Shown piece after piece: positions 1 through 58,820 of a stretch of DNA of 58,820 bases. The stretch is taken from the NCBI GenBank assembly GCA_029261575.1, contig JAJDBD010000003.1:1-58820 (forward strand). The letters are read 5' to 3'. Below the pieces are notes generated by a model. That model did not search any database. It saw only the letters and a program-made list of their open reading frames with translations, and was not told where the DNA came from. The position numbers and the translations under genes were made by a program. Numbering within the stretch: position 1 is the stretch's first letter; every line of letters starts with the position of its first letter. The stretch is from Nitrospinaceae bacterium (GTDB lineage: Bacteria > Nitrospinota > Nitrospinia > Nitrospinales > JACRGP01).

Positions 1-2
1 TC

Positions 3-104
3 GAACCCAATTTAAGACGGGTCAAGGGCTATCGTCATCTCAGAGAACTTAGAGAAGCCATGAAGGAACTCAACTCCAAAAGCAATGTGTCGCACGCGGC
101 GTGA
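3..104 (+). mobile_element. 3' end of an IS256/mutator-like transposase gene
   Basis: Thirty-three codons in frame from the left edge end at a TGA at 102-104. They encode an Arg/Lys-rich tail with the pattern NLRRVKGYRHLRELREA. Such a tail (aromatic or leucine, RR-[VI]-KG-[YH], then leucine-rich) is typical of the C terminus of IS256/mutator-family transposases. The rest of the element lies outside the window. It sits 14 bp from the last codon of the truncated ATPase gene on the opposite strand, so it probably marks an insertion that cut that gene. The family call rests on a short tail only. Confidence 0.55.
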
Positions 105-118
105 GAGATTGTTCAATT

Positions 119-1219
119 TCAACTAAAAATGGGATTGACCCGAAACCCTTCTTCAATATTATTAGCTTTGTTATCTTCAAGACGAACGCTTAACCCCGTT
201 AAATTGGTATCAAAACTTCCTGGATGACCCTCATAAGCCCGGCACTCATGAACACGAATGGGTAGGCCCACTTCTGGCAACAAAACATCCAAGCGATACA
301 ATAGCCCATCTGAAAGGAGGATATTTGATTTGGGACCTTGTAAGGAATACTCGTATAATTTTATGCAAGTACCCCACTCGGACTCTCTTGCGTAAGGAGC
401 TGGCCCCTCTGGAAATATTGGCATCGTTTCGGAAGAAAAATTTAATAATCCACCTTTTCCTGGGTATTTGTTCGCATTGACTGGAGCAAGATATTTATAG
501 GTTGAGTTACGAAAATTACCTTCCGGGGAGATTCTCCGAACTATCGTAAAACTCCAATTGGAAGAATTATCACCTATTCCCTTTGAAATAATTTTTGGGT
601 TTCTGCGGCTTAACACTAATTCTAAGTTTTCTCGACCACAAAACTTTAATACCCCTGTGCCTCCCATATTAAACTTTCCCTGAACAAATGGAATTCTGAC
701 TTTATTTGAACGGTTTAGCGAAAGAAGGGTATTGGGCATATTTTCTGGCGTTTGTCCCTCCCCACGATCAGAAATCGTGATGTTTGGCAATCCCTGCTTA
801 GGCTTGGCTCCTGTAACCGCTATAGTAATTCCCTTGGCGGTTTCAGTTCTTTTTTTGTCATTCCAGAATTTTATGCGACCAGAATTGATACTATCTGGAT
901 TAGTATCCTCATCGAAAAACCAAGCAACAGCTTCTCTTATGGTTTTAGGAGCTTCATTTCCTTCCGGTTCAATATTACGAACAAGACATTCATTTATTAA
1001 TCTGGCATCTACTGAGTTTACCAGCTTTTCTATCAAAGCAGAATCTGGGAAACTTTGCTGATTTCCAATGGTACTAAAGTTGTTTTCGTTATCCCCGTAA
1101 AAACGCCATACCTCAGGATTGTCCCATAGGCTTTCTCTTTTTAATATTTCGATAACGCATTCCTCGGAGTCGGCTTTGATTAATTCAATACAAAATTGTT
1201 TTATCTTTTCGTTGGTCAT
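119..1219 (-). CDS. GHKL-type ATPase, probably truncated at its C terminus
   Basis: The 366-residue product carries the three GHKL (Hsp90/MutL/histidine kinase fold) ATP-binding boxes: an N box with ALIEKLVNSVDA (Glu, Asn, Asp), a G1 box with ISDRGEGQ, and a G2 box with GKFNMGGTG. There is no HATPase-linked phosphoacceptor domain, response regulator or membrane segment. It follows a small helical protein by 15 bp, and a GGGAGG ribosome site precedes its ATG. GHKL ATPases of this soluble type often occur in defence islands, but I do not recognise the exact family. The end (GFRVNPIFS then stop) is abrupt and adjoins a transposase fragment, so I infer that the C-terminal domain has been removed by an insertion and that the gene may be non-functional. 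The gene is clearly more AT-rich than the flagellar genes beside it. Confidence 0.7.
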   Translation of the reverse strand: MTNEKIKQFCIELIKADSEECVIEILKRESLWDNPEVWRFYGDNENNFSTIGNQQSFPDSALIEKLVNSVDARLINECLVRNIEPEGNEAPKTIREAVAWFFDEDTNPDSINSGRIKFWNDKKRTETAKGITIAVTGAKPKQGLPNITISDRGEGQTPENMPNTLLSLNRSNKVRIPFVQGKFNMGGTGVLKFCGRENLELVLSRRNPKIISKGIGDNSSNWSFTIVRRISPEGNFRNSTYKYLAPVNANKYPGKGGLLNFSSETMPIFPEGPAPYARESEWGTCIKLYEYSLQGPKSNILLSDGLLYRLDVLLPEVGLPIRVHECRAYEGHPGSFDTNLTGLSVRLEDNKANNIEEGFRVNPIFS

Positions 1220-1234
1220 TCTTGGGTGTCCTCC

Positions 1235-1504
1235 CTATCGCAACTTAAAGATTGAATCATCATCCGATCCTTTGTCTTTAAATTTGGCTTTCAATGCCTC
1301 AAGCTCCTTGGTCAAAGTTGTAAGGATTTTTCTTACATCCATCTCTGTATAATCATAATGTGATTTATTGGATAAATTTCCGACTAGCCTCATATTCTTT
1401 ATAGTGTTGGTCATCCTTTTTTCAGCTAATTGGATAAATTTCTCCCTCTTAAGCTGTTTTCGATTTTTAGAAATCCATGGACCCTGAACAGTTTTTTCCT
1501 TCAT
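1235..1504 (-). CDS. Small helical partner protein of the GHKL ATPase
   Basis: Product of 89 residues, basic at the N terminus and predicted mostly helical, with a coiled-coil-like end (ILTTLTKELEALKAKF). It contains the phrase MRLVGNLSNKSHYDYTEMDV, followed by the amphipathic helix. It lies directly upstream of the GHKL ATPase with a 15-bp gap, so the two are almost certainly one transcript. I do not recognise a named family. A regulatory or adaptor role for the ATPase is inference from the pairing alone. It shares the AT-rich composition of the downstream gene. Confidence 0.65.
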   Translation of the reverse strand: MKEKTVQGPWISKNRKQLKREKFIQLAEKRMTNTIKNMRLVGNLSNKSHYDYTEMDVRKILTTLTKELEALKAKFKDKGSDDDSIFKLR

Positions 1505-1534
1505 GGAACATCCCCTTATACCGTATTTTTAAAA

Positions 1535-1546
1535 TACTATATAGTA
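1535..1546. promoter_or_regulatory. 12-bp perfect palindrome upstream of the ATPase operon
   Basis: TACTATATAGTA is its own reverse complement and lies about 31 bp upstream of the first start codon of the minus-strand ATPase pair. It is in the right place for an operator overlapping a promoter. The rest of 1547-1761 is AT-rich at first and then GC-rich, and shows no other gene. Confidence 0.4.
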
Positions 1547-1761
1547 AAACTAAAATAAAACGTAAGATATGTCAATAAAAATATTATGCGATACTTTAGA
1601 TATATTGAAGGTGCTTTTGATCGGTTTGATAATAAGGGTGGGGTGTGAAACTAACTTCCCTGGACTTCATTTTTAGCGAAGGTCTTTAGTGTTCCGATTA
1701 AGGTTGGGACGTTGTTCAGGTTTTTGGTAAGTGTGTGGTGAGAGTTTCCGCTGGATCGCCC

Positions 1762-2196
1762 TCAACAACGGGCGGCGATGCGGTTGGGTTGCGCGGGGGA
1801 GGCGGGAGCGGGGAGGGTTGGCTCTTCCTGGACGATGATTTTCTGCCAGGCTTCGTTCAGGATAACCAAAATACGTTTGACGTCTTTGAGGGGTTTGATT
1901 TCGGGCTTGATATTGCCCAGGGTCAATTGCATTAGCATGAACTGGTAAAGGTTCTCCAGACGGTTGGCGATATCGCCGCCTTTTTCCGCGTCCAGACAGC
2001 AGGACAGTTCGTTGACGATATCGTGGGCTTTGCGGATATAAAGCGACTTGTTGGAGACGTCGTTTTTTTCATGGCTCTGCAAAGCCAGATTCAGAAACTT
2101 GATCGCCGCCTCGTACATCATCAGAATCAACTGACCCTGGCTGGAAGTGGAAACCGCATTTTGTTTGTATTCGTTATAAAAATTTGCTGGAACCAT
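1762..2196 (-). CDS. fliS: Flagellar export chaperone FliS
   Basis: Product of 144 residues with the FliS signature: the N-terminal motif NFYNEYKQNAV, then the helix SSQGQLILMMYEAAIKFL and the later LYQFMLMQLTLGN. FliS binds the C-terminal disordered region of flagellin in the cytoplasm and keeps it unfolded until export through the flagellar type III apparatus. It is slightly longer than usual because of a Pro/Ala-rich tail of about 20 residues (from about 123), which probably is not part of the four-helix bundle. It follows fliD by 37 bp on the same strand, the usual fliDS arrangement. No flagellin gene is in the window. Confidence 0.93.
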   Translation of the reverse strand: MVPANFYNEYKQNAVSTSSQGQLILMMYEAAIKFLNLALQSHEKNDVSNKSLYIRKAHDIVNELSCCLDAEKGGDIANRLENLYQFMLMQLTLGNIKPEIKPLKDVKRILVILNEAWQKIIVQEEPTLPAPASPAQPNRIAARC

Positions 2197-2233
2197 TTTG
2201 CTTCGCTCCTGTTGAGCCTGCCGTTATTGCGTA

Positions 2234-3844
2234 TTAAGAGGACACGGATTTTAAGCCGTCCAGCGCGCTGTTGAACGCCTGTTTTTGAGAATCCAGTTGT
2301 CCCAAAAGAACCTCCAGCGTGGAGAAGCGCTCTCTCAGATCGTCTTCAAATAGAATGAGGCGTTCCTCCTGCTCGTCGATGGTGTCGTCCAGATCCTCGA
2401 TCGTTGCTTTTGCAGAATCGATTTCCGAGTCGAGCGGCCCGTTTCGGCTGAAATCAGTCAGGTCGGCCACCTCGCGGTTGAGCAATTCCGCCACGCCGAC
2501 GGCCAGCGTGATGCTTCCAAAAGACCCGTCGCCGGTGGTGGAAATCCTGAAGCTCAAACCTTCCGCCGCCGTGCCTACCGCGCCGGAGAAAAAGTTGCCG
2601 GAACCCACGGCGTCGGTGAAATTGTTTTCCCCGGCCACGCTCAATTGCGGAACTCCGTTCAACACCCGCACGTCGTAACTTCCCGGTTGGGTCTCTTCCG
2701 TAAAACCTACGAACGTTACCGCTATGTCGTCCGTGGTCCCCTTGCTGGAAAATAGTTGGCTGACATTGTCGATATCGGAAGCGAGAGCGTCGTCCAGGTC
2801 GCCGTCGTCGATGCTGAGCAGTCCGTCGTTCTGAGTTCGTATCCCGATTTGAGAGAGAAAGCTGAAGGAGCCGGAAACGCCCTCAACGCCGCTGGAAACC
2901 AGATTGCGCAAATTACTTTGCAGGTTTTGAACCATGAAGTTTCCAAACAGGAGGCTCGTGGTCTCGGTGCCTACGTCCAACGCAAGTTGATCGTTGAGGA
3001 AGCCCATGACGTCGTTGAAGCCGTCCACGAAATCCTCAATCTGGCCCTTGATGGCCGTTAAATCCGACGATATGGTAATCGTTCCGTCGCCCGCGGAAAG
3101 TAAGGTCAAAACCGAATCGGGTATGACGTTGGTCAGCGTGTTGCTGCTACTGGTCACCGCGATCCCATCCACGGTGACGGAGGCGTCCTGGGCCGCTTGG
3201 GTTTCGGTGAAGTTCATTAGATCCACCTTGCCGGGGCCGATCAGGTCGATCGTCATGGACAGGGACACCGCGTTGTCCGTTCCGGTTTTAGTTCCGGATA
3301 TTGTTAAATGCGAGGGCAGGGACGAGCCGTCGTCCAGGAAGTTTGCCTGCACGTCCGCGCCGGAGTTGTTGATCGCCAGCCGCAAACCGGCGAGGGTATT
3401 GTTGGACGAATCGATGACTACATTGGTGACGGTGGATCCTACGGTAATGTTCAAGGTCCCTTGAGGAATGGCGCTGTTGATGCTGGCGAATCCGTCTGTG
3501 ATGACCTTGGTTTCCTTCGCAAGTTGGTTGACCGTGAAGGAAAATGTTCCGGAAGTCGCCGAACTGTTGGTGACGACGTCCACCACTTCGTTGGTGGCGT
3601 TTGATAAAGTATTATTGAAAACGCCCTTTGTGGACTTGAACCGGCTTTCGGTATTGAGGGTCGTGAGGACGCTTTTAAACGTCTTCAGCCGGTCGGTAAG
3701 GTCCAGAAAAGACGTTTGCTTTTGACTCTCGAGTTCCCGTTTTGCAAGGTTCAGGTCGATGGGCCGCCGGTTCAGCTCGACCAGATTGTCAATCAGGGCT
3801 GCCGAGTCGAACGAAGAGTTGATTCCAAAAATGCCTTGAGCCAT
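2234..3844 (-). CDS. fliD: Flagellar hook-associated protein 2, filament cap FliD
   Basis: Product of 536 residues. It starts with the FliD N-terminal region (INSSFDSAALIDNLVEL and the helix that follows, residues about 1-105). The middle is rich in Thr, Ser and Asn, and the C-terminal FliD domain ends in a long coiled coil from about 465 to 510 (AKATIEDLDDTIDEQEERL). FliD forms the cap at the distal end of the filament and helps flagellin fold. The length is within the family range. No signal peptide is present, as expected for a protein exported through the flagellar machine. A sigma-28-like promoter lies upstream, so it is likely expressed as a late flagellar gene together with fliS. Confidence 0.93.
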   Translation of the reverse strand: MAQGIFGINSSFDSAALIDNLVELNRRPIDLNLAKRELESQKQTSFLDLTDRLKTFKSVLTTLNTESRFKSTKGVFNNTLSNATNEVVDVVTNSSATSGTFSFTVNQLAKETKVITDGFASINSAIPQGTLNITVGSTVTNVVIDSSNNTLAGLRLAINNSGADVQANFLDDGSSLPSHLTISGTKTGTDNAVSLSMTIDLIGPGKVDLMNFTETQAAQDASVTVDGIAVTSSSNTLTNVIPDSVLTLLSAGDGTITISSDLTAIKGQIEDFVDGFNDVMGFLNDQLALDVGTETTSLLFGNFMVQNLQSNLRNLVSSGVEGVSGSFSFLSQIGIRTQNDGLLSIDDGDLDDALASDIDNVSQLFSSKGTTDDIAVTFVGFTEETQPGSYDVRVLNGVPQLSVAGENNFTDAVGSGNFFSGAVGTAAEGLSFRISTTGDGSFGSITLAVGVAELLNREVADLTDFSRNGPLDSEIDSAKATIEDLDDTIDEQEERLILFEDDLRERFSTLEVLLGQLDSQKQAFNSALDGLKSVSS

Positions 3845-3899
3845 GGTTTACACGCACGTTTTCTGTTTAAAAATTCAATTCTCTTTTTCCCTTTAGTTA

Positions 3900-3927
3900 T
3901 TATCGGTTTTTAAAAATATTAACTTTA
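3900..3927 (-). promoter_or_regulatory. Candidate sigma-28 (FliA) promoter for fliDS
   Basis: Read on the minus strand, TAAAGTT (3927-3921) is followed by ACCGATAA (3907-3900). The spacing between TAAA and ACCGATAA is 16 bases. The flagellar sigma-28 consensus is TAAAGTTT and GCCGATAA with about 15 bases after TAAA, so only one base of the -10 element deviates. The implied transcription start is about 50 bp upstream of the fliD ATG. Confidence 0.65.
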
Positions 3928-4078
3928 GGGATTTCGGGGTTTTTTGGGAGATTTTGATGAAATTTTTAACTGCGGCTCACTGACAATAACTAACTGAAAA
4001 ATAAAGAGATATAAGTTTATGGATGAATCGGCCCGTGTAAAAGGGTAGATTGGGCAAAAAATTTCTCAGGAAGAAACC

Positions 4079-4711
4079 ATGGCCGAGCAATTCGATCTAT
4101 TTGCAGACAACCCGGAACCCGAACCGCTAGAGGAGCCGACGGAACCGAATTCAAAAACCGGACCGCGAATCCTCTATTTTGATCTGGAAACCCAAAAAGG
4201 CGCGCAGGAGGTTGGCGGCTGGGGCAACAGCCATCTCATGAAGCTTGCCGTCGGCGTGGTTTGGGACAGCCGGGAGGAAAAATATTTCAGCTTTTTGGAA
4301 AAAGACGCAGAAGGACTGGTCGCGCGCCTTGCCATGGCGGATCTGGTGGTGGGATTCAATGTGATCGGTTTCGATTACGCCGTGTTGCAACCCTATGCGT
4401 CCATCGATTTGCAGGAATTGAAGACGTTCGACATGTTGCAGGACGTGCACAAACAACTCGGCTTTCGCCTGAGCCTGAATCACCTGGCGGAGCAATCGCT
4501 GAACGCCCAGAAAACCGCCGACGGTTTGTTGTCCCTACAGTGGTACAAGGAAGGGAAGATGGACCAGATCGTCGAGTACTGCATCAAGGACGTGGAAATC
4601 ACGCGCGACCTGTTTTTATACGGCCAGAAGATGGGCTATGTGAATTACCTGAGCCGCGACAAAAGACCCCTGACCCTCCCGGTCGACTGGTCCCTCGAAA
4701 AAGTGATTTGA
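4079..4711 (+). CDS. DnaQ-fold 3'-5' exonuclease / RNase H-like protein
   Basis: Product of 210 residues with the three exonuclease motifs of the DEDD superfamily: DLET (Asp35, Glu37), NVIGFD (Asn94 to Asp99) and YCIKD (Tyr167, Asp171). The last makes it a DEDDy type. These acidic residues coordinate two metal ions that hydrolyse phosphodiester bonds. The first 28 residues are acidic and proline-rich and probably disordered. It resembles the stand-alone RNase_H_2/YprB-like group more than the polymerase III epsilon subunit. The start is supported by AGGAAG seven bases upstream. The substrate (DNA or RNA) cannot be told from the sequence. The next genes on this strand form a toxin-antitoxin pair and are probably transcribed from their own promoter. 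Confidence 0.8.
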   Translation: MAEQFDLFADNPEPEPLEEPTEPNSKTGPRILYFDLETQKGAQEVGGWGNSHLMKLAVGVVWDSREEKYFSFLEKDAEGLVARLAMADLVVGFNVIGFDYAVLQPYASIDLQELKTFDMLQDVHKQLGFRLSLNHLAEQSLNAQKTADGLLSLQWYKEGKMDQIVEYCIKDVEITRDLFLYGQKMGYVNYLSRDKRPLTLPVDWSLEKVI

Positions 4712-4715
4712 AAAA

Positions 4716-4767
4716 GTATTCTCTATTTCATGTTCCTGTTGAGATATTCTGAAAAGTAGAATACTAT
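4716..4767 (+). promoter_or_regulatory. Promoter and inverted repeats upstream of higBA
   Basis: TTGAGA (4739-4744) and TACTAT (4762-4767) are separated by 17 bases and make a plausible sigma-70 promoter. Overlapping it, ATTCT (4746-4750) and AGAAT (4758-4762) form an inverted repeat, and a longer GTATTCT/AGAATAC pair spans 4716-4764. Autorepression by HigA at such a repeat would fit the family. The predicted start of transcription lies almost on the higB ATG, so the message may be leaderless. Confidence 0.45.
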
Positions 4768-4772
4768 GATTT

Positions 4773-5051
4773 ATGATAAAAAGTTTTCGTTGTAAAGACA
4801 CGGAAAAGCTTTTTAACGATTCTCCTGTCCGTCGTTTTCAATCCATTGAAAGAATCGCCAGACGAAAACTTGAAATATTGGAATCGGCGGAATCGCTGAA
4901 TGATCTGCGGTCGCCGCCGGGAAACAGACTTGAGAGTTTAAAAGGGGATCGGGGCGGCCAATATAGCGTCAGGATTAATGATCGGTGGCGAATTGTTTTT
5001 AAATGGAAAGATGGGAATCCTACGGATGTTGAAATTGTGGATTATCATTAA
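4773..5051 (+). CDS. higB: Type II toxin HigB (RelE/ParE superfamily)
   Basis: Product of 92 residues with the complete HigB outline: the start MIKSFRCKDTEKLF, a basic helix with RRKLEIL, the strand pattern YSVRINDRWRIVFKW and the end VEIVDYH. HigB toxins are ribosome-dependent mRNA interferases. The conserved arginines and the NDRWR segment are present, so it should be active. The toxin gene comes first and the antitoxin 30 bp later, the order typical of higBA and the reverse of most toxin-antitoxin pairs. No clear ribosome site precedes it. Confidence 0.92.
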   Translation: MIKSFRCKDTEKLFNDSPVRRFQSIERIARRKLEILESAESLNDLRSPPGNRLESLKGDRGGQYSVRINDRWRIVFKWKDGNPTDVEIVDYH

Positions 5052-5081
5052 CGCAGTCTAATTTTTGGATGGATAAATCAG

Positions 5082-5384
5082 ATGCCTAAAAAATTGCCCC
5101 TGATTCCTCCCGGGGAAATTCTTCTGGAGGAGTTTATGAAACCCCTGAACATCAGCCAGAACAAGCTGGCGAGGGATATTGACGTCCCCATCGCCCGGAT
5201 CAACGATATTGTCCACGCCCGCCGCGGCGTCACGGCGGACACGGCCTTGCGCCTGGGAAAATATTTTAAAACCTCTCCGGAATTTTGGATCAATCTCCAG
5301 GGGCGATACGCATTAAAACTCGCCAAAAGAAACAACTGGCCCGCTATAGAAAAAACCATCCGTCCGATACAGGGCGCGGTTTAA
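5082..5384 (+). CDS. higA: HigA family antitoxin, XRE-type helix-turn-helix
   Basis: Product of 100 residues with the HigA opening PPGEILLEEFMKPLNISQ and a helix-turn-helix at about residues 24-62 (QNKLARDIDVPIARINDI, then RRGVTADTALRLGKYF). The ending SPEFWINLQGRYALKLA is also characteristic. HigA neutralises HigB by binding it and represses the operon through the helix-turn-helix. It follows higB by 30 bp on the same strand. A small internal ribosome site (GGATAAATCAG) precedes the ATG. The pair looks intact. Confidence 0.93.
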   Translation: MPKKLPLIPPGEILLEEFMKPLNISQNKLARDIDVPIARINDIVHARRGVTADTALRLGKYFKTSPEFWINLQGRYALKLAKRNNWPAIEKTIRPIQGAV

Positions 5385-5415
5385 AGCGCCTTCAATTATT
5401 ATTTTAATCATGCCC

Positions 5416-5450
5416 TGGCTTTGGTAGCCAGTATCAGGTATTGCGAGGCG
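5416..5450 (-). pseudogene. 35-bp remnant of a moxR gene
   Basis: This stretch matches 32 of 35 bases of the intact moxR gene at 6552-6586, in the same orientation. On the minus strand it reads AASQYLILATKA, against RASQYLILAAKA in moxR, and runs into a stop shortly after. It begins just past the stop codon of the LamG gene. I read it as the leftover of a second moxR copy or of a recombination event that placed the LamG gene here. Confidence 0.6.
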
Positions 5451-5453
5451 GCG

Positions 5454-6368
5454 TCATGGTTTCGTCTGAATCATGAAATCGTCAATCCTGCCTCGATAGG
5501 CCTGGTTTTTCTTGAACCAGGTTCCAAACTTGATGCGGTCGACGCCGTTTTTCAATACGGCGGACACGGCGGGTTCGGTGGCCGCCAATCTTCCGTCGAA
5601 ATACAGTTTTGTTTCTCCCGCTTTGCCGTCGACGACGAGCCTGACCTCGTGCCAATCCAGCGTCACCACGCCATCCTCCGTCCTCATCCGGTGGTTTTTG
5701 TTGTCGTCATCCCTAAAAGAAACGGCGAGGGCCATGCTGTTTCGGGGGTAAAAGCCGATCGTTAGATGATTAATGCGTTTCTCGTTTCTCCCGCTGACGG
5801 TTGCTATAGTCTGCACTCCGCTGCCTCCTTTATAAGGATTCGCCCAATCCTCCCGGTGAAATTTAAACGAGACCTCCATCCAGTCGCCGACGCGCAACTT
5901 GCTTTTAGGATTGACTTCGACCCAGCTTCCATCACCCGCCGTGTGCAAGGCCAATCCATTCTTACCCTCGGGATAATTCACCTCGCCTTCGTAGACTTTG
6001 CCTGTCACCGCGACCGGCCCCAGATTGTCCAGGGACTTTTCAAAAGGCAAGTGAATCGCCGTTGTCCCTTTTTTTATATTCCGATTGATATTTTTCAACC
6101 ACCTGTTGTCGTCGGGCGAGGGGGTGGAATCCGGAGTCGGCGCTTCAATATTTTTTTCGTATTGCAATGGAATCCGGGGAGGGGTTTTGACCCGCGCGGG
6201 CGCGTCCGGGATCGCGTTTAATTTTTTTTGGTACTTTTTGGGAATGCTGGTTGGGTTGTCCGTGAAGTGCGTCTTGCCGCTTTCGTCTTTCCATTTGTAA
6301 ATTTTTGCCGCCGCCGGACCCGCCAAAAACAAAATACCCAAGGCATAAATCAATATCCTGATTTTCAT
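5454..6368 (-). CDS. Exported DUF4124 and LamG-like (concanavalin fold) protein
   Basis: Product of 304 residues. A signal peptide (residues 1-21, ending AGPAAA) is followed by a DUF4124 segment (KIYKWKDESGKTHFTDNP), a proline-rich linker, and from about residue 105 a beta-sandwich of LamG/concanavalin type (HLPFEKSLDNLG, WVEVNP, WHEVRLVVDGK, KLYFDGRL, IDDFMI). Such proteins sit in the periplasm or on the surface and bind glycans or other envelope material. The ligand is unknown. The gene lies 19 bp downstream of moxR and may be cotranscribed with it, but the moxR remnant beyond its stop suggests that it arrived by recombination. Confidence 0.75.
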   Translation of the reverse strand: MKIRILIYALGILFLAGPAAAKIYKWKDESGKTHFTDNPTSIPKKYQKKLNAIPDAPARVKTPPRIPLQYEKNIEAPTPDSTPSPDDNRWLKNINRNIKKGTTAIHLPFEKSLDNLGPVAVTGKVYEGEVNYPEGKNGLALHTAGDGSWVEVNPKSKLRVGDWMEVSFKFHREDWANPYKGGSGVQTIATVSGRNEKRINHLTIGFYPRNSMALAVSFRDDDNKNHRMRTEDGVVTLDWHEVRLVVDGKAGETKLYFDGRLAATEPAVSAVLKNGVDRIKFGTWFKKNQAYRGRIDDFMIQTKP

Positions 6369-6387
6369 AACGCCTTCCCTGGAAGGT

Positions 6388-7374
6388 TTAATCCGACTTA
6401 ACCGTGGCCAGAAGTTTTTCGACCACGTCGAGGGCTTTGATGTTGTCCGCTTCGGCCTTGAAGTTGAGCACGATGCGATGTTCCAACACCTGGCGCGCTA
6501 CCGAGCGGACGTCGTCGACCGTCGCGGCGACGCGACTGTCTATCAAGGCCTTGGCTTTGGCCGCCAGGATCAGGTATTGCGAGGCGCGGGGTCCCGCTCC
6601 CCATTGGATCCATTCGTTCACGAAATCCAGCGAGCCTCCGTTCTGCGGACGGGTGGCATGAACCAGGTTTACCGCAAAGTTTGCGACATGGTCGGAGACC
6701 GGCACGCGGGGCACGAGCTTTTGCAGGGCTTCGACCCGGTCGGCCTGCATGACCACGTTCAATTCCGGTTGGCTCCCGGAAGTGGTCGATAGAGCGATCT
6801 CCACTTCCTGTTCGCGGGTGGGGTAGCCGACGTTGATGATGAACATGAAGCGGTCCAACTGGGCTTCCGGCAGGGGATAGGTGCCTTCGTGCTCAATCGG
6901 GTTTTGCGTGGCGAACACCAGGAAGGGGGCGTCCATGGGATAGGTTTTGCCGCCGACGGTGACTTCGCGCTCCTGCATGGCCTGAAGCAAAGCGGCCTGG
7001 GTTTTCGGAGGCGTCCGGTTGATTTCGTCCGCCAGGATGATGTTGGAAAATACCGGGCCTTTTATGAATTCAAAAACGCGCTTTCCGGTGGCCTGGTCCT
7101 CGTGCAGAATGTCTGTTCCCGTGATGTCCGAGGGCATGAGGTCGGGCGTGAACTGGATGCGGTTGAACTTCAGGTTCAAAACTTTTGCGAGAGAACTCAC
7201 CAGCAGGGTTTTCGCCAAACCCGGCACGCCGACAAACAGGCAATGTCCCTTGGAAAAAAGCGCGAGCAACAGGTTCTCGATCACCTGATTCTGCCCGACG
7301 ATCACTTTGCGGAGTTCCTTGACTACATTTTCCTTGGCCTGAACAAACTCTTTGGCCAACTCCAGATCTTCCAT
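6388..7374 (-). CDS. moxR: MoxR family AAA+ ATPase
   Basis: Product of 328 residues from the ATG at 7374. A TTG 16 codons earlier would give 344, but the ATG has AAGAG at a suitable distance and the usual MoxR opening. Walker A is GVPGLAKT (residues 49-56), Walker B is ILADEINRT (about residue 110), and sensor 1 is FATQNP. The C-terminal lid contains GPRASQYLILAAKAKAL. MoxR ATPases act as chaperones that assemble or activate protein complexes, usually with VWA-domain partners and DUF58 proteins. Neither partner is encoded here. Instead the neighbours are a large DUF4175-like membrane protein and a peptidase MA/TPR protein. Confidence 0.92.
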   Translation of the reverse strand: MEDLELAKEFVQAKENVVKELRKVIVGQNQVIENLLLALFSKGHCLFVGVPGLAKTLLVSSLAKVLNLKFNRIQFTPDLMPSDITGTDILHEDQATGKRVFEFIKGPVFSNIILADEINRTPPKTQAALLQAMQEREVTVGGKTYPMDAPFLVFATQNPIEHEGTYPLPEAQLDRFMFIINVGYPTREQEVEIALSTTSGSQPELNVVMQADRVEALQKLVPRVPVSDHVANFAVNLVHATRPQNGGSLDFVNEWIQWGAGPRASQYLILAAKAKALIDSRVAATVDDVRSVARQVLEHRIVLNFKAEADNIKALDVVEKLLATVKSD

Positions 7375-7453
7375 AAAAAGCTCTTGAATAAAATTGTTTG
7401 CTAGGTTTGCATAAGCCGACAAAGCTTGAAAACAAAGTCGAAGTCCTTTTTCA

Positions 7454-7495
7454 CCCTCACCCAGCCCTCTCCCGTCGAGGGAGAGGGATAATTTA
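7454..7495. repeat. REP-like palindromic repeat, copy 1
   Basis: CCCTCTCCC (7465-7473) and GGGAGAGGG (7479-7487) form a perfect 9-bp stem with a 5-base loop, preceded by CCCTCACCCAG. The same module occurs inverted at 32130-32165, with a 21-base identical core. It belongs to a widespread class of intergenic GGGAGAGGG/GGGTGAGGG palindromes. It lies between moxR and the peptidase MA gene and might also act as a weak terminator. Confidence 0.7.
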
Positions 7496-7522
7496 AGGCG
7501 CGCAAAAAGTCCCGATTGTAAT

Positions 7523-9073
7523 CTATTCTATTTGCCGGAACAACTTAACTTGCAGTTGGACCATCGCGTCGCGTCCCAGCTTTTTGTTCACGGCGATCAA
7601 GCGCTGCCGGACCAGTGGGTTGAAGGGATTGAGCCGGACGGCTTTTTCAAAATACTCCTCGGCGCGCTCGTAGTCCTCCTTTATAAAATACAATTCGCCC
7701 AGGTTGGTCTGCGTGGTGTGGAATTCCGGATAGTATCGCAGGCTTTCCTGGAGAAGAGTTTCCGCGCGTCCGTATTCTTTGACCAGGATTTGAGTTGCGG
7801 CGAGTTTGTTGTGAAGAATGGGCGAAAGCGTGGGCGATTCTTCGATGGCTTTTTGATATTCAAGAATCGCGGCCTGGATGTAGTTTCTGGATTTTAAAAT
7901 GTCGCCCAGAAACGCCTTGTCGCGGGAAGACCGTGTTTCTATTTCATCGTAATCCTTTTCATCCTGCAAGGCGTCGCGGTCGTTTTTAAATTTGAACGCC
8001 AGAACCTTGAGTCCGGGAATCACGGTCAGCTTTTTATTTTTTACGAAGGCCCGCCAATCGGTTTGAAATTGCGCCAGAGTTTTCCCCGTGTATTTTCCCA
8101 ACGCGGCAGGGAAGGGCAGGTCGTTTCCCAACGCCTCCAAAAAAGCGGGTAGATTTTTTTCGCCGATGATCGAAACCAGATAATCCACCATCGTGGCCAC
8201 CTGGGCGTAGGCCAGATGCACGTCCTCCGCTTTTTTAAGTTTTGCAAGCGAAGGCGTCATGTCTTCGAGGCGGACCAGGTAATCGTTTGCCAGCGCCCGC
8301 GCCAGAACCGTCTCCATGACCGGGGCCAGGGAGGCAGAATCGTCCTCCCGCCAGCGGGACTCAAAATATTTTGCGACGCCTTCGTTGAGCCACAGCGGGA
8401 GGTTGTTGTGGGTCTTTTTGGCCATGAGATAGTGGACGAACTCGTGGCTCAGAGTGTCCATCCAGTTGTAGCCGCGGACCAGTGAAGCCGGGGAAATGAT
8501 CATCAGGCGGTTGTACTTGCACAGGGCGACGGTTCCCGAAGTGACGATATCCTGCATGGTCAATGGAGAAATGCGCGAGAACGGTTCGCGGTCGGGATAA
8601 AATTCCACGAGAATTTTTCCCTTGGGGCGCGTGTCGAACAAATCGCCCAAAACTTTGTAGGAACGTTCCAGAACCTCGCGAGCGTAGTGGACCAAAATTT
8701 GATCGCGGCCGTCGCGGTAGCGGTAGATGAAATGCTCGGACTCTTCGGAAACGAAATCTCCGGCGGCCTCGACCGTATTGTTGACGAGCTTTTTGAACGC
8801 CTTTACCATTTGGGAATTGTCGTCGACGCCTTGCAAAATCTTTTGGGCGTAACGATAGCGTCCCTTGTAAAATTGCACGCGCGCGTTGAGGAAATGGACG
8901 TCGCCGGACTCGGGATGATTCTTGAGAAGTTCCTGCGTCAGAGTTTCCGCTTCCTCTATTCGCCACTGGTCGATATAGGAATAAGCTTGCCGAACCTGAT
9001 CCTCAGCCGGGAGAGCCGTAGCCGAAGTCGCCAGGGTCGTCCAGATCAAACAAGCTGTCAGAAGGGTTTTCAT
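7523..9073 (-). CDS. Exported peptidase MA-like metalloprotease with TPR repeats
   Basis: Product of 516 residues. A signal peptide (about 1-21, ending SATALPA) is followed by TPR-like helices (about 24-95). A gluzincin-type zinc site has HEFVH near residue 209 and the downstream glutamate in NEGVAKYFE near 228, as in the peptidase MA family. A second TPR block fills about 390-510. The HExxH and the third ligand are intact, so protease activity in the periplasm is likely; the substrate is unknown. Its start overlaps the stop of the DUF4175-like gene by 4 bp (ATGA), so the two are translationally coupled. It lies upstream of moxR with the REP-like palindrome between them. Confidence 0.82.
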   Translation of the reverse strand: MKTLLTACLIWTTLATSATALPAEDQVRQAYSYIDQWRIEEAETLTQELLKNHPESGDVHFLNARVQFYKGRYRYAQKILQGVDDNSQMVKAFKKLVNNTVEAAGDFVSEESEHFIYRYRDGRDQILVHYAREVLERSYKVLGDLFDTRPKGKILVEFYPDREPFSRISPLTMQDIVTSGTVALCKYNRLMIISPASLVRGYNWMDTLSHEFVHYLMAKKTHNNLPLWLNEGVAKYFESRWREDDSASLAPVMETVLARALANDYLVRLEDMTPSLAKLKKAEDVHLAYAQVATMVDYLVSIIGEKNLPAFLEALGNDLPFPAALGKYTGKTLAQFQTDWRAFVKNKKLTVIPGLKVLAFKFKNDRDALQDEKDYDEIETRSSRDKAFLGDILKSRNYIQAAILEYQKAIEESPTLSPILHNKLAATQILVKEYGRAETLLQESLRYYPEFHTTQTNLGELYFIKEDYERAEEYFEKAVRLNPFNPLVRQRLIAVNKKLGRDAMVQLQVKLFRQIE

Positions 9074-12000
9074 TTCACCAGTTCCTTGTAGTATTCGCCG
9101 ACCAGGCGTTCGTATTTGCGGGGGAAGGAGTTTTTCATGGCCTCGAGAATATCGTTGCGGAATTCGCCGGGAACCTGGTACTGATCTTCGGAAGGGAGTT
9201 GCACCTTTTCCTTTTGCATCCGGGAGGAGCCGCCGCGGCGCTGGTCCCTGTCGTACCCGGTCCCCAGTTGAATGGTGGATTGTTGGCGCGCCCGTCCGCC
9301 GTTTTGATTTTGCGCGTTTTTCATTTGCTCCAGCAAATCGCGAGTCTCGGCCAGTTTCTCCAAGGCCTGGTTTTCCGACTGAATGCTTTCGGAAATTTTC
9401 TGTTGGTTGAGATTTTTTTCCGCTTGTTGCATGAAGCGACTTCCGCCGCCCATCTTTAATCCCAACTCCTGGGTGATCATGGGATTCTCTCGCGTCATCT
9501 TAAAAAAATCTTCCGCCAGGCCCTTGGTTTTTGCGCCGAGATTTTTTTGCCGTGCGGACAGGTCCTTCATTTTTTCCACGTCCTCCGGCCCAACCAGCGA
9601 CTGCAGGCTTTGGTCCAGATTGCGTTTCATGGTCCCCAGCTTTTTGGAAATTTCCGTATTGAGCGCCGCGATTTCGCGAAGATCGCCGTTCAACCGGTCG
9701 GCGACGTCCTCCCGGGTATTGTGCGACATCCGCAAGCGGTTGTTCCATCGCAGGATTTCAGGATAGGTATTCTTGAACAACGAATTGAATTCCGGCAGAT
9801 CCTGCAGGCGCGTAAATTCCTCCAGCGCGTTGTACCTCTCAAAAAGTTGCGGCAGGCTCTCTTGGAAGCGGTGGGCCATGACGACTCTCAACGCGTCCAG
9901 GTCCGCATGGATGTTTGCCGCTTCTTTGCGCGCTTCGTTCAACGCCTGAAAACTTTTTTCAAGAGCGCCGGGAGCTTTCGTGTCGATTGTTTTTTGGCTC
10001 ATGTCCTGGATGACCGAATTGGACGCCGCTTCCTTATCCAACAGCGCGTGGTATTTTTTCATGACGAGGTGGGAATCCAGAAACTCCCGGTCGGCGTTTA
10101 AAATCTCCAGAATTTGTTCGACGTCTTTTCTCAAGGAATCGAAAAATTCCTTGAGGGAATCCTCAAATTCTTTTGATTGAGCCTGGCGCAGGGACTGGTT
10201 GATCTTCATGGTCTCCTCCACCAGATTTTTTTGCGCTTTCTCTAACCCGCGAATTTCCTCCAGCGAGTTTTCCAGTTTTTCCATGGTTTTCATGTCCACC
10301 AGCTCGTCCATATCCGAGTCCGCCTGGTTGAGTTGGCTGGAAAGCGTTTGAAGCTCCTCCGACAACTCTTCCATTTTATTCAGGGCTTCCTCGATGTTTC
10401 CCTGGTTGATCAGGTCCATGAGTTTTTCCAGGGAGGCGTCGATGTTTTCCAGATCCATACGCTTGAAGGCTTCGGGATTTAAAAATTCGTCGGGCAGGGC
10501 CTGGGTTTGCCTGCCCAATTGTTCCATGATTTTTCCAAGCGTTTCTTTGAGTTTTTCGAGTTTGGCCTTGAAGTCCTGGCGATCAAATTCTGATTTTTGA
10601 TTTTTTGCTTTCTCGAACGCCTTTTTTAATTCCTCCGCCAATTGGTTCAGGTCCTTTTTCATGTCCATCACCTGATCCATTTTTTGCCGGTTGGAAATTT
10701 TGATTAAAAACAATATGTCCTTTTCCAAATGTGCGATCAGACGGTCGTTGATGGCGGCGGCGGGGGGGAGTCCAAAAGCGATGGGTCGCGCTCGTCCCCT
10801 TTCGCGGTTCAATTGATTCAAAGCGGTTATTTGTTGCTCGCGAATTCTGTTCAATCCGTCCACGATATTTGTCAGAAGCGTCTTATACGGCGGCGGGAAA
10901 CTGGGAATGTTTTTTGCCTGCGTCTGAATGGCCTGCGCGAGATTGATGATTTCTATGAGTTGGTCCGTGCTTCCAGTCAAAAACGTTTTCAATATAGCGG
11001 CGCTGGGCGGTGGACCCTGAAAATGCGTCGCGTCGCCCACCAGAGTGTGGCTCAGGAGAGCGACCATGCGTTCCACCAACTCGTCCTGCAAAGCGATCAG
11101 GTCTTCGCGCTCCTTTTGCGCGTCAAAAATGGAAAATGAAAACACCTCCGATTGGCCGACGTTGGGTCCCAGAATATTGTCGTTGTCCTGAATCTCGAAA
11201 TAATATTGAACCTTGTCGGAAGGTTTCAGGTTCAAGGACGTCAGTTCCCAAGTGAAATTTTCCTGCAACAGGGTGGTCCTATCCTTCACGTTTTTAACGG
11301 GAATTTTATGGATCTTGCCGTTGACGTCCGCGATCAGGTCCACCCGTTTGATCCCAAAATCGTCGGACCCTTCAAACGACAACTCAATTTTGTGGTCCGC
11401 GTAATAGATGGGTTTGGGATTCAGAATGAACAATACGATTCGCGGCGTTTTGTCCTGGTCCATGACGATCGGATATTTTTCCGGAAGCAAAACCGTTTGC
11501 CGGTCTGGAGACTGGATTCGGAATTGATAGAAACCCGGCTGTTGGTTCAGGAACTGGCCTTCGAAAGTCTGAGGTCCCGTTTGGCGAGTGGAATATTCCG
11601 CGTCGCGGTTAAGAACCAGGGCCGCTTTGGAAAGGGGTGAGTTGGTTTTCACCTGCACCAGAACCTCGGTTCCCGGCAGGGCCAGGACGCGTCCGTCCGA
11701 GGGATGAACCGTTTTTTGCGGCAGGCCTGTGTAGGCCGGATAATTATAAGTCAGCGACAGGTCTTCTATCCGGTACGCGGGGAGCGGCGGCGGGGCGCTT
11801 TTCCCGGATAAATTTTCGGACTTTGCCTGTGCTGCCGGATTTTGGTTGGAGATGAAATTTTTGTAACCTCTGGATACAAAATCCGGCACGGCCAACACGG
11901 CGACCGTCAAGACAGCCAGCGAAACTAAAAACAGGTTGCGGTTTTTTTTAAGCTGATCGGCGTCCGCCGCCTGGAGGGATTGGATATCGCCGACTCTGGC

Positions 12001-12402
12001 TTCGGTTTGGATCGCCAGTTCCTTGATAAATCCCTCGGACGTCTTCTGGTTTTCCCTGGGACTGTTTAAAAGCCGGTTCAACTGGCAGGCGTTGACGAGG
12101 TAGTTCTTCAGCGTCGGGTGGTGGCGCTCAATCAGGAGCGCCGTCTGGTCGTCGCTCAATCGGGAAAACGCTCCGCAGATAAAATAACGATAGAGAATGT
12201 AGCCGACGGCGATTAACAAACCCGCCGCGTAGGGGGCCGCAAATTTTTTCGCGTCCAGAAAGAAATAGGAGTATGAGTTGGCGGCCAGGTAACCGAAAAT
12301 CAGCAGGGCGGCGAGCGCTAAAATACCGTTCAGCGCCAACGCGGCGGAGCGCCGGTTCCGGGCAGTCTGAAGAATTTTATATATAGAATCGGGAAGCTTC
12401 AT
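9070..12402 (-). CDS. Large DUF4175-like membrane protein with long coiled coils
   Basis: Product of 1110 residues from the ATG at 12402; a GTG nine codons earlier is possible. Two adjacent N-terminal membrane helices (about 21-48 and 53-73) and a third at about 155-176 are followed by a large beta-rich periplasmic region with Ig-like strands (about 215-420). A very long helical, Gln/Lys/Glu-rich segment (about 560-1000) follows, then a basic end. This matches the DUF4175 type of protein found next to moxR genes. It is probably an envelope scaffold or sensor handled by MoxR. It is first in the minus-strand module and overlaps the peptidase gene by 4 bp. The function is unknown. Confidence 0.75.
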   Translation of the reverse strand: MKLPDSIYKILQTARNRRSAALALNGILALAALLIFGYLAANSYSYFFLDAKKFAAPYAAGLLIAVGYILYRYFICGAFSRLSDDQTALLIERHHPTLKNYLVNACQLNRLLNSPRENQKTSEGFIKELAIQTEARVGDIQSLQAADADQLKKNRNLFLVSLAVLTVAVLAVPDFVSRGYKNFISNQNPAAQAKSENLSGKSAPPPLPAYRIEDLSLTYNYPAYTGLPQKTVHPSDGRVLALPGTEVLVQVKTNSPLSKAALVLNRDAEYSTRQTGPQTFEGQFLNQQPGFYQFRIQSPDRQTVLLPEKYPIVMDQDKTPRIVLFILNPKPIYYADHKIELSFEGSDDFGIKRVDLIADVNGKIHKIPVKNVKDRTTLLQENFTWELTSLNLKPSDKVQYYFEIQDNDNILGPNVGQSEVFSFSIFDAQKEREDLIALQDELVERMVALLSHTLVGDATHFQGPPPSAAILKTFLTGSTDQLIEIINLAQAIQTQAKNIPSFPPPYKTLLTNIVDGLNRIREQQITALNQLNRERGRARPIAFGLPPAAAINDRLIAHLEKDILFLIKISNRQKMDQVMDMKKDLNQLAEELKKAFEKAKNQKSEFDRQDFKAKLEKLKETLGKIMEQLGRQTQALPDEFLNPEAFKRMDLENIDASLEKLMDLINQGNIEEALNKMEELSEELQTLSSQLNQADSDMDELVDMKTMEKLENSLEEIRGLEKAQKNLVEETMKINQSLRQAQSKEFEDSLKEFFDSLRKDVEQILEILNADREFLDSHLVMKKYHALLDKEAASNSVIQDMSQKTIDTKAPGALEKSFQALNEARKEAANIHADLDALRVVMAHRFQESLPQLFERYNALEEFTRLQDLPEFNSLFKNTYPEILRWNNRLRMSHNTREDVADRLNGDLREIAALNTEISKKLGTMKRNLDQSLQSLVGPEDVEKMKDLSARQKNLGAKTKGLAEDFFKMTRENPMITQELGLKMGGGSRFMQQAEKNLNQQKISESIQSENQALEKLAETRDLLEQMKNAQNQNGGRARQQSTIQLGTGYDRDQRRGGSSRMQKEKVQLPSEDQYQVPGEFRNDILEAMKNSFPRKYERLVGEYYKELVK

Positions 12403-12683
12403 ATGATTACACCATGGGTGTTCAGCCACGGTTTCATTGTATTACATTTAACCCTTCAATACACCGGGTACGTCGGCGGCGCGGGCGAATTTGATTTTCC
12501 GCTTCAGGCGGCGCGGTTGTGAGGCAGGCGCTCGTTTAATGGGCGCTTGGTTTTGCTTTGTATTTCGCCCGTTTGTGAAAGGTTAAGGTTTGCGCTTGAA
12601 ATAAGATTGATCCTGTTCCCAGCCTATGGTCTCATAGGAATGTAAAAAGTTTCCTCCAAATTTTTGAGAGCCGAAATTATTGC

Positions 12684-14165
12684 GTGAGAATATTACTCGT
12701 TAAGCCCAACAACTTAAGCGATCATATTCAGCCTTCCCTGGGCCTGGCTTATCTGGCGCAGAAAGTGCGCAGGCGCCACGAAGTCCATATTATTGATTGC
12801 ATCAAGGAAGGAATCCCTCCGGAAAAATTTGGCCAACAAATTGTCGAAGCGTATAAACCCGACCTGATCGGCATTCAGTGCTACACCTTTGACATACGCA
12901 ACGTCCGCGCCATCCTCGCCTCCATCAAAAAAACCAACCCGAAGATCGTCACATTGGTGGGAGGGGCGCATATTTCCAGCGATCCCGAACAGGCGTTTAA
13001 AAATCTTGAAAGTAATTTGGATTTCGGGTTCGCCGGGGAAGCGGAAATCGGGTTCCCAATTTTTTGCGATCTTTTGGAGTCCGATTCGGAAGCCGATTTT
13101 GCCAGCGTCCCCGGTTTGATCTGGAAACGCGGGACGGAAACGGTATTCAATTCCCAGGAGATGGAGCAGGATCTGGATTCCTTGGGCGACCCCGCCTGGG
13201 ATCTGATTCATCCCGAAAATTATCCCGAAGCCCAGCACGGCGCTTTTTTCAAGAAATTTCCCATCGCTCCCATTATAACGACCAGAGGTTGCCCGTACGC
13301 TTGCACGTTTTGCTCGGCGCCGAATTTATCGGGCAAAAAATTGCGCCATCATTCCAGGGAATATGTTCTAAGAAATATTCAACTGCTTTATCACGACTAT
13401 GGAATCCGCGAATTCCACATTGTGGACGACAACTTCACTCAGGATATCGATTACGCCAAGGACATTGTCAGAGGGATCATCAGCCTGCAATTGGATATCA
13501 GCCTGGCCATGCCCAACGGCATTCGCATGGATTACCTGGACGACGAATTATTGCAGTTGTTGAAAGAAGCCGGACTTTACCTGGTGAGCGTCGCCATAGA
13601 ATCAGGGAACGACAAGATTTTGAAGATCATGAAGAAAGGCACTACGGTAGCGAAAATCCGCCGGGACGTAGAGCGCATTCGGAAAAACGGATTGGATATC
13701 GCGGCGTTTTTCATACTAGGTTTTCCCGGCGAAACTCTGGACACGATGAACGAGACCATTCGCCTGTCCATGGACCTTCCCTTGATCCGGGCCAATTTTT
13801 TTACCTACCTGCCCCTGCCCGGCACGGAAAGTTATCGTTTATTGGAAGAAAGCGGGGAAATTAAAAAGGTCGATTGGGATAATTTTTATTTCATGAGCGC
13901 CGCCTACGTGCCCAAAGGAATCCAAAGAGAAGAATTGCTCAGCCTGAAACGCCGCGCGTTTCTTCAATTTCATTTGCGCCCCAACGTTTTAATCAAGAAT
14001 CTTTTAGGTATTCGTAGCTTTCGGCATCTTAAATTTTTGTTGATGCGTTTTTACCACTGGATCCTCATGAAGGAAACCGTCTCTCCGGACCCGGTTTCGT
14101 TAGAGGAGAGCGTTTCCTCGCCCCAACCCAAACCCGAACCCGCCAGCGCCCGCGCGGCGCTTTAG
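12684..14165 (+). CDS. B12-binding domain radical SAM protein
   Basis: Product of 493 residues with a GTG start. The N terminus is a cobalamin-binding Rossmann domain (RILLVKPNN, IGIQCYTFDIRN, LVGGAHISSDPEQAF, about 1-140). It is followed by a radical SAM barrel with its [4Fe-4S] cysteines at 203, 207 and 210 (CPYACTFC) and by GFPGET, IESGND and the C-terminal extension of this class. Members catalyse methylation or ring rearrangements in the synthesis of lipids, bacteriochlorophyll, hopanoids and natural products. The C terminus has a Pro/Ser-rich tail. No biosynthetic partner is adjacent: the next gene is convergent, 2 bp away. The substrate cannot be inferred. Confidence 0.85.
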   Translation: MRILLVKPNNLSDHIQPSLGLAYLAQKVRRRHEVHIIDCIKEGIPPEKFGQQIVEAYKPDLIGIQCYTFDIRNVRAILASIKKTNPKIVTLVGGAHISSDPEQAFKNLESNLDFGFAGEAEIGFPIFCDLLESDSEADFASVPGLIWKRGTETVFNSQEMEQDLDSLGDPAWDLIHPENYPEAQHGAFFKKFPIAPIITTRGCPYACTFCSAPNLSGKKLRHHSREYVLRNIQLLYHDYGIREFHIVDDNFTQDIDYAKDIVRGIISLQLDISLAMPNGIRMDYLDDELLQLLKEAGLYLVSVAIESGNDKILKIMKKGTTVAKIRRDVERIRKNGLDIAAFFILGFPGETLDTMNETIRLSMDLPLIRANFFTYLPLPGTESYRLLEESGEIKKVDWDNFYFMSAAYVPKGIQREELLSLKRRAFLQFHLRPNVLIKNLLGIRSFRHLKFLLMRFYHWILMKETVSPDPVSLEESVSSPQPKPEPASARAAL

Positions 14166-14167
14166 GT

Positions 14168-16384
14168 TCAGCTTGCAATTTCCGCTTCCTTCTCCACCCG
14201 CACATCCACCGATTTGAACGACGGGGTTTTGGATTGTGCGTCGTGCTCCAGCGGAACCAAAACGTTGGCCTCCGGATAATACATCATGATATTTCCCGCC
14301 TTGATGGGGTAGGGCAGGAGAACTTGCGCGTCCAACTCGCCCGCGCTACTGCTCACTGTTACCAAATCGTTTTCCTTCAAATCCAATTTCTCAATGTCCT
14401 CGGGATTCATCAGGACGACGTTGCGGGCGCGCGTTCCCCGGTACTTGTCCTCCGTTTCGTAAACCACCGTGTTGAACTGGCCCTCGGAACGAACGGTCAT
14501 TAGTTTGAACTGATTCGCCTCGCGCTTTTCGTCTTTGAAACAGAACGTCGGGCTGACTTTGAATTTTGCCTTGCCGTTGGCGGTGGGGAATTTGGGTTGA
14601 TGCAGGATTCTTCCCTCGATATGGAATTCCTTGCGGGTGTTATCGAGGGCCTCCATTTTTTCATAACCGGGAATTATCGCGGCGATGGTTTTGCGGATAT
14701 TGGCCGTATTTTTAAAATCTTGCCAGGGGAGCGCGACGTTCGGCGCCACGCGCTCCGCCGCTTCCACGATTACGCTCGACTCGCTACGCGGTCCCGAATG
14801 ACGCGCCGGTCCGCCGTCGCTCATGCGCACATAACTGAACATGCTCTCCTGCGTGGTGGGTTCCGGCTCTTCGTCACGCGCTCTTACGGGCAGGATCAAA
14901 CTGGTTTTCCCCCGCCCGAGAAAATGGCTCTGGTTGAGCGTGGTGTTCATGTACAAAGTAAAATCGATTTTCGAAAGCGCCTCTTTGGCAAAACGGGAAT
15001 CCGGATTCGAACCGTATAAATTGCCGCCCAGGTTCCAGGCGAAATCAAATTTACCCTCCATAGCGTCCTGCATACAAGCCAGCGTGTCCAGGCCGGGAGT
15101 TTTTGGAAGCGCTATACCGTAAAGCGATTCCAGATTGTCAAACACCACTTTCTTTAATTGCGGCGTCGCTCCCATGGAACCCATGCCCTGAACGTTGCTG
15201 TGCCCGCGCAGGGGAAGCAAACCGGCATGCGGCCTTCCCGCCATGCCGCGCAGAAGGGCGAGGTTGACGATGGACTGCACGTTGGCCACCCCGTGGGCAT
15301 GGTGGGTCGCCCCCATGGCCCAGGCGAACACCGCGTTTTTGGCGCCGGCATACTGATCGGCCACGTCCTGCAATAAGGCCCGGCTGAGGCCCGAAGCTTT
15401 TTCGATATCCTCCCATGACGAGTTCTCGACGTCCTGTTTGTAATCTGAAAAATTTTCCGTCGCCGATTCGATGAATGATCGGGCGATCGCTTCCGGATTG
15501 TTTGGGGCTATCTGAAAAAGCGCCTTGGCGACTCCCTTGCAAAAAGCGACGTCGCCGCCGATATGCGGCTGGATATAACTGCTGGCGATCTCGGAACCAA
15601 ACAGCAGACTGCGCCAGTCGGAAGGCACGCTGAAATTTTCCAGCCCGCGTTCCCGCGCCGGGTTGACCACGATCACCCGTCCGCCTCGGCGGCGGATCTC
15701 CATCAAGGTGGTCATGAATCTCGGATGATTCGACGGCGGGTTGGCGCCGATCAAAAATACGAGATCGGTATGCTCCAAATCTTTCAGCTCAATGGTCGCC
15801 GTGCCCGTCCCCAAACTTTGCGTCAGCCCCACCCCGGAAGCCTGGTGACAGTAGTAGGAGCAGTTGTTGACATTGTTGGTTCCATAAACGCGGGCGAACA
15901 ATTGCAGGAGGAATCCTGCTTCGTTGGAAGACCGTCCGCTGAAATAAAAAAAGGCGCGCTCCGGCGCGGTGGATTTCAATTTGTCGACCAGACGATCCAT
16001 CGCCTCCGGCCAGCTTATCGGTCGATAATGCTCCGAACCGGGTTCGCAAATCAACGGATGGACGAGACGGCCGCAGTGTTCCAGTTCCCTGGGCGTCCAG
16101 GTGGAAAGTTCCGCGACGCCGTGACGCGCAAAAAATTCGTCGTCGATTCCCGCCTGCATGTCCGCCGACTGCGCCTGGAAGGATTTGTTGCAGACCGAGG
16201 GGAAGCGACCCGATTCGTTGCGCATGCCGCCCTTTTGACCGCCCATGCCCAGGGCGCAGGTTTTACACGCGTTTTTCGAAGCCAGAGCTTTTAACAATTG
16301 AAAGGGACCGGCGCGCCACGCGAGACGCAGGGAGTAAAAAATGGCGTTCCATCCTCCCGCAGATTTTGGCGGAGTGAGCGGCAT
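14168..16384 (-). CDS. FdhF/YdeP-like molybdopterin oxidoreductase
   Basis: Product of 738 residues with the molybdopterin-guanine-dinucleotide enzyme fold. Cys40, Cys43 and Cys65 near the N terminus (CKTCALGMGGQKGG) are the site typical of the YdeP group. The cofactor region around residues 170-180 (NNCSYYCHQASG) offers a cysteine as molybdenum or tungsten ligand. LIGANPPSNHPRF, GATHHAHGVANVQS, the glycine-rich RGHSNVQGMGSMG and the C-terminal VLMNPEDIEKLDL (MopB C-terminal domain) complete it. There is no Tat signal, so it is cytoplasmic. YdeP-type proteins are often called formate dehydrogenase-like, but their reaction is uncertain. No electron-transfer subunit or cofactor gene is adjacent. 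Confidence 0.85.
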   Translation of the reverse strand: MPLTPPKSAGGWNAIFYSLRLAWRAGPFQLLKALASKNACKTCALGMGGQKGGMRNESGRFPSVCNKSFQAQSADMQAGIDDEFFARHGVAELSTWTPRELEHCGRLVHPLICEPGSEHYRPISWPEAMDRLVDKLKSTAPERAFFYFSGRSSNEAGFLLQLFARVYGTNNVNNCSYYCHQASGVGLTQSLGTGTATIELKDLEHTDLVFLIGANPPSNHPRFMTTLMEIRRRGGRVIVVNPARERGLENFSVPSDWRSLLFGSEIASSYIQPHIGGDVAFCKGVAKALFQIAPNNPEAIARSFIESATENFSDYKQDVENSSWEDIEKASGLSRALLQDVADQYAGAKNAVFAWAMGATHHAHGVANVQSIVNLALLRGMAGRPHAGLLPLRGHSNVQGMGSMGATPQLKKVVFDNLESLYGIALPKTPGLDTLACMQDAMEGKFDFAWNLGGNLYGSNPDSRFAKEALSKIDFTLYMNTTLNQSHFLGRGKTSLILPVRARDEEPEPTTQESMFSYVRMSDGGPARHSGPRSESSVIVEAAERVAPNVALPWQDFKNTANIRKTIAAIIPGYEKMEALDNTRKEFHIEGRILHQPKFPTANGKAKFKVSPTFCFKDEKREANQFKLMTVRSEGQFNTVVYETEDKYRGTRARNVVLMNPEDIEKLDLKENDLVTVSSSAGELDAQVLLPYPIKAGNIMMYYPEANVLVPLEHDAQSKTPSFKSVDVRVEKEAEIAS

Positions 16385-16506
16385 GGCGTGAACCTTTCAA
16401 AAGGCGGTTTCTACGCTTTTATTTTAAAACAAAACAGGAGGGAAGCGGCGGCTTTTATTTTTTCAAAAACCGGTAGGCGGGAGTCATCGCCTAAATCAAT
16501 GCAATA

Positions 16507-16544
16507 AGAAAAAAGGCGCGGCCTCCCATCGGGGAAACCGCGCC
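16507..16544 (-). terminator. Rho-independent terminator of the beta-propeller gene
   Basis: On the minus strand GGCGCGG and CCGCGCC (16538-16544 and 16515-16521) form a 7-bp GC stem, extended by partial pairing inside. A run of T (16514 to 16507) follows. It lies about 55 bp past the stop of the minus-strand gene ending at 16598. The rest of 16385-16597 shows no gene. Confidence 0.8.
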
Positions 16545-16597
16545 TCCAATCCTTCGCCCCGGACTTTCTACCACCGCCGGAACGCTCTTTTTAAATT

Positions 16598-18670
16598 TTA
16601 ATCATCATCGTGCTTCTTGTGTTTCTTGTGCTTTTCATGTTTCTTTCCTTTCTTTTTCTTTTTGTCCTTATCGTCGTCCTCATCGTCATCGTCGTGCTCA
16701 CCCTCATCATCAAGGTCGTCGACAACGAGAACAGTTCCAGATTGAGACGCGCTGTTTCCTTGCGCGTCCGTGGCCGTGACGTTGATATCGAAGGCGTGGT
16801 TCTCCAGACCGCGAACCCAGATGTTCCATTTGTCGCCTTCCTTCACGACGCGGAACTTGGCTCCATCTTCATCGTCGTCGTCATCGTCCTCATCGCCAAC
16901 GATCCGGGGCGTCACGACAATGTCGATGGACGGCGAAGGATCGACGAGGTCGCTAAGCCCGGAGACCATTGCCACAAGCTCCAAGCGGTCGTCCTCTTCT
17001 TCGATCTGGGTCTTCATCATGGAAAGAACAAAGTCCGGCGGCGTCGTGTCCACGACCGTCAGGGTGACAGTACGCGTTGTGTCGCTGGCGCCTTCGATAT
17101 GATCGATGGTAACCGTCCCGACATGCGTCCCCACGCCCAGCGTATTGGCGCCCGCGTTGACCGTTGCCGTGACCGTAGAGGTGGCATTGATTCCCAAAAC
17201 TACCGTGCCGGTTACATTGAGGTCCAGCCAGGTTACGTCGCTGACAGCGGTGAAACTGCTCTGTCCGCCGCCGATGTTGGTTGCCGTATAGGAAACCGAA
17301 CCCGGAGTGAAGGGACCGCCGAATTCGCCGGAAGTGGCGAGGTTCGTTAAGGGAGTGATATCCAGTTCCGGAGGCACGGTTTGTACCGTGACCGTGGACG
17401 ATTTGGTCGCGTCCAGACCTTCGGCACCGTCGTCCACGGTCACCCGTAGCGTACAATCAATGTCTGTACCCTCGCGGTTCAAAGGAGCCGTCCAGACCGG
17501 ATTTTGTGTCAAAGCGTTGTCGAAAGAGCCGTTGCCAATCACGCCGCCGCAGTCGGCGGTCCAGGAGTAATTGAGAGTATGAGCGGTATCGTTGTCCTCC
17601 GCCGTAACGCTCAGGTTGACGGATCCTGCGGAAGCCACGGGGTTGGGACTTGCATCCGGCCCGACTGTAATTTCCAGCGTATGCGAAGTAAACCGGTTCT
17701 TAATTGCAACACCCCAGCTTGGCGTTAAATTAAATGCCCCATCTCCCACAACCTTGGACACGTCGGTTCCATCAGGACGAACGGTCCAGATTTCACCGAA
17801 TGTCCCGTCCTTTCTATAATTGAAAACGATGTGGGAACCATCAGGGGAAAAGTCAGGGGTATCCGTATATTGGAACTGACCTAAATTGGGGACAGCTTGA
17901 GGATTCGATCCATCCGCGTTGGCCACCCATAGGCTATCATCTCGGAAACCTGAAAAACGCGTCCAGGCCATTTTGCTTTCATCGTCTGAACATGTAGGGG
18001 TGTATTCTCCCGGACGATTTTGCATCGGAATAACCTTGCTACGAGTTCCATTTTGCAGGTCGACTTTGTAAATTTCCCAGTAGAAGTGAAGTCCCTTATT
18101 GGACATAAAATAAATTTGATCGCTTCCACACCAGGCAGGCCAATAATGCGCATCAATCGTATTGGGAACGGGAAACGTAACCTGTGTCAAATTACTTCCA
18201 TCACGGTCCACTGTAAAAATTGCAAAAATGTTATCTGTTCCGATCCGGTCCACCCGTTTCATAAACGCAATTTTGTTGCTGTCGGGAGACCAGGCGGGTC
18301 TTGCCCCGCCTAATTCATCAAGAAGAGCCGAAGAAACCAAAATGGTTTCCGCCTCGGTAGACAAATCCAATACGCGAAAGGATGTTATACCGTTTTCAGC
18401 CAGAAAATAGGCCAAATACTTGCCATCTGGAGATAGGACTCCTGGCCCTTCATTTTCCGGTCCATTGGTAAGCTGTTCCAAACCCGTCCCATCAGGATTG
18501 ACGATGTAGATGTCAAAGTCGCCATCCCGGTCGGAAGTAAAAAGAATTTTTTCTTCCGTCTCTGGAGGTACTGGGGTATCCAAACTCTGACCTGCAAAGG
18601 TTAAAGTAGGAACAAAAAGAGAGGTAAGAATAATTAAAACCAGAATTTTCCAACCAGAAACCTTGCCCAT
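16598..18670 (-). CDS. Secreted TolB-like beta-propeller and Ig-like protein with Asp/Lys/His tail
   Basis: Product of 690 residues. A signal peptide (about 1-27, ending LTFAGQ) is followed by TolB/WD40-like propeller repeats to about residue 330 (FTSDRDGDFDIYIVNPDG, AWSPDSNKIAF, DFSPDGSHIVFNY). Ig-like beta-sandwich domains follow (about 340-440, 445-545 and 550-650). The last 40 residues are a charged tract: first almost pure Asp/Glu, then Lys/His (KKHEKHKKHKKHDDD). The tract could bind metal or mediate surface attachment; this is inference. It is an extracellular or periplasmic protein without enzymatic motifs. A homopolymer run close to the promoter may make expression variable. It is monocistronic, with its own terminator. 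Confidence 0.8.
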   Translation of the reverse strand: MGKVSGWKILVLIILTSLFVPTLTFAGQSLDTPVPPETEEKILFTSDRDGDFDIYIVNPDGTGLEQLTNGPENEGPGVLSPDGKYLAYFLAENGITSFRVLDLSTEAETILVSSALLDELGGARPAWSPDSNKIAFMKRVDRIGTDNIFAIFTVDRDGSNLTQVTFPVPNTIDAHYWPAWCGSDQIYFMSNKGLHFYWEIYKVDLQNGTRSKVIPMQNRPGEYTPTCSDDESKMAWTRFSGFRDDSLWVANADGSNPQAVPNLGQFQYTDTPDFSPDGSHIVFNYRKDGTFGEIWTVRPDGTDVSKVVGDGAFNLTPSWGVAIKNRFTSHTLEITVGPDASPNPVASAGSVNLSVTAEDNDTAHTLNYSWTADCGGVIGNGSFDNALTQNPVWTAPLNREGTDIDCTLRVTVDDGAEGLDATKSSTVTVQTVPPELDITPLTNLATSGEFGGPFTPGSVSYTATNIGGGQSSFTAVSDVTWLDLNVTGTVVLGINATSTVTATVNAGANTLGVGTHVGTVTIDHIEGASDTTRTVTLTVVDTTPPDFVLSMMKTQIEEEDDRLELVAMVSGLSDLVDPSPSIDIVVTPRIVGDEDDDDDDEDGAKFRVVKEGDKWNIWVRGLENHAFDINVTATDAQGNSASQSGTVLVVDDLDDEGEHDDDDEDDDKDKKKKKGKKHEKHKKHKKHDDD

Positions 18671-18747
18671 AACTTTCCCCTTTTAGAAATAGAATGGATC
18701 GTCCGTATGTTTTTGAATCGGTAAAGTAAAATGACTGCTCTGAATGA

Positions 18748-18791
18748 GTGATATGAAATAATTTCAGGATAGGCAATTTACCCCCCCCCCC
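18748..18791 (-). promoter_or_regulatory. Candidate promoter with an adjoining 11-base G tract
   Basis: On the minus strand TTGCCT (18776-18771) and TATCAC (18753-18748) are 17 bases apart, about 80 bp upstream of the propeller gene. Four bases upstream of the -35 element lies a run of eleven G (C on the plus strand, 18781-18791). The position is one where slipped-strand length changes can alter transcription. The run could also be a sequencing or assembly uncertainty. Confidence 0.4.
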
Positions 18792-18917
18792 GCAAATGTC
18801 AAGCGGAAAATATTGGAATAACCCGTTAAAAATAAAGGGTTTGAGGGGAATATTCTAATTGCCGAAAAAACAACGGATTTGGATTGGGATTTGATTGGAG
18901 GAGGTAAAGCCTTATGG

Positions 18918-19298
18918 CTATTTCCTCAAAAAGCGGTAGGCGAGGGTGAACCAGCCGATGATGAAGCAGAGTCCGCCCAGGGGGGTGACGGGTCCCATGA
19001 ACCTGGGTCCGCCGAGGGCGAGCGTGTAAAGGCTTCCGGAAAACAGCAGAATTCCGGCGATAAAAAACTTGCCGGGAGTTTTTAACTTTTCGCCTTCGTC
19101 CAGCGGGGGATTGGCCGTCGTTCCCAAAACGCCAATGAGGACGAGGGCGAGGCTGTGGATGAACTGGTAATGCACGCCGGTTTGGAAGGTGGCGAGGTCT
19201 TTGGCGCTCAACACGGCTTTCAGCGAGTGCGCTCCAAACGCCCCCAGAACGACGCCGATTCCTGCGAATAAGGCGCCCAGTCCTATGTACAGTTTCAT
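18918..19298 (-). CDS. DUF423 family small membrane protein (YgdD-like)
   Basis: Product of 126 residues with four predicted membrane helices and the DUF423 signature: GVVLGAFGAHSLK in the first loop, the HYQFIHSLALVLIG segment, LFSGSLYTLAL and the ending TPLGGLCFIIGW. DUF423 proteins are small inner-membrane proteins of unknown function, found in most proteobacteria. The gene follows the TatD fusion gene by 3 bp and is the last of the minus-strand holB operon. Nothing in it suggests a specific role. Confidence 0.9.
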   Translation of the reverse strand: MKLYIGLGALFAGIGVVLGAFGAHSLKAVLSAKDLATFQTGVHYQFIHSLALVLIGVLGTTANPPLDEGEKLKTPGKFFIAGILLFSGSLYTLALGGPRFMGPVTPLGGLCFIIGWFTLAYRFLRK

Positions 19299-19301
19299 GC
19301 C

Positions 19302-20690
19302 TCAGCCCACCAGGTTGTTGCGCCGCGCGCGATAATTGATTCCCAACTCGTCTTTGGAAACCGCTTCGCATTTGGACTCGTCCACGCCGTTTTGCTGGGT
19401 GACGATGGTGGCTTGCACCGTGGGAATGTATTCTTTTGCGAGGCGAATGAATTCCTTGATCTCTTCGTAAATCGTGCCGCGAAATTTCGGCCAGGGTTTG
19501 CATATCTCGTCGTATTTTTCCGACGTGTCGGCGTTCAGGCTGATGGAGACCTCGTCGATCAAACCCTGAAGCTCCGGCAGGATGTTGCGTTGGTGGATGA
19601 CGTTGCCGTGGCCGTTGGTGTTCAGGCGAACGCGCCCGCCCGCCTGCTTGATTCGTTTCGCGACTTCCTTGATAGCGTCCAGTCGCAGAGTGGGTTCCCC
19701 AAAGCCGCAGAAAACGATTTCCTTATATTTTGAAACGTCGTCGATGGCGGCCCACAATTCGTCGGGAGTCGGCTCGCGTTTCAACGCCAGGTTGTAACCC
19801 TGGACGACGGGACGGCTGATGCGCGTGCAGAACACGCAATCGTTGGTGCATCTTTGCGTGAGGTTGAGGTAGAGCGAGTCGCGGATTTGATAGGCGACGG
19901 TTCCCGGTTGTGCGGCCTCGCCGACGCCGAACAGTTCAAAAAAGTTCAGGGCCATGGCGCGCTCGACGTCCTCGATTTTCAGGCCGCGAATGTCGGCGAG
20001 CATTTGCGCCGTGTGATTGACGTAAGCCGGTTCGTTGCGTTTGCCGCGTTTGGGCATGGGAGCCAGGTAGGGGCAATCCGTTTCCGCAAACAGTTTATCC
20101 GCCGGGATGGTCTTGGCGACCTCGCGCAGGGCGTCGGATTTTTTAAACGTGACGGGTCCGGCGAAGGAAATATAAAACCCCATCTCCAGCGCCTTGTCCG
20201 CCAGCGCCTGATCGCCGGAAAAGCAGTGGAAGATTCCCGACCCGCCGTCGCTGTTGGGGTAGTAGTCGGACAGGATGGAGACGATATCATCGGCGGCGTC
20301 CCGGCTGTGGATGATCAACGGCTTTTTCAATTCCCGCGCCAGCTCCACCTGTTTGCGGAAGTGTTTGCGTTGCTGATCCTGCGGCGAATAGTTTTTGAAA
20401 TAGTCGAGTCCGGTTTCGCCGACGGCGATAACTTTGGGGTGCGCGTGCAGCGCCCGAAGCTCGTCGTAAACTGCGTCGTCCAGATCGCCCGTGTCGTGCG
20501 GGTGGACGCCTGCGGTGGCGTAAATGAACGGATAGCGCTCGGAAAGCTCTATGGCGCGCCGACTACTCTCCAGGTCGCATCCCACGTCGAGAATGTAGCT
20601 CACGCCGCTTTCGCGCGCGCGTTGCACCACGTCGTCGCGGTCTTCGTCGAAGGCTTCCATGTCGATGTGGGCGTGGGTGTCGATGATCAT
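19302..20690 (-). CDS. TatD nuclease fused to a TatD-associated radical SAM domain
   Basis: Product of 462 residues in two parts. Residues 1 to about 255 are a full TatD metal-dependent hydrolase: THAHID (His6, His8), GETGLDYFK, IHSRDA, FHCFSGD and ETDCPYL. From about 270 a compact radical SAM domain has cysteines 281, 285 and 288 (CTNDCVFC) and FCGFGEPTLR. TatD enzymes are DNases or RNases, while TatD-associated radical SAM proteins are normally separate genes next to tatD. The fusion confirms that they act together, but the reaction is unknown. The start overlaps the metG stop by 4 bp (ATGA), and DUF423 follows 3 bp after. Confidence 0.88.
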   Translation of the reverse strand: MIIDTHAHIDMEAFDEDRDDVVQRARESGVSYILDVGCDLESSRRAIELSERYPFIYATAGVHPHDTGDLDDAVYDELRALHAHPKVIAVGETGLDYFKNYSPQDQQRKHFRKQVELARELKKPLIIHSRDAADDIVSILSDYYPNSDGGSGIFHCFSGDQALADKALEMGFYISFAGPVTFKKSDALREVAKTIPADKLFAETDCPYLAPMPKRGKRNEPAYVNHTAQMLADIRGLKIEDVERAMALNFFELFGVGEAAQPGTVAYQIRDSLYLNLTQRCTNDCVFCTRISRPVVQGYNLALKREPTPDELWAAIDDVSKYKEIVFCGFGEPTLRLDAIKEVAKRIKQAGGRVRLNTNGHGNVIHQRNILPELQGLIDEVSISLNADTSEKYDEICKPWPKFRGTIYEEIKEFIRLAKEYIPTVQATIVTQQNGVDESKCEAVSKDELGINYRARRNNLVG

Positions 20691-22639
20691 TTAACGCGCA
20701 CTCCGGGATTCAATTCATGATCGAATCCGGCCAGAATAATTTTATCGCCCTCGCTCCCGGCGAGGATCATGCCTTGGGATTCGACGCCCATCAGCTTGGC
20801 CGGTTTCAGGTTGGCGACCAGGATGACGGTTCGGCCCACCAACTGTTCCGGCTCGTACCCGGCGGCGATTCCGGCGACGACCTGCCGCGTTTCGCAACCG
20901 ATATCCACTTTCAGTTTGATGAGTTTTTTGGATTTTTTGATTTTTTCCGCTTCGAGAATTTTCCCGGTCCGGAGATCGACCTTGGTGAAATCGTCGAACT
21001 CAATTTGCTCCGCAACCGGTTCGGTTTTATTTTCGTCCTCGGCCTGGGCCGGGGCGGACGGCGCATTGGCTTGCTCCATGATTTTTTTCTCCTCCTCTTC
21101 TTCGATGCGTGGGAACAGTTGGGGACCGGGACGGGTTTGCAGGCCTGCGGGCAGGAAACCCCATTCGCGGATCGACCGCAAACCCTGTTCTTCTATTGTG
21201 AAATCCGCGCCGAGTTGTTGATTGATTTTCTCCGCCGACTCCGGCATGAAGGGATAAATTAAAACCGCGATCACCCGAAGCGCCTCGCAGGAATTGTACA
21301 AGACGCGAGTCAGGCGGGTTTGGCCTTCCTCCGACTTGGCGAGATTCCAGGGGCCCATATTATTGATGTATTGATTGCACTGGTCCACCAGTTCCCAGAT
21401 TTTTGCGAGTATTTTGTTGTAAGCCAGTTGGTCGTACAACGCGGCGACGGCTTGGACCGTCTCCGAAGCCTTGTCGGCCAGGGCTTGATCCTCGGGAGCG
21501 GAAGCGGAGGGTTCCAGGATTTTTCCCTCCTGATATTTTTCCACCATGTTGAGCGTTCGGTTCAGCAGGTTGCCCAGGTTGTTGGCCAGGTCGCTGTTGT
21601 TCCTGCCGATGAGGGCCTTGTGCGAAAAATCGCCGTCGAGTCCAAACGGCACCTCGCGCAGGAGGAAATAGCGGATCACGTCCACGCCAAACTGGTCGGC
21701 GAGCAAATTGGGTTCCACGACGTTGAACAGGGACTTGGACATTTTTTGCCCGTTCACCGTCCACCAGCCGTGGGCGAAAATGTTTTTCGGCGGCGGCAGG
21801 TCCATCGCCTTGAGCATGCAGGACCAATACACCGCATGCGTGGTGAGGATGTCCTTGCCGACGAGGTGGTGATCGCAGGGCCAGAAACCGCAATCCCGGA
21901 CTTGTCCCGGTTGGCCGTGAACCGAGATGTAATTGATCAGAGCGTCGAACCAGACGTAGGCGACGTAATCGTCGTCGAAGGGAAGGGAAACGCCCCAGGG
22001 CAAACGCTCTTTGGGACGGGAGATGCACAGGTCGCCCAGCGGTTTATCCAGAAAGCCCAACACTTCGTTTCTGCGCGAGACGGGTTGGATGAAGCTTTCG
22101 TTTTCCCGCACGTGCCGGGCCAGCCATTCTCCGTACTGTCCCATTTTAAAAAAGTAATTGTACTCCTTGATTTTTTCGACCGGCCTGCCGCACTCCGGGC
22201 AGTTCCCATTGACGACGTCTTTTTCGGTCCAGAACCTCTCGTCCGGCGTACAGTACCAGCCTTCGTAGCTGTCTTTATAGATTTCTTTCTTGTCGAACAG
22301 GCTCTGTAAAATTTCTTGAACCACCTGGGTGTGGCGCGCCTCCGTGGTGCGGATGAAGTCGCTGTTGGAAATATTCAACCGGACCCAGAGGTCCTTGAAG
22401 CGCTGGTGCAGTTTGTCGACGTGGGTTTGCGGGTCGACTCCGTTTTGTTGCGCGGCCTGATGGACTTTTTGGCCGTGCTCGTCCGTGCCTGTCAGGAAAA
22501 AGACTTCGTAGCCGTCCAATCGCTTGTAGCGAGACACGACGTCCGCCGCGATGGTGGTGTAAGCGTGGCCGATATGCGGCACGTCGTTGACGTAATAGAT
22601 CGGCGTGGTGACGTAAAATTTTTTCTTGGGTTCGTTCAT
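20687..22639 (-). CDS. metG: Methionyl-tRNA synthetase
   Basis: Product of 650 residues with the class I signatures PHIGHAYTT (about residue 20) and KMSKS (about 300), the zinc-knuckle region (YCTPDERF, NCPECG), the anticodon-binding helical domain, and a C-terminal EMAP/tRNA-binding OB fold (FDDFTKVDLRTGKILEAE). It charges tRNA(Met) and initiator tRNA. The usual fourth zinc cysteine appears to be Asp in CTPD, so the knuckle may be reduced. A Glu/Lys/Ala-rich linker of about 40 residues joins the OB fold. It is in an operon with yaaT 39 bp upstream and overlaps the downstream tatD fusion by 4 bp. Confidence 0.97.
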   Translation of the reverse strand: MNEPKKKFYVTTPIYYVNDVPHIGHAYTTIAADVVSRYKRLDGYEVFFLTGTDEHGQKVHQAAQQNGVDPQTHVDKLHQRFKDLWVRLNISNSDFIRTTEARHTQVVQEILQSLFDKKEIYKDSYEGWYCTPDERFWTEKDVVNGNCPECGRPVEKIKEYNYFFKMGQYGEWLARHVRENESFIQPVSRRNEVLGFLDKPLGDLCISRPKERLPWGVSLPFDDDYVAYVWFDALINYISVHGQPGQVRDCGFWPCDHHLVGKDILTTHAVYWSCMLKAMDLPPPKNIFAHGWWTVNGQKMSKSLFNVVEPNLLADQFGVDVIRYFLLREVPFGLDGDFSHKALIGRNNSDLANNLGNLLNRTLNMVEKYQEGKILEPSASAPEDQALADKASETVQAVAALYDQLAYNKILAKIWELVDQCNQYINNMGPWNLAKSEEGQTRLTRVLYNSCEALRVIAVLIYPFMPESAEKINQQLGADFTIEEQGLRSIREWGFLPAGLQTRPGPQLFPRIEEEEEKKIMEQANAPSAPAQAEDENKTEPVAEQIEFDDFTKVDLRTGKILEAEKIKKSKKLIKLKVDIGCETRQVVAGIAAGYEPEQLVGRTVILVANLKPAKLMGVESQGMILAGSEGDKIILAGFDHELNPGVRVK

Positions 22640-22678
22640 TTCAGGGAAATTGACGTGTGGATTAAAAAGCGGACGGGG

Positions 22679-23536
22679 TCACGCGCGGTCTTTTTTAAGC
22701 TCGTCGATATGATAGGTCATGAAACTTTCGTCGTCGAGCAGAACGGTGACCATTTGGCGGAGTATATCATTTTTTATGACTCGGCCCGGTCCTTCGGGAG
22801 TTTCGACCCGGCTGTTGTACTTGGGCAAACCCTTCACCAGTTTTTTGTAATTATCGTGTTCGTATTGCAGGCAACACATCAATCTTCCGCACACGCCGGA
22901 AATTTTACTGGGATTCAAGGCCAGGCCCTGATCCTTGGCCATGCGCACCGTGACTGGAACGAAATCTTTCAGAAAAGTGGAGCAGCAAAGCGATTCCCCG
23001 CACATGCCTTGTCCGGTAATGGCCCGGGCTTCGTCGCGCACTCCCACCTGCTTCATTTCGATTTTTGATTTCAGGAAATGCGCCAGGTCTTTCACCAGTT
23101 CCCGAAAATCGACGCGCCCCTCGGCGGTGAAAAAGAAAATCATTTTTCTTGTTTCGGGGAGATGGACCACGCGGCTCAGGTTCATTTTTAGTTTCAGTTT
23201 GTCGATTTTATCCAGACAAAACTGGCGCGCTCTCTTTTCAAACAATTCCTTGTTGGTTTGTTTTTCCCTGTCCTCTTCGGTGGCCAGGCGCAGGATTCGG
23301 GGAAGCGGTTTGTTTAAATCCTTGCGGAAATTAACGATTTTGTTGGAGGCGGCAACGCCCCATTTTTCGCCTTGCGGGGTTTCCACGACGACTTCGGAAC
23401 CCACTCTCAGAGCCAGGGCTTCGGGATCGAATGGTTCGGTTTTATTCAGTCCGGCAATGCGCACTCCCACATAAAATTTGGAGGGTTCCCGGCGCTCGCG
23501 GTCAGGATTCGATTTTTGTTGTTCGCAGGTTTTCAA
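22679..23536 (-). CDS. yaaT: PSP1 domain protein, YaaT/RicT family
   Basis: Product of 285 residues with the PSP1 C-terminal region: FFFTAEGRVDFRELVKDLA, RIEMKQVGVRDEA-like stretch, GMCGESLCCSTFL and SGVCGRLMCCLQYEH with paired cysteines. In Bacillus, YaaT (RicT) is part of a complex that binds Fe-S clusters and influences RNA processing. Here the cysteine pairs are conserved. The probable start is a TTG at 23536, since no ATG precedes the conserved part. It sits between holB (13 bp upstream) and metG, the same neighbourhood as in Firmicutes. Confidence 0.88.
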   Translation of the reverse strand: MKTCEQQKSNPDRERREPSKFYVGVRIAGLNKTEPFDPEALALRVGSEVVVETPQGEKWGVAASNKIVNFRKDLNKPLPRILRLATEEDREKQTNKELFEKRARQFCLDKIDKLKLKMNLSRVVHLPETRKMIFFFTAEGRVDFRELVKDLAHFLKSKIEMKQVGVRDEARAITGQGMCGESLCCSTFLKDFVPVTVRMAKDQGLALNPSKISGVCGRLMCCLQYEHDNYKKLVKGLPKYNSRVETPEGPGRVIKNDILRQMVTVLLDDESFMTYHIDELKKDRA

Positions 23537-23549
23537 TGGATTGTTCCGA

Positions 23550-24554
23550 TCAATGGGTCGAGCAAAAATTTAACAGCATATTTTCCAGCGCCAATTGAAC
23601 GTTGGCGTTGCCCGATAGGGCAAGCTGGGTTTGCTGGACGTTTTCAAACATGTTTAGAATGCCAGACAGTTTTTTCTTCGCCGCCACCGATTGGAGACGC
23701 GCGTTCAAATCCCTATTTTTAATCAAGCCGGAATCGTCGCAGGATTTTACATAAGCCAGGTCCCTCAACAGAACGGTCAATTGATCCAGCAGGGTGGGGA
23801 GCCGGGACGCGTTCTTGGACCAGATTCGGGTCCATTCAAACAAAACGTCCACTCTTTTAAAGGAGACCGTTTCGATCATATGGAGCAATCCTTCCCGACA
23901 TTGTGCGACTTCCAGCAAGTCGGGGTCCAGAGCGCGGTTGACCTGTCCCTGGGAAAGCGCCGCCCGAGGGGTCCGTTCTTCCGCCGACACGTCTTCCCGC
24001 CCCGAAAGAATATTTTTTATCGCTTCGTTGGACAGGGGATGGAATTTGACTCCCTGGCAACGGGAGACGATGGTGGGCAACAGTTTGAATGGATTGGCGG
24101 CGGTCAGAATTATCACGGTCTGTCCGGGCGGGTCTTCCAGGGTTTTTAAAAAAGAGTTCGCCGCTTGCAGGTTCATGAGTTCCGCGTCGTTCACCACGGC
24201 GACTTTAAACGCCCCTTCGTAGGGGAGGAACCCCAGTTTTTTTTGCAGGCCGCGAACGTCGTCGATGCGGATAGCGCCCTCCCTGACGGTCGGACTGCTT
24301 TTGGACGGCTCGAGCAGGGACACGTCGGGGTGCGTTCCTTGCTGGATTTTTTGACAAGATATGCAAGCTCCGCAGGAACCCCCAAGGCCGGGTTCCCCGC
24401 AATTCAGGGATTTGGCAAGTTCCAGCGCCAATAGCTTTTTACCAACGCTCTCCGGACCGTAAAACAGGTAGGAGTTGGCGACCGTCTGGTTTTTCAGCGC
24501 CTGGCTTAAAATTTGTTTGGGCAGGTCCTGACCCAGAATATCTTTGAATGCCAT
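23550..24554 (-). CDS. holB: DNA polymerase III delta' subunit
   Basis: Product of 334 residues with the clamp-loader AAA+ fold: FKDILGQDLPKQIL, the P-loop GPESVGKK, a four-cysteine zinc module (CGEPG, CGAC, SCQK) and the sensor segment SFLKTLEDPPGQTVIILTA. Delta' is the stator of the clamp loader that opens the sliding clamp. It heads the minus-strand operon holB-yaaT-metG-tatD-DUF423. Usually tmk precedes holB, but here the upstream region is intergenic. Divergent from the ferredoxin gene, with 274 bp between them. Confidence 0.92.
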   Translation of the reverse strand: MAFKDILGQDLPKQILSQALKNQTVANSYLFYGPESVGKKLLALELAKSLNCGEPGLGGSCGACISCQKIQQGTHPDVSLLEPSKSSPTVREGAIRIDDVRGLQKKLGFLPYEGAFKVAVVNDAELMNLQAANSFLKTLEDPPGQTVIILTAANPFKLLPTIVSRCQGVKFHPLSNEAIKNILSGREDVSAEERTPRAALSQGQVNRALDPDLLEVAQCREGLLHMIETVSFKRVDVLFEWTRIWSKNASRLPTLLDQLTVLLRDLAYVKSCDDSGLIKNRDLNARLQSVAAKKKLSGILNMFENVQQTQLALSGNANVQLALENMLLNFCSTH

Positions 24555-24750
24555 GAAATATGTCGAACCGTTCCAGAATTAAGAGGACGGTTTGAAAATT
24601 GTTTGTTTTAATGATTATAGTTAAATAGTTAAATCTAATCGAAGCACATTCAATCTTAATACACAGGCCTTGAAAAAGGTACATTATTTTGGTTTTCAGG
24701 CCGACGCTTTAGGCGTTTGGCGGCGGATCTTTCGCGCCAAAAAGTATTTT

Positions 24751-24779
24751 TTGCAAATTGGGGCGGATTTTGTTATAAA
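24751..24779 (+). promoter_or_regulatory. Candidate sigma-70 promoter of the ferredoxin gene
   Basis: TTGCAA (24751-24756) and TATAAA (24774-24779) are separated by 17 bases, 49 bp upstream of the ferredoxin ATG at 24829. The rest of the divergent region 24555-24750 is AT-rich and holds a TAGTTAAA direct repeat near 24620. Confidence 0.55.
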
Positions 24780-24828
24780 TCCCTCACAATTTATTTGATG
24801 ATTTAACCTCATTCTTTTGAATAGGTTT

Positions 24829-25155
24829 ATGGCAGTCAAAGAGAAAACTAAAAGAAACGTTCAAAGAAAACGCAAGCCTAAAATTCTGGCCGTTATTAAC
24901 GACGCCTGCACGGGTTGCGGCGGTGCGCCCATATGCATTACCGAATGTCCGGTGGACAGTTGCATGTACGAGGTTCAAAACCCGGACGCGAAAATTTTCA
25001 ATCGGGTCGAGGTGGACCATTTGCTCTGCATCGGGTGCAAGAAATGCATTTCCTCTGGACCCATGGACACCTATCTGGAAGGTTGTCCCTGGGACGCCAT
25101 TGATATGGTTCCGCTGGAAGAATTCGAGAAGACTTATGGGGAACTGCCTTATTAA
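24829..25155 (+). CDS. Ferredoxin-family protein with two [4Fe-4S] sites
   Basis: Product of 108 residues from the ATG at 24829; a TTG four codons earlier is less likely. A basic N-terminal tail of 18 residues precedes the first cysteine cluster (Cys27, Cys30, Cys36, Cys40, with CPVDSC following). A second cluster has Cys67, Cys70, Cys73 and Cys86 (CIGCKKC and GCPWDAI). It therefore probably holds two [4Fe-4S] clusters, with an unusual spacing in each (CTGCGGAPIC and a 12-residue gap before CPW). It is a cytoplasmic electron carrier. It is followed, 200 bp later, by the ATP synthase operon on the same strand. Confidence 0.85.
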   Translation: MAVKEKTKRNVQRKRKPKILAVINDACTGCGGAPICITECPVDSCMYEVQNPDAKIFNRVEVDHLLCIGCKKCISSGPMDTYLEGCPWDAIDMVPLEEFEKTYGELPY

Positions 25156-25280
25156 CGGTTCCGGTTTCGGGAATTCTTTAGGTTAATGTAGCGTATTTCA
25201 GGCTCTTTGACGGCTCGCTCGGGCGCCGGGTTTATCGTATGGGGCCGGGCGTCTTTTGCTGCAATCCCTCCGCGGTTTTG

Positions 25281-25344
25281 TTTCAATATAATTTTTATTG
25301 AAATTGTTTGAAATAGGGAGCGGTTTTTACCCCGTGGGGTAAAA
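25281..25344 (+). promoter_or_regulatory. Promoter region and two palindromes ahead of the atp operon
   Basis: TTTCAATA (25281-25288) and TATTGAAA (25296-25303) form an 8-bp inverted repeat with a 7-base spacer, overlapping a perfect TATAAT (25287-25292). A second palindrome pairs TTTTACCCC (25325-25333) with GGGGTAAAA (25336-25344) and ends 12 bp before the atpZ ATG, where it could control ribosome access or bind a regulator. No good -35 element is visible. Confidence 0.45.
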
Positions 25345-25356
25345 GCGTAGGGATTC

Positions 25357-25596
25357 ATGAGTCGGGACAACGAATTTCGCCAAGGGATTGGCTTAGCGAC
25401 TCGGCTGGGCACGGAACTTGTGGCGGCCACCCTGATAGGAACGGGCATGGGGTACGCTCTGGATTGGTTATTTGGAACCAGGCCCTGGTTTTTGGCTCTG
25501 GGCGTTATCTTTGGCGGGGCCGCGGGATGCTTGGGCGTGTATCGCACCGCAATGCAAACTATTAACGAAAACGACGAAACGGATTCAGATCCATAA
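25357..25596 (+). CDS. atpZ: AtpZ/AtpI family ATP synthase accessory protein
   Basis: Product of 79 residues with two membrane helices (about 14-34 and 43-64) and the GMGYALDWLFGTRPW loop typical of AtpZ/AtpI proteins at the head of atp operons. These help assemble the c-ring or carry magnesium. The stop overlaps the atpB ATG by one base (TAATG), so translation is coupled. The C-terminal tail is acidic. A strong palindrome ends 12 bp before the start. Confidence 0.85.
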   Translation: MSRDNEFRQGIGLATRLGTELVAATLIGTGMGYALDWLFGTRPWFLALGVIFGGAAGCLGVYRTAMQTINENDETDSDP

Positions 25597-26333
25597 TGGC
25601 AGATAAAGAAAGTCCACTACATCATTTCGAGCTTCACCCTATTATAGATATTCATCTGGGCGGATTGGACCTGTCGATCAACAAGGCAATTATTGCCATG
25701 TGGATTGGCATGGCCGTGGTTTACGGTTTGTTCATGGTCGTCGGCAAAAATGGCGCGTCCATGATTCCGGGCAAACTGCAAAGCATGCTGGAAATGTCCC
25801 TCGAATTTATAAAGGGCATGGTGAAGGAGTTTATCGGCGACGAGGGAATGAAGTATTTCAACTTCGTGGGCACGCTGTTTTTCTTCATTCTTTGTTGCAA
25901 TCTGATCGGGTTGATCCCCGGCTCGTATACCATCACCAGCCAACTGGTAGTCACCGGGACGTTTGCGGTGATTATTTTTGTGATGACCCTGATCATTGGC
26001 ATAAGCAAGCATGGCGGACATTTTTTTTCCATACTGGTGCCGCCCGGCGTGCCGAAAATCATGATTCCCGTCATGGTTCCTATTGAGATCATCAGTATGC
26101 TGGCTCGGCCCATCTCGTTGTCCGTCCGGCTGTTTGCCAATATGACGGCAGGGCATACGGTGTTGGCCGTGCTGTTCGGGCTGGGCCTTTCGGCCCCGAT
26201 GTGGATCGGCTGGCTCCCCTTGGGATTCACCGTGATCATTAACGGATTGGAAATCGCAATCGCTGTCATCCAGGCTTATATATTCACCACGCTGACCTGC
26301 GTTTACATTGGCGACGTTATCAAATTACATTAA
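25596..26333 (+). CDS. atpB: ATP synthase F0 subunit a
   Basis: Product of 245 residues with five to six membrane helices and the essential arginine in SLSVRLFANMTAGH, plus the later GLEIAIAVIQAYIFTTLTCVYI. Subunit a forms the two proton half-channels against the c-ring. It overlaps atpZ by one base and is followed by atpE 39 bp later. Length and motifs are standard. Confidence 0.96.
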   Translation: MADKESPLHHFELHPIIDIHLGGLDLSINKAIIAMWIGMAVVYGLFMVVGKNGASMIPGKLQSMLEMSLEFIKGMVKEFIGDEGMKYFNFVGTLFFFILCCNLIGLIPGSYTITSQLVVTGTFAVIIFVMTLIIGISKHGGHFFSILVPPGVPKIMIPVMVPIEIISMLARPISLSVRLFANMTAGHTVLAVLFGLGLSAPMWIGWLPLGFTVIINGLEIAIAVIQAYIFTTLTCVYIGDVIKLH

Positions 26334-26372
26334 GTTTTACTTGAATAAACTTTATTTACAGGAGAAAAGGTA

Positions 26373-26594
26373 ATGGATGCAACATCGGCAGCTTATATAG
26401 GAATGGGATTGTGCGCGGCCGGATTTTTTGGAGCCGCCATTGGTATCGCCTACATTTTCGCCAAGACCATCGAAACCGTAGGCCGACAGCCCAACGCCGA
26501 AGCTCGCGTGGCCAAATATTGCTGGATCGGGTTTGCGCTGGTAGAAGCTATCGCGCTTTACGCCCTGGTCATCGCCTTTATCATCATGCCCTGA
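26373..26594 (+). CDS. atpE: ATP synthase F0 subunit c
   Basis: Product of 73 residues forming a helical hairpin: the glycine-rich first helix (FFGAAIGIAYIFAKTIE), the polar loop with RQPNAEA and the second helix with the ion-binding Glu58 (FALVEAIALY). The gln and ser residues that mark sodium-specific c-rings are absent, so it should move protons. A strong ribosome site, AGGAGAAAAGG, precedes the ATG. A stable hairpin follows before atpF. Confidence 0.96.
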   Translation: MDATSAAYIGMGLCAAGFFGAAIGIAYIFAKTIETVGRQPNAEARVAKYCWIGFALVEAIALYALVIAFIIMP

Positions 26595-26613
26595 AGGCCT
26601 TCGAGCCTGGGAC

Positions 26614-26643
26614 GGGGAACGCGCGTTGCGCGGGGTTTTCCCC
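26614..26643 (+). other. Stable intercistronic hairpin between atpE and atpF
   Basis: GGGGAA (26614-26619) pairs with TTCCCC (26638-26643), and inside it CGCGC (26620-26624) pairs with GCGCG (26628-26632) around a GTT loop, leaving a short bulge. No T run follows, so it is less a terminator than a structure that could protect the atpE message from 3' decay or slow transcription into atpF. Confidence 0.6.
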
Positions 26644-26677
26644 GATCAGTGAACCTTTTTACGGATTCCAATGAACG

Positions 26678-27193
26678 ATGCCACAATTTGAGCAAGTTTC
26701 AGTCTTCAGTTCCCTGATTTTCTGGTCGGTGATTTCATTTGTCGCCTTGCTGTTTCTTTTAAAGAAATTCGCCTTTCCGCCCATTCTGGAAATCCTGGAG
26801 GTCCGCGAAAAGAAAATTCGCGACGATATCGAAGGCGCCGCAAACATCAAACAGGAAGCCGAGAAGTTAAAGGTTGAATTTGATCTGCAATTGAAAACCG
26901 CCCATGAAAAGGCGAACGATATTGTTCAGTTGGCTCACGACGCCTCAAAAAAAGAGACGGAAAAAGCCTTGCAGGATACCCAGGGTAAGGTGCGCCAGAT
27001 GATTAAAGAGGCCGAGCATGAAATCCAGGTCTCCCGCAACAAATTGTTGAGCGAGATTCGCGGATACACCGCCGCTCTCACCATCGCCTCGACCGAGAGA
27101 ATTTTAAAAAAGACGCTAGACGAAAAGGAACATACACGCATCGTGGACGAGACCATAGAGGAAGTGATTCGGGAGTTGGAGAAAAAGGCCTGA
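26678..27193 (+). CDS. atpF: ATP synthase F0 subunit b
   Basis: Product of 171 residues: one N-terminal membrane helix (about 9-28), then a long charged helix that dimerises as the peripheral stalk (FPPILEILEVREKKIRDDIE onward). Only one b gene is present, so the stalk should be a homodimer; there is no separate b' gene as in photosynthetic bacteria. The sequence lies within the standard order of the operon. A terminator-like hairpin lies between it and atpH. Confidence 0.94.
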   Translation: MPQFEQVSVFSSLIFWSVISFVALLFLLKKFAFPPILEILEVREKKIRDDIEGAANIKQEAEKLKVEFDLQLKTAHEKANDIVQLAHDASKKETEKALQDTQGKVRQMIKEAEHEIQVSRNKLLSEIRGYTAALTIASTERILKKTLDEKEHTRIVDETIEEVIRELEKKA

Positions 27194-27228
27194 TCGCGTC
27201 GACCGTTGTTTTAGCGGATTAAGAATTC

Positions 27229-27249
27229 GCCCGTCCTGACGGGCTTTTT
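27229..27249 (+). terminator. Terminator-like hairpin inside the atp operon
   Basis: GCCCGTC (27229-27235) and GACGGGC (27238-27244) make a 7-bp GC-rich stem, opening to a 4-base loop, followed directly by TTTTT (27245-27249). This is the form of an intrinsic terminator, yet atpH starts 17 bp later on the same strand. It would act as an attenuator rather than an operon end. Confidence 0.7.
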
Positions 27250-27265
27250 GGAAACCAAATTTCGT

Positions 27266-27817
27266 ATGTTGGAAAATATAGTTGGAAAGCGTTACGCCGA
27301 AGCCCTCGCAAATTCCATAAGCGACGACGCCGGGCTGTCGAAAGCGTTGGAGGGACTGGGTTCGTTTTGCGAAACTTTTCGAACGGAACCCAAATTGAAA
27401 AACTTTTTCGCCCATCCTTCCATCCCGCAAAAAAACAAGGCAGGCATGGTCGAGGAATTATGCGACCGCTTTCAGGTAGAGAAAGTCGTCCGCAACCTCG
27501 TTCAGTTGCTGGCCGAGCGAAAAAAAATACTTTTTCTGGAACCTATCAGAAAATACTTCGAGAAAGTCGTGGACGCGCGATTGGGTCGCGCGCGCGTGAG
27601 CGTTGCTTCCGCCCGCGAATTAAACTCCGAGCAAGACGCGAAGTTGCGCGAGTCTCTGGGGCGAATTTTTAAAAAGGATATTTTACTGGAAACCCATGTA
27701 GACGAATCCCTGATTGGCGGGATGGTTCTCCAGATTGAAGGCCTGGTTTTGGATGGGTCGATCAAAAACCGTCTGGCCTTGCTAAAACAGGCTATCGAAA
27801 AAGAGGAGGTTGTTTAA
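27266..27817 (+). CDS. atpH: ATP synthase F1 subunit delta
   Basis: Product of 183 residues from the ATG at 27266; a TTG six codons earlier is inside the terminator-like hairpin and less likely. It has the delta pattern VGKRYAEALA at the N terminus, and the C-terminal half with LLAERKKILFLEPI and DESLIGGMVLQIEGLVLDGS. Delta joins the peripheral stalk to the alpha/beta head. It is followed without a gap by the GTG of atpA. The short untranslated region after the hairpin means its translation may depend on that structure. Confidence 0.93.
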   Translation: MLENIVGKRYAEALANSISDDAGLSKALEGLGSFCETFRTEPKLKNFFAHPSIPQKNKAGMVEELCDRFQVEKVVRNLVQLLAERKKILFLEPIRKYFEKVVDARLGRARVSVASARELNSEQDAKLRESLGRIFKKDILLETHVDESLIGGMVLQIEGLVLDGSIKNRLALLKQAIEKEEVV

Positions 27818-29320
27818 GTGAACTTGCGCGCCGATGAAATCAGCACCCTGATTCAAAAACAAATTCAGGGCTTCGACGAAAGCGTGGAACTCAAGGAAAC
27901 CGGTCGGGTTATTTCCGTGGGAGACGGCATCGCCCGTATTTACGGCCTGGAAAACGCCATGGCCGGAGAGCTGTTGGAGTTTCCGGGCGACGTCATGGGA
28001 ATGGTGTTGAACCTGGAGGAAGACAATATCGGCTCCGTTTTGTTTGGTTTCGACAGCAATATCAAGGAGGGCGACGAGGTCAAGCGGACCAATCGCGTTA
28101 TGGAAGTTCCCATTGGACCGGAACTGGTGGGACGCGTGGTCAACGGTCTCGGCGAACCTATCGATGGCAAGGGTCCTATCAACGCGAAAAAATTCGGTCC
28201 CATTGAGCGCATAGCGCCCGGCGTTATCGACCGCAAATCCGTTCACGAACCTTTGCAAACCGGCATCAAGGCGATCGACGGGATGATCCCCATCGGACGC
28301 GGCCAACGGGAATTGATCATCGGCGACCGGCAAACGGGCAAAACCGCCGTCGCTATCGACGCTATCCTCAATCAAAAATCCGAAAACGTTATTTGTATTT
28401 ACGTCGCCATTGGGCAAAAACGCTCCACCGTCGCCCGCGTTGTTAAAACGTTGGAGCAAAACGACGCGATGAAATACACCATTGTGGTGGCCGCCACCGC
28501 GAGCGACCCGGCTCCCATGCAGTATATCGCCCCGTACACCGGTTGCGCCATGGGCGAGTATTTCCGGGACAATGGACAACACGGTCTCATTGTTTACGAC
28601 GACCTGTCCAAACAAGCCGCGGCCTACCGGCAACTGTCGTTGCTTCTGCGCCGTCCTCCGGGACGCGAGGCGTATCCCGGCGACGTTTTTTACCTGCATT
28701 CCCGCTTGCTGGAACGCGCAGCCAAAGTGAGCGACGAACTCGGCGCCGGTTCCCTCACGGCCTTGCCGATCATCGAGACCCAGGCCGGAGACGTTTCCGC
28801 TTATATTCCGACCAACGTCATCTCCATCACCGACGGACAGATTTTTCTCGAAACCGACCTGTTTTATTCCGGCGTGCGCCCGGCGATCAACGTCGGCCTG
28901 TCCGTTTCCAGGGTCGGCGGCGCCGCTCAGACCAAGGCGATGAAACAGGTCGCCGGACAGCTTCGTCTGGACCTGGCCCAGTTCCGGGAACTGGCGGCTT
29001 TTGCCCAGTTTGGCTCCGATCTCGACCCCACAACTCAAGCGCAATTGTTGCGCGGCGAACGACTGGTGGAAATATTGAAACAGGGACAGTACAAACCGTT
29101 GACGTTTGTCGAGCAGGTCATTCAGATTTTTTGCGGCGTACGCGGCTTGGTGGACGATATTGCCGTTGCGGACGTCCAGCGTTTCATCACGGGGATTTTG
29201 AATTACGTTCAGGAAAAGCATAAAGACATTATGGATAAAATTGAATCCGCAAAAAAACTGGACGACGAGACCGAAAGCCAACTCAAGGACGCCGTCAATA
29301 AATACAAGGAAATTTTCTAA
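27818..29320 (+). CDS. atpA: ATP synthase F1 subunit alpha
   Basis: Product of 500 residues with a GTG start adjacent to the atpH stop. It has the N-terminal beta-barrel, the P-loop [13 protein letters not shown] (about 169-176), [20 protein letters not shown] and the signature [14 protein letters not shown]. Alpha provides non-catalytic nucleotide sites in the hexameric head. The length is standard and no key residue is missing. Confidence 0.98.
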
Positions 29321-29326
29321 AGTAGA

Positions 29327-30199
29327 ATGGCCAATTTACGAGACATAAAAAGAAGAATACGAAGCGTCAAGAACACCCAGCAAATCACCAAAGCGATGAA
29401 GCTGGTGGCGGCGTCCAAGCTTCGCAAGGCCCAGGAGGCCATCCTCAGCCAGCGTCCCTACGCCGTCAAGTTGATGGACGTGCTTCATCATCTCGCCGCC
29501 CGATGCAACAAAGACCTGCATCCGCTGTTGAACCAGCACGAGGAGAAGAACGTTCTCTTCATCGTCATCACCTCCGACAAGGGATTGTGCGGCGGGTTCA
29601 ACGGCAACGTGCTCAAAAGGCTGATGGCCGCCGTTAAGGAGAATGAAGGCAAGGAAATTTCCATCGTCGTTCTGGGCAAAAAGGGAAGGGACGTCGCGCT
29701 CTTGAGAGGCTTGAAGATCGAGCGCGAGTACCTGAACTGGGGCAAGGATTTTGAGTATTTGAAAGCCGCCGAAATGGCCAAACTCATGTCCGAAATGTTC
29801 GTCGAAGGTAAGGTGGATAAAGTCAGCCTGATTTATAACGAATTCAAATCCGTTATTCAGCAAAACGCGATTCTCGAGCAATTACTGCCCATTGTTCCGG
29901 AAAAACTGGAAACCGATCCCGAAGGTAAAATGCAGGACGTCGATTATATCTACGAGCCGGACGAAGCGTCCATTCTGGAAACGCTTTTGCGCCGTTACAT
30001 GGCCGTGGAAATTTACCGGGCCTGTCTGGAATCCTCAGCCAGCGAGCACGGCTCCCGCATGACGGCCATGGACAACGCCACCCGGAACGCCGGGGAAATG
30101 ATCGGCGATCTCACCCTGTTTTATAACCGGGCGCGGCAGGCTTATATTACGAAAGAATTGATTGAAGTGGTGAACGGGGCCGAAGCCCTCAAAGGATAA
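29327..30199 (+). CDS. atpG: ATP synthase F1 subunit gamma
   Basis: Product of 290 residues, starting with the MANLRDIKRRIRSVKNTQQI helix that forms the rotor coiled coil together with the C-terminal helix (ASEHGSRMTAMDNATRNA). Gamma turns inside the alpha/beta head and couples proton flow to catalysis. It starts 6 bp after atpA and precedes atpD by 24 bp. Both conserved terminal helices are complete. Confidence 0.97.
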   Translation: MANLRDIKRRIRSVKNTQQITKAMKLVAASKLRKAQEAILSQRPYAVKLMDVLHHLAARCNKDLHPLLNQHEEKNVLFIVITSDKGLCGGFNGNVLKRLMAAVKENEGKEISIVVLGKKGRDVALLRGLKIEREYLNWGKDFEYLKAAEMAKLMSEMFVEGKVDKVSLIYNEFKSVIQQNAILEQLLPIVPEKLETDPEGKMQDVDYIYEPDEASILETLLRRYMAVEIYRACLESSASEHGSRMTAMDNATRNAGEMIGDLTLFYNRARQAYITKELIEVVNGAEALKG

Positions 30200-30220
30200 C
30201 TGCAACCAGCCAGGAGTTGA

Positions 30221-31636
<1,416 letters not shown>

Positions 31637-31638
31637 TC

Positions 31639-32049
31639 ATGGCCGAAAAAAAGATTCAGCTGTCGATAGTCACGCCCATGAAAAACGTGGTCGCCGAGGA
31701 AGTCGATCAGGTCAACGTTCCCGGAGAGGATGGGGATTTGGGCGTTTTGGCGGACCACGCGCCTTTAATCACCACGCTTCGCTCGGGACCCTTGTCTTAC
31801 GAAAAAGGCGACGAGGTCGTTCAAATGGTGGTGAGCGGCGGCTATATGGAAGTCACTGAAAACCGCGTGACCGTGCTCGCCGAAACCGCCGAGTTTCTGG
31901 ATGAGATCGACCGGACCCGCGCCGAGGCCGCCAAGGCAGAAGCGGAAGCCAAACTGGCCCAGGCCGACCTTTCGGAAGACGAGTTCCAGGAGACCCAATT
32001 GAAACTCTTCCGCGCCATCGCCCGCCTGGAAACCCCTCCCAAGAATTAA
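31639..32049 (+). CDS. atpC: ATP synthase F1 subunit epsilon
   Basis: Product of 136 residues with the N-terminal beta-sandwich (QLSIVTPMKNVVAEEVDQVN, VPGEDGDLGVLADHAPLI) and the C-terminal helical hairpin rich in Ala and Glu. Epsilon is part of the central rotor and can inhibit ATP hydrolysis. It starts 2 bp after the atpD stop and is the last gene of the operon. After it a hairpin (CCGGCG/CGCCGG, 32054-32069) lacks a T run, so the true end of transcription is unclear. Confidence 0.96.
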   Translation: MAEKKIQLSIVTPMKNVVAEEVDQVNVPGEDGDLGVLADHAPLITTLRSGPLSYEKGDEVVQMVVSGGYMEVTENRVTVLAETAEFLDEIDRTRAEAAKAEAEAKLAQADLSEDEFQETQLKLFRAIARLETPPKN

Positions 32050-32090
32050 CCCGCCGGCGAAGGCGCCGGAGCCAGTTAAAAACCTGTAAC

Positions 32091-32120
32091 CACCGATAAA
32101 CACAGATAAACGCGGATAAG
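32091..32120. repeat. Three tandem 10-bp repeats
   Basis: CACCGATAAA, CACAGATAAA and CGCGGATAAG follow each other exactly, sharing GATAA at the same place in each unit. They start a repeat-filled stretch (32050-32306) between atpC and uvrA that contains no gene. Similar GATAA-type arrays occur between genes in many bacteria; a binding site is possible but not supported further. Confidence 0.55.
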
Positions 32121-32129
32121 GTTTAAATA

Positions 32130-32165
32130 ATTCCTCTCCCCTGGCGGGAGAGGGCTGGGTGAGGG
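32130..32165. repeat. REP-like palindromic repeat, copy 2 (inverted)
   Basis: CCTCTCCC (32133-32140) and GGGAGAGG (32146-32153) form the stem, followed by CTGGGTGAGGG. It is the inverted counterpart of the element at 7454-7495, sharing the 21-base core. Both are intergenic and downstream of genes, as expected of a dispersed palindromic repeat. Confidence 0.7.
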
Positions 32166-32226
32166 GCTTCGACAAGTTTCAACAAAGCAAAAACCAATCA
32201 ATTGAATTTTTTAGTGGAAGAATCAC

Positions 32227-32275
32227 CCCAGCCCTCCCTTCGACAGGTTCAGGACAGGCTTTTGCAAGAGGGGGT
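32227..32275. repeat. Composite repeat: palindrome split by a second repeat
   Basis: CCCAGCCCTCCC (from 32228) resembles the start of the REP-like module, and GCAAGAGGGGG (to about 32274) looks like the other half of a palindrome. Between them lies CGACAGGTTCAGGACAGG, which has the form of a different, common intergenic repeat. One element therefore seems to have landed inside another. Confidence 0.45.
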
Positions 32276-32306
32276 AAAAACCCTGCCCCCGGGCGTTGCC
32301 CGGCGG

Positions 32307-35141
32307 CTAGCAGTTCAAATAACCTTTCAAATACTGGCCGGTGTAGGACGCCTTGACCTGGGCCACTTCCTCCGGCGTTCCCGCCGCCAGAACCTCGCCG
32401 CCCTTGTCTCCCCCTTCGGGTCCCATGTCGATGATGTAGTCCGCCGTTTTGATCACGTCAAGATTGTGCTCGATGACCAGCGCCGAGTTTCCCGCGTCGA
32501 CCAGTCTGGCAAGCACTTTGAGCAAATGCTCAATGTCGGCAAAATGCAGGCCCGTGGTCGGCTCATCCAGTATATATAAGGTCTGGCCCGTGCCGCGTTT
32601 GCTCAACTCCTTGGCAAGCTTGACCCTCTGCGCCTCGCCTCCGGAAAGCGTGGTGGCCGGTTGACCCAGGTGGATATAGTTCAGTCCAACCTCGTTGATG
32701 GTCTTCAGCTTGGACTGGATGGACGGAATATTTTGAAAGAATTCCTCTGCCTGTTCCGCCGTCATTTTCAAAACGTCGTCGACGGTTTTCCCCTTGTAAT
32801 GAATGTCCAGCGTCTCGCGGTTGAACCGCCGCCCCTGGCACACCTCGCAAGTGACGTAAACGTCCGGCAGAAAATGCATCTCCACCTTGATGATCCCGTC
32901 CCCCTGGCACGCCTCGCATCGGCCGCCCTTGACGTTGAAACTGAAGCGCCCGGCCTTGTAGCCGCGCATCCTGGCCTCCGGCGTTTGGGCGAACAGGTCG
33001 CGGATCAGGGTGAACAGTCCCGTGTAGGTTGCGGGATTGGAGCGCGGGGTGCGGCCAATCGGCGACTGGTCGATATCGATCACCTTGTCGAGGTAATTGA
33101 TTCCCTGAATTTTTTTGAAGCGTCCCGGTTTGTCCGTGGCTCTCCAGAAGTGTCGGGCCAGGGATTTGTATAAAATATCGATGGTCAACGTGCTCTTCCC
33201 CGATCCGGAAACTCCGGTGACGCAAGTCAGGGTTCCCAAGGGAAATTTTACGTCGATGTTTTTTAAATTGTTTTGTTGCGCGCCCTGAACTTCAAGCCAT
33301 TGACCGGTCCCTTTCCGGCGCTTTGCAGGCAGGGGGATTTTGCGCTTCCCGGACAGGTATTGTCCGGTGAGGGAATTTTTGTCTTTGAGGAGTTTTTTGG
33401 GCGTTCCTGAAAATACAACCTCGCCCCCGTGCCGTCCCGCACCGGGACCCATGTCGACCACATAATCGGCCTCGAGAATGGTTTTTTCGTCGTGCTCCAC
33501 GACGATTACCGTGTTGCCCAGGTCCCGAAGCCGGATGAGCGCGGCGAGCAGGCGATTGTTGTCGCGCTGATGAAGCCCGATGCTGGGCTCGTCCAGAACG
33601 TAGAGCACGCCGGTCAGTTGGGAGCCGATTTGCGTGGCCAGGCGGATGCGCTGGCTTTCCCCGCCGGAGAGCGTGGAGGAAGTTCGGTTCAGAGTCAGGT
33701 ATTCCAGTCCCACGTCCACCAGAAATTTCAGACGCTCGCGGATTTCCTTGACGATCCGCCGGGCGATGTGAAACTCCTGTTCGCTAAACTCCAGGCTGGA
33801 AAAATACTCGGCGTTTTGAAGGATGGAAAGGGCGGTCAACTCGACGATATTTTTATCCCCGATTTTTACGGAGACCGCTTCCTTGCGCAACCGCGCTCCC
33901 TTGCAGACGGAGCAGGGTAGGGAGCGCATGTATTTTGAAATTTCCTCCCGCGCCGAGGCGGAATCGGTTTCGCGGTAACGCCGTTCCAGGTCGGGGATGA
34001 TTCCGTCGAAGGTTCCGTTGTAATGATGCCTGCGGTTTCCCTTTTCGTAAAAGTAGCGGACCGGTTGGTCCCCTGCGCCGAACAAAATTATGGTTTGAAT
34101 TTTTTTCGGTAGTTTTTCAAACGGCGCTCCCAGGCTGAATTTGAATTGCTCCTCCAAAGCCTCCAGCATCTGGTGGAAATACACAGAGGTCTTTTTCTCC
34201 CACGGCTTTAAGGCCCCAGCGCGTATGGAGAGGCTTTTGTCCGGGATCACCAGTTCCGGATCGATTTCCATTTTGTTTCCCAGGCCGTCGCATTTCGGGC
34301 AGGCTCCGGCGGGATTGTTGAAGGAGAACAGGCGCGGCTCCAGTTCCGGGTAGCTGATCCCGCAATAACTGCAGGCAAAATGCTCGCTGAATAAAAGGTC
34401 TTCCGCTGAATCCGGCTTGCCGTCGAGGATGGAAATGATCGCGGAACCTTCGCCGTGGATCAGGGCGGTTTCAACGGAATCGGCCAGGCGCTTGTCCAGG
34501 TTTTCTTTCATGATCAGGCGATCGACGACGATCTCAATGCTGTGCTTGAACTTTTTGTCCAGCGTGATCTCTTCGTCGAGCGAGCGCGTTTCCCCGTCGA
34601 CGCGGGCGCGGACAAAGCCTTTTTTGCGCGCCTCATGAAGCTCCTTTTTGAATTCCCCTTTACGGTCGCGCGCCAGCGGGGCCAATACCATCAGCTTGGT
34701 CCCCTTGGGAATGGCCAATACCCGGTCCACGATTTGCTGAACGGTTTGCGAGGATATTTCGCGTTTGCATTTATAGCAAAACACCCTGCCGACGCGGGCG
34801 TAGAGCAGGCGGAGGTAGTCGTAAACTTCCGTGACCGTGCCGACGGTGGAGCGTGGGTTTTTGCTGGCGGCTTTTTGTTCGATGGAAATCGCCGGCGACA
34901 GACCCTCGATGTAATCGACGTCCGGTTTTTCCATCAGCTCCAGGAACTGCCTGGCGTAGGCGGACAGCGACTCGACATAGCGCCTCTGGCCCTCGGCGTA
35001 AATGGTGTCGAACGCCAGGGACGATTTCCCCGATCCGCTCAGACCGGTGACGACGATCAGGCTGTTGCGCGGAAGCTGGAGGTTGACGTTTTGGAGGTTG
35101 TGCTCCCGCGCGCCTTTAATGGTTAAATATTCGACGGCCAT
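32307..35141 (-). CDS. uvrA: Excinuclease ABC subunit A
   Basis: Product of 944 residues with two ABC ATPase modules: the Walker A motifs [16 protein letters not shown] (near the N terminus) and [16 protein letters not shown] (second half), two ABC signatures ([15 protein letters not shown] and [16 protein letters not shown]), and zinc modules with [13 protein letters not shown] and [16 protein letters not shown]. UvrA dimers scan DNA for bulky damage and load UvrB. Length and motif order are standard. It is transcribed toward the atp operon, with the repeat patch between. Confidence 0.98.
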
Positions 35142-35177
35142 GCTGGTTTTAGATAAAGGAGTTTTTAGGGGATGAGT

Positions 35178-36998
35178 TCACTGGAACAGTCGACCGTATT
35201 TTTTATCGACCGCATTTTTTATTTCCTCCGACATTTCAATTTCGTCGGGCCATTCTTGTTTGTAGCCTTCTTCGGGAAATTTTTTACCGGCGTCGATTCC
35301 CAACCGCCCTTCGTGAAAATGAAAATCGCGCCGGGGATCGATATTGTTGAACAGTTTCCACATCGCTTCGGAGTAATTTTGAACGTCCACGTGCCCTTCA
35401 AATACGATCAGGATGGCGACGGCGTCAAATTCTGCCTGTTGGAAAAATTCCCGGATGAATTCGACGGTTTGAAAAGGTCCGGTTTTTTCGCGGGAGACGA
35501 GGAGGACCGGGCGCTTGACCTGTAGCTCCAAAACGCGCGCGGCCCGGACTTCAGAAAATTGTTTCATGACGGAATCGACAATATCCGGCGTCGGAGGTTC
35601 TCGCGTTTCGACGGTGGCGCCGTAGCCGGGTTCGCCTTCTATTTTGGTTGTCGCGTCGATTCCCAGTTTTGATCCGTACAGAAAATTATCCGAAGCGTGA
35701 TTGAGCACGTCGAGAACGCCGTCGGGAAAAAACAGATCGCGGTCCATGTCGACCGTATCCAGCAGGACTCGCAAAACGCTTTCCACGTTTTTAACGTCGA
35801 CCGCGGCGTCGACGACCAGAATGGTTTTAACGAAACTCATCTGCCCCAGTCCCCAAAAGGCGCTCATCAGGCGCCGGGCCTGCAGGGGATAGCGTTTGTC
35901 GATGGAGACGATCACGCAATTGTGGAAGACGCCTTCCACCGGCATGTGCATGTCGACGATTTCCGGCGCCTGGGTTTTTAGCAGGGGCATGAAGACTCGT
36001 TCCGTGGCGTTGCCGAGATAAAAATCCTCTTGCGGCGGTTTGCCCACGATGGTCGTGAGATAGATCGGGTCCTTGCGATGCGTGATCGCCGTTAAATGCA
36101 GGACCGGATAATCGCCGTCCTGGGAGTAATAACCCGTGTGGTCGCCAAAGGGGCCTTCCTTCCTAAGCTCGGCGGGGTCGATGAAACCTTCGAGCACGAT
36201 TTCGGCGCTGGCCGGGACTTCCAGTTCCACGGTTTTACACTTTACCAATTCGACGGGAGTCTTGCGGATGAATCCGGCGAGCAGAAACTCGTCGATCCCG
36301 TAAGGCAGGGGGGCGGAGGCCGAGTAACAAACTGCGGGGTCGCCGCCGATGGCGACGGCCACTTCCATGATTTTATTTTGCCGCCGGTACTCGTGAAAAA
36401 AATGCGCGCCGTCCTTGTGAATGTGCCAGTGCATGGCGGTCGTTTTGTCGTCGAACACCTGCATCCGGTAGAGGCCGACGTTGCGGATCTTCCGCGAGTA
36501 ATCGCGATTGATCACCATGGGAAACGTGATGAAGCGTCCGGCGTCGTTCGGCCAGCATTGCAAGATGGGAATGCGGCTCAAGTCGACGTCGTCTCCAAGA
36601 TGGACGACCTCCTGGCAAGGCGCCTTGTTTGCCCCGACCAGCTTGGGAGGAAACGCGCTCGCTTCCAGCAACAGGGGTAGAAGCTTGACCTTGTCGAACA
36701 AGGATTGCGGCGGGGATAACTTGATAAAGCGTTCGATTTCCCTGGGAACTTCCTCAATATCGTGAACGCCCAATGCGGCGTTCATGCGTTTGTGACTGCC
36801 AAAGGCGTTGATGAGAACGGGCATATCGGAGCCTTCGACGTTTTCAAACAGCAGGGCCTTGCCGCCGCCGGGCATTTTTGACATGCGGTCGGCGATCTCC
36901 GAAATTTCCAGAATGGGCGAAACCGGTTCCGGAATTCGGACCAATTCTTTTTCAAATTCCAGCCGTTCTATGAATTCGCGCAGGGAATAATAATTCAT
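35178..36998 (-). CDS. ubiD: UbiD family decarboxylase, long menaquinone-type
   Basis: Product of 606 residues. UbiD decarboxylases use prenylated FMN to remove aromatic carboxylates in ubiquinone or menaquinone synthesis. The family features are present: the N-terminal LREFIERLEFEKELVRI, the middle FPMVINRDYSRKIRNVGLYRMQV, the catalytic region EGPFGDHTGYYS, and the FVKTILVVDAAVDV core. It is longer than the usual 490 residues because the C-terminal portion appears twice: LDTVDMDRDLFFPDG with KLGIDATTK, and later FNNIDPRRDFHFHEG with RLGIDAGKK. The SCO4490-type of the futalosine pathway is the closest guess. No partner ubiX is visible. Divergent from the permease pair. Confidence 0.88.
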   Translation of the reverse strand: MNYYSLREFIERLEFEKELVRIPEPVSPILEISEIADRMSKMPGGGKALLFENVEGSDMPVLINAFGSHKRMNAALGVHDIEEVPREIERFIKLSPPQSLFDKVKLLPLLLEASAFPPKLVGANKAPCQEVVHLGDDVDLSRIPILQCWPNDAGRFITFPMVINRDYSRKIRNVGLYRMQVFDDKTTAMHWHIHKDGAHFFHEYRRQNKIMEVAVAIGGDPAVCYSASAPLPYGIDEFLLAGFIRKTPVELVKCKTVELEVPASAEIVLEGFIDPAELRKEGPFGDHTGYYSQDGDYPVLHLTAITHRKDPIYLTTIVGKPPQEDFYLGNATERVFMPLLKTQAPEIVDMHMPVEGVFHNCVIVSIDKRYPLQARRLMSAFWGLGQMSFVKTILVVDAAVDVKNVESVLRVLLDTVDMDRDLFFPDGVLDVLNHASDNFLYGSKLGIDATTKIEGEPGYGATVETREPPTPDIVDSVMKQFSEVRAARVLELQVKRPVLLVSREKTGPFQTVEFIREFFQQAEFDAVAILIVFEGHVDVQNYSEAMWKLFNNIDPRRDFHFHEGRLGIDAGKKFPEEGYKQEWPDEIEMSEEIKNAVDKKYGRLFQ

Positions 36999-37114
36999 GT
37001 TTCCAACCGGTTTTGGGCAAACGGCAATTATATACCAGCCCGCCGGCGTTCGGTGAAAATCTTGCGCCCTCGGTCCCGCGCGAAGTTAGAGCGGTCCTGT
37101 GATAAAATCCGGCC

Positions 37115-38029
37115 ATGTGGATTTTCACGATCAAACGCTTGTTGCAGGGGATCCCGGTATTGTTCGCGGTGATCGCGCTCACCTTTTTTATCATGCACAG
37201 CGTGCCCGGCGGACCGTTCGACCGCGATAAAAAACTGCCTCCGGAAATCATCGCCAATATTGAAGCCAAGTATCATCTGGACCAGCCGGTCTGGCGGCAG
37301 TTCGTTTTGTATGTCGGGCAGGTGGTTCGAGGCGATCTCGGGCCTTCGTACAAGTACATTGGGCGAGACGTGGCGGATATTATCCAGGACACGTTTCCCG
37401 TGTCCGCCGTTTTGGGTTTGTGCGCTTTGGCGGTGAGTCTGGGAATTGGGATTCCGGCGGGAATTTTTTCCGCCTGGAAATACAATAGCGGGTGGGACAG
37501 GGGCGTCATATTTTTAGCGACGCTGGGAATTTCCCTGCCCAACTTTGTGCTGGGTTCCGTGTTAGTTCTTGTCCTGTCCCATTATCTGCATTTATTGCCG
37601 CCGGCGTTGTGGGAGGGTCCGCGCCATGTGGTCATGCCGGCGTTCGCGCTGGGCGCGGGGTTTGCGGGGTATGTGGCCCGCCTGACGCGCAACTCGTTGC
37701 TGGAAGTATTGTCCGCCGATTACATTCGCACCGCGCGGGCCAAGGGCCTGGGCGAAGGCGCCGTCCTGCTGAAGCACGCGCTCAAAAATTCCATTTCCCC
37801 GGTCGTCTCCGTGATGGGTCCTCTGGCGGCGGGACTGGTCACCGGTTCGTTTGTGATCGAGTTTATTTTTTCGGTTCCGGGCATGGGGAATTTTTTCATC
37901 ACCGCCGTGTCGAACCGGGATTATCCGCTGATCATGGGGGTGACGCTGGTCTACGCGGTGTTGATCGTCCTGGCAAATATTATTGTGGATTTGATTTATA
38001 TGAAACTCGATCCGAGAGTGAGGGCTTGA
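37115..38029 (+). CDS. Peptide-type ABC transporter permease (OppB/DppB family)
   Basis: Product of 304 residues with six membrane helices. The DppB opening WIFTIKRLLQGIPVLFAVIALTF is followed by HSVPGGPFDR and the EAA loop YIRTARAKGLGEGAVLLKHALKN that docks the ATPase. It forms the membrane channel with the next gene. Dipeptides, oligopeptides or nickel are the usual substrates of the family; the substrate here is not determined. It starts 116 bp from the divergent ubiD gene. Confidence 0.92.
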   Translation: MWIFTIKRLLQGIPVLFAVIALTFFIMHSVPGGPFDRDKKLPPEIIANIEAKYHLDQPVWRQFVLYVGQVVRGDLGPSYKYIGRDVADIIQDTFPVSAVLGLCALAVSLGIGIPAGIFSAWKYNSGWDRGVIFLATLGISLPNFVLGSVLVLVLSHYLHLLPPALWEGPRHVVMPAFALGAGFAGYVARLTRNSLLEVLSADYIRTARAKGLGEGAVLLKHALKNSISPVVSVMGPLAAGLVTGSFVIEFIFSVPGMGNFFITAVSNRDYPLIMGVTLVYAVLIVLANIIVDLIYMKLDPRVRA

Positions 38030-38031
38030 GG

Positions 38032-38850
38032 GTGACGTCTTTTTCCTGGCCGGCGCGTTTGAGCGGGGCGTTCTTATTAGTCGTTTTAGTCGCGGCTTGT
38101 TTCGCGCCCTGGGCGGCTCCCTACGCTTACGACGCGCAAGACTTCATGAACATTCTTTCCACACCCACCGCGGACCATTGGATGGGGACGGATCGCCTGG
38201 GCCGGGATTTGTTTTCGCGCGTCGTCTATGGGGCCAGGATTTCCCTGTTCATCGGTTTTGCGACCACGTTTGTGGCCCTCGTTATTGGAACTATTTACGG
38301 TTCGGTTTCCGGTTATGCGGGAGGAAAAACCGATCAATATATGATGCGGATCGTGGACGTCGTTTTTTCGCTTCCGGATTTGTTGTTGATCATCCTTCTG
38401 ACGGTGATTATGGGTCGGGGAATGGCGGGCATTTTTCTGGCTCTGACTTTGGTGAGTTGGGTGACTGTTGCGCGACTCGTTCGGGGCGAAGTTTTGCGGC
38501 TCAAGGAGTTTCCTTTTGTGGAGGCGTCGCGGGCTTTGGGGGCGGGACATTTCCGGATCATGACGCAGGATATTCTTCCCAACATGATTGGCGTCCTCGT
38601 CGTGACGCTGAGTTTTCGCATTCCCTTGGCTATATTGGCGGAGTCGACCCTGGGTTTTATCGGTCTTGGCGTCAGCCCGCCGTTGAGTAGTTGGGGAACT
38701 TTGACCAACGACGGGTGGACGGCGATTAAATTTTATCCGCACCTGATCCTGTTTCCCTCGCTGGCGATTTTTCTGACGATTTTGTCTTTTAATTTTCTGG
38801 GCGAGGGCCTGCGGGACCGGTGGGATCCCAAGGGAGCTTCCAGAATTTGA
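38032..38850 (+). CDS. Peptide-type ABC transporter permease (OppC/DppC family)
   Basis: Product of 272 residues from the GTG at 38032, 2 bp after the DppB-type stop; a TTG at 38026 would overlap that stop. It has a first membrane helix, the HWMGTDRLGRDLFSRVVYGAR motif, and the EAA loop ASRALGAGHFRIMTQDILPN. It pairs with the previous permease. Neither ATP-binding subunit nor solute-binding protein is encoded nearby, so these must be elsewhere. A long in-frame upstream extension is not real: it overlaps the DppB gene in another frame. Confidence 0.92.
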   Translation: MTSFSWPARLSGAFLLVVLVAACFAPWAAPYAYDAQDFMNILSTPTADHWMGTDRLGRDLFSRVVYGARISLFIGFATTFVALVIGTIYGSVSGYAGGKTDQYMMRIVDVVFSLPDLLLIILLTVIMGRGMAGIFLALTLVSWVTVARLVRGEVLRLKEFPFVEASRALGAGHFRIMTQDILPNMIGVLVVTLSFRIPLAILAESTLGFIGLGVSPPLSSWGTLTNDGWTAIKFYPHLILFPSLAIFLTILSFNFLGEGLRDRWDPKGASRI

Positions 38851-38993
38851 CGAGGTTTTAAAAACAAACGTTTATAGGGTTTTATCCGGCCCAAAAATGT
38901 AATAAAATACTTATATGGAAGACATTGGATTCAGGTTGTTGCGGCGGGTCCATTTTTTTCATTCAGGACACGGCGACGGGAAGCGCTAACGGG

Positions 38994-39020
38994 TTGACAA
39001 GTTAAAGAAGTGATTATAAA
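38994..39020 (+). promoter_or_regulatory. Candidate promoter of the small acidic gene
   Basis: TTGACA (38994-38999) and TATAAA (39015-39020) are separated by 15 bases, slightly short, and lie 47 bp upstream of the ATG at 39067. The remaining part of 38851-39066 shows no gene. Confidence 0.5.
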
Positions 39021-39066
39021 GTACCCGCTGATTTTTTGAGTTTAGTGAGCTTGGGGTTTTTTTCTT

Positions 39067-39369
39067 ATGAGTCCATTAAAAAGGGATTTGATTTGCGAAA
39101 TTATCAGGACTTCGCAAACCAATCTATTAGAAAAAAAGAGGACCGGAAGCGAGAGCGACTGCGAGGAAGACGATCCTGGAATTCTGGAATGGATCCAACA
39201 ACATGCGGCGGAGTACCGGAGTTTTTTTGGCGGTCGTCTGGAAGAACTTTCCCCCACAGAGTTGGGCGCCTTATTGAGAAAGTTGAAGGAAAACCCCAAC
39301 AGCGAGTTGAGCCGGATTTTGGAAAACTGTCCGGTTCATTTTGAACAGGAAAACGACCCAAAGGTTTAA
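39067..39369 (+). CDS. Hypothetical protein, acidic and helical
   Basis: Product of 100 residues without signal peptide or membrane segment, mostly helical and acidic (SESDCEEDDPGILEWIQQHAAEY; ELSPTELGALLRKLKENPNSEL). I do not recognise a family. It follows a reasonable promoter and precedes the DUF1566 gene by 31 bp, so they are probably one transcript. The codon usage is like its neighbours, so it is likely a genuine native gene. Confidence 0.6.
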   Translation: MSPLKRDLICEIIRTSQTNLLEKKRTGSESDCEEDDPGILEWIQQHAAEYRSFFGGRLEELSPTELGALLRKLKENPNSELSRILENCPVHFEQENDPKV

Positions 39370-39400
39370 CCCGCAAGGGATTTTGGATCAGGGATTTATT

Positions 39401-39997
39401 ATGAGCGATCAGGAAATACCGAGCGAGGATAAGAAAGAGCCAGCCAAGCCCGATCCTGCTCCCGCCACTGCGCCAGCCGCAAAACCCAAAGCGGCGGCAA
39501 AAAAGCCTGCGGCAAAACCCAAAGAACCCTTTATCGACAACGGCGATGGAACCGTCACCGATCCAAATTCCAACCTGATGTGGAAGCAAAACGACGCCTG
39601 GTTGGACAAAAAGAGATTCTTCCTGTGGAAAGATCACAAGGAGTATATTGACGAAGTGAATGCCGCCAAGTTTGCCGGACACGACGATTGGCGCCTGCCC
39701 GACTCCAAAGAAGCGGGAACCTTGGTAGATAAAACCAAAAGCCTGATCGATAAAAACGGCACGATCATTCCCATCGACCCAATATTCTCTCAAGGCTGTT
39801 TCGCCTCCACCTGGACCAGCGACTGTTCCGACGACGTCATCAAGCGGTTCGATTTGAAAAACGGGGTGGATACGGCTTATCCTCCCACGGACGTCTGGTC
39901 GTCCATCTGGCTGTGTCGCAATGCGGGTAAAACGGAAAGCGCCAAAGAACCTGCGGCTGAACCGGCTGAACCGGTTAAAGCGGCGACGCCTGAATAA
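39401..39997 (+). CDS. DUF1566 (Lcl-like) domain protein with Ala/Lys/Pro-rich linker
   Basis: Product of 198 residues. An Ala/Pro/Lys-rich N-terminal segment of about 45 residues (PAPATAPAAKPKAAAKKPAA) leads into a DUF1566 domain: FIDNGDGTVTDPNSNLMW, then AKFAGHDDWRLPDSKE and SSIWLCRNAG near the end. DUF1566 folds like C-type lectin-related domains and is usually extracytoplasmic, but no signal peptide is visible here. The C-terminal tail is again Ala/Pro/Glu-rich. The function is unknown. Confidence 0.78.
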   Translation: MSDQEIPSEDKKEPAKPDPAPATAPAAKPKAAAKKPAAKPKEPFIDNGDGTVTDPNSNLMWKQNDAWLDKKRFFLWKDHKEYIDEVNAAKFAGHDDWRLPDSKEAGTLVDKTKSLIDKNGTIIPIDPIFSQGCFASTWTSDCSDDVIKRFDLKNGVDTAYPPTDVWSSIWLCRNAGKTESAKEPAAEPAEPVKAATPE

Positions 39998-40052
39998 TCC
40001 CGTCCCACCTTTGTTGCAAAAACTTTCAGAATAGACTTCAGGAGGTCGGCGC

Positions 40053-40562
40053 TTAATGAGCCGGCGCTTTATATACCTTTCTTCTGAACCGATCCCTTCG
40101 GCTGACCAGACGGTCAAGAAAAAGTAATCCATCCAAATGGTCCATTTCGTGCTGGACCGCTCGCGCCTCGAACCCCGTGAAATTGTAATTCCGGGTCAGG
40201 CCAAATTCGTCCTTGGCGGTCAGGGCAATCCGCTCGGCGCGGTAGACGTTGCCTGTGTAATCCGGAACCGAAAGGCATCCCTCGCGGCCAAGAACGGATC
40301 CATCGCTACTGATGATTTCCGGATTGATCAGGGTCATGAAACCATGATGGGGCGTTTTGAGTTTGCCGGAGACGTCCACCAGGACGATGCGCTCCAGGCG
40401 TCCGGTCTGTGGCGCGGCGATTCCCACGCTCGGCGGACCCGACAACATGGTTTCCTGCAAATCGGCGACAAAATCGCGCAGGGCGGCGTCGAAAATATCG
40501 ACGGGTTTGGACGCCTGTTTCAATCTTGGATCGGGATAGAGCAGGACGTCGAGAACAGCCAT
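40053..40562 (-). CDS. def: Peptide deformylase
   Basis: Product of 169 residues with all three deformylase motifs: SVGIAAPQTG (residues about 45-54), EGCLSVPD with metal ligand Cys96, and QHEMDH with His138, Glu139 and His142. It removes the formyl group from new proteins. The start is one base after the ACT-domain gene stop (TAATATG). The end is basic. Nothing unusual, apart from Ile for Leu in the first motif. fmt is not adjacent. Confidence 0.96.
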   Translation of the reverse strand: MAVLDVLLYPDPRLKQASKPVDIFDAALRDFVADLQETMLSGPPSVGIAAPQTGRLERIVLVDVSGKLKTPHHGFMTLINPEIISSDGSVLGREGCLSVPDYTGNVYRAERIALTAKDEFGLTRNYNFTGFEARAVQHEMDHLDGLLFLDRLVSRRDRFRRKVYKAPAH

Positions 40563-40563
40563 A

Positions 40564-41088
40564 TTACGCAGTGAGGGGTTCGATGGAGGTCAGGCTGGCG
40601 TCCAGGTTTTTTTCTTTGCGAAGCGTTTTCAAAGCCTGGTCCAACTTCTCGATACCCAGGGTGGCGATCCCGTCCAGGTAAATGATGTAAATAGGGTCGG
40701 CGGGGGCGCCTCCGACGTCCGTTTCGAGACTGAGAATGTTCAGTCCCGCCTCGGCCAGCGCCCCGGTGACGTCGGCGACGATGCCCGCCCGGTCGGCGCC
40801 GTACACGCTGATCCGGACGTCGGGTTCCTCGTGATGGTGCAACTCTCCTTCAATAGCGTCGACATGGACGCGCAGGCCTTCCTTTTCCGCCACGGGAGTC
40901 ATCATGCTTTCCAATTCTTCGAGGCTCCCAGGCGACCGGACCATGAGCATGATGGTGAAGTTGCCGCCTAACCGGGCCATGGAGGCTTCGCCCAGGTTGC
41001 ATTTGCCCTCGAACAGAGCGCGAGTTACATTGGCGACAATCCCCGTCCGGTCTTTGCCTACGAAGGTGAGCATGTACCATTGATCCAT
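40564..41088 (-). CDS. Tandem ACT domain protein, GcvR-like
   Basis: Product of 174 residues with two ACT domains: residues about 5-80 (LTFVGKDRTGIVANVTRALFE) and about 92-165 (ISVYGADRAGIVADVTGALAEAGLNI). Tandem ACT proteins of the GcvR type sense amino acids and act through protein contacts, for example repressing the glycine cleavage system. The ATG at 41088 has AGGGGA in front of it. The gene is immediately upstream of def on the same strand, and both appear cotranscribed. Effector and target are unknown. Confidence 0.85.
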   Translation of the reverse strand: MDQWYMLTFVGKDRTGIVANVTRALFEGKCNLGEASMARLGGNFTIMLMVRSPGSLEELESMMTPVAEKEGLRVHVDAIEGELHHHEEPDVRISVYGADRAGIVADVTGALAEAGLNILSLETDVGGAPADPIYIIYLDGIATLGIEKLDQALKTLRKEKNLDASLTSIEPLTA

Positions 41089-41151
41089 AATCAATCCCCT
41101 AAATTCCCAATCAGCTTGTTGTGTGTTCTTTGGCGTATTATTTGTTCGCCT

Positions 41152-42102
41152 TCAGTCCTCTAAAATAAAAAACTTGACGATGAAGTCCCCGCGTTTTTTG
41201 TCCCAGGGGAAACAACCGCCTTTGCCCGCGAGGCGGTGTTCCTCGCCCGTCAACGTGCCGTCTTCCACCTCTATCGTTTCCAATGAATCCAGGGTTTGCA
41301 CCTGCAAGGGTCCGCCTTCGTCTGCTAGCTTTCGGGAAATGTTCACCTGCGCGTAGATATCGTTTTTGACCCGTTTCATGGTGGGGTGGGGCAGGGGGTT
41401 GATTTTCAACAGCAGGTCGCCCGGCGGGCCGCCGTTTCGTCCTTCGCCCCCCTGGTCCTTTACCCGGTAGGTGTAATTGTCGACCAACCCCGGCGGGATA
41501 TCGACTTCAATGGAGACCGGTTGGATCACCTGCCGCTTGCCTTTGCATTCCGCGCAAGCGCCCTCGCCGTCGATTCCTTCTCCTTCGCAAGCCGGACAGG
41601 GCACAAGCTTTTCATAGGCGTAGTCGATTTTGCCGCCTAAAGCGACAGTGACTAACGGAATATCCAGCAAGAATTGCAGATCGAATCCCCGCATCGGCAT
41701 GTTGGGATCGGGCGGTTCGTCCTCGGTAAAATTGGTTTTGGAAAATGGATCCCGTTGCCGCCAATCCTGACGCGGACCATTTCTTGAATGGTCGTAGGGA
41801 CCGTATTTTCCCTCGGCGCCGGAACCGGAACCGGAACCGGAACTATAACCGGGGCGGCCCTGGCTGTAGCTTTGCCGCGATTTGGCGGAGACGCGTTCTC
41901 GGTCGTAAGCCTTGCGTTTTTTATCGTCGGAAAGAACTTCGTAGGCTTCGGAGATTTTTTTAAAAATATCCTCCGACTTTTTATCGCCGTTGTTGGCGTC
42001 CGGGTGATGCTTCTTGGCCAGCGCGCGGTATTTTTTCTTGATCGCCCCCGCCGCGTCTTTCAGCGCCGCTCCTAAAACTTTATAATAATCTTTTACCGCC
42101 AT
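41152..42102 (-). CDS. J-domain chaperone, DnaJ/CbpA family
   Basis: Product of 316 residues. The J domain (about 1-70) has the HPD motif at residues 33-35. A Gly/Ser linker contains a run of Ser-Gly encoded by repeats of GGAACC on the plus strand (41821-41843). The zinc region is reduced to a single pair (CPACEGEG and CAECKGKR), instead of the four repeats of DnaJ. The C-terminal substrate-binding region follows (IEVDIPPGLVDNYTYRVKDQG). It is a co-chaperone of DnaK. It is intermediate between class I DnaJ and CbpA. Confidence 0.92.
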   Translation of the reverse strand: MAVKDYYKVLGAALKDAAGAIKKKYRALAKKHHPDANNGDKKSEDIFKKISEAYEVLSDDKKRKAYDRERVSAKSRQSYSQGRPGYSSGSGSGSGAEGKYGPYDHSRNGPRQDWRQRDPFSKTNFTEDEPPDPNMPMRGFDLQFLLDIPLVTVALGGKIDYAYEKLVPCPACEGEGIDGEGACAECKGKRQVIQPVSIEVDIPPGLVDNYTYRVKDQGGEGRNGGPPGDLLLKINPLPHPTMKRVKNDIYAQVNISRKLADEGGPLQVQTLDSLETIEVEDGTLTGEEHRLAGKGGCFPWDKKRGDFIVKFFILED

Positions 42103-42139
42103 TTTTTCTGGGTTTCCTTGGGATTATCGTTGGGCATGG

Positions 42140-42553
42140 TTAGTATCCGTCCTCATCATCGTCAACCGGAGTGAGGTCTCTCACGACCTTCATAGATTTG
42201 ACTGTCTGGTTCTCGTCGTAGGTAATGCTCAGTCTATGTTTCTCCCCCTGAAACCCCTCAATAGGCGTTCCAATCAATTCCCACCCTCCCAAGGTAAGCA
42301 AGTCCATTATCGCGTGTCCAACAGCACGTCCACCGCTCGGCTGGTCGCCGATCATATATTCATAAATGTATTGCGTTTCGGATTTGCTGTTTGTCGTTAC
42401 CTCAACAGGCAGGCCTAAAGCAATTTCGATTTCTGCCTGAGAAGCCCCGGCCCTTACGTTGGTTAAATTTGGATTTGCCCTGCCGCTCATTGCCATACCG
42501 ACAGAACAGCCAGACAGGAGCAGGAGGAGGCTTAACGTGAGGAGGATTTTCAT
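42140..42553 (-). CDS. Small lipoprotein with SmpA/OmlA (BamE-like) fold
   Basis: Product of 137 residues from the ATG at 42553. A lipoprotein signal peptide ends in LLSGC (Cys18 approximately), so it is likely anchored in the outer membrane. NVRAGASQAEIEIALGLP matches the first helix of the SmpA/OmlA domain. The tail is acidic (DDDEDGY). Its start overlaps the stop of the upstream membrane protein gene by 4 bp (ATGA), so these genes are coupled. The function is not determined. Confidence 0.8.
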   Translation of the reverse strand: MKILLTLSLLLLLSGCSVGMAMSGRANPNLTNVRAGASQAEIEIALGLPVEVTTNSKSETQYIYEYMIGDQPSGGRAVGHAIMDLLTLGGWELIGTPIEGFQGEKHRLSITYDENQTVKSMKVVRDLTPVDDDEDGY

Positions 42554-42780
42554 TCTGGCTTTTTCTCCGTGTTCTCTCTGGTTGCGATTTCCCAAAGCAT
42601 ATAACCGATGGCGGCCAATACGGAAACGAACATCCAATTAACCCCCTGCTTCAATACGCCTGGATAATTCAGAAAAGGGAAAAAAACCTCAATAATACTG
42701 ATGTACTCGTCATAGCTTATCCACACCCAAAAAGCCGACATCCAAAAAAGAACAGCGGGGATTTTTAACAGCTTTTTCAT
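42550..42780 (-). CDS. Small two-helix membrane protein
   Basis: Product of 76 residues from the ATG at 42780. Two membrane helices (about 5-20 and 43-60) flank a short loop rich in Ile, Glu and Tyr, and the end is charged. I do not recognise a family. It lies between the exported AT-rich gene and the lipoprotein gene, overlaps the latter by 4 bp, and therefore belongs to the same operon. The alternative start at 42837 overlaps the upstream gene and is unlikely. Confidence 0.6.
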   Translation of the reverse strand: MKKLLKIPAVLFWMSAFWVWISYDEYISIIEVFFPFLNYPGVLKQGVNWMFVSVLAAIGYMLWEIATRENTEKKPE

Positions 42781-42796
42781 CGCCTGGGCTTCCTCA

Positions 42797-43804
42797 TTAC
42801 AAATTCTTACAAACCATTCCTTCGGCGGAAGAGACATTAAGCGCCAGGCTATTTAAATTCTCAGCGAAAAGGGTAGCGGAATTAAAGTAAGACAAGATTC
42901 CCTCCATATTTTTTGGTATCGAAAGACAATTTAAATACGCAGGTAATTTTGACCAGCCTAATCCATGAAGTGAAAACACTTTCCCGTCAATCACCCCTCG
43001 AATAAATGCGCGTTCAATCTTTTCTCCGTTTTCTTCAGCAGGATCGTCCATTTGCAGGGTCGCAAGATCAAACGAACGAGTATTTCGTTTATATTCCTCT
43101 TCAGTGGTATTTTTATTTTTTGAGCAAATCTCCCCTAATAGGGTTGAGATTGACCAGGGCATCAAGTATTTGCGCTCTAACTTACTCTCTTTAAAGTAAA
43201 CAATTCTGGAGATAATTAGATTGAAATCTTTGTTAATACAATAATTTACTTTTTTAAGAAGAGGGTGCTTTACCTGAGTGTATATAAAATTCTCACCATC
43301 CAAGACGCCTCGCGCATAAGCCTCTCGTTCTCTGGGGCTTAAACGAATGAATTCCCCTGGCATCACACCCGTTGACTTCTTGTACGCATCAATTCCTTTG
43401 ATAGCCTCGTTGGGAGGGTCTTTGCTTTGTTTAACGCAAAGCATTATCTTCTCCCCGAGTCTTGCTGAAAATGCCTTTATAAGCCCTCTGGCTACCAAGG
43501 TGCTTGTAAATTCCTCCCCTTTTTTTAATTTTCTTCCTGTTGGCCTTACCCATCCATTTTTTATATTTTCATCTATACATTCGCATAGCTCTTCAATTTC
43601 ATCATCATTGGGGTCAGAATAATGGCCTAAGCTAAAATCTGGAATATAATCTAGATTTTTGCATTGAAACTCCCTTGGCTTCCAGTCGCTTGGATAATTT
43701 TCGGGATTTGAAGAATATGGGTCATTGGCAGGGGTGCCCGTTTGAGCGCCTACGCTTGTAGTAAAAATAAATATGGAAATCACTGCGTAAATTAAATTTC
43801 GCAT
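42797..43804 (-). CDS. Exported protein with an internal duplication, AT-rich gene
   Basis: Product of 335 residues from the ATG at 43804, preceded by GGAG. A signal peptide (about 1-20, ending SVGAQT) leads to a mature protein with two related segments: REAYARGVLDGENFIY with NYCINKDFN, and RAFIRGVIDGKVFSLH with NCLSIPKNM. The pattern (Gly-Val-x-Asp-Gly followed about 20 residues later by Cys and a basic residue) resembles small Rap1a/Tai-type domains, but only weakly. The gene is far more AT-rich than its neighbours, so it was probably acquired. The function is unknown. Confidence 0.65.
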   Translation of the reverse strand: MRNLIYAVISIFIFTTSVGAQTGTPANDPYSSNPENYPSDWKPREFQCKNLDYIPDFSLGHYSDPNDDEIEELCECIDENIKNGWVRPTGRKLKKGEEFTSTLVARGLIKAFSARLGEKIMLCVKQSKDPPNEAIKGIDAYKKSTGVMPGEFIRLSPREREAYARGVLDGENFIYTQVKHPLLKKVNYCINKDFNLIISRIVYFKESKLERKYLMPWSISTLLGEICSKNKNTTEEEYKRNTRSFDLATLQMDDPAEENGEKIERAFIRGVIDGKVFSLHGLGWSKLPAYLNCLSIPKNMEGILSYFNSATLFAENLNSLALNVSSAEGMVCKNL

Positions 43805-43832
43805 TTCCGTCTCCACTTCAAAACATAGAATC

Positions 43833-43922
43833 TCACTTCGTATCCTCCGGATTAAATTTCCTGATTACTTCCATCGCCGCCGCTACCTGTAATGGAATCC
43901 GCGCCACCTTATCCCCCGTCAC
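43833..43922 (-). CDS. Very small ORF, 29 codons, overlapping the ORF before it
   Basis: A GTG at 43922 overlaps the stop of the preceding 46-codon ORF (GTGA). It encodes a helical peptide with KVARIPLQVAAAMEVIRKF and ends 29 bp before the exported gene. The overlap and the operon position favour it, but its size makes it uncertain. Confidence 0.35.
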   Translation of the reverse strand: MTGDKVARIPLQVAAAMEVIRKFNPEDTK

Positions 43923-44059
43923 GCTTTTTTTTCGGAACCGCCTTTGGCTTTCTCGCCGCCTGTGAGGCGTTCGAGCCGTGATAGGAGGTCGGCGCTTTCT
44001 TCTTCCAGGACGTCGATTTCCCTTTTCAAATAGCCAATGTAATTTTTAACATCATCCAT
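43919..44059 (-). CDS. Small ORF, 46 codons, coiled-coil peptide
   Basis: The ATG at 44059 opens a reading frame for an acidic/basic coiled coil (NYIGYLKREIDVLEEESADL, then a lysine-rich end). The frame runs open further upstream without an ATG (with a possible TTG), so the start is not certain. GGAGGG lies about 12 bases before the ATG. It is the first gene of the AT-rich minus-strand cluster, downstream of a palindrome at 44093-44106. The function is unknown. Confidence 0.45.
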   Translation of the reverse strand: MDDVKNYIGYLKREIDVLEEESADLLSRLERLTGGEKAKGGSEKKA

Positions 44060-44092
44060 TCCAAGGCCCTCCGCAAGTTTTATCCTCCCTGT

Positions 44093-44106
44093 TTCCAACG
44101 TTGGAA
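44093..44106. promoter_or_regulatory. 14-bp perfect palindrome ahead of the small-gene cluster
   Basis: TTCCAACGTTGGAA is fully self-complementary and lies 34 bp upstream of the first ATG of the minus-strand cluster. It has the look of an operator for a dimeric regulator. No regulator gene is adjacent. Confidence 0.45.
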
Positions 44107-44147
44107 TTTCTCCATGGAACTTATTTTATCCTGTAGAGAAGGGGAGT

Positions 44148-44927
44148 TCAACCGGCTCCGGGCTGGAGCGGCGCCGTCTCTTTTGTCGCGACCCGTTGAT
44201 TCTTTTCGGCGAGTCCTCCGGATTTTGCGATTTCCAGAATTCGGGCGGCAAGACGGTTCCTGGTCTGGCGGCTTTTGAAGGGATAAAACTGTTCCTTGAG
44301 CGCGATAATAATCGCTTCCGGATAATGGGGCGGAAGGGCGCCTCGGAGTCCTATCCGTATCTTTTCGGCGCTGATCTTATCGACCCTGGAAATCTGATTT
44401 GATTGCAAAGTTTGATTTAACCAGGCGCCTTCCAGGACGATGGCCTGGTCGTCTAACTTTAGAAACCCGGCGTCCATGTACAGAGGCGCCGGACTGGAAC
44501 CGGCGTTTTTCCTCCATCCCTGGAAAACCACGAAACTGGATGATTCCCCGTCTGGAGCAGAGTTGCGGAGGGCCGGTCGGAGTTTATAAATATAATGGCG
44601 GAAAATTGCGTGGGTGAAATCGAACCAGCGGGCGGAAATCAACAGGCAAAAAATGAAATTGAAAATCAACAAATACCGGAAGGAAAATATCGTCAGGTGG
44701 ACCAGCGCGGCAATGCTCAAACTTAGAAAAAAACTGAGAACGAGGTTGATGGAACGGAAGAGGAGCGCCAATGCTAAAACCTTTTTGCCGTCTTTGGGTT
44801 GCGCGCCCAGGCGTTGAACTTTACGGTACAAAAGCCAGGCGGTTCCCAGGCCCAGAGTGACGGACAACAGGGGAATCGGGAAGATGAAAATCAGCAGGAT
44901 GTAGGCGATAAATAGAAGTTCCAGCAT
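44148..44927 (-). CDS. Membrane protein of unknown function
   Basis: Product of 259 residues. Four predicted membrane helices fill the first half (about 3-30, 48-75, 80-100), with the basic loop YRKVQRLGAQPKDGKK between them. The second half is soluble and mixed (FVVFQGWRKNAGSSPAP, FLKLDDQAIVLEGAWLNQ, ALPPHYPEAIIIALKE). No family is recognised. It reads away from the structured element at 44984 and toward the small-gene cluster, 42 bp upstream of the palindrome. A role in the envelope is inference. Confidence 0.65.
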   Translation of the reverse strand: MLELLFIAYILLIFIFPIPLLSVTLGLGTAWLLYRKVQRLGAQPKDGKKVLALALLFRSINLVLSFFLSLSIAALVHLTIFSFRYLLIFNFIFCLLISARWFDFTHAIFRHYIYKLRPALRNSAPDGESSSFVVFQGWRKNAGSSPAPLYMDAGFLKLDDQAIVLEGAWLNQTLQSNQISRVDKISAEKIRIGLRGALPPHYPEAIIIALKEQFYPFKSRQTRNRLAARILEIAKSGGLAEKNQRVATKETAPLQPGAG

Positions 44928-44983
44928 GCAATGGATTTTATATGAAACGGCAATAAACGGTGTATAATTTTATGAATAAGCGA

Positions 44984-45085
44984 ATAAGGGAGCCTCTAAA
45001 AATTAATCATGGCCGTGAGCGGCCCTTATTTATAAGGGCAAGCGAGTTGCCGAAAGCGAAAATACGCAATGATTAGAGATTTCCA
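44984..45085. repeat. Structured multi-hairpin element (MITE/REP-like)
   Basis: Three perfect stem-loops follow one another: GGCCG-TGAG-CGGCC (45011-45024), CCCTTAT-TT-ATAAGGG (45023-45038) and GGCAA-GCGAG-TTGCC (45037-45051). The outer ends also pair: CTCTA (44994-44998) with TAGAG (45074-45078) and ATCAT (45006-45010) with ATGAT (45069-45073). The unit so ends in imperfect inverted repeats and could fold as a branched RNA or be a miniature mobile element. It lies between a minus-strand and a plus-strand gene. Confidence 0.65.
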
Positions 45086-45120
45086 TTAAAACTCCGGTTT
45101 TCCCAGTCAACTTTTGTTCA

Positions 45121-45729
45121 ATGAGCAAATTGAACCGTCAATTTATAGTTATGCAAAGCTTTCATTGGAAATGGGGTCTTGTTGGAGCGATTTTGTTGGT
45201 CGGTCTGGGGTGTTCCCACGCCATTTCCCCGGCCGTTCGCCAGGGGGTGGACGCCGACGTTACATTTGGCCGGGTCTTGCAATCGCCGGGGGACCATGCG
45301 GGCAAGAGGATTATTTGGGGCGGAGAAATTGTGGCGACTCAAAATCAATCCGATCAGGTGGAAATCGAGGTGATCCAGAAAACTCTGGACAGCGCGGGGG
45401 AGCCCCTGCAGGTGGACGATTCCGGAGGGCGGTTCATTTTTATCCAACCTGGATACCTGGAGCCGGAAATATATTCAAAAGGCAGGCGCGTGACCGGAGC
45501 GGGGAAAATTGTCGGCAGTCGCATGGGCCAGGTGGGCGAGCGGGAATACCTGTATCCGCTGGTGGAACTTGAAGAACTGCATTTGTGGTCGGAAGCTCCA
45601 GAGTACGACTACAATCCCTATTATCCCTCGTTTTATTACGGACCCTGGTGGTATCCTTACCCGTATTCTTACGGCTTGGGTTACGGTCGTGATTATTTTC
45701 GCCACCGCCATTACGGCCATCGCCATTAA
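45121..45729 (+). CDS. slp: Slp family outer-membrane lipoprotein, copy 1
   Basis: Product of 202 residues. A lipoprotein signal ending LLVGLGC (Cys31) precedes the Slp core (GVDADVTFGRVLQSPGDHAGKRIIWGGEIV, then GRFIFIQPGYLEPEIYSKGR and VGEREYLYPLVELEELHLW). The last 50 residues are very rich in Tyr, Pro and His (PSFYYGPWWYPYPYSYGLGYG, HRHYGHRH), which is unusual and might bind metal. A start at 45151 is also possible. Slp proteins are envelope lipoproteins linked to starvation and acid stress. It is followed by a second Slp gene. Confidence 0.85.
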   Translation: MSKLNRQFIVMQSFHWKWGLVGAILLVGLGCSHAISPAVRQGVDADVTFGRVLQSPGDHAGKRIIWGGEIVATQNQSDQVEIEVIQKTLDSAGEPLQVDDSGGRFIFIQPGYLEPEIYSKGRRVTGAGKIVGSRMGQVGEREYLYPLVELEELHLWSEAPEYDYNPYYPSFYYGPWWYPYPYSYGLGYGRDYFRHRHYGHRH

Positions 45730-45776
45730 TAGAGAAATGCAAATTGGTTTGCGGAGCATTCGCCTTGCAGGATAGC

Positions 45777-46277
45777 GTGAAAAAATATATTGGCCTGGCG
45801 CTGGCGGTCTGCGTTCTGGTTTTATCCGGTTGCGCCAAGGTGATTTCAGATCCCCTCGTTCGCCAGAGCGTTCCCAAAGTGGAGTTTGCGGACTTACTTG
45901 ACGATCCGGAAAAGTTCAAGGGGCGTACGGTGATTTACGGCGGAACGATTATTAATGTGAGCGCCGAGGGGTCGCGAAATTTGCTGGAGGTCTTGCAAAG
46001 GCCGTTGGATTATTATTATGAACCCGAAATAAACGACCAGAGCCAGGGACGCTTTCTCGTAACCGTCGACCAGTTTTTGGACCCGGATATTTATAAAAAA
46101 AATCGCCGCATCACCATCGCCGGCGAAGTGAAGGGGAGCGAAACGGGGCGGATCGGCGACTCTTCCTACCAATACCCCGTGTTGATCCAAAAGGAAGACC
46201 ACCTTTGGCCCGTAACCTCTTCTTATAACAAGGGTCCCAGGTTCAATATCGGATTTGGAGTTTTTGGTTCGTTTTAG
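45777..46277 (+). CDS. slp: Slp family outer-membrane lipoprotein, copy 2
   Basis: Product of 166 residues from a GTG at 45777, with AGGA seven bases before it. The lipobox ends VLVLSGC, and the Slp core is clear (VEFADLLDDPEKFKGRTVIYGGTII, GRFLVTVDQFLDPDIYKKNRR, YQYPVLIQKEDHLWP). It differs enough from copy 1 that the duplication must be old. It lacks the Tyr/His-rich tail. The two genes are 47 bp apart on one strand and probably cotranscribed. Confidence 0.85.
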   Translation: MKKYIGLALAVCVLVLSGCAKVISDPLVRQSVPKVEFADLLDDPEKFKGRTVIYGGTIINVSAEGSRNLLEVLQRPLDYYYEPEINDQSQGRFLVTVDQFLDPDIYKKNRRITIAGEVKGSETGRIGDSSYQYPVLIQKEDHLWPVTSSYNKGPRFNIGFGVFGSF

Positions 46278-46304
46278 TTTCCCGCCAAGGTTCGCTTTTG
46301 CCCG

Positions 46305-47102
46305 TCAGGTTCTCAGCGTGACCTCGCCCGCGTTAAAACTGATGAGCTGGCCTTCCGGCGTTTCCAGCATCAAATTCCCCATTTTATCGAGTCCCCTGGC
46401 AACGCCTTGAAATTTGGTTCCGGCCTGGTTCAGGATGATTTCCCGTCCCAACATATCGCTATGGCGTTCCCACTCCTGGGCCAATTGGCATTCACCCTCG
46501 GAGAGAAAGATTTGATATTCCCGGTCCAGTTGTTGAAGGAGTGAAATAAACAGAGCCGACCGGTCAACGGCGGCTCCGGTTTCCGCCTTCAGCGAAGTGG
46601 CTGTATCGCGGAATTCCACGGGAAAATGCACCGGATCCTGGTTCACATTGACGCCGATTCCCAATATCACCCCTTCCGGTTCCGGCGAGGCGCAATACTC
46701 CGACAAGACGCCGCAAACTTTTTTGCCGTTTATCAACAGGTCGTTCGGCCATTTGAGGCGGCAGGGAGTGGGGGTGAACGGATCGATCGCCCTGGCCAGG
46801 GCCACCGAGGCCATGAGTGTGAGACGAGGGAGGTGCTCAGGACTCAACTCGGGTTTCAGGTAAATGGAAAAGTACAGGCCGACGGCAGGTTCCGAAATCC
46901 AGGAACGGCCCAGCCTTCCCCGTCCATGGGTCTGGCGATGAGCCAATACGCACAGACCAGCAGGCTCTCCCGCCTTGATTCTACGCTTGATAAAATCGTT
47001 GGTCGAACCTACGGATTCCATAATCACCATCTTTTGGCCGATGGAAACGGTGTTGAGACAGGACTGGATTTCTTCCGCATTTGGAAAGTTTTTAGTGTTC
47101 AT
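46305..47102 (-). CDS. birA: Biotin--[acetyl-CoA-carboxylase] ligase, without DNA-binding domain
   Basis: Product of 265 residues with the biotin-binding motif GRGRLGR (residues 60-65), the KWPNDLLINGKKVCGVLSE region that binds biotin-AMP, and a C-terminal SH3-like domain. It attaches biotin to carboxylases. Unlike BirA of E. coli it has no N-terminal helix-turn-helix, so it cannot repress the biotin genes by itself (group I ligase). Convergent with the second Slp gene. No biotin genes are nearby. Confidence 0.93.
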   Translation of the reverse strand: MNTKNFPNAEEIQSCLNTVSIGQKMVIMESVGSTNDFIKRRIKAGEPAGLCVLAHRQTHGRGRLGRSWISEPAVGLYFSIYLKPELSPEHLPRLTLMASVALARAIDPFTPTPCRLKWPNDLLINGKKVCGVLSEYCASPEPEGVILGIGVNVNQDPVHFPVEFRDTATSLKAETGAAVDRSALFISLLQQLDREYQIFLSEGECQLAQEWERHSDMLGREIILNQAGTKFQGVARGLDKMGNLMLETPEGQLISFNAGEVTLRT

Positions 47103-47246
47103 GGAGATAATATGGGTCGGAAAGGCCGCAAATTCAAAAAAAATATTGAATCTTTATTAAAATATGTTAAAAAGCATTAACAAAAAATCGACCTTTACTC
47201 CGAATTCTTAATTTTTAAAACAGGCACAAAAAAGGAGATGAGTTAT

Positions 47247-47366
47247 ATGAAGAAGATTATAATAATGATGATTCTGGGGATTATCCTGATTTCTACCTCT
47301 GGGTGCGTGGATCAAAAATGCCCCCATGGTCAATGCACGGAAGAGAATAGCCCCAAAGGACCGTAA
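47247..47366 (+). CDS. Tiny lipoprotein, 39 residues
   Basis: A strong ribosome site (AAAAGGAGATGAG) precedes an ATG that opens a 39-residue frame: MKKIIIMMILGIILIS is a signal peptide, STSGC is a lipobox, and the mature part is just about 20 residues (VDQKCPHGQCTEENSPKGP) with two further cysteines spaced by four. It is a good candidate for a real small gene. A terminator follows 112 bp later. The function is unknown; a role as a small envelope peptide is inference. Confidence 0.65.
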   Translation: MKKIIIMMILGIILISTSGCVDQKCPHGQCTEENSPKGP

Positions 47367-47478
47367 TAAAGTTTTAGGCCCAATCAAGCAAGCGAGGTTA
47401 AGTTTCAAAAGCGCTTGTATTTTGTTTGGCAACGCATTTTGATTTTCCTTGCGATTGGGTATCGGAGATATCCTAAAA

Positions 47479-47504
47479 GGCGGAGTTAACGCTCCGCCTT
47501 TTTT
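47479..47504 (+). terminator. Rho-independent terminator
   Basis: GGCGGAG (47479-47485) and CTCCGCC (47492-47498) pair around TTAACG, followed by TTTTTT (47499-47504). It ends the transcript of the small lipoprotein gene. The remainder of 47505-47662 contains a CGTAAC/GTTACG inverted repeat near 47550-47580 but no gene. Confidence 0.88.
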
Positions 47505-47662
47505 GGTTCCCGTTTGCGCCCCAGACCGGGCAAACGCGACGCTGGACTCGGTAGGCGTAACTTATTCGGTTAACGTTACGAGCTTGGCGGCGGTACGTCG
47601 GCCCTGATCGCTTTTTAGCGGAGCGCTTGAAAATTAACCCTTATTGAGTTGGGTGATTTATA

Positions 47663-47995
47663 ATGAGTGATCGAGAATCAGCCACAGTTTTTCAGGTTGT
47701 GGAAGCCATGGAATATTTTAAAAGCGGTTACGGCTTTCATCAGGATAAAAAATATATGGAAGCCATCGAAAGCTTTCAAAAGTGCAGTTCCGTCAATCCC
47801 TTTGATGAGGCGCATATTAAGGAATTGATTAAAAAGCTCAAGTCCGGAGGGTTTAAACTGATCCAGGAGAGTATCGCTCATATGGGTTGCGCGGCCGAGC
47901 ACCTCAAATTCTTGATGGACGAGTTGGACGAAGGCGACCGGCAGAAAATCGAGATCGACGACTCGCTTAAAGAAGCCTTTGAGAGTTGGCAGTGA
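47663..47995 (+). CDS. Small helical TPR-like protein
   Basis: Product of 110 residues without signal or membrane segment. Residues about 16-55 look like one TPR unit (YFKSGYGFHQDKKYMEAIES and the following FQKCSSVNPFD), and the rest is helical and acidic with KLIQESIAHMGCAAEHLKFL. It is 75 bp upstream of the radical SAM gene on the same strand, so the two may be one transcript. I do not recognise a family; a scaffold role would be a guess. Confidence 0.65.
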   Translation: MSDRESATVFQVVEAMEYFKSGYGFHQDKKYMEAIESFQKCSSVNPFDEAHIKELIKKLKSGGFKLIQESIAHMGCAAEHLKFLMDELDEGDRQKIEIDDSLKEAFESWQ

Positions 47996-48070
47996 TTTTT
48001 GCCGGCCCATTTTTGTAGCGGTTGATTGACTTTTCATTGAACGCATTTTCCTGGAACCTCGGAGGATGGT

Positions 48071-49279
48071 ATGTCGCAGGATACGGCGCAACTTTACGAT
48101 ATTTTCCGTAGAGAAATTAACGATCGGAAAATCCCCATCAGCCTCGGAAAAACCTGCCCGGTCAAATGCGCCTTTTGCTACGAAAAAGATATCAGCTACC
48201 GCGAAACCTACCCCGTACCCCTCACCACCCAGGAACATTGGGAGTTTATCCTGAGCGAAGTTAAAAAACACCCGACCAAAAAAGGCGAGTCCTGGATAAT
48301 CGGCGGCAACGAGTACATGGAATGGACGGATTTGTTTTTGCATCCCAAGGCCATGTACTGGTTGGAGGAGTTTCTGGATACCACCGACAAGGACGTGATT
48401 TTTTTTACGGTGGGCTATGCGGAGCCGGAGAGAATCAACCGTCTGGCGGAAAAATATCCGGGGCGAATCAATTTCGAGCTTTCCGTCATCACCCTGTCCG
48501 AGCCTCGAAAAAAATTGATGCCCCATGCGCCCTCCGTGGCGCAGGTGTGCAAGGTGCTGGACGGTCCGGCCGTTACTTCCGCTAATTTTTATTCCTTTGG
48601 ACCCAACACCATGTCCGAGGACGCCCAGACCATTTCACGGATCAACCCAAATGTGTTGTTGTGGATGGGATGTCTGACGGCCTTGAAATATATCGACGAC
48701 GATACCTGCGCCCTGATGCGGCGAGGCAGGGACTCCCTGGCCGACGAGGCTAAAAAGATTTACCAGGCGGAGTTGCCCAACACTCAAATGATTCACACGG
48801 AATCCTACATCACGGCCTTTTTGAACCGGAAGCGAATACTCAATGTTTTCGACGGCTGTGAATTGGAAAAGGGAGATACCGTGGCGATGGCGGGAAACGT
48901 TTACCGCGTTCTCAAATTATTCAGAAGAAACCGCGCCAAATATCTTTACGTGCCAAACGCCACCCTGGGGGGAGACTCCGATTGTTCCACGCTTCTGACT
49001 TTCCGCGACGTGGCGCAGCGGTTGACCAACGAGACCATGGTGTATCTTCCCAAGGTGATCATGGAACGCTCGTCCAGCGATTACCGGGATATCTCCGGCG
49101 AATCTTTCGAAGAGTTCAAGGAACAGTTTCCGCGAAAACGTTTTCGCATCCTGCATAAAATCAATTCCCACCTTTCGAACAAAAAGCTGTACGAAAAAGG
49201 TTACCTTAAAAACTACGTGGAAGATTATTTAAACGAACCGCTTGCGCGAAAATTCGAGGCGGTCGCCCTACCCAATTAA
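48071..49279 (+). CDS. Radical SAM protein of unknown substrate
   Basis: Product of 402 residues. The [4Fe-4S] cysteines are Cys29, Cys33 and Cys36 (CPVKCAFC) in an N-terminal position close to the usual. GGNEYMEWTDLFLHP is the region that binds SAM. The C-terminal part (about 260-390) has a distinct domain (CELEKGDTVAMAGNVYRVLK, YLYVPNATLGGDSDC) with beta character. It is not recognisable as a RiPP maturase, biotin or heme enzyme. The next gene (30 bp later) is a 60-residue protein, and a small TPR-like protein precedes it. Confidence 0.75.
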   Translation: MSQDTAQLYDIFRREINDRKIPISLGKTCPVKCAFCYEKDISYRETYPVPLTTQEHWEFILSEVKKHPTKKGESWIIGGNEYMEWTDLFLHPKAMYWLEEFLDTTDKDVIFFTVGYAEPERINRLAEKYPGRINFELSVITLSEPRKKLMPHAPSVAQVCKVLDGPAVTSANFYSFGPNTMSEDAQTISRINPNVLLWMGCLTALKYIDDDTCALMRRGRDSLADEAKKIYQAELPNTQMIHTESYITAFLNRKRILNVFDGCELEKGDTVAMAGNVYRVLKLFRRNRAKYLYVPNATLGGDSDCSTLLTFRDVAQRLTNETMVYLPKVIMERSSSDYRDISGESFEEFKEQFPRKRFRILHKINSHLSNKKLYEKGYLKNYVEDYLNEPLARKFEAVALPN

Positions 49280-49309
49280 AACAGGCGCGTTTGGACCCTA
49301 GGAGAGAGC

Positions 49310-49492
49310 ATGCAATACAAGCTGAAAGTTGTTTTTGTAGACAATCAGGAATTGGAACTGGAACAAACGGAGAAGCACTATATCAGCGACGACCTGGAGG
49401 TTCTGGAAGTCACCACCAAGGACGAGGTGTTGATCATTCCCATGAAGCAAATAAAATACGTCTCCTGCGACAGCAAGATTTTTAAAAATTAA
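49310..49492 (+). CDS. Small beta-rich protein, 60 residues
   Basis: Product of 60 residues, predicted mainly beta strands (YKLKVVFVDNQELELEQ, VLEVTTKDEVLIIPMKQIKYV), like a small SH3/Sm barrel. It begins 30 bp after the radical SAM gene, with GGAGAG before the ATG. It is too ordered to look like a RiPP precursor and has no leader/core division. Its stop overlaps the end of the antisense gene at 49489 by 4 bp. The function is unknown. Confidence 0.65.
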   Translation: MQYKLKVVFVDNQELELEQTEKHYISDDLEVLEVTTKDEVLIIPMKQIKYVSCDSKIFKN

Positions 49493-49737
49493 GGGCGCCT
49501 GGGCGTCGGCGTTCTATGAATTTTCCTTTCTGGCTCCAGTTCGTCGCCATCCAAAACCAGACCTTCCAACTCCTCCAAACTCAAAACCAGATTGACCGCG
49601 GCGATTTCGTCGATCAGGTTTTTTTCCTGAAAATCGCTCAGGATTTGTTTCACCTCGCTAGAAGATGAAAGCGCTTTCATAATGGCCGCATTCAATTTTT
49701 CATAGCCTTGGTCCGCCGCCTTTTCTGCGATATTCAT
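49489..49737 (-). CDS. Small helical protein, convergent with the 60-residue gene
   Basis: Product of 82 residues from the ATG at 49737, preceded by GGAG nine bases upstream (the ATG at 49752 has no ribosome site). It is helical (EKAADQGYEKLNAAIMKALS, EVKQILSDFQEKNLIDEIAA, LVLSLEELEGLVL) with a basic, proline-containing end. I do not recognise a family. Its end overlaps the opposite gene by 4 bp, so transcription there is convergent. Confidence 0.6.
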   Translation of the reverse strand: MNIAEKAADQGYEKLNAAIMKALSSSSEVKQILSDFQEKNLIDEIAAVNLVLSLEELEGLVLDGDELEPERKIHRTPTPRRP

Positions 49738-49830
49738 AAACAGTATCTCCATAAAGGTTTTAATTACCTAAAATAAGAAAGCAAAAAGAATGCCGAAGGG
49801 GTTGGGCGGAGAAATTTTGTTAACTTATTG

Positions 49831-49851
49831 AAATAATTGATTTAATTATTT
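49831..49851. promoter_or_regulatory. AT-rich inverted repeat upstream of hemB
   Basis: AAATAATT (49831-49838) and AATTATTT (49844-49851) are separated by 5 bases, between a divergent small gene and hemB. It may be an operator or a simple AT-rich palindrome. The rest of 49752-50011 has no gene I can support. Confidence 0.3.
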
Positions 49852-50011
49852 TTTATTTTGGCCGGGCCATCCGAGAATTGCGTCAAAAACCCGGCGCTCG
49901 CCGAATTGTTCGATCAATCGTCCTGTGCTAATATAGACAATCTGCAAGTCCCTTTATCCTCAAAGCTGGATAGATTATTCACCGAAATTAAAACATTCAG
50001 GTTAAATCCAC

Positions 50012-50995
50012 ATGCCATTTCCAACCCATCGATCCCGACGACTGAGAAAAAATCCCGCCATTTTGCGAATGGTAGAAGAGACTTCCCTTTCCGTGAACGA
50101 CCTCATTTATCCTGTTTTCGTTTGCGAGGGCGAGGGAGTGAAAACCGAGATAGGCTCCATGCCTGGGATTTTTCGTTTCTCTCTCGACCAGATGGTCCCC
50201 GACGTAAAGGAAGCCGCGGACCTTGGCGTCCCGGCGGTGATATTGTTTGGCATTCCGGACAAAAAGGACGCGGTGGGAAGCGAAGCGTATAATCCTGATG
50301 GAATTGTTCAGCGCGCGGTGCGGAAAATAAAAGCGGCGATTCCGGACATGATCGTGATCACCGACGTTTGTATCGACGAATACACGGACCACGGTCACTG
50401 CGGTCTGGTGGAGGATGGAAAAATCCTGAACGATCCCACCCTGGAGTTGCTCGCTGAAATGGCGCAAACCCATGCCCAGGCTGGAGCGGATATCGTAGCC
50501 CCTTCGGATATGATGGACGGGCGGGTGGGAGCCATTCGGCAAGCTCTGGACCAGTCCGGATTTGATGAAACGCTTATTTTGGCCTATTCGGCAAAATACG
50601 CTTCCGCATATTACGGTCCTTTTCGCGAAGCCGCCGACTCCTCTCCAAAATTTGGCGACCGCTCCACCTATCAAATGGATCCGGCCAACAGCGACGAGGC
50701 CATTCGCGAAGTCCTGCAGGACATTGAGGAAGGCGCCGACATGGTCATGGTCAAACCCGCTCTGGCGTATCTGGATATCATTTATAGGGTTCGTCGGGAA
50801 ATCAACGTTCCCGTGGCCGCCTACAACGTCAGCGGGGAATATTCGCTGATTGTCGCGGCGTCGCAAAATGGATGGGTGGACCGGGAAAGAATCATCATGG
50901 AGACCCTCCTGTCCATCAGGCGCGCCGGCGCTAAAATGATATTGACCTATTTTGCCAAGGAAGCGGCGAAGGTTCTCGCCCGTCGCCGGGAATAA
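50012..50995 (+). CDS. hemB: Delta-aminolevulinic acid dehydratase (porphobilinogen synthase)
   Basis: Product of 327 residues. HemB joins two aminolevulinate molecules into porphobilinogen for heme and other tetrapyrroles. The active-site lysines are in [15 protein letters not shown] and [12 protein letters not shown]. The metal-site segment [14 protein letters not shown] has Cys120 and Cys130 but Asp122 in place of the middle zinc cysteine, a hybrid between the zinc and magnesium types that is also seen in actinobacteria. The gene seems monocistronic. Other heme genes are not in the window. Confidence 0.96.
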
Positions 50996-51060
50996 AATTT
51001 CAGATTCTTGCCCCCAACCAGGCCGTTTCTCCCTGAGGTTTCCATCTAGTTATTATCTTT

Positions 51061-51090
51061 TTGGAAAAATATTTGATAAGGGTGTATAGT
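51061..51090 (+). promoter_or_regulatory. Candidate promoter of the XRE regulator operon
   Basis: TTGGAA (51061-51066) and TATAGT (51085-51090) are separated by 18 bases. The ribosome site GGGAGG follows, about 12 bases before the ATG at 51120. Confidence 0.5.
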
Positions 51091-51119
51091 TAAAAAGCGA
51101 GGCCTCGGGAGGTTTCATT

Positions 51120-51779
51120 ATGTCTATTTTGGCCAAAAATCTCAGGGTGTTGCGGAAAACCTTGAAGTGCACCCAGTCCGCCATGGCCGATGTTTTGAAG
51201 GTTGGGTTCAGGACTTATGTGAGATACGAGGCGGGAGAGCGGGACGCCCCCGTTTCCACCCTGATAAAAATGGCCCGGCTGGGAAACCTTTCCCTGGAAA
51301 AACTTTTGACGGAGGAATTGACCGAGCTTGACGTCCTTCCGATAAAAAACTTCAGCGCGCCCTCCCAGATTCCAGACGTTAAAAGAGTTGATTTTCAAAG
51401 CGGGCAAATCTCTTTTTCAAATCTTCCCGTTCAGGGCCTGATTCCTTTGGACGATTCCGAATACAAACTCATTTCTATTTTTAGGAAACTGGATTTTGCG
51501 ACCCAGGAAGAACTTTTGGAAAACCTCGGCGGGATATTAAAAAACCCAGGGAGAACCCTTGGAAGGCCTCGGGGCGTTTCCAAAAGCGGGACCAAATCCA
51601 TTCCTGAAAAGTCCTCCAAAAAAATGGGCCAGGACAATGAAAAAGTCATCGATCAAGTCCCTAAGTCGAATTTGAAAAACCGGACCGAAAGCAAAAATGT
51701 CGACAAAAAAATCCTTCAGGATAAAGTCAGGCGTCTGAAAATGATTGCTCGTTCCGTCAACAAAATAACGGTGAGTTAG
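51120..51779 (+). CDS. XRE-type helix-turn-helix regulator with a long basic tail
   Basis: Product of 219 residues. An N-terminal Cro/CI-type helix-turn-helix (about 5-62: LRVLRKTLKCTQSAMADVLK, then TYVRYEAGERDAPVSTLIKM) is joined to an unrelated linker and a lysine-rich C-terminal half (about 135-219) that looks disordered. It is 3 bp upstream of the membrane protein gene and heads a likely operon of cell-wall genes. It may regulate that operon itself. A ligand domain is not recognisable. Confidence 0.8.
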   Translation: MSILAKNLRVLRKTLKCTQSAMADVLKVGFRTYVRYEAGERDAPVSTLIKMARLGNLSLEKLLTEELTELDVLPIKNFSAPSQIPDVKRVDFQSGQISFSNLPVQGLIPLDDSEYKLISIFRKLDFATQEELLENLGGILKNPGRTLGRPRGVSKSGTKSIPEKSSKKMGQDNEKVIDQVPKSNLKNRTESKNVDKKILQDKVRRLKMIARSVNKITVS

Positions 51780-51782
51780 ACA

Positions 51783-52667
51783 GTGAACTCTACCGTCTTT
51801 AGATTGTTTGGAAGTGGGGCGATTCTTTTTTTTATGTTGGCCTCGGTAGCGACCCTCGAATTTTACGGGCACATATTTGAAAAAGGAATCGGCTATTATT
51901 TGAAATGGCAAAATCCCAAACGCCGACAATTGGGCCGGGCCTGGGAAACCGAACATGAAAACACTCTTGCCCAAAGGCAGGTGCAGTCCTTACTGACCTC
52001 CCTGAATACCAAGGAAAGAAACAGCGAGTCCATCGACACGTTGAAAACCCTCGTTGGAACCCTGAATCCTTCCAACCTGGTTTCCCGGAAGAAATTTTTG
52101 CAATTGTATTTCGATTATCCCGGCCAGTGGGCGCGGCGCATCATCGACCCCTGGGAGCTATTAAAAATCGATTCGAACAAGGACTGGGACCGGGTTCTTT
52201 TATCGCGGTCGGGACAATGGATCACTCTGAGCTTTATCGATCCCCAAAATCATCCCATTCACGAAGTCTTTTTGAGGCTGGATATTCTTTATGAAGTGCA
52301 ATCCACCCGGACCATTCAACGCGGGTTTTTGGAAGAGGCGAATTTTGAAGAGAAGCGGATTTTTTCCATAGAGGACTTTTTACCGCTTTTACAAACCCTG
52401 GATCCAGCCACGCAAAACAACCTGTTCCCCGATCCAAAATGGTTTTTGCAAAAGGATTACCACGTCACCCGAGTGGGAATCGCATCGGAGTCCTTGCCGG
52501 ATCGTCCGGAAATCGCCCTGTTTGGGATTGAGTACAAAACCGATTATTATACCAATGTGTTGTTGATACCCGTTCCCCTGGAAACATCGAACAATATTTT
52601 GTCCCAGATAGAGCAGGCCGTTTCCGATGAATTCGACGACCTGTACAATCAAGCGGGAGCTTCTTAA
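51783..52667 (+). CDS. Membrane-anchored protein of unknown function
   Basis: Product of 294 residues with a GTG start 3 bp after the regulator's stop. One N-terminal membrane helix (about 8-30) anchors a periplasmic domain with many charged residues (ETEHENTLAQRQVQSLLTSL, RKKFLQLYFDYPGQWARRII, WITLSFIDPQNHPIHEVFLR). I do not recognise a family. Its place between an XRE regulator and PBP1A suggests an envelope role, but this is inference. Coupled translation with the regulator is likely. Confidence 0.6.
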   Translation: MNSTVFRLFGSGAILFFMLASVATLEFYGHIFEKGIGYYLKWQNPKRRQLGRAWETEHENTLAQRQVQSLLTSLNTKERNSESIDTLKTLVGTLNPSNLVSRKKFLQLYFDYPGQWARRIIDPWELLKIDSNKDWDRVLLSRSGQWITLSFIDPQNHPIHEVFLRLDILYEVQSTRTIQRGFLEEANFEEKRIFSIEDFLPLLQTLDPATQNNLFPDPKWFLQKDYHVTRVGIASESLPDRPEIALFGIEYKTDYYTNVLLIPVPLETSNNILSQIEQAVSDEFDDLYNQAGAS

Positions 52668-52745
52668 GGGCCGCCGGATTTTTTATACGTCCGCCGGTTT
52701 TCCAGCCCGCCCCTCGACGTCAACCTGAATCCAATCGCCAAAACC

Positions 52746-54806
52746 TTGATCCTCCGCTTTTTTGAAAAAATTCTATTTGCCCTCTACGCGTTGATCCTTC
52801 TGCTCGCGTTTTCCTTGGCCGGAGTTTACTTCGGGTTGAGCGGGGAACTTCCTCAGTTGCCCCAGCGCCTGGAAAACATCAACCTCAGCCTTCCCACGGA
52901 GATTTATTCCAACGACGGAGAGTTGTTGAAAGTTTTCGGAGAGCGCCTTCCGGTTCCGCTCGAAAAAGTTTCTCCGTTTTTTTTGAAAGCCGTCGTTGCG
53001 GTGGAAGACGCTCATTTCTACGAACATCAAGGCGTCGACCACAAGGCCCTGGTACGGGCGTTGATTAGCAATTTTAAAGCGAAGCGCATCGCGCAGGGCG
53101 GCAGCACGATCACTCAGCAACTGGCCAAGAACCTGTTTTTTTCGTTTGAAAGAAAATGGGTGCGCAAGTTTAAAGAAATCCTGATCGCCCTGCAGATGGA
53201 AGCCTCCTTCAGCAAGGATCAGATTCTGGAAGCCTACTGCAACCAGATTTATTTTGGCAACGGGGCCTATGGCGTGGAAGAGGCCAGCCATGTTTATTTT
53301 GGGAAATCGGCGGAAGAATTGAGCGCCCTGCAGGCCGCGCTGTTGGCCGGCCTCCCCAACTCTCCCAACAACGCCAATCCCTTCACCAACTACGAGCGCG
53401 CCATGGCCCGCGCCGGTTTTGTTTTAGACCGCATGGTCAAGGAGCGCATGATCGGCGCAGCGCAGAAGGAAGAGGCCCTGAGTTCGAGCCTGGAACTGGC
53501 TTCTCCTGTGGAAGTGAACAATCCTCACCAGTATTTTGTCAATTTTGTTCTCGACGATCTCGAAAAGACCTACGGCAAGGAATTCGTTTATTTCGGCGGA
53601 TTGAAAATATTCACGACCCTGGACGCCCGCCTGCAAACCGAAGCTCAAAAAGCCGCGCGGTCGCATCTGGAAGGTTTGGACAAACGGATGGGCGAACGCT
53701 CCAAATCCGAGCCGCTACAAGTCGCGCTGGTTTCCATGGAAAACAAAACCGGAGCGATCCGGGTTTTATTGGGCGGGCGCAATTATTCCCACAGTCAGTT
53801 CAACCGCGCCGTGTCCAACAACCGCATGCCCGGTTCGTCCTTCAAGCCGTTCGTGTATTTTACGGCCATGGAAAAATTGGGTTACTCCCCCGCTTCCATG
53901 GTGCGCGACGAACCCATCACCATGGAGATAAGAGGAACTCAACCCTGGGAACCGAAAAATTTTGAAGAGGATTACGCCGGCGATCTGATCTTGAAAAAGG
54001 CGTTGATGAAATCCATAAACGTCGTTTCCGCCAAACTGATTCAACAAGTCGGACCGGAAGAGGTCGTCAAAACCGCCCGGAAGTTTGGCGTGAAGAGTCC
54101 GTTGGGCGCCCATATGTCTCTGGCCTTGGGCACCTCCGGAGCGTCGCCTCTGGAAATGGCCTCCGCTTACGGCGTTATTGCTAGGTTGGGAATGTACGTG
54201 GAACCTTATTTGATTCAAAAAATCGAAAATTTTAACGGCCGGGTGATTTATGAACATTTTTACAGGTCCGAAACGCGCTTCCCCGCTAAATCCATTTATC
54301 CTTTGCTGGACATGATGCAGGGCGTGGTGGACGGCGGCACGGGAAGAACCGTCCGGCGTATGGGGTTCAAGCATCCGGCGGCGGGCAAGACCGGGACCAC
54401 AAATAATTTCAAGGACGCCTGGTTCACCGGATTCACCCGCGATTATTCGACGTCCGTTTGGGTGGGCTACGACAGCAATGAGCCGATGGTCGATCCAAAA
54501 GGCAGGGGATTGACCGGGAGCGGCGCGGCGGCTCCTATTTGGGTGTTCTTTATGAAAAAGGCTCTGGAAAACAAGAGTCTGGTCAAATTCACAGTTCCAG
54601 ACGGCGTGCGCATCGTCCAGGTGAATCCGACCACAGGGTATTTACTTGAGGAAGGATCGAGCGAGCCTGGAATGTTTGTGGCCGTCAAGGATGAAACAGT
54701 TTTAACCCTTCCCCCCTTGCCGTCGCCGCCTCCGGCATTATCCTCCTCGCAGGCTTTGTCTACCCTGCAGCAACCGGAAAAGACAAACGATGTACCAAAC
54801 TTTTAA
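52746..54806 (+). CDS. mrcA: Class A penicillin-binding protein 1A
   Basis: Product of 686 residues from a TTG at 52746; no good ATG is present before the membrane helix (about 5-28). The glycosyltransferase domain has VEDAHFYEHQG with Glu87, then GGSTITQQLAKNLF and RKFKEILIALQME. The transpeptidase has SSFK (Ser364, Lys367), SIN and KTGT (Lys548). It polymerises and crosslinks peptidoglycan. The C-terminal tail is Pro/Ser-rich. The gene's end overlaps the next gene's start by 17 bp. Confidence 0.95.
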   Translation: MILRFFEKILFALYALILLLAFSLAGVYFGLSGELPQLPQRLENINLSLPTEIYSNDGELLKVFGERLPVPLEKVSPFFLKAVVAVEDAHFYEHQGVDHKALVRALISNFKAKRIAQGGSTITQQLAKNLFFSFERKWVRKFKEILIALQMEASFSKDQILEAYCNQIYFGNGAYGVEEASHVYFGKSAEELSALQAALLAGLPNSPNNANPFTNYERAMARAGFVLDRMVKERMIGAAQKEEALSSSLELASPVEVNNPHQYFVNFVLDDLEKTYGKEFVYFGGLKIFTTLDARLQTEAQKAARSHLEGLDKRMGERSKSEPLQVALVSMENKTGAIRVLLGGRNYSHSQFNRAVSNNRMPGSSFKPFVYFTAMEKLGYSPASMVRDEPITMEIRGTQPWEPKNFEEDYAGDLILKKALMKSINVVSAKLIQQVGPEEVVKTARKFGVKSPLGAHMSLALGTSGASPLEMASAYGVIARLGMYVEPYLIQKIENFNGRVIYEHFYRSETRFPAKSIYPLLDMMQGVVDGGTGRTVRRMGFKHPAAGKTGTTNNFKDAWFTGFTRDYSTSVWVGYDSNEPMVDPKGRGLTGSGAAAPIWVFFMKKALENKSLVKFTVPDGVRIVQVNPTTGYLLEEGSSEPGMFVAVKDETVLTLPPLPSPPPALSSSQALSTLQQPEKTNDVPNF

Positions 54807-56355
54807 ATTTTATCTGACCCGGGTCGGGCTGTCGATTTTGTTGATGGCCACCTTTGGGTTTGCGGTTTTATACTTCATTCACGAAATCGCCATGCCCAGC
54901 GTTTATGTGGACGACGTTGTCCTCCAATGGATACTGGCGGTCGCCAGCCTGTTTTTTGGATTTCTGGTTTACGGGATGTTTGGCGAGCAGGTTTACTGCA
55001 ATCGGATGCGGCGCCTTCAGGACGTGGATTTAAAGGCCGATGAAGACGGAGTCGTCGCCCGGTTTGAAAGTTTGTTGGATATGACGGAGTCCTCGTTCTT
55101 TTTGCCTGGAAAGGGGAAAAGATTTCGCGACGACGTTTATTGCCGGTATGCGGACTACCTGCTTTCGATTGGCCGGGAAGACCCCGCCTGCATGAAGATT
55201 TTTTTAAAGGCTTTTTTAATCGACCCAAAAGAGACCCGGTACCGCTCTCCGCTACTGTCGTTGCTGGGACGGGGCGAAGAATTGGACCGGAACGAAATCG
55301 ACCTTCTCCTGGTCGCCGTTCATGCCAACGATTATAAGGACGAAACCCTGGTCAAACGTCTCGCCTCGCTTTCTTTGAAGAAGCGGAGTTTGAACAGAAA
55401 AGTCGAGATGCTCTATCTGAAAGCGTTAGAGCATGGAAGCCCGGACGCCCGGGCGATAATCGATTTTATTCTTCCCGTATTGTCGACCAAGCGTCGTTCA
55501 GACGCCTTTGCGATAAATTTCTATTTAGCGGCTCTGGGATTTCATCCTCCGGGAGAGAGCCAGGCGCGGGGAATTATTGGCAGATGCTATTGTCAGGAAC
55601 GTTGGAAGACGTCCGATCCAGACCTGCACGAACGATGCGGTGAAATATTTTCCGCCATGGAACCCACCCGCCGGGAGTCCATACAAAAATCCGTCGACGA
55701 ACTTTCTCTGTTCCACCAGGTTAAAAAAATTCGGTTGTTTACCCGAAACGACGCGCAGACCTTGAATCGTTTGAAAGTCAGTCTGGGCCTGGCGTCCACC
55801 TGGGGAGAGAATTTTCGCAACGTATTTTATTGGATTGGACGGGTTTGTTTCAGCCTGATGAAAAAAACCGCCTTGATATTTTTGGAAGGTCTGGCTCGGT
55901 TGGGTCGGCTGGATTTATGGGTCAAAGCTTCTATCGCGGCAGGTATTTTAATATTGGGCGTCATCGGATTCACTGCGGGCAAATGGCTGGAAACCAAAGG
56001 CGGGAAACCTTCGACTGCGGAGTTAGAGGAAAAGGGCAAAGCCCGGAAGGGTCCGGGCCAGCGAAAGGCAGACCGGCTCTACACCATTCAGGTAGCGGCT
56101 TTCAATACGAAAAAGCAGGCCGATCGATTGGCGGCCCAGTTTGACAGGGAAAAAATCGCCGGGGTTTATGTGGTGAAAGATCCCAGGAGTTCCGGAGGGT
56201 TTTGGTACAAGATTCGCGTCGGTAGATTTGAGGGGAAAAATCAGGCGACGGGATTTGCCAATGAATTGATACGCAGGAAAATCGTTAAAAATTATTTTCT
56301 CATTTCATTTCCCAAAAAAGAAGTGGCAGTCAAACCGAAGAAAATCGGCGGCTAG
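54790..56355 (+). CDS. SPOR domain protein with membrane helices
   Basis: Product of 521 residues. Two membrane helices near the N terminus (about 13-32 and 44-64) are followed by a helical, TPR-like region (about 75-300). A third membrane helix at about 377-398 (ASIAAGILILGVIGFTAG) precedes a lysine-rich linker and a C-terminal SPOR domain (about 435-510, YTIQVAAFNTKKQADRLAAQF and WYKIRVGRF). SPOR domains bind peptidoglycan stripped of stem peptides at the division site. It overlaps the PBP1A gene by 17 bp, so the two are coupled and probably act together on the cell wall. Confidence 0.82.
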   Translation: MYQTFKFYLTRVGLSILLMATFGFAVLYFIHEIAMPSVYVDDVVLQWILAVASLFFGFLVYGMFGEQVYCNRMRRLQDVDLKADEDGVVARFESLLDMTESSFFLPGKGKRFRDDVYCRYADYLLSIGREDPACMKIFLKAFLIDPKETRYRSPLLSLLGRGEELDRNEIDLLLVAVHANDYKDETLVKRLASLSLKKRSLNRKVEMLYLKALEHGSPDARAIIDFILPVLSTKRRSDAFAINFYLAALGFHPPGESQARGIIGRCYCQERWKTSDPDLHERCGEIFSAMEPTRRESIQKSVDELSLFHQVKKIRLFTRNDAQTLNRLKVSLGLASTWGENFRNVFYWIGRVCFSLMKKTALIFLEGLARLGRLDLWVKASIAAGILILGVIGFTAGKWLETKGGKPSTAELEEKGKARKGPGQRKADRLYTIQVAAFNTKKQADRLAAQFDREKIAGVYVVKDPRSSGGFWYKIRVGRFEGKNQATGFANELIRRKIVKNYFLISFPKKEVAVKPKKIGG

Positions 56356-56365
56356 CTGTTAGCGG

Positions 56366-56962
56366 TTAGGGATTTGCTTCGATGGTTTTTACAATGTCGA
56401 GGTAGACGTTGCGGTTTGATTTGATCCGGAACCCGGCTTTTTCTACGTTGGCCGCGGTGTTCCGGTCGAGGTAGGTTCCGGAAAGTCTTTGAGTGACCAG
56501 GTTCATTCCCTTCAGGATGAGGGCGTACACCGGGTTTTGGCTCAGCACATGTTCAAACATCAGCAATTTTCCTCCGGGTTTTAATACCCGGCGCACTTCC
56601 TGCAAACCCTGTACGGGCGCTTCCACTGTGCAAAAAACGCAAACCGCTAAAACGCAGTCGAAAACGCCGTCGGCGAAACCCAGGTCTTCGACGTTCATGT
56701 TGACGAGCCGGACGTTTCCGGAATAGGCGTCCACTCGCCTTTGCGACTGCTCCATCATTTTTTCGCTCAGATCAATGGCGACGATATCCAGTCCGGGAGG
56801 AAAGTTTGCGATTTCCGGTCCCGGACCAATGCCCACGTAAAGAACTTTGCCCTGGAGCTTGCGAAAAAATTCCCTCTGGGATTTTTCCCACCGCCGTGTG
56901 TCCCCGGTTTTCAAAAAATCGTAAAACCGGGCAATGCGATTGTACTTTTCGCGGACGCTCAT
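56366..56962 (-). CDS. Class I SAM-dependent methyltransferase
   Basis: Product of 198 residues with the SAM-binding motifs LYVGIGPGPE, VAIDLSEKMM, FDCVLAVCVFCTVEAP and a C-terminal part of the UbiE/METTL7-like group (EVRRVLKPGGKLLMFEHV). The methyl acceptor is unknown: small molecule, lipid or quinone precursors are all possible. It starts one base after the stop of the small membrane protein gene on the same strand, so they are cotranscribed. Confidence 0.85.
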   Translation of the reverse strand: MSVREKYNRIARFYDFLKTGDTRRWEKSQREFFRKLQGKVLYVGIGPGPEIANFPPGLDIVAIDLSEKMMEQSQRRVDAYSGNVRLVNMNVEDLGFADGVFDCVLAVCVFCTVEAPVQGLQEVRRVLKPGGKLLMFEHVLSQNPVYALILKGMNLVTQRLSGTYLDRNTAANVEKAGFRIKSNRNVYLDIVKTIEANP

Positions 56963-56963
56963 G

Positions 56964-57320
56964 TTACGCCGCCCGCGTGAGTTTGCGGTTGGATAGATAC
57001 ACGATCAGGGCGACGCCAAACCCTGTCGCGCCGCCTGCCGACAGGATGCAGTGAACCGGGGTATTTGGGATTGTGGCGGCCATACCGCCCAGCATTCCGG
57101 CGAGCATGCCGATGATATGGAGTGGGATCATGACCTCGAAAGCCCCGAAAATGGGCAGGAGGACGATGGACAGAAATGATTGAACAACCATGCCCAACAT
57201 TCCGCCCAATAACATGGACACAAGCGGATGAATATTTCCCGGCACGGCAAAAGCCGCCGCTCCGGCGACGAGCGCTCCGGCGCCAATGCCAATCGCGTAA
57301 TCCCAGTAGAGGTATTTCAT
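56964..57320 (-). CDS. Small membrane protein of unknown function
   Basis: Product of 118 residues from the ATG at 57320. Three to four membrane helices rich in Gly and Ala (AIGIGAGALVAGAAAFAV, LVSMLLGGMLGMVVQSFL, LHIIGMLAGMLGG) run through the whole protein. No family is recognised. It is directly upstream of the methyltransferase (1 bp) and divergent from pgi. A longer frame to 57425 has no convincing start. Confidence 0.65.
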   Translation of the reverse strand: MKYLYWDYAIGIGAGALVAGAAAFAVPGNIHPLVSMLLGGMLGMVVQSFLSIVLLPIFGAFEVMIPLHIIGMLAGMLGGMAATIPNTPVHCILSAGGATGFGVALIVYLSNRKLTRAA

Positions 57321-57440
57321 ATTAAGGGCCGTTGATGAATAATTGTTTGGAGTCCGTTTGAAGAATTGGAAATATTGTATAATGATTTTCCCGTCGAGGC
57401 CAAACGGGAAAAGACGTCGACTCACCTCAAGAGATTATCC

Positions 57441-58763
57441 ATGACCTTTCCACATATCAATTATGAAAACCTGAAGCCGCTGATTTCCGAGCGGGAAATA
57501 GATCAATATCAGCCCGAGGTGGACCGGGTCTGCGGAATGCTGGAAGAGGGGACGGGACTTGGGAGCGACTTTCTCGGTTGGTTGCATTTGCCCTCTTCAA
57601 CCGGGGATGAGATTTTAAGCGACCTTGAAAATACCGCGCGCGAAATTCAACGCTCCGCACAGGTTTTCATTTGCATTGGCATCGGCGGCTCCTATCTGGG
57701 GAGCAAGGCCGCGATCGATTTTGTTCTGCCCAATTTTTACAATCAACAATCCAACAGCAGAGGTCCAGAGATTTATTTTGCCGGACATAACATCAGTTCG
57801 GATTACATGGCCGACCTTCTGGATTTGATCGCCGATAAAGACGTTTGCCTGAACGTGATATCCAAATCGGGAACGACGACGGAGCCTGCCATCGCCTTTC
57901 GCCTGCTCAAGCAGATGATGGAAAAAAAATACGGCGTGGAGGGAGCCAGAAGCCGGATTTACGCCACCACCGACCGGGCCAGGGGCGCTCTCAAAAGCCT
58001 GGCCGACCGGGAGGGGTACAAAACTTTTGTCATTCCCGACGACGTCGGCGGACGGTTTTCCGTGTTGACGCCCGTCGGTCTGTTGCCCATGGCGGTCGCG
58101 GGTTTGGATATTCGTTCCCTGATCGACGGCGCAAAAACTGCGGAGGAACATTACTCCCGTTCCTCATCCATTCGGGAAAACCCAGCCTGCCTTTACGCTG
58201 TGTTGCGGCATTTGCTCTATGGGAAAGGGAAGTCGATAGAGATCATGGCTTCGTTTCAACCGGCGCTGGGTTCCCTGTTGGAGTGGTGGAAACAACTCGC
58301 CGGCGAGAGCGAGGGCAAGAATCATGGCGGCATTTTCCCGGCGTCGGTTCAATACACCACCGATTTGCATTCTCTGGGCCAGTGGGTTCAGGAGGGCAAC
58401 CGGATCGTATTTGAAACTTTTTTAATTGTCGAATCTTCCAACCGGGAGGTGAAGGTTCCGAAGTTTGAAGACGATTTGGATGGATTGAATTATCTGGCGG
58501 GAAAGCCGCTCGATTTTGTCAACGAAAAGGCCTACCAAGGCACCGCGCAAGCCCACAGGGAAGGGGAGACCCCCAACATGACTTTGAGGATCCAGGACCG
58601 GTCGTCTCATAGCCTGGGCCGATTGTTTTATTTTTTCGAGCGCGGCGTCGCTCTGACCGGATACCTCATGGGAATCAACCCTTTCGATCAGCCCGGAGTG
58701 GAGTTTTATAAAAAAAATATGTTTGCCCTTCTCAATAAACCCGGATACGGGAAAGGAAACTGA
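57441..58763 (+). CDS. pgi: Glucose-6-phosphate isomerase
   Basis: Product of 440 residues from the ATG at 57441, with AAGAG ahead; an earlier in-frame ATG at 57366 would overlap the divergent gene. The phosphosugar isomerase motifs are present: GIGGSYLGSKAAIDF, the phosphate-binding SKSGTTTEPAIAF, DDVGGRFSVLTPVGLLP and the C-terminal catalytic GVEFYKKN. It interconverts glucose-6-phosphate and fructose-6-phosphate. The short length matches the bacterial form related to that of Bacillus rather than the 550-residue E. coli type. Confidence 0.95.
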   Translation: MTFPHINYENLKPLISEREIDQYQPEVDRVCGMLEEGTGLGSDFLGWLHLPSSTGDEILSDLENTAREIQRSAQVFICIGIGGSYLGSKAAIDFVLPNFYNQQSNSRGPEIYFAGHNISSDYMADLLDLIADKDVCLNVISKSGTTTEPAIAFRLLKQMMEKKYGVEGARSRIYATTDRARGALKSLADREGYKTFVIPDDVGGRFSVLTPVGLLPMAVAGLDIRSLIDGAKTAEEHYSRSSSIRENPACLYAVLRHLLYGKGKSIEIMASFQPALGSLLEWWKQLAGESEGKNHGGIFPASVQYTTDLHSLGQWVQEGNRIVFETFLIVESSNREVKVPKFEDDLDGLNYLAGKPLDFVNEKAYQGTAQAHREGETPNMTLRIQDRSSHSLGRLFYFFERGVALTGYLMGINPFDQPGVEFYKKNMFALLNKPGYGKGN

Positions 58764-58765
58764 TC

Positions 58766-58820
58766 ATGACCGCGACGAGTAAAAATCTGGATGAAATCGT
58801 TCATCAGATCGCCTGCAGGG
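58766..58820 (+). CDS. Start of a gene cut by the window edge
   Basis: An ATG 2 bp after the pgi stop opens a frame (MTATSKNLDEIVHQIACR) that continues past the edge. It is probably in an operon with pgi. The 18 residues do not identify a family. Confidence 0.5.
   Translation, partial: MTATSKNLDEIVHQIACR

Follow-up and report, generated by a model that had tools for sequence, protein, structure and literature searches.

The Slp locus and its upstream region

The window analyzed in this study is a whole stretch of 58,820 nucleotides from a Nitrospinaceae bacterium, a relative of marine nitrite oxidizers. At positions 45121-45729 (+ strand) it carries a gene for an Slp-family outer membrane lipoprotein, identified by its Pfam match (PF03843, E 9e-43) and by synteny. 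An earlier note had described three enclosed hairpins lying just ahead of Slp genes, and the neighboring genes indeed belong to this family. The divergent gene on the other side (44148-44927, − strand) had no Pfam match; it is adjacent to the Slp gene in four relatives, in which the pair is syntenic. A J-domain-like gene was observed between the two in genomes G001 and G003 (loci L265 and L266, compared with 44928-45120 of the window), and was missing at the Slp locus in the window genome, G002 and G004.

Between the two genes we found a copy of a repeated element of 97 bp (44988-45084), delimited by BLAST and profile searches and ending 36 nt upstream of the annotated Slp start; it is placed on the + strand according to its core, not a gene. 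The range of 44984-45085 given for the hairpins by the earlier note was nearly right, as the element proper is flanked by the tetramers ATAA (44984-44987), directly outside the left terminal repeat, and ATTA (45085-45088), outside the right one, which are the left and right target-site duplications with one mismatch between them. The left terminal inverted repeat, GGGAGCCTCTAAAAATT (44988-45004, + strand; family form GGGCGCCTCTAAAAATT), was defined by alignment of copies and by the same end on an IS5-family element of the window genome, and the right one, AATGATTAGAGATTTCC (45068-45084, + strand; family form AATTATTAGAGGTCCCC), by copy alignment. A conserved hairpin core, GGCCGTGAGCGGCCCTTATTTATAAGGGCAAGCGAGTTGCC, occupies positions 45011-45051 (+ strand; covariance model match of 60.9 bits, together with pair counts). 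It contains the two halves of a tandem G-A motif: tGAg, with the GA at 45017-45018 (+ strand; G in 49 and A in 47 of the 49 aligned copies), and cGAg, with the GA at 45044-45045 (+ strand; G in 45 and A in 49).

Copy number, layout and distribution of the repeat family

A BLAST search with positions 44930-45170 hit 49 places in the window genome, a total that includes fragments and cases where one copy was also matched in inverted form; the best other copy shared 85% identity across 112 nt (E 3e-29). The copy number in this genome is about 35-40, and the covariance model of the core gave 34 matches. Among the 77 Nitrospinota genomes searched with this model, 25 contained the core, all of them belonging to the Nitrospinales (the order of the window), and no match was obtained in other orders or in the 13 genomes that represented the remaining families of the class. 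BLAST and profile matches revealed the element in relatives from four family-level groups of Nitrospinales. Thus, the further copies whose absence from related genomes the earlier note had named, along with the lack of a transcript, as refuting its reading are present both in the window genome and in its relatives. The exact core pattern was found in genome contigs only in Nitrospinota/Nitrospinia/Nitrospina records, and was not found in the viral contigs, plasmids or phages searched.

On the basis of the aligned copies, the family unit is 97-98 bp long and consists of a GGGCGCCTCTAAAAATT end, a variable spacer, the 42-nt core, an A-rich variable spacer and a AATTATTAGAGGTCCCC end. The terminal inverted repeats are about 17 bp long, and 81.6% of the end-to-end cells were paired in 49 copies. 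With such a length, well under the 500 bp that bound a MITE, with tens of copies and with no space for a transposase gene, the family has the build of a MITE. Other miniature elements with the same terminal repeats and unrelated interiors were identified in G020 (L206-L213, about 183 and about 230 bp) and in G004 (L214, 130 bp). No report of Nitrospina MITEs was found in the literature searched, and, as far as could be found, the element is a previously unnamed MITE restricted to the Nitrospinales.

Two further observations concern repeats of the window genome. First, composite copies were seen in which a module of about 100 bp with GCCGGGCAAGCGCCCGG and GGGTCCAGCGGCACGCTGG splits the MITE at the hairpin tip, after CCTTAT (L064:672-870 on contig C153, L137 on C119 and L126 on C179). 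Second, another repeat family, the palindrome GGGTCCAGCG(T/G)CACGCTGG, matched 128 times when up to 2 mismatches were allowed, versus 0 for a reversed control. Its members are often paired about 97-100 bp apart (for example, C198:4732 and 4831, or C57:3702 and 3799), and none lies within the window.

Evidence of mobility

Target duplications, proposed as a check in the earlier note, were found both at the window copy (ATAA/ATTA) and across the family. The left and right tetramers were identical in 43 of 84 copies, compared with a mean of 18.0 and a largest value of 27 in 1000 shuffles. A point against the MITE reading is that exact duplications are limited to about half the family. In 34 of the 84, the left tetramer was TTAA. 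Filled and empty sites were observed reciprocally in two sister genomes: G001 (contig C6) carries the element at a place that is empty in the window genome (C153), and about 300 bp away the window genome is filled and G001 is empty. At the window locus itself, the element was absent from all four relatives that keep the divergent gene pair, and G001 reads ATAAAA at the unfilled place matching the window insertion. Comparison of 13 fetched G001 loci with 35 loci of the window genome revealed no shared insertion. A recent burst was apparent in G044, where seven copies with 96-99% identity occupy unrelated places, mostly at TTAA.

The element is intergenic, none of 65 copies being located inside an ORF, and shows no bias of strand with respect to the genes around it (20 (+,+) versus 18 (−,−) co-directional pairs). 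Several copies (for example, L010, L038 and L144) start directly past the stop codon, TAA, that ends the upstream gene, and this codon then also belongs to the target duplication.

A probable parent insertion sequence

An intact IS5-family element of 1.3 kb was identified in the window genome (contig C159, 417-1712), with ends GGGCGTCTCTAAAAATA and GGTGACCTCTAAAAATA and flanks ATAA/ATAA. Its transposase of 346 aa scored 288 bits with NF033581 (transpos_IS5_4), whose cut-off is 140, and also matched DDE_Tnp_1. The target type is alike, the MITE being flanked by TTAA/ATAA-like tetramers. We also considered transposases of the IS5_1 type (NF033578) as parents, and their full-length matches lacked the matching ends that the IS5_4 type has. 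Beyond the terminal repeats, no core-like sequence could be read by eye in the ends of the C159 element, so the interior of the MITE does not appear to be derived from this insertion sequence. Many MITEs have only their ends in common with the parent.

What speaks against this parentage is that only one full insertion sequence of the IS5_4 type was read in the window genome, and that a search with the IS5_4 model at a threshold of E 1e-20 gave no match in most MITE-bearing relatives. Such scarcity may reflect collapsed repeats and draft assemblies, or the action of another transposase. In G003, the same terminal repeat followed by MSQPGFFDLDNRY occurred about 107 bp from many contig ends (L199-L205), as would be expected of a collapsed multi-copy insertion sequence. 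Assembly gaps of this genome correspond largely to copies of an IS5-family element, with many contigs breaking about 107 bp inside it. Taken together, the shared ends and target suggest that the C159 element is the probable mobilizer of the MITE.

The conserved hairpin core

All arms named in the earlier note are present in the sequence: the enclosing CTCTA (44994-44998)/TAGAG (45074-45078) and ATCAT (45006-45010)/ATGAT (45069-45073), and the central GGCCG (45011-45015)/CGGCC (45020-45024), CCCTTAT (45023-45029)/ATAAGGG (45032-45038) and GGCAA (45037-45041)/TTGCC (45047-45051). However, the three central stems share bases, so that they cannot all form at full length and are alternatives at their edges. 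Folding of this stretch as RNA gave a z of about −2.9, with 2 of 200 dinucleotide shuffles equally good.

Pair counts in 49 diverged copies showed that the outer pairing and the stem CCCTTAT/ATAAGGG were kept. GGCCG/CGGCC and GGCAA/TTGCC had no covariation (score 0.085; shuffles, 0.087), and 42 of the 49 copies had a broken fourth pair in GGCAA/TTGCC. The proposed structured RNA with a branched three-hairpin fold is therefore particular to the window copy and is not conserved. What these copies support is one long hairpin enclosed by the paired ends, in which 86.3% of the cells were paired. Its covariation was 0.197, whereas shuffles scored 0.150 and sliding the pairing gave no more than 0.114. 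The consensus, folded independently, gave the same single hairpin (z −3.95). The core takes the form of an imperfect hairpin of 42 nt, GGCnnnGA-GC…GC-GAnnnGCC, whose stem covaries and in which a tandem G·A motif is nearly invariant. Least variable among its unpaired bases are the two facing GA steps, a context that favors tandem sheared G-A pairs.

Key positions of the core deviated in 0-6% of the copies, equal to the best-kept bases of the terminal repeats, and the spacers were free; the core is constrained about as strongly as the ends. Given that the best-kept terminal-repeat positions are equally conserved, low divergence of the core could not be taken as selection by the host on single copies. 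Core-seeded searches could account for part of the conservation. Copies chosen by the left end alone also kept the core, except for repeat-interrupted copies and a few lone ends. The idea that the core exists as an RNA of its own, away from the terminal repeats, was rejected, as all 30 fetched core loci matched the element profile, mostly at full length. The core is kept by selection, and our best guess at the reason is the element's own spread, with the core serving either as a DNA feature or as a protein site. As insertions are unshared between the sister genomes at the loci compared, we infer that the constraint acts on spread rather than on the use of each copy by the host. More tentatively, and with some doubt, the core could be a selected DNA or RNA hairpin module whose tandem sheared G-A motif is recognized by a protein, such as the IS5 transposase or a host factor.

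Origin of the window copy and alternative explanations

The many copies in the window genome and its relatives, the target duplications, the empty sites and the probable parent insertion sequence bear out one of the two readings offered in the earlier note, that of a miniature mobile element. We consider it highly probable that the window stretch is a non-autonomous transposable element, an IS5-type MITE. The inverted repeats of about 17 bp would be recognized by a DDE transposase of the IS5 family, the product of a gene at another place in the genome, which would excise or copy the 97-bp unit. Insertion takes place at tetramers rich in A and T, with TTAA preferred, and duplicates 4 bp. The core persists while single insertions turn over between sister genomes, and such persistence in spite of turnover suggests that it is likely needed for spread. 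The window copy, lying between a conserved TATAAT and the Slp gene, is probably transcribed within the 5′ leader of Slp, as a by-product of its landing site.

This copy (44988-45084) might also have been co-opted, being a MITE by origin whose hairpin now regulates Slp through transcript stability, termination or ribosome access. A TATAAT sequence that might serve as a −10 box is present about 20 nt upstream of the element (44963-44968, + strand), and GTGTATAATTTTA is kept here in G001, G002 and G004. A consensus promoter scan did not call this TATAAT and found no −35 match. If it is used, Slp transcripts would carry the window copy in their 5′ leader, which is probable to judge from the conservation of TATAAT. 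The position between this conserved hexamer and the Slp start codon, and the call, inside the copy, of a terminator-like stem with a T-rich tail, would suit such a role, and regulatory roles have been reported for other bacterial MITEs (PMC2229807, PMC10969869). However, no sign of selection on the window insertion was observed, and its absence from the locus in the four relatives also argues against co-option, which we regard as rather unlikely.

The family could instead be a structured RNA, either a small RNA or a cis-regulatory leader, that happens to be repeated and of which the hairpin core is the working part. The covarying core, the near-invariant unpaired G-A positions and the location of the window copy in a probable 5′ leader are what would be expected of such an RNA. 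Against this, strand is unbiased relative to the flanking genes, the core never occurred outside the terminal repeats in the 30 loci, none of the 13 G001 loci shared an insertion with the 35 loci compared in the window genome, and Rfam gave no family at the gathering score, its best weak matches (E 2 and 5) being at chance level. An RNA of this kind is therefore improbable. A palindrome of the REP/BIME type, mobilized via single-stranded DNA by a RAYT (Y1) transposase, is even less probable. The imperfect hairpin core with conserved mismatches, the intergenic location and the tens of copies are reminiscent of such palindromes, but the long IS5-like terminal inverted repeats and the 4-bp target duplication of the element are not defining features of REPs. 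Finally, although short stems of such size arise randomly, a chance origin in the AT-rich intergenic island has practically no probability left and is already refuted by copies homologous to E 3e-29 in the same genome and present in relatives of four families, as well as by the covariation.

Comparison with known systems and significance

The IS5-type MITE described here resembles BrickBuilt and MITE464 of Porphyromonas gingivalis, also MITEs of the IS5 type, in being non-coding and intergenic, in its predicted stem-loops and in having terminal repeats common to IS5-family elements of the same genome (PMC4596501). The sequences are unrelated; the P. gingivalis terminal repeats read GAGACC... 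and the interior of BrickBuilt is a minisatellite (PMC4596501), whereas the interior of the Nitrospinales element is short and has one covarying hairpin, which four family-level groups have kept. Among the repeats covered by PMC2229807, Correia/NEMIS elements of Neisseria share with it a length of about 100-150 bp, inverted repeats and many intergenic copies; hairpin-forming transcripts and a functional motif inside may be further common features. They differ in ends and interior, in their TA target and in the reported processing by RNase III. CIR of Caulobacter/Brucella are likewise intergenic repeats with a predicted RNA structure conserved phylogenetically (PMC2229807), but have two arms and a GANTC motif instead of one long hairpin, a tandem G-A motif and IS5-like ends. 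Similar to our assignment, RUP of pneumococcus was assigned as a MITE to its insertion sequence via shared terminal repeats and target site (PMC2229807); it belongs to IS630-Spn1 with a TA target, in contrast with the IS5 family and the TTAA-like target found here.

For the Nitrospinales, which are important in marine nitrite oxidation, a mobile repeat is now defined and a probable parent insertion sequence assigned to it. This MITE explains a set of their intergenic hairpins, which one might otherwise take for RNA genes. In other respects it is ordinary bacterial genome biology. If the reading of the core as a recognized module is true, the MITE spreads or is tolerated through its interior and not through its ends alone. 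The conserved hairpin interior offers a clean test case for the contribution of MITE interiors to mobility.
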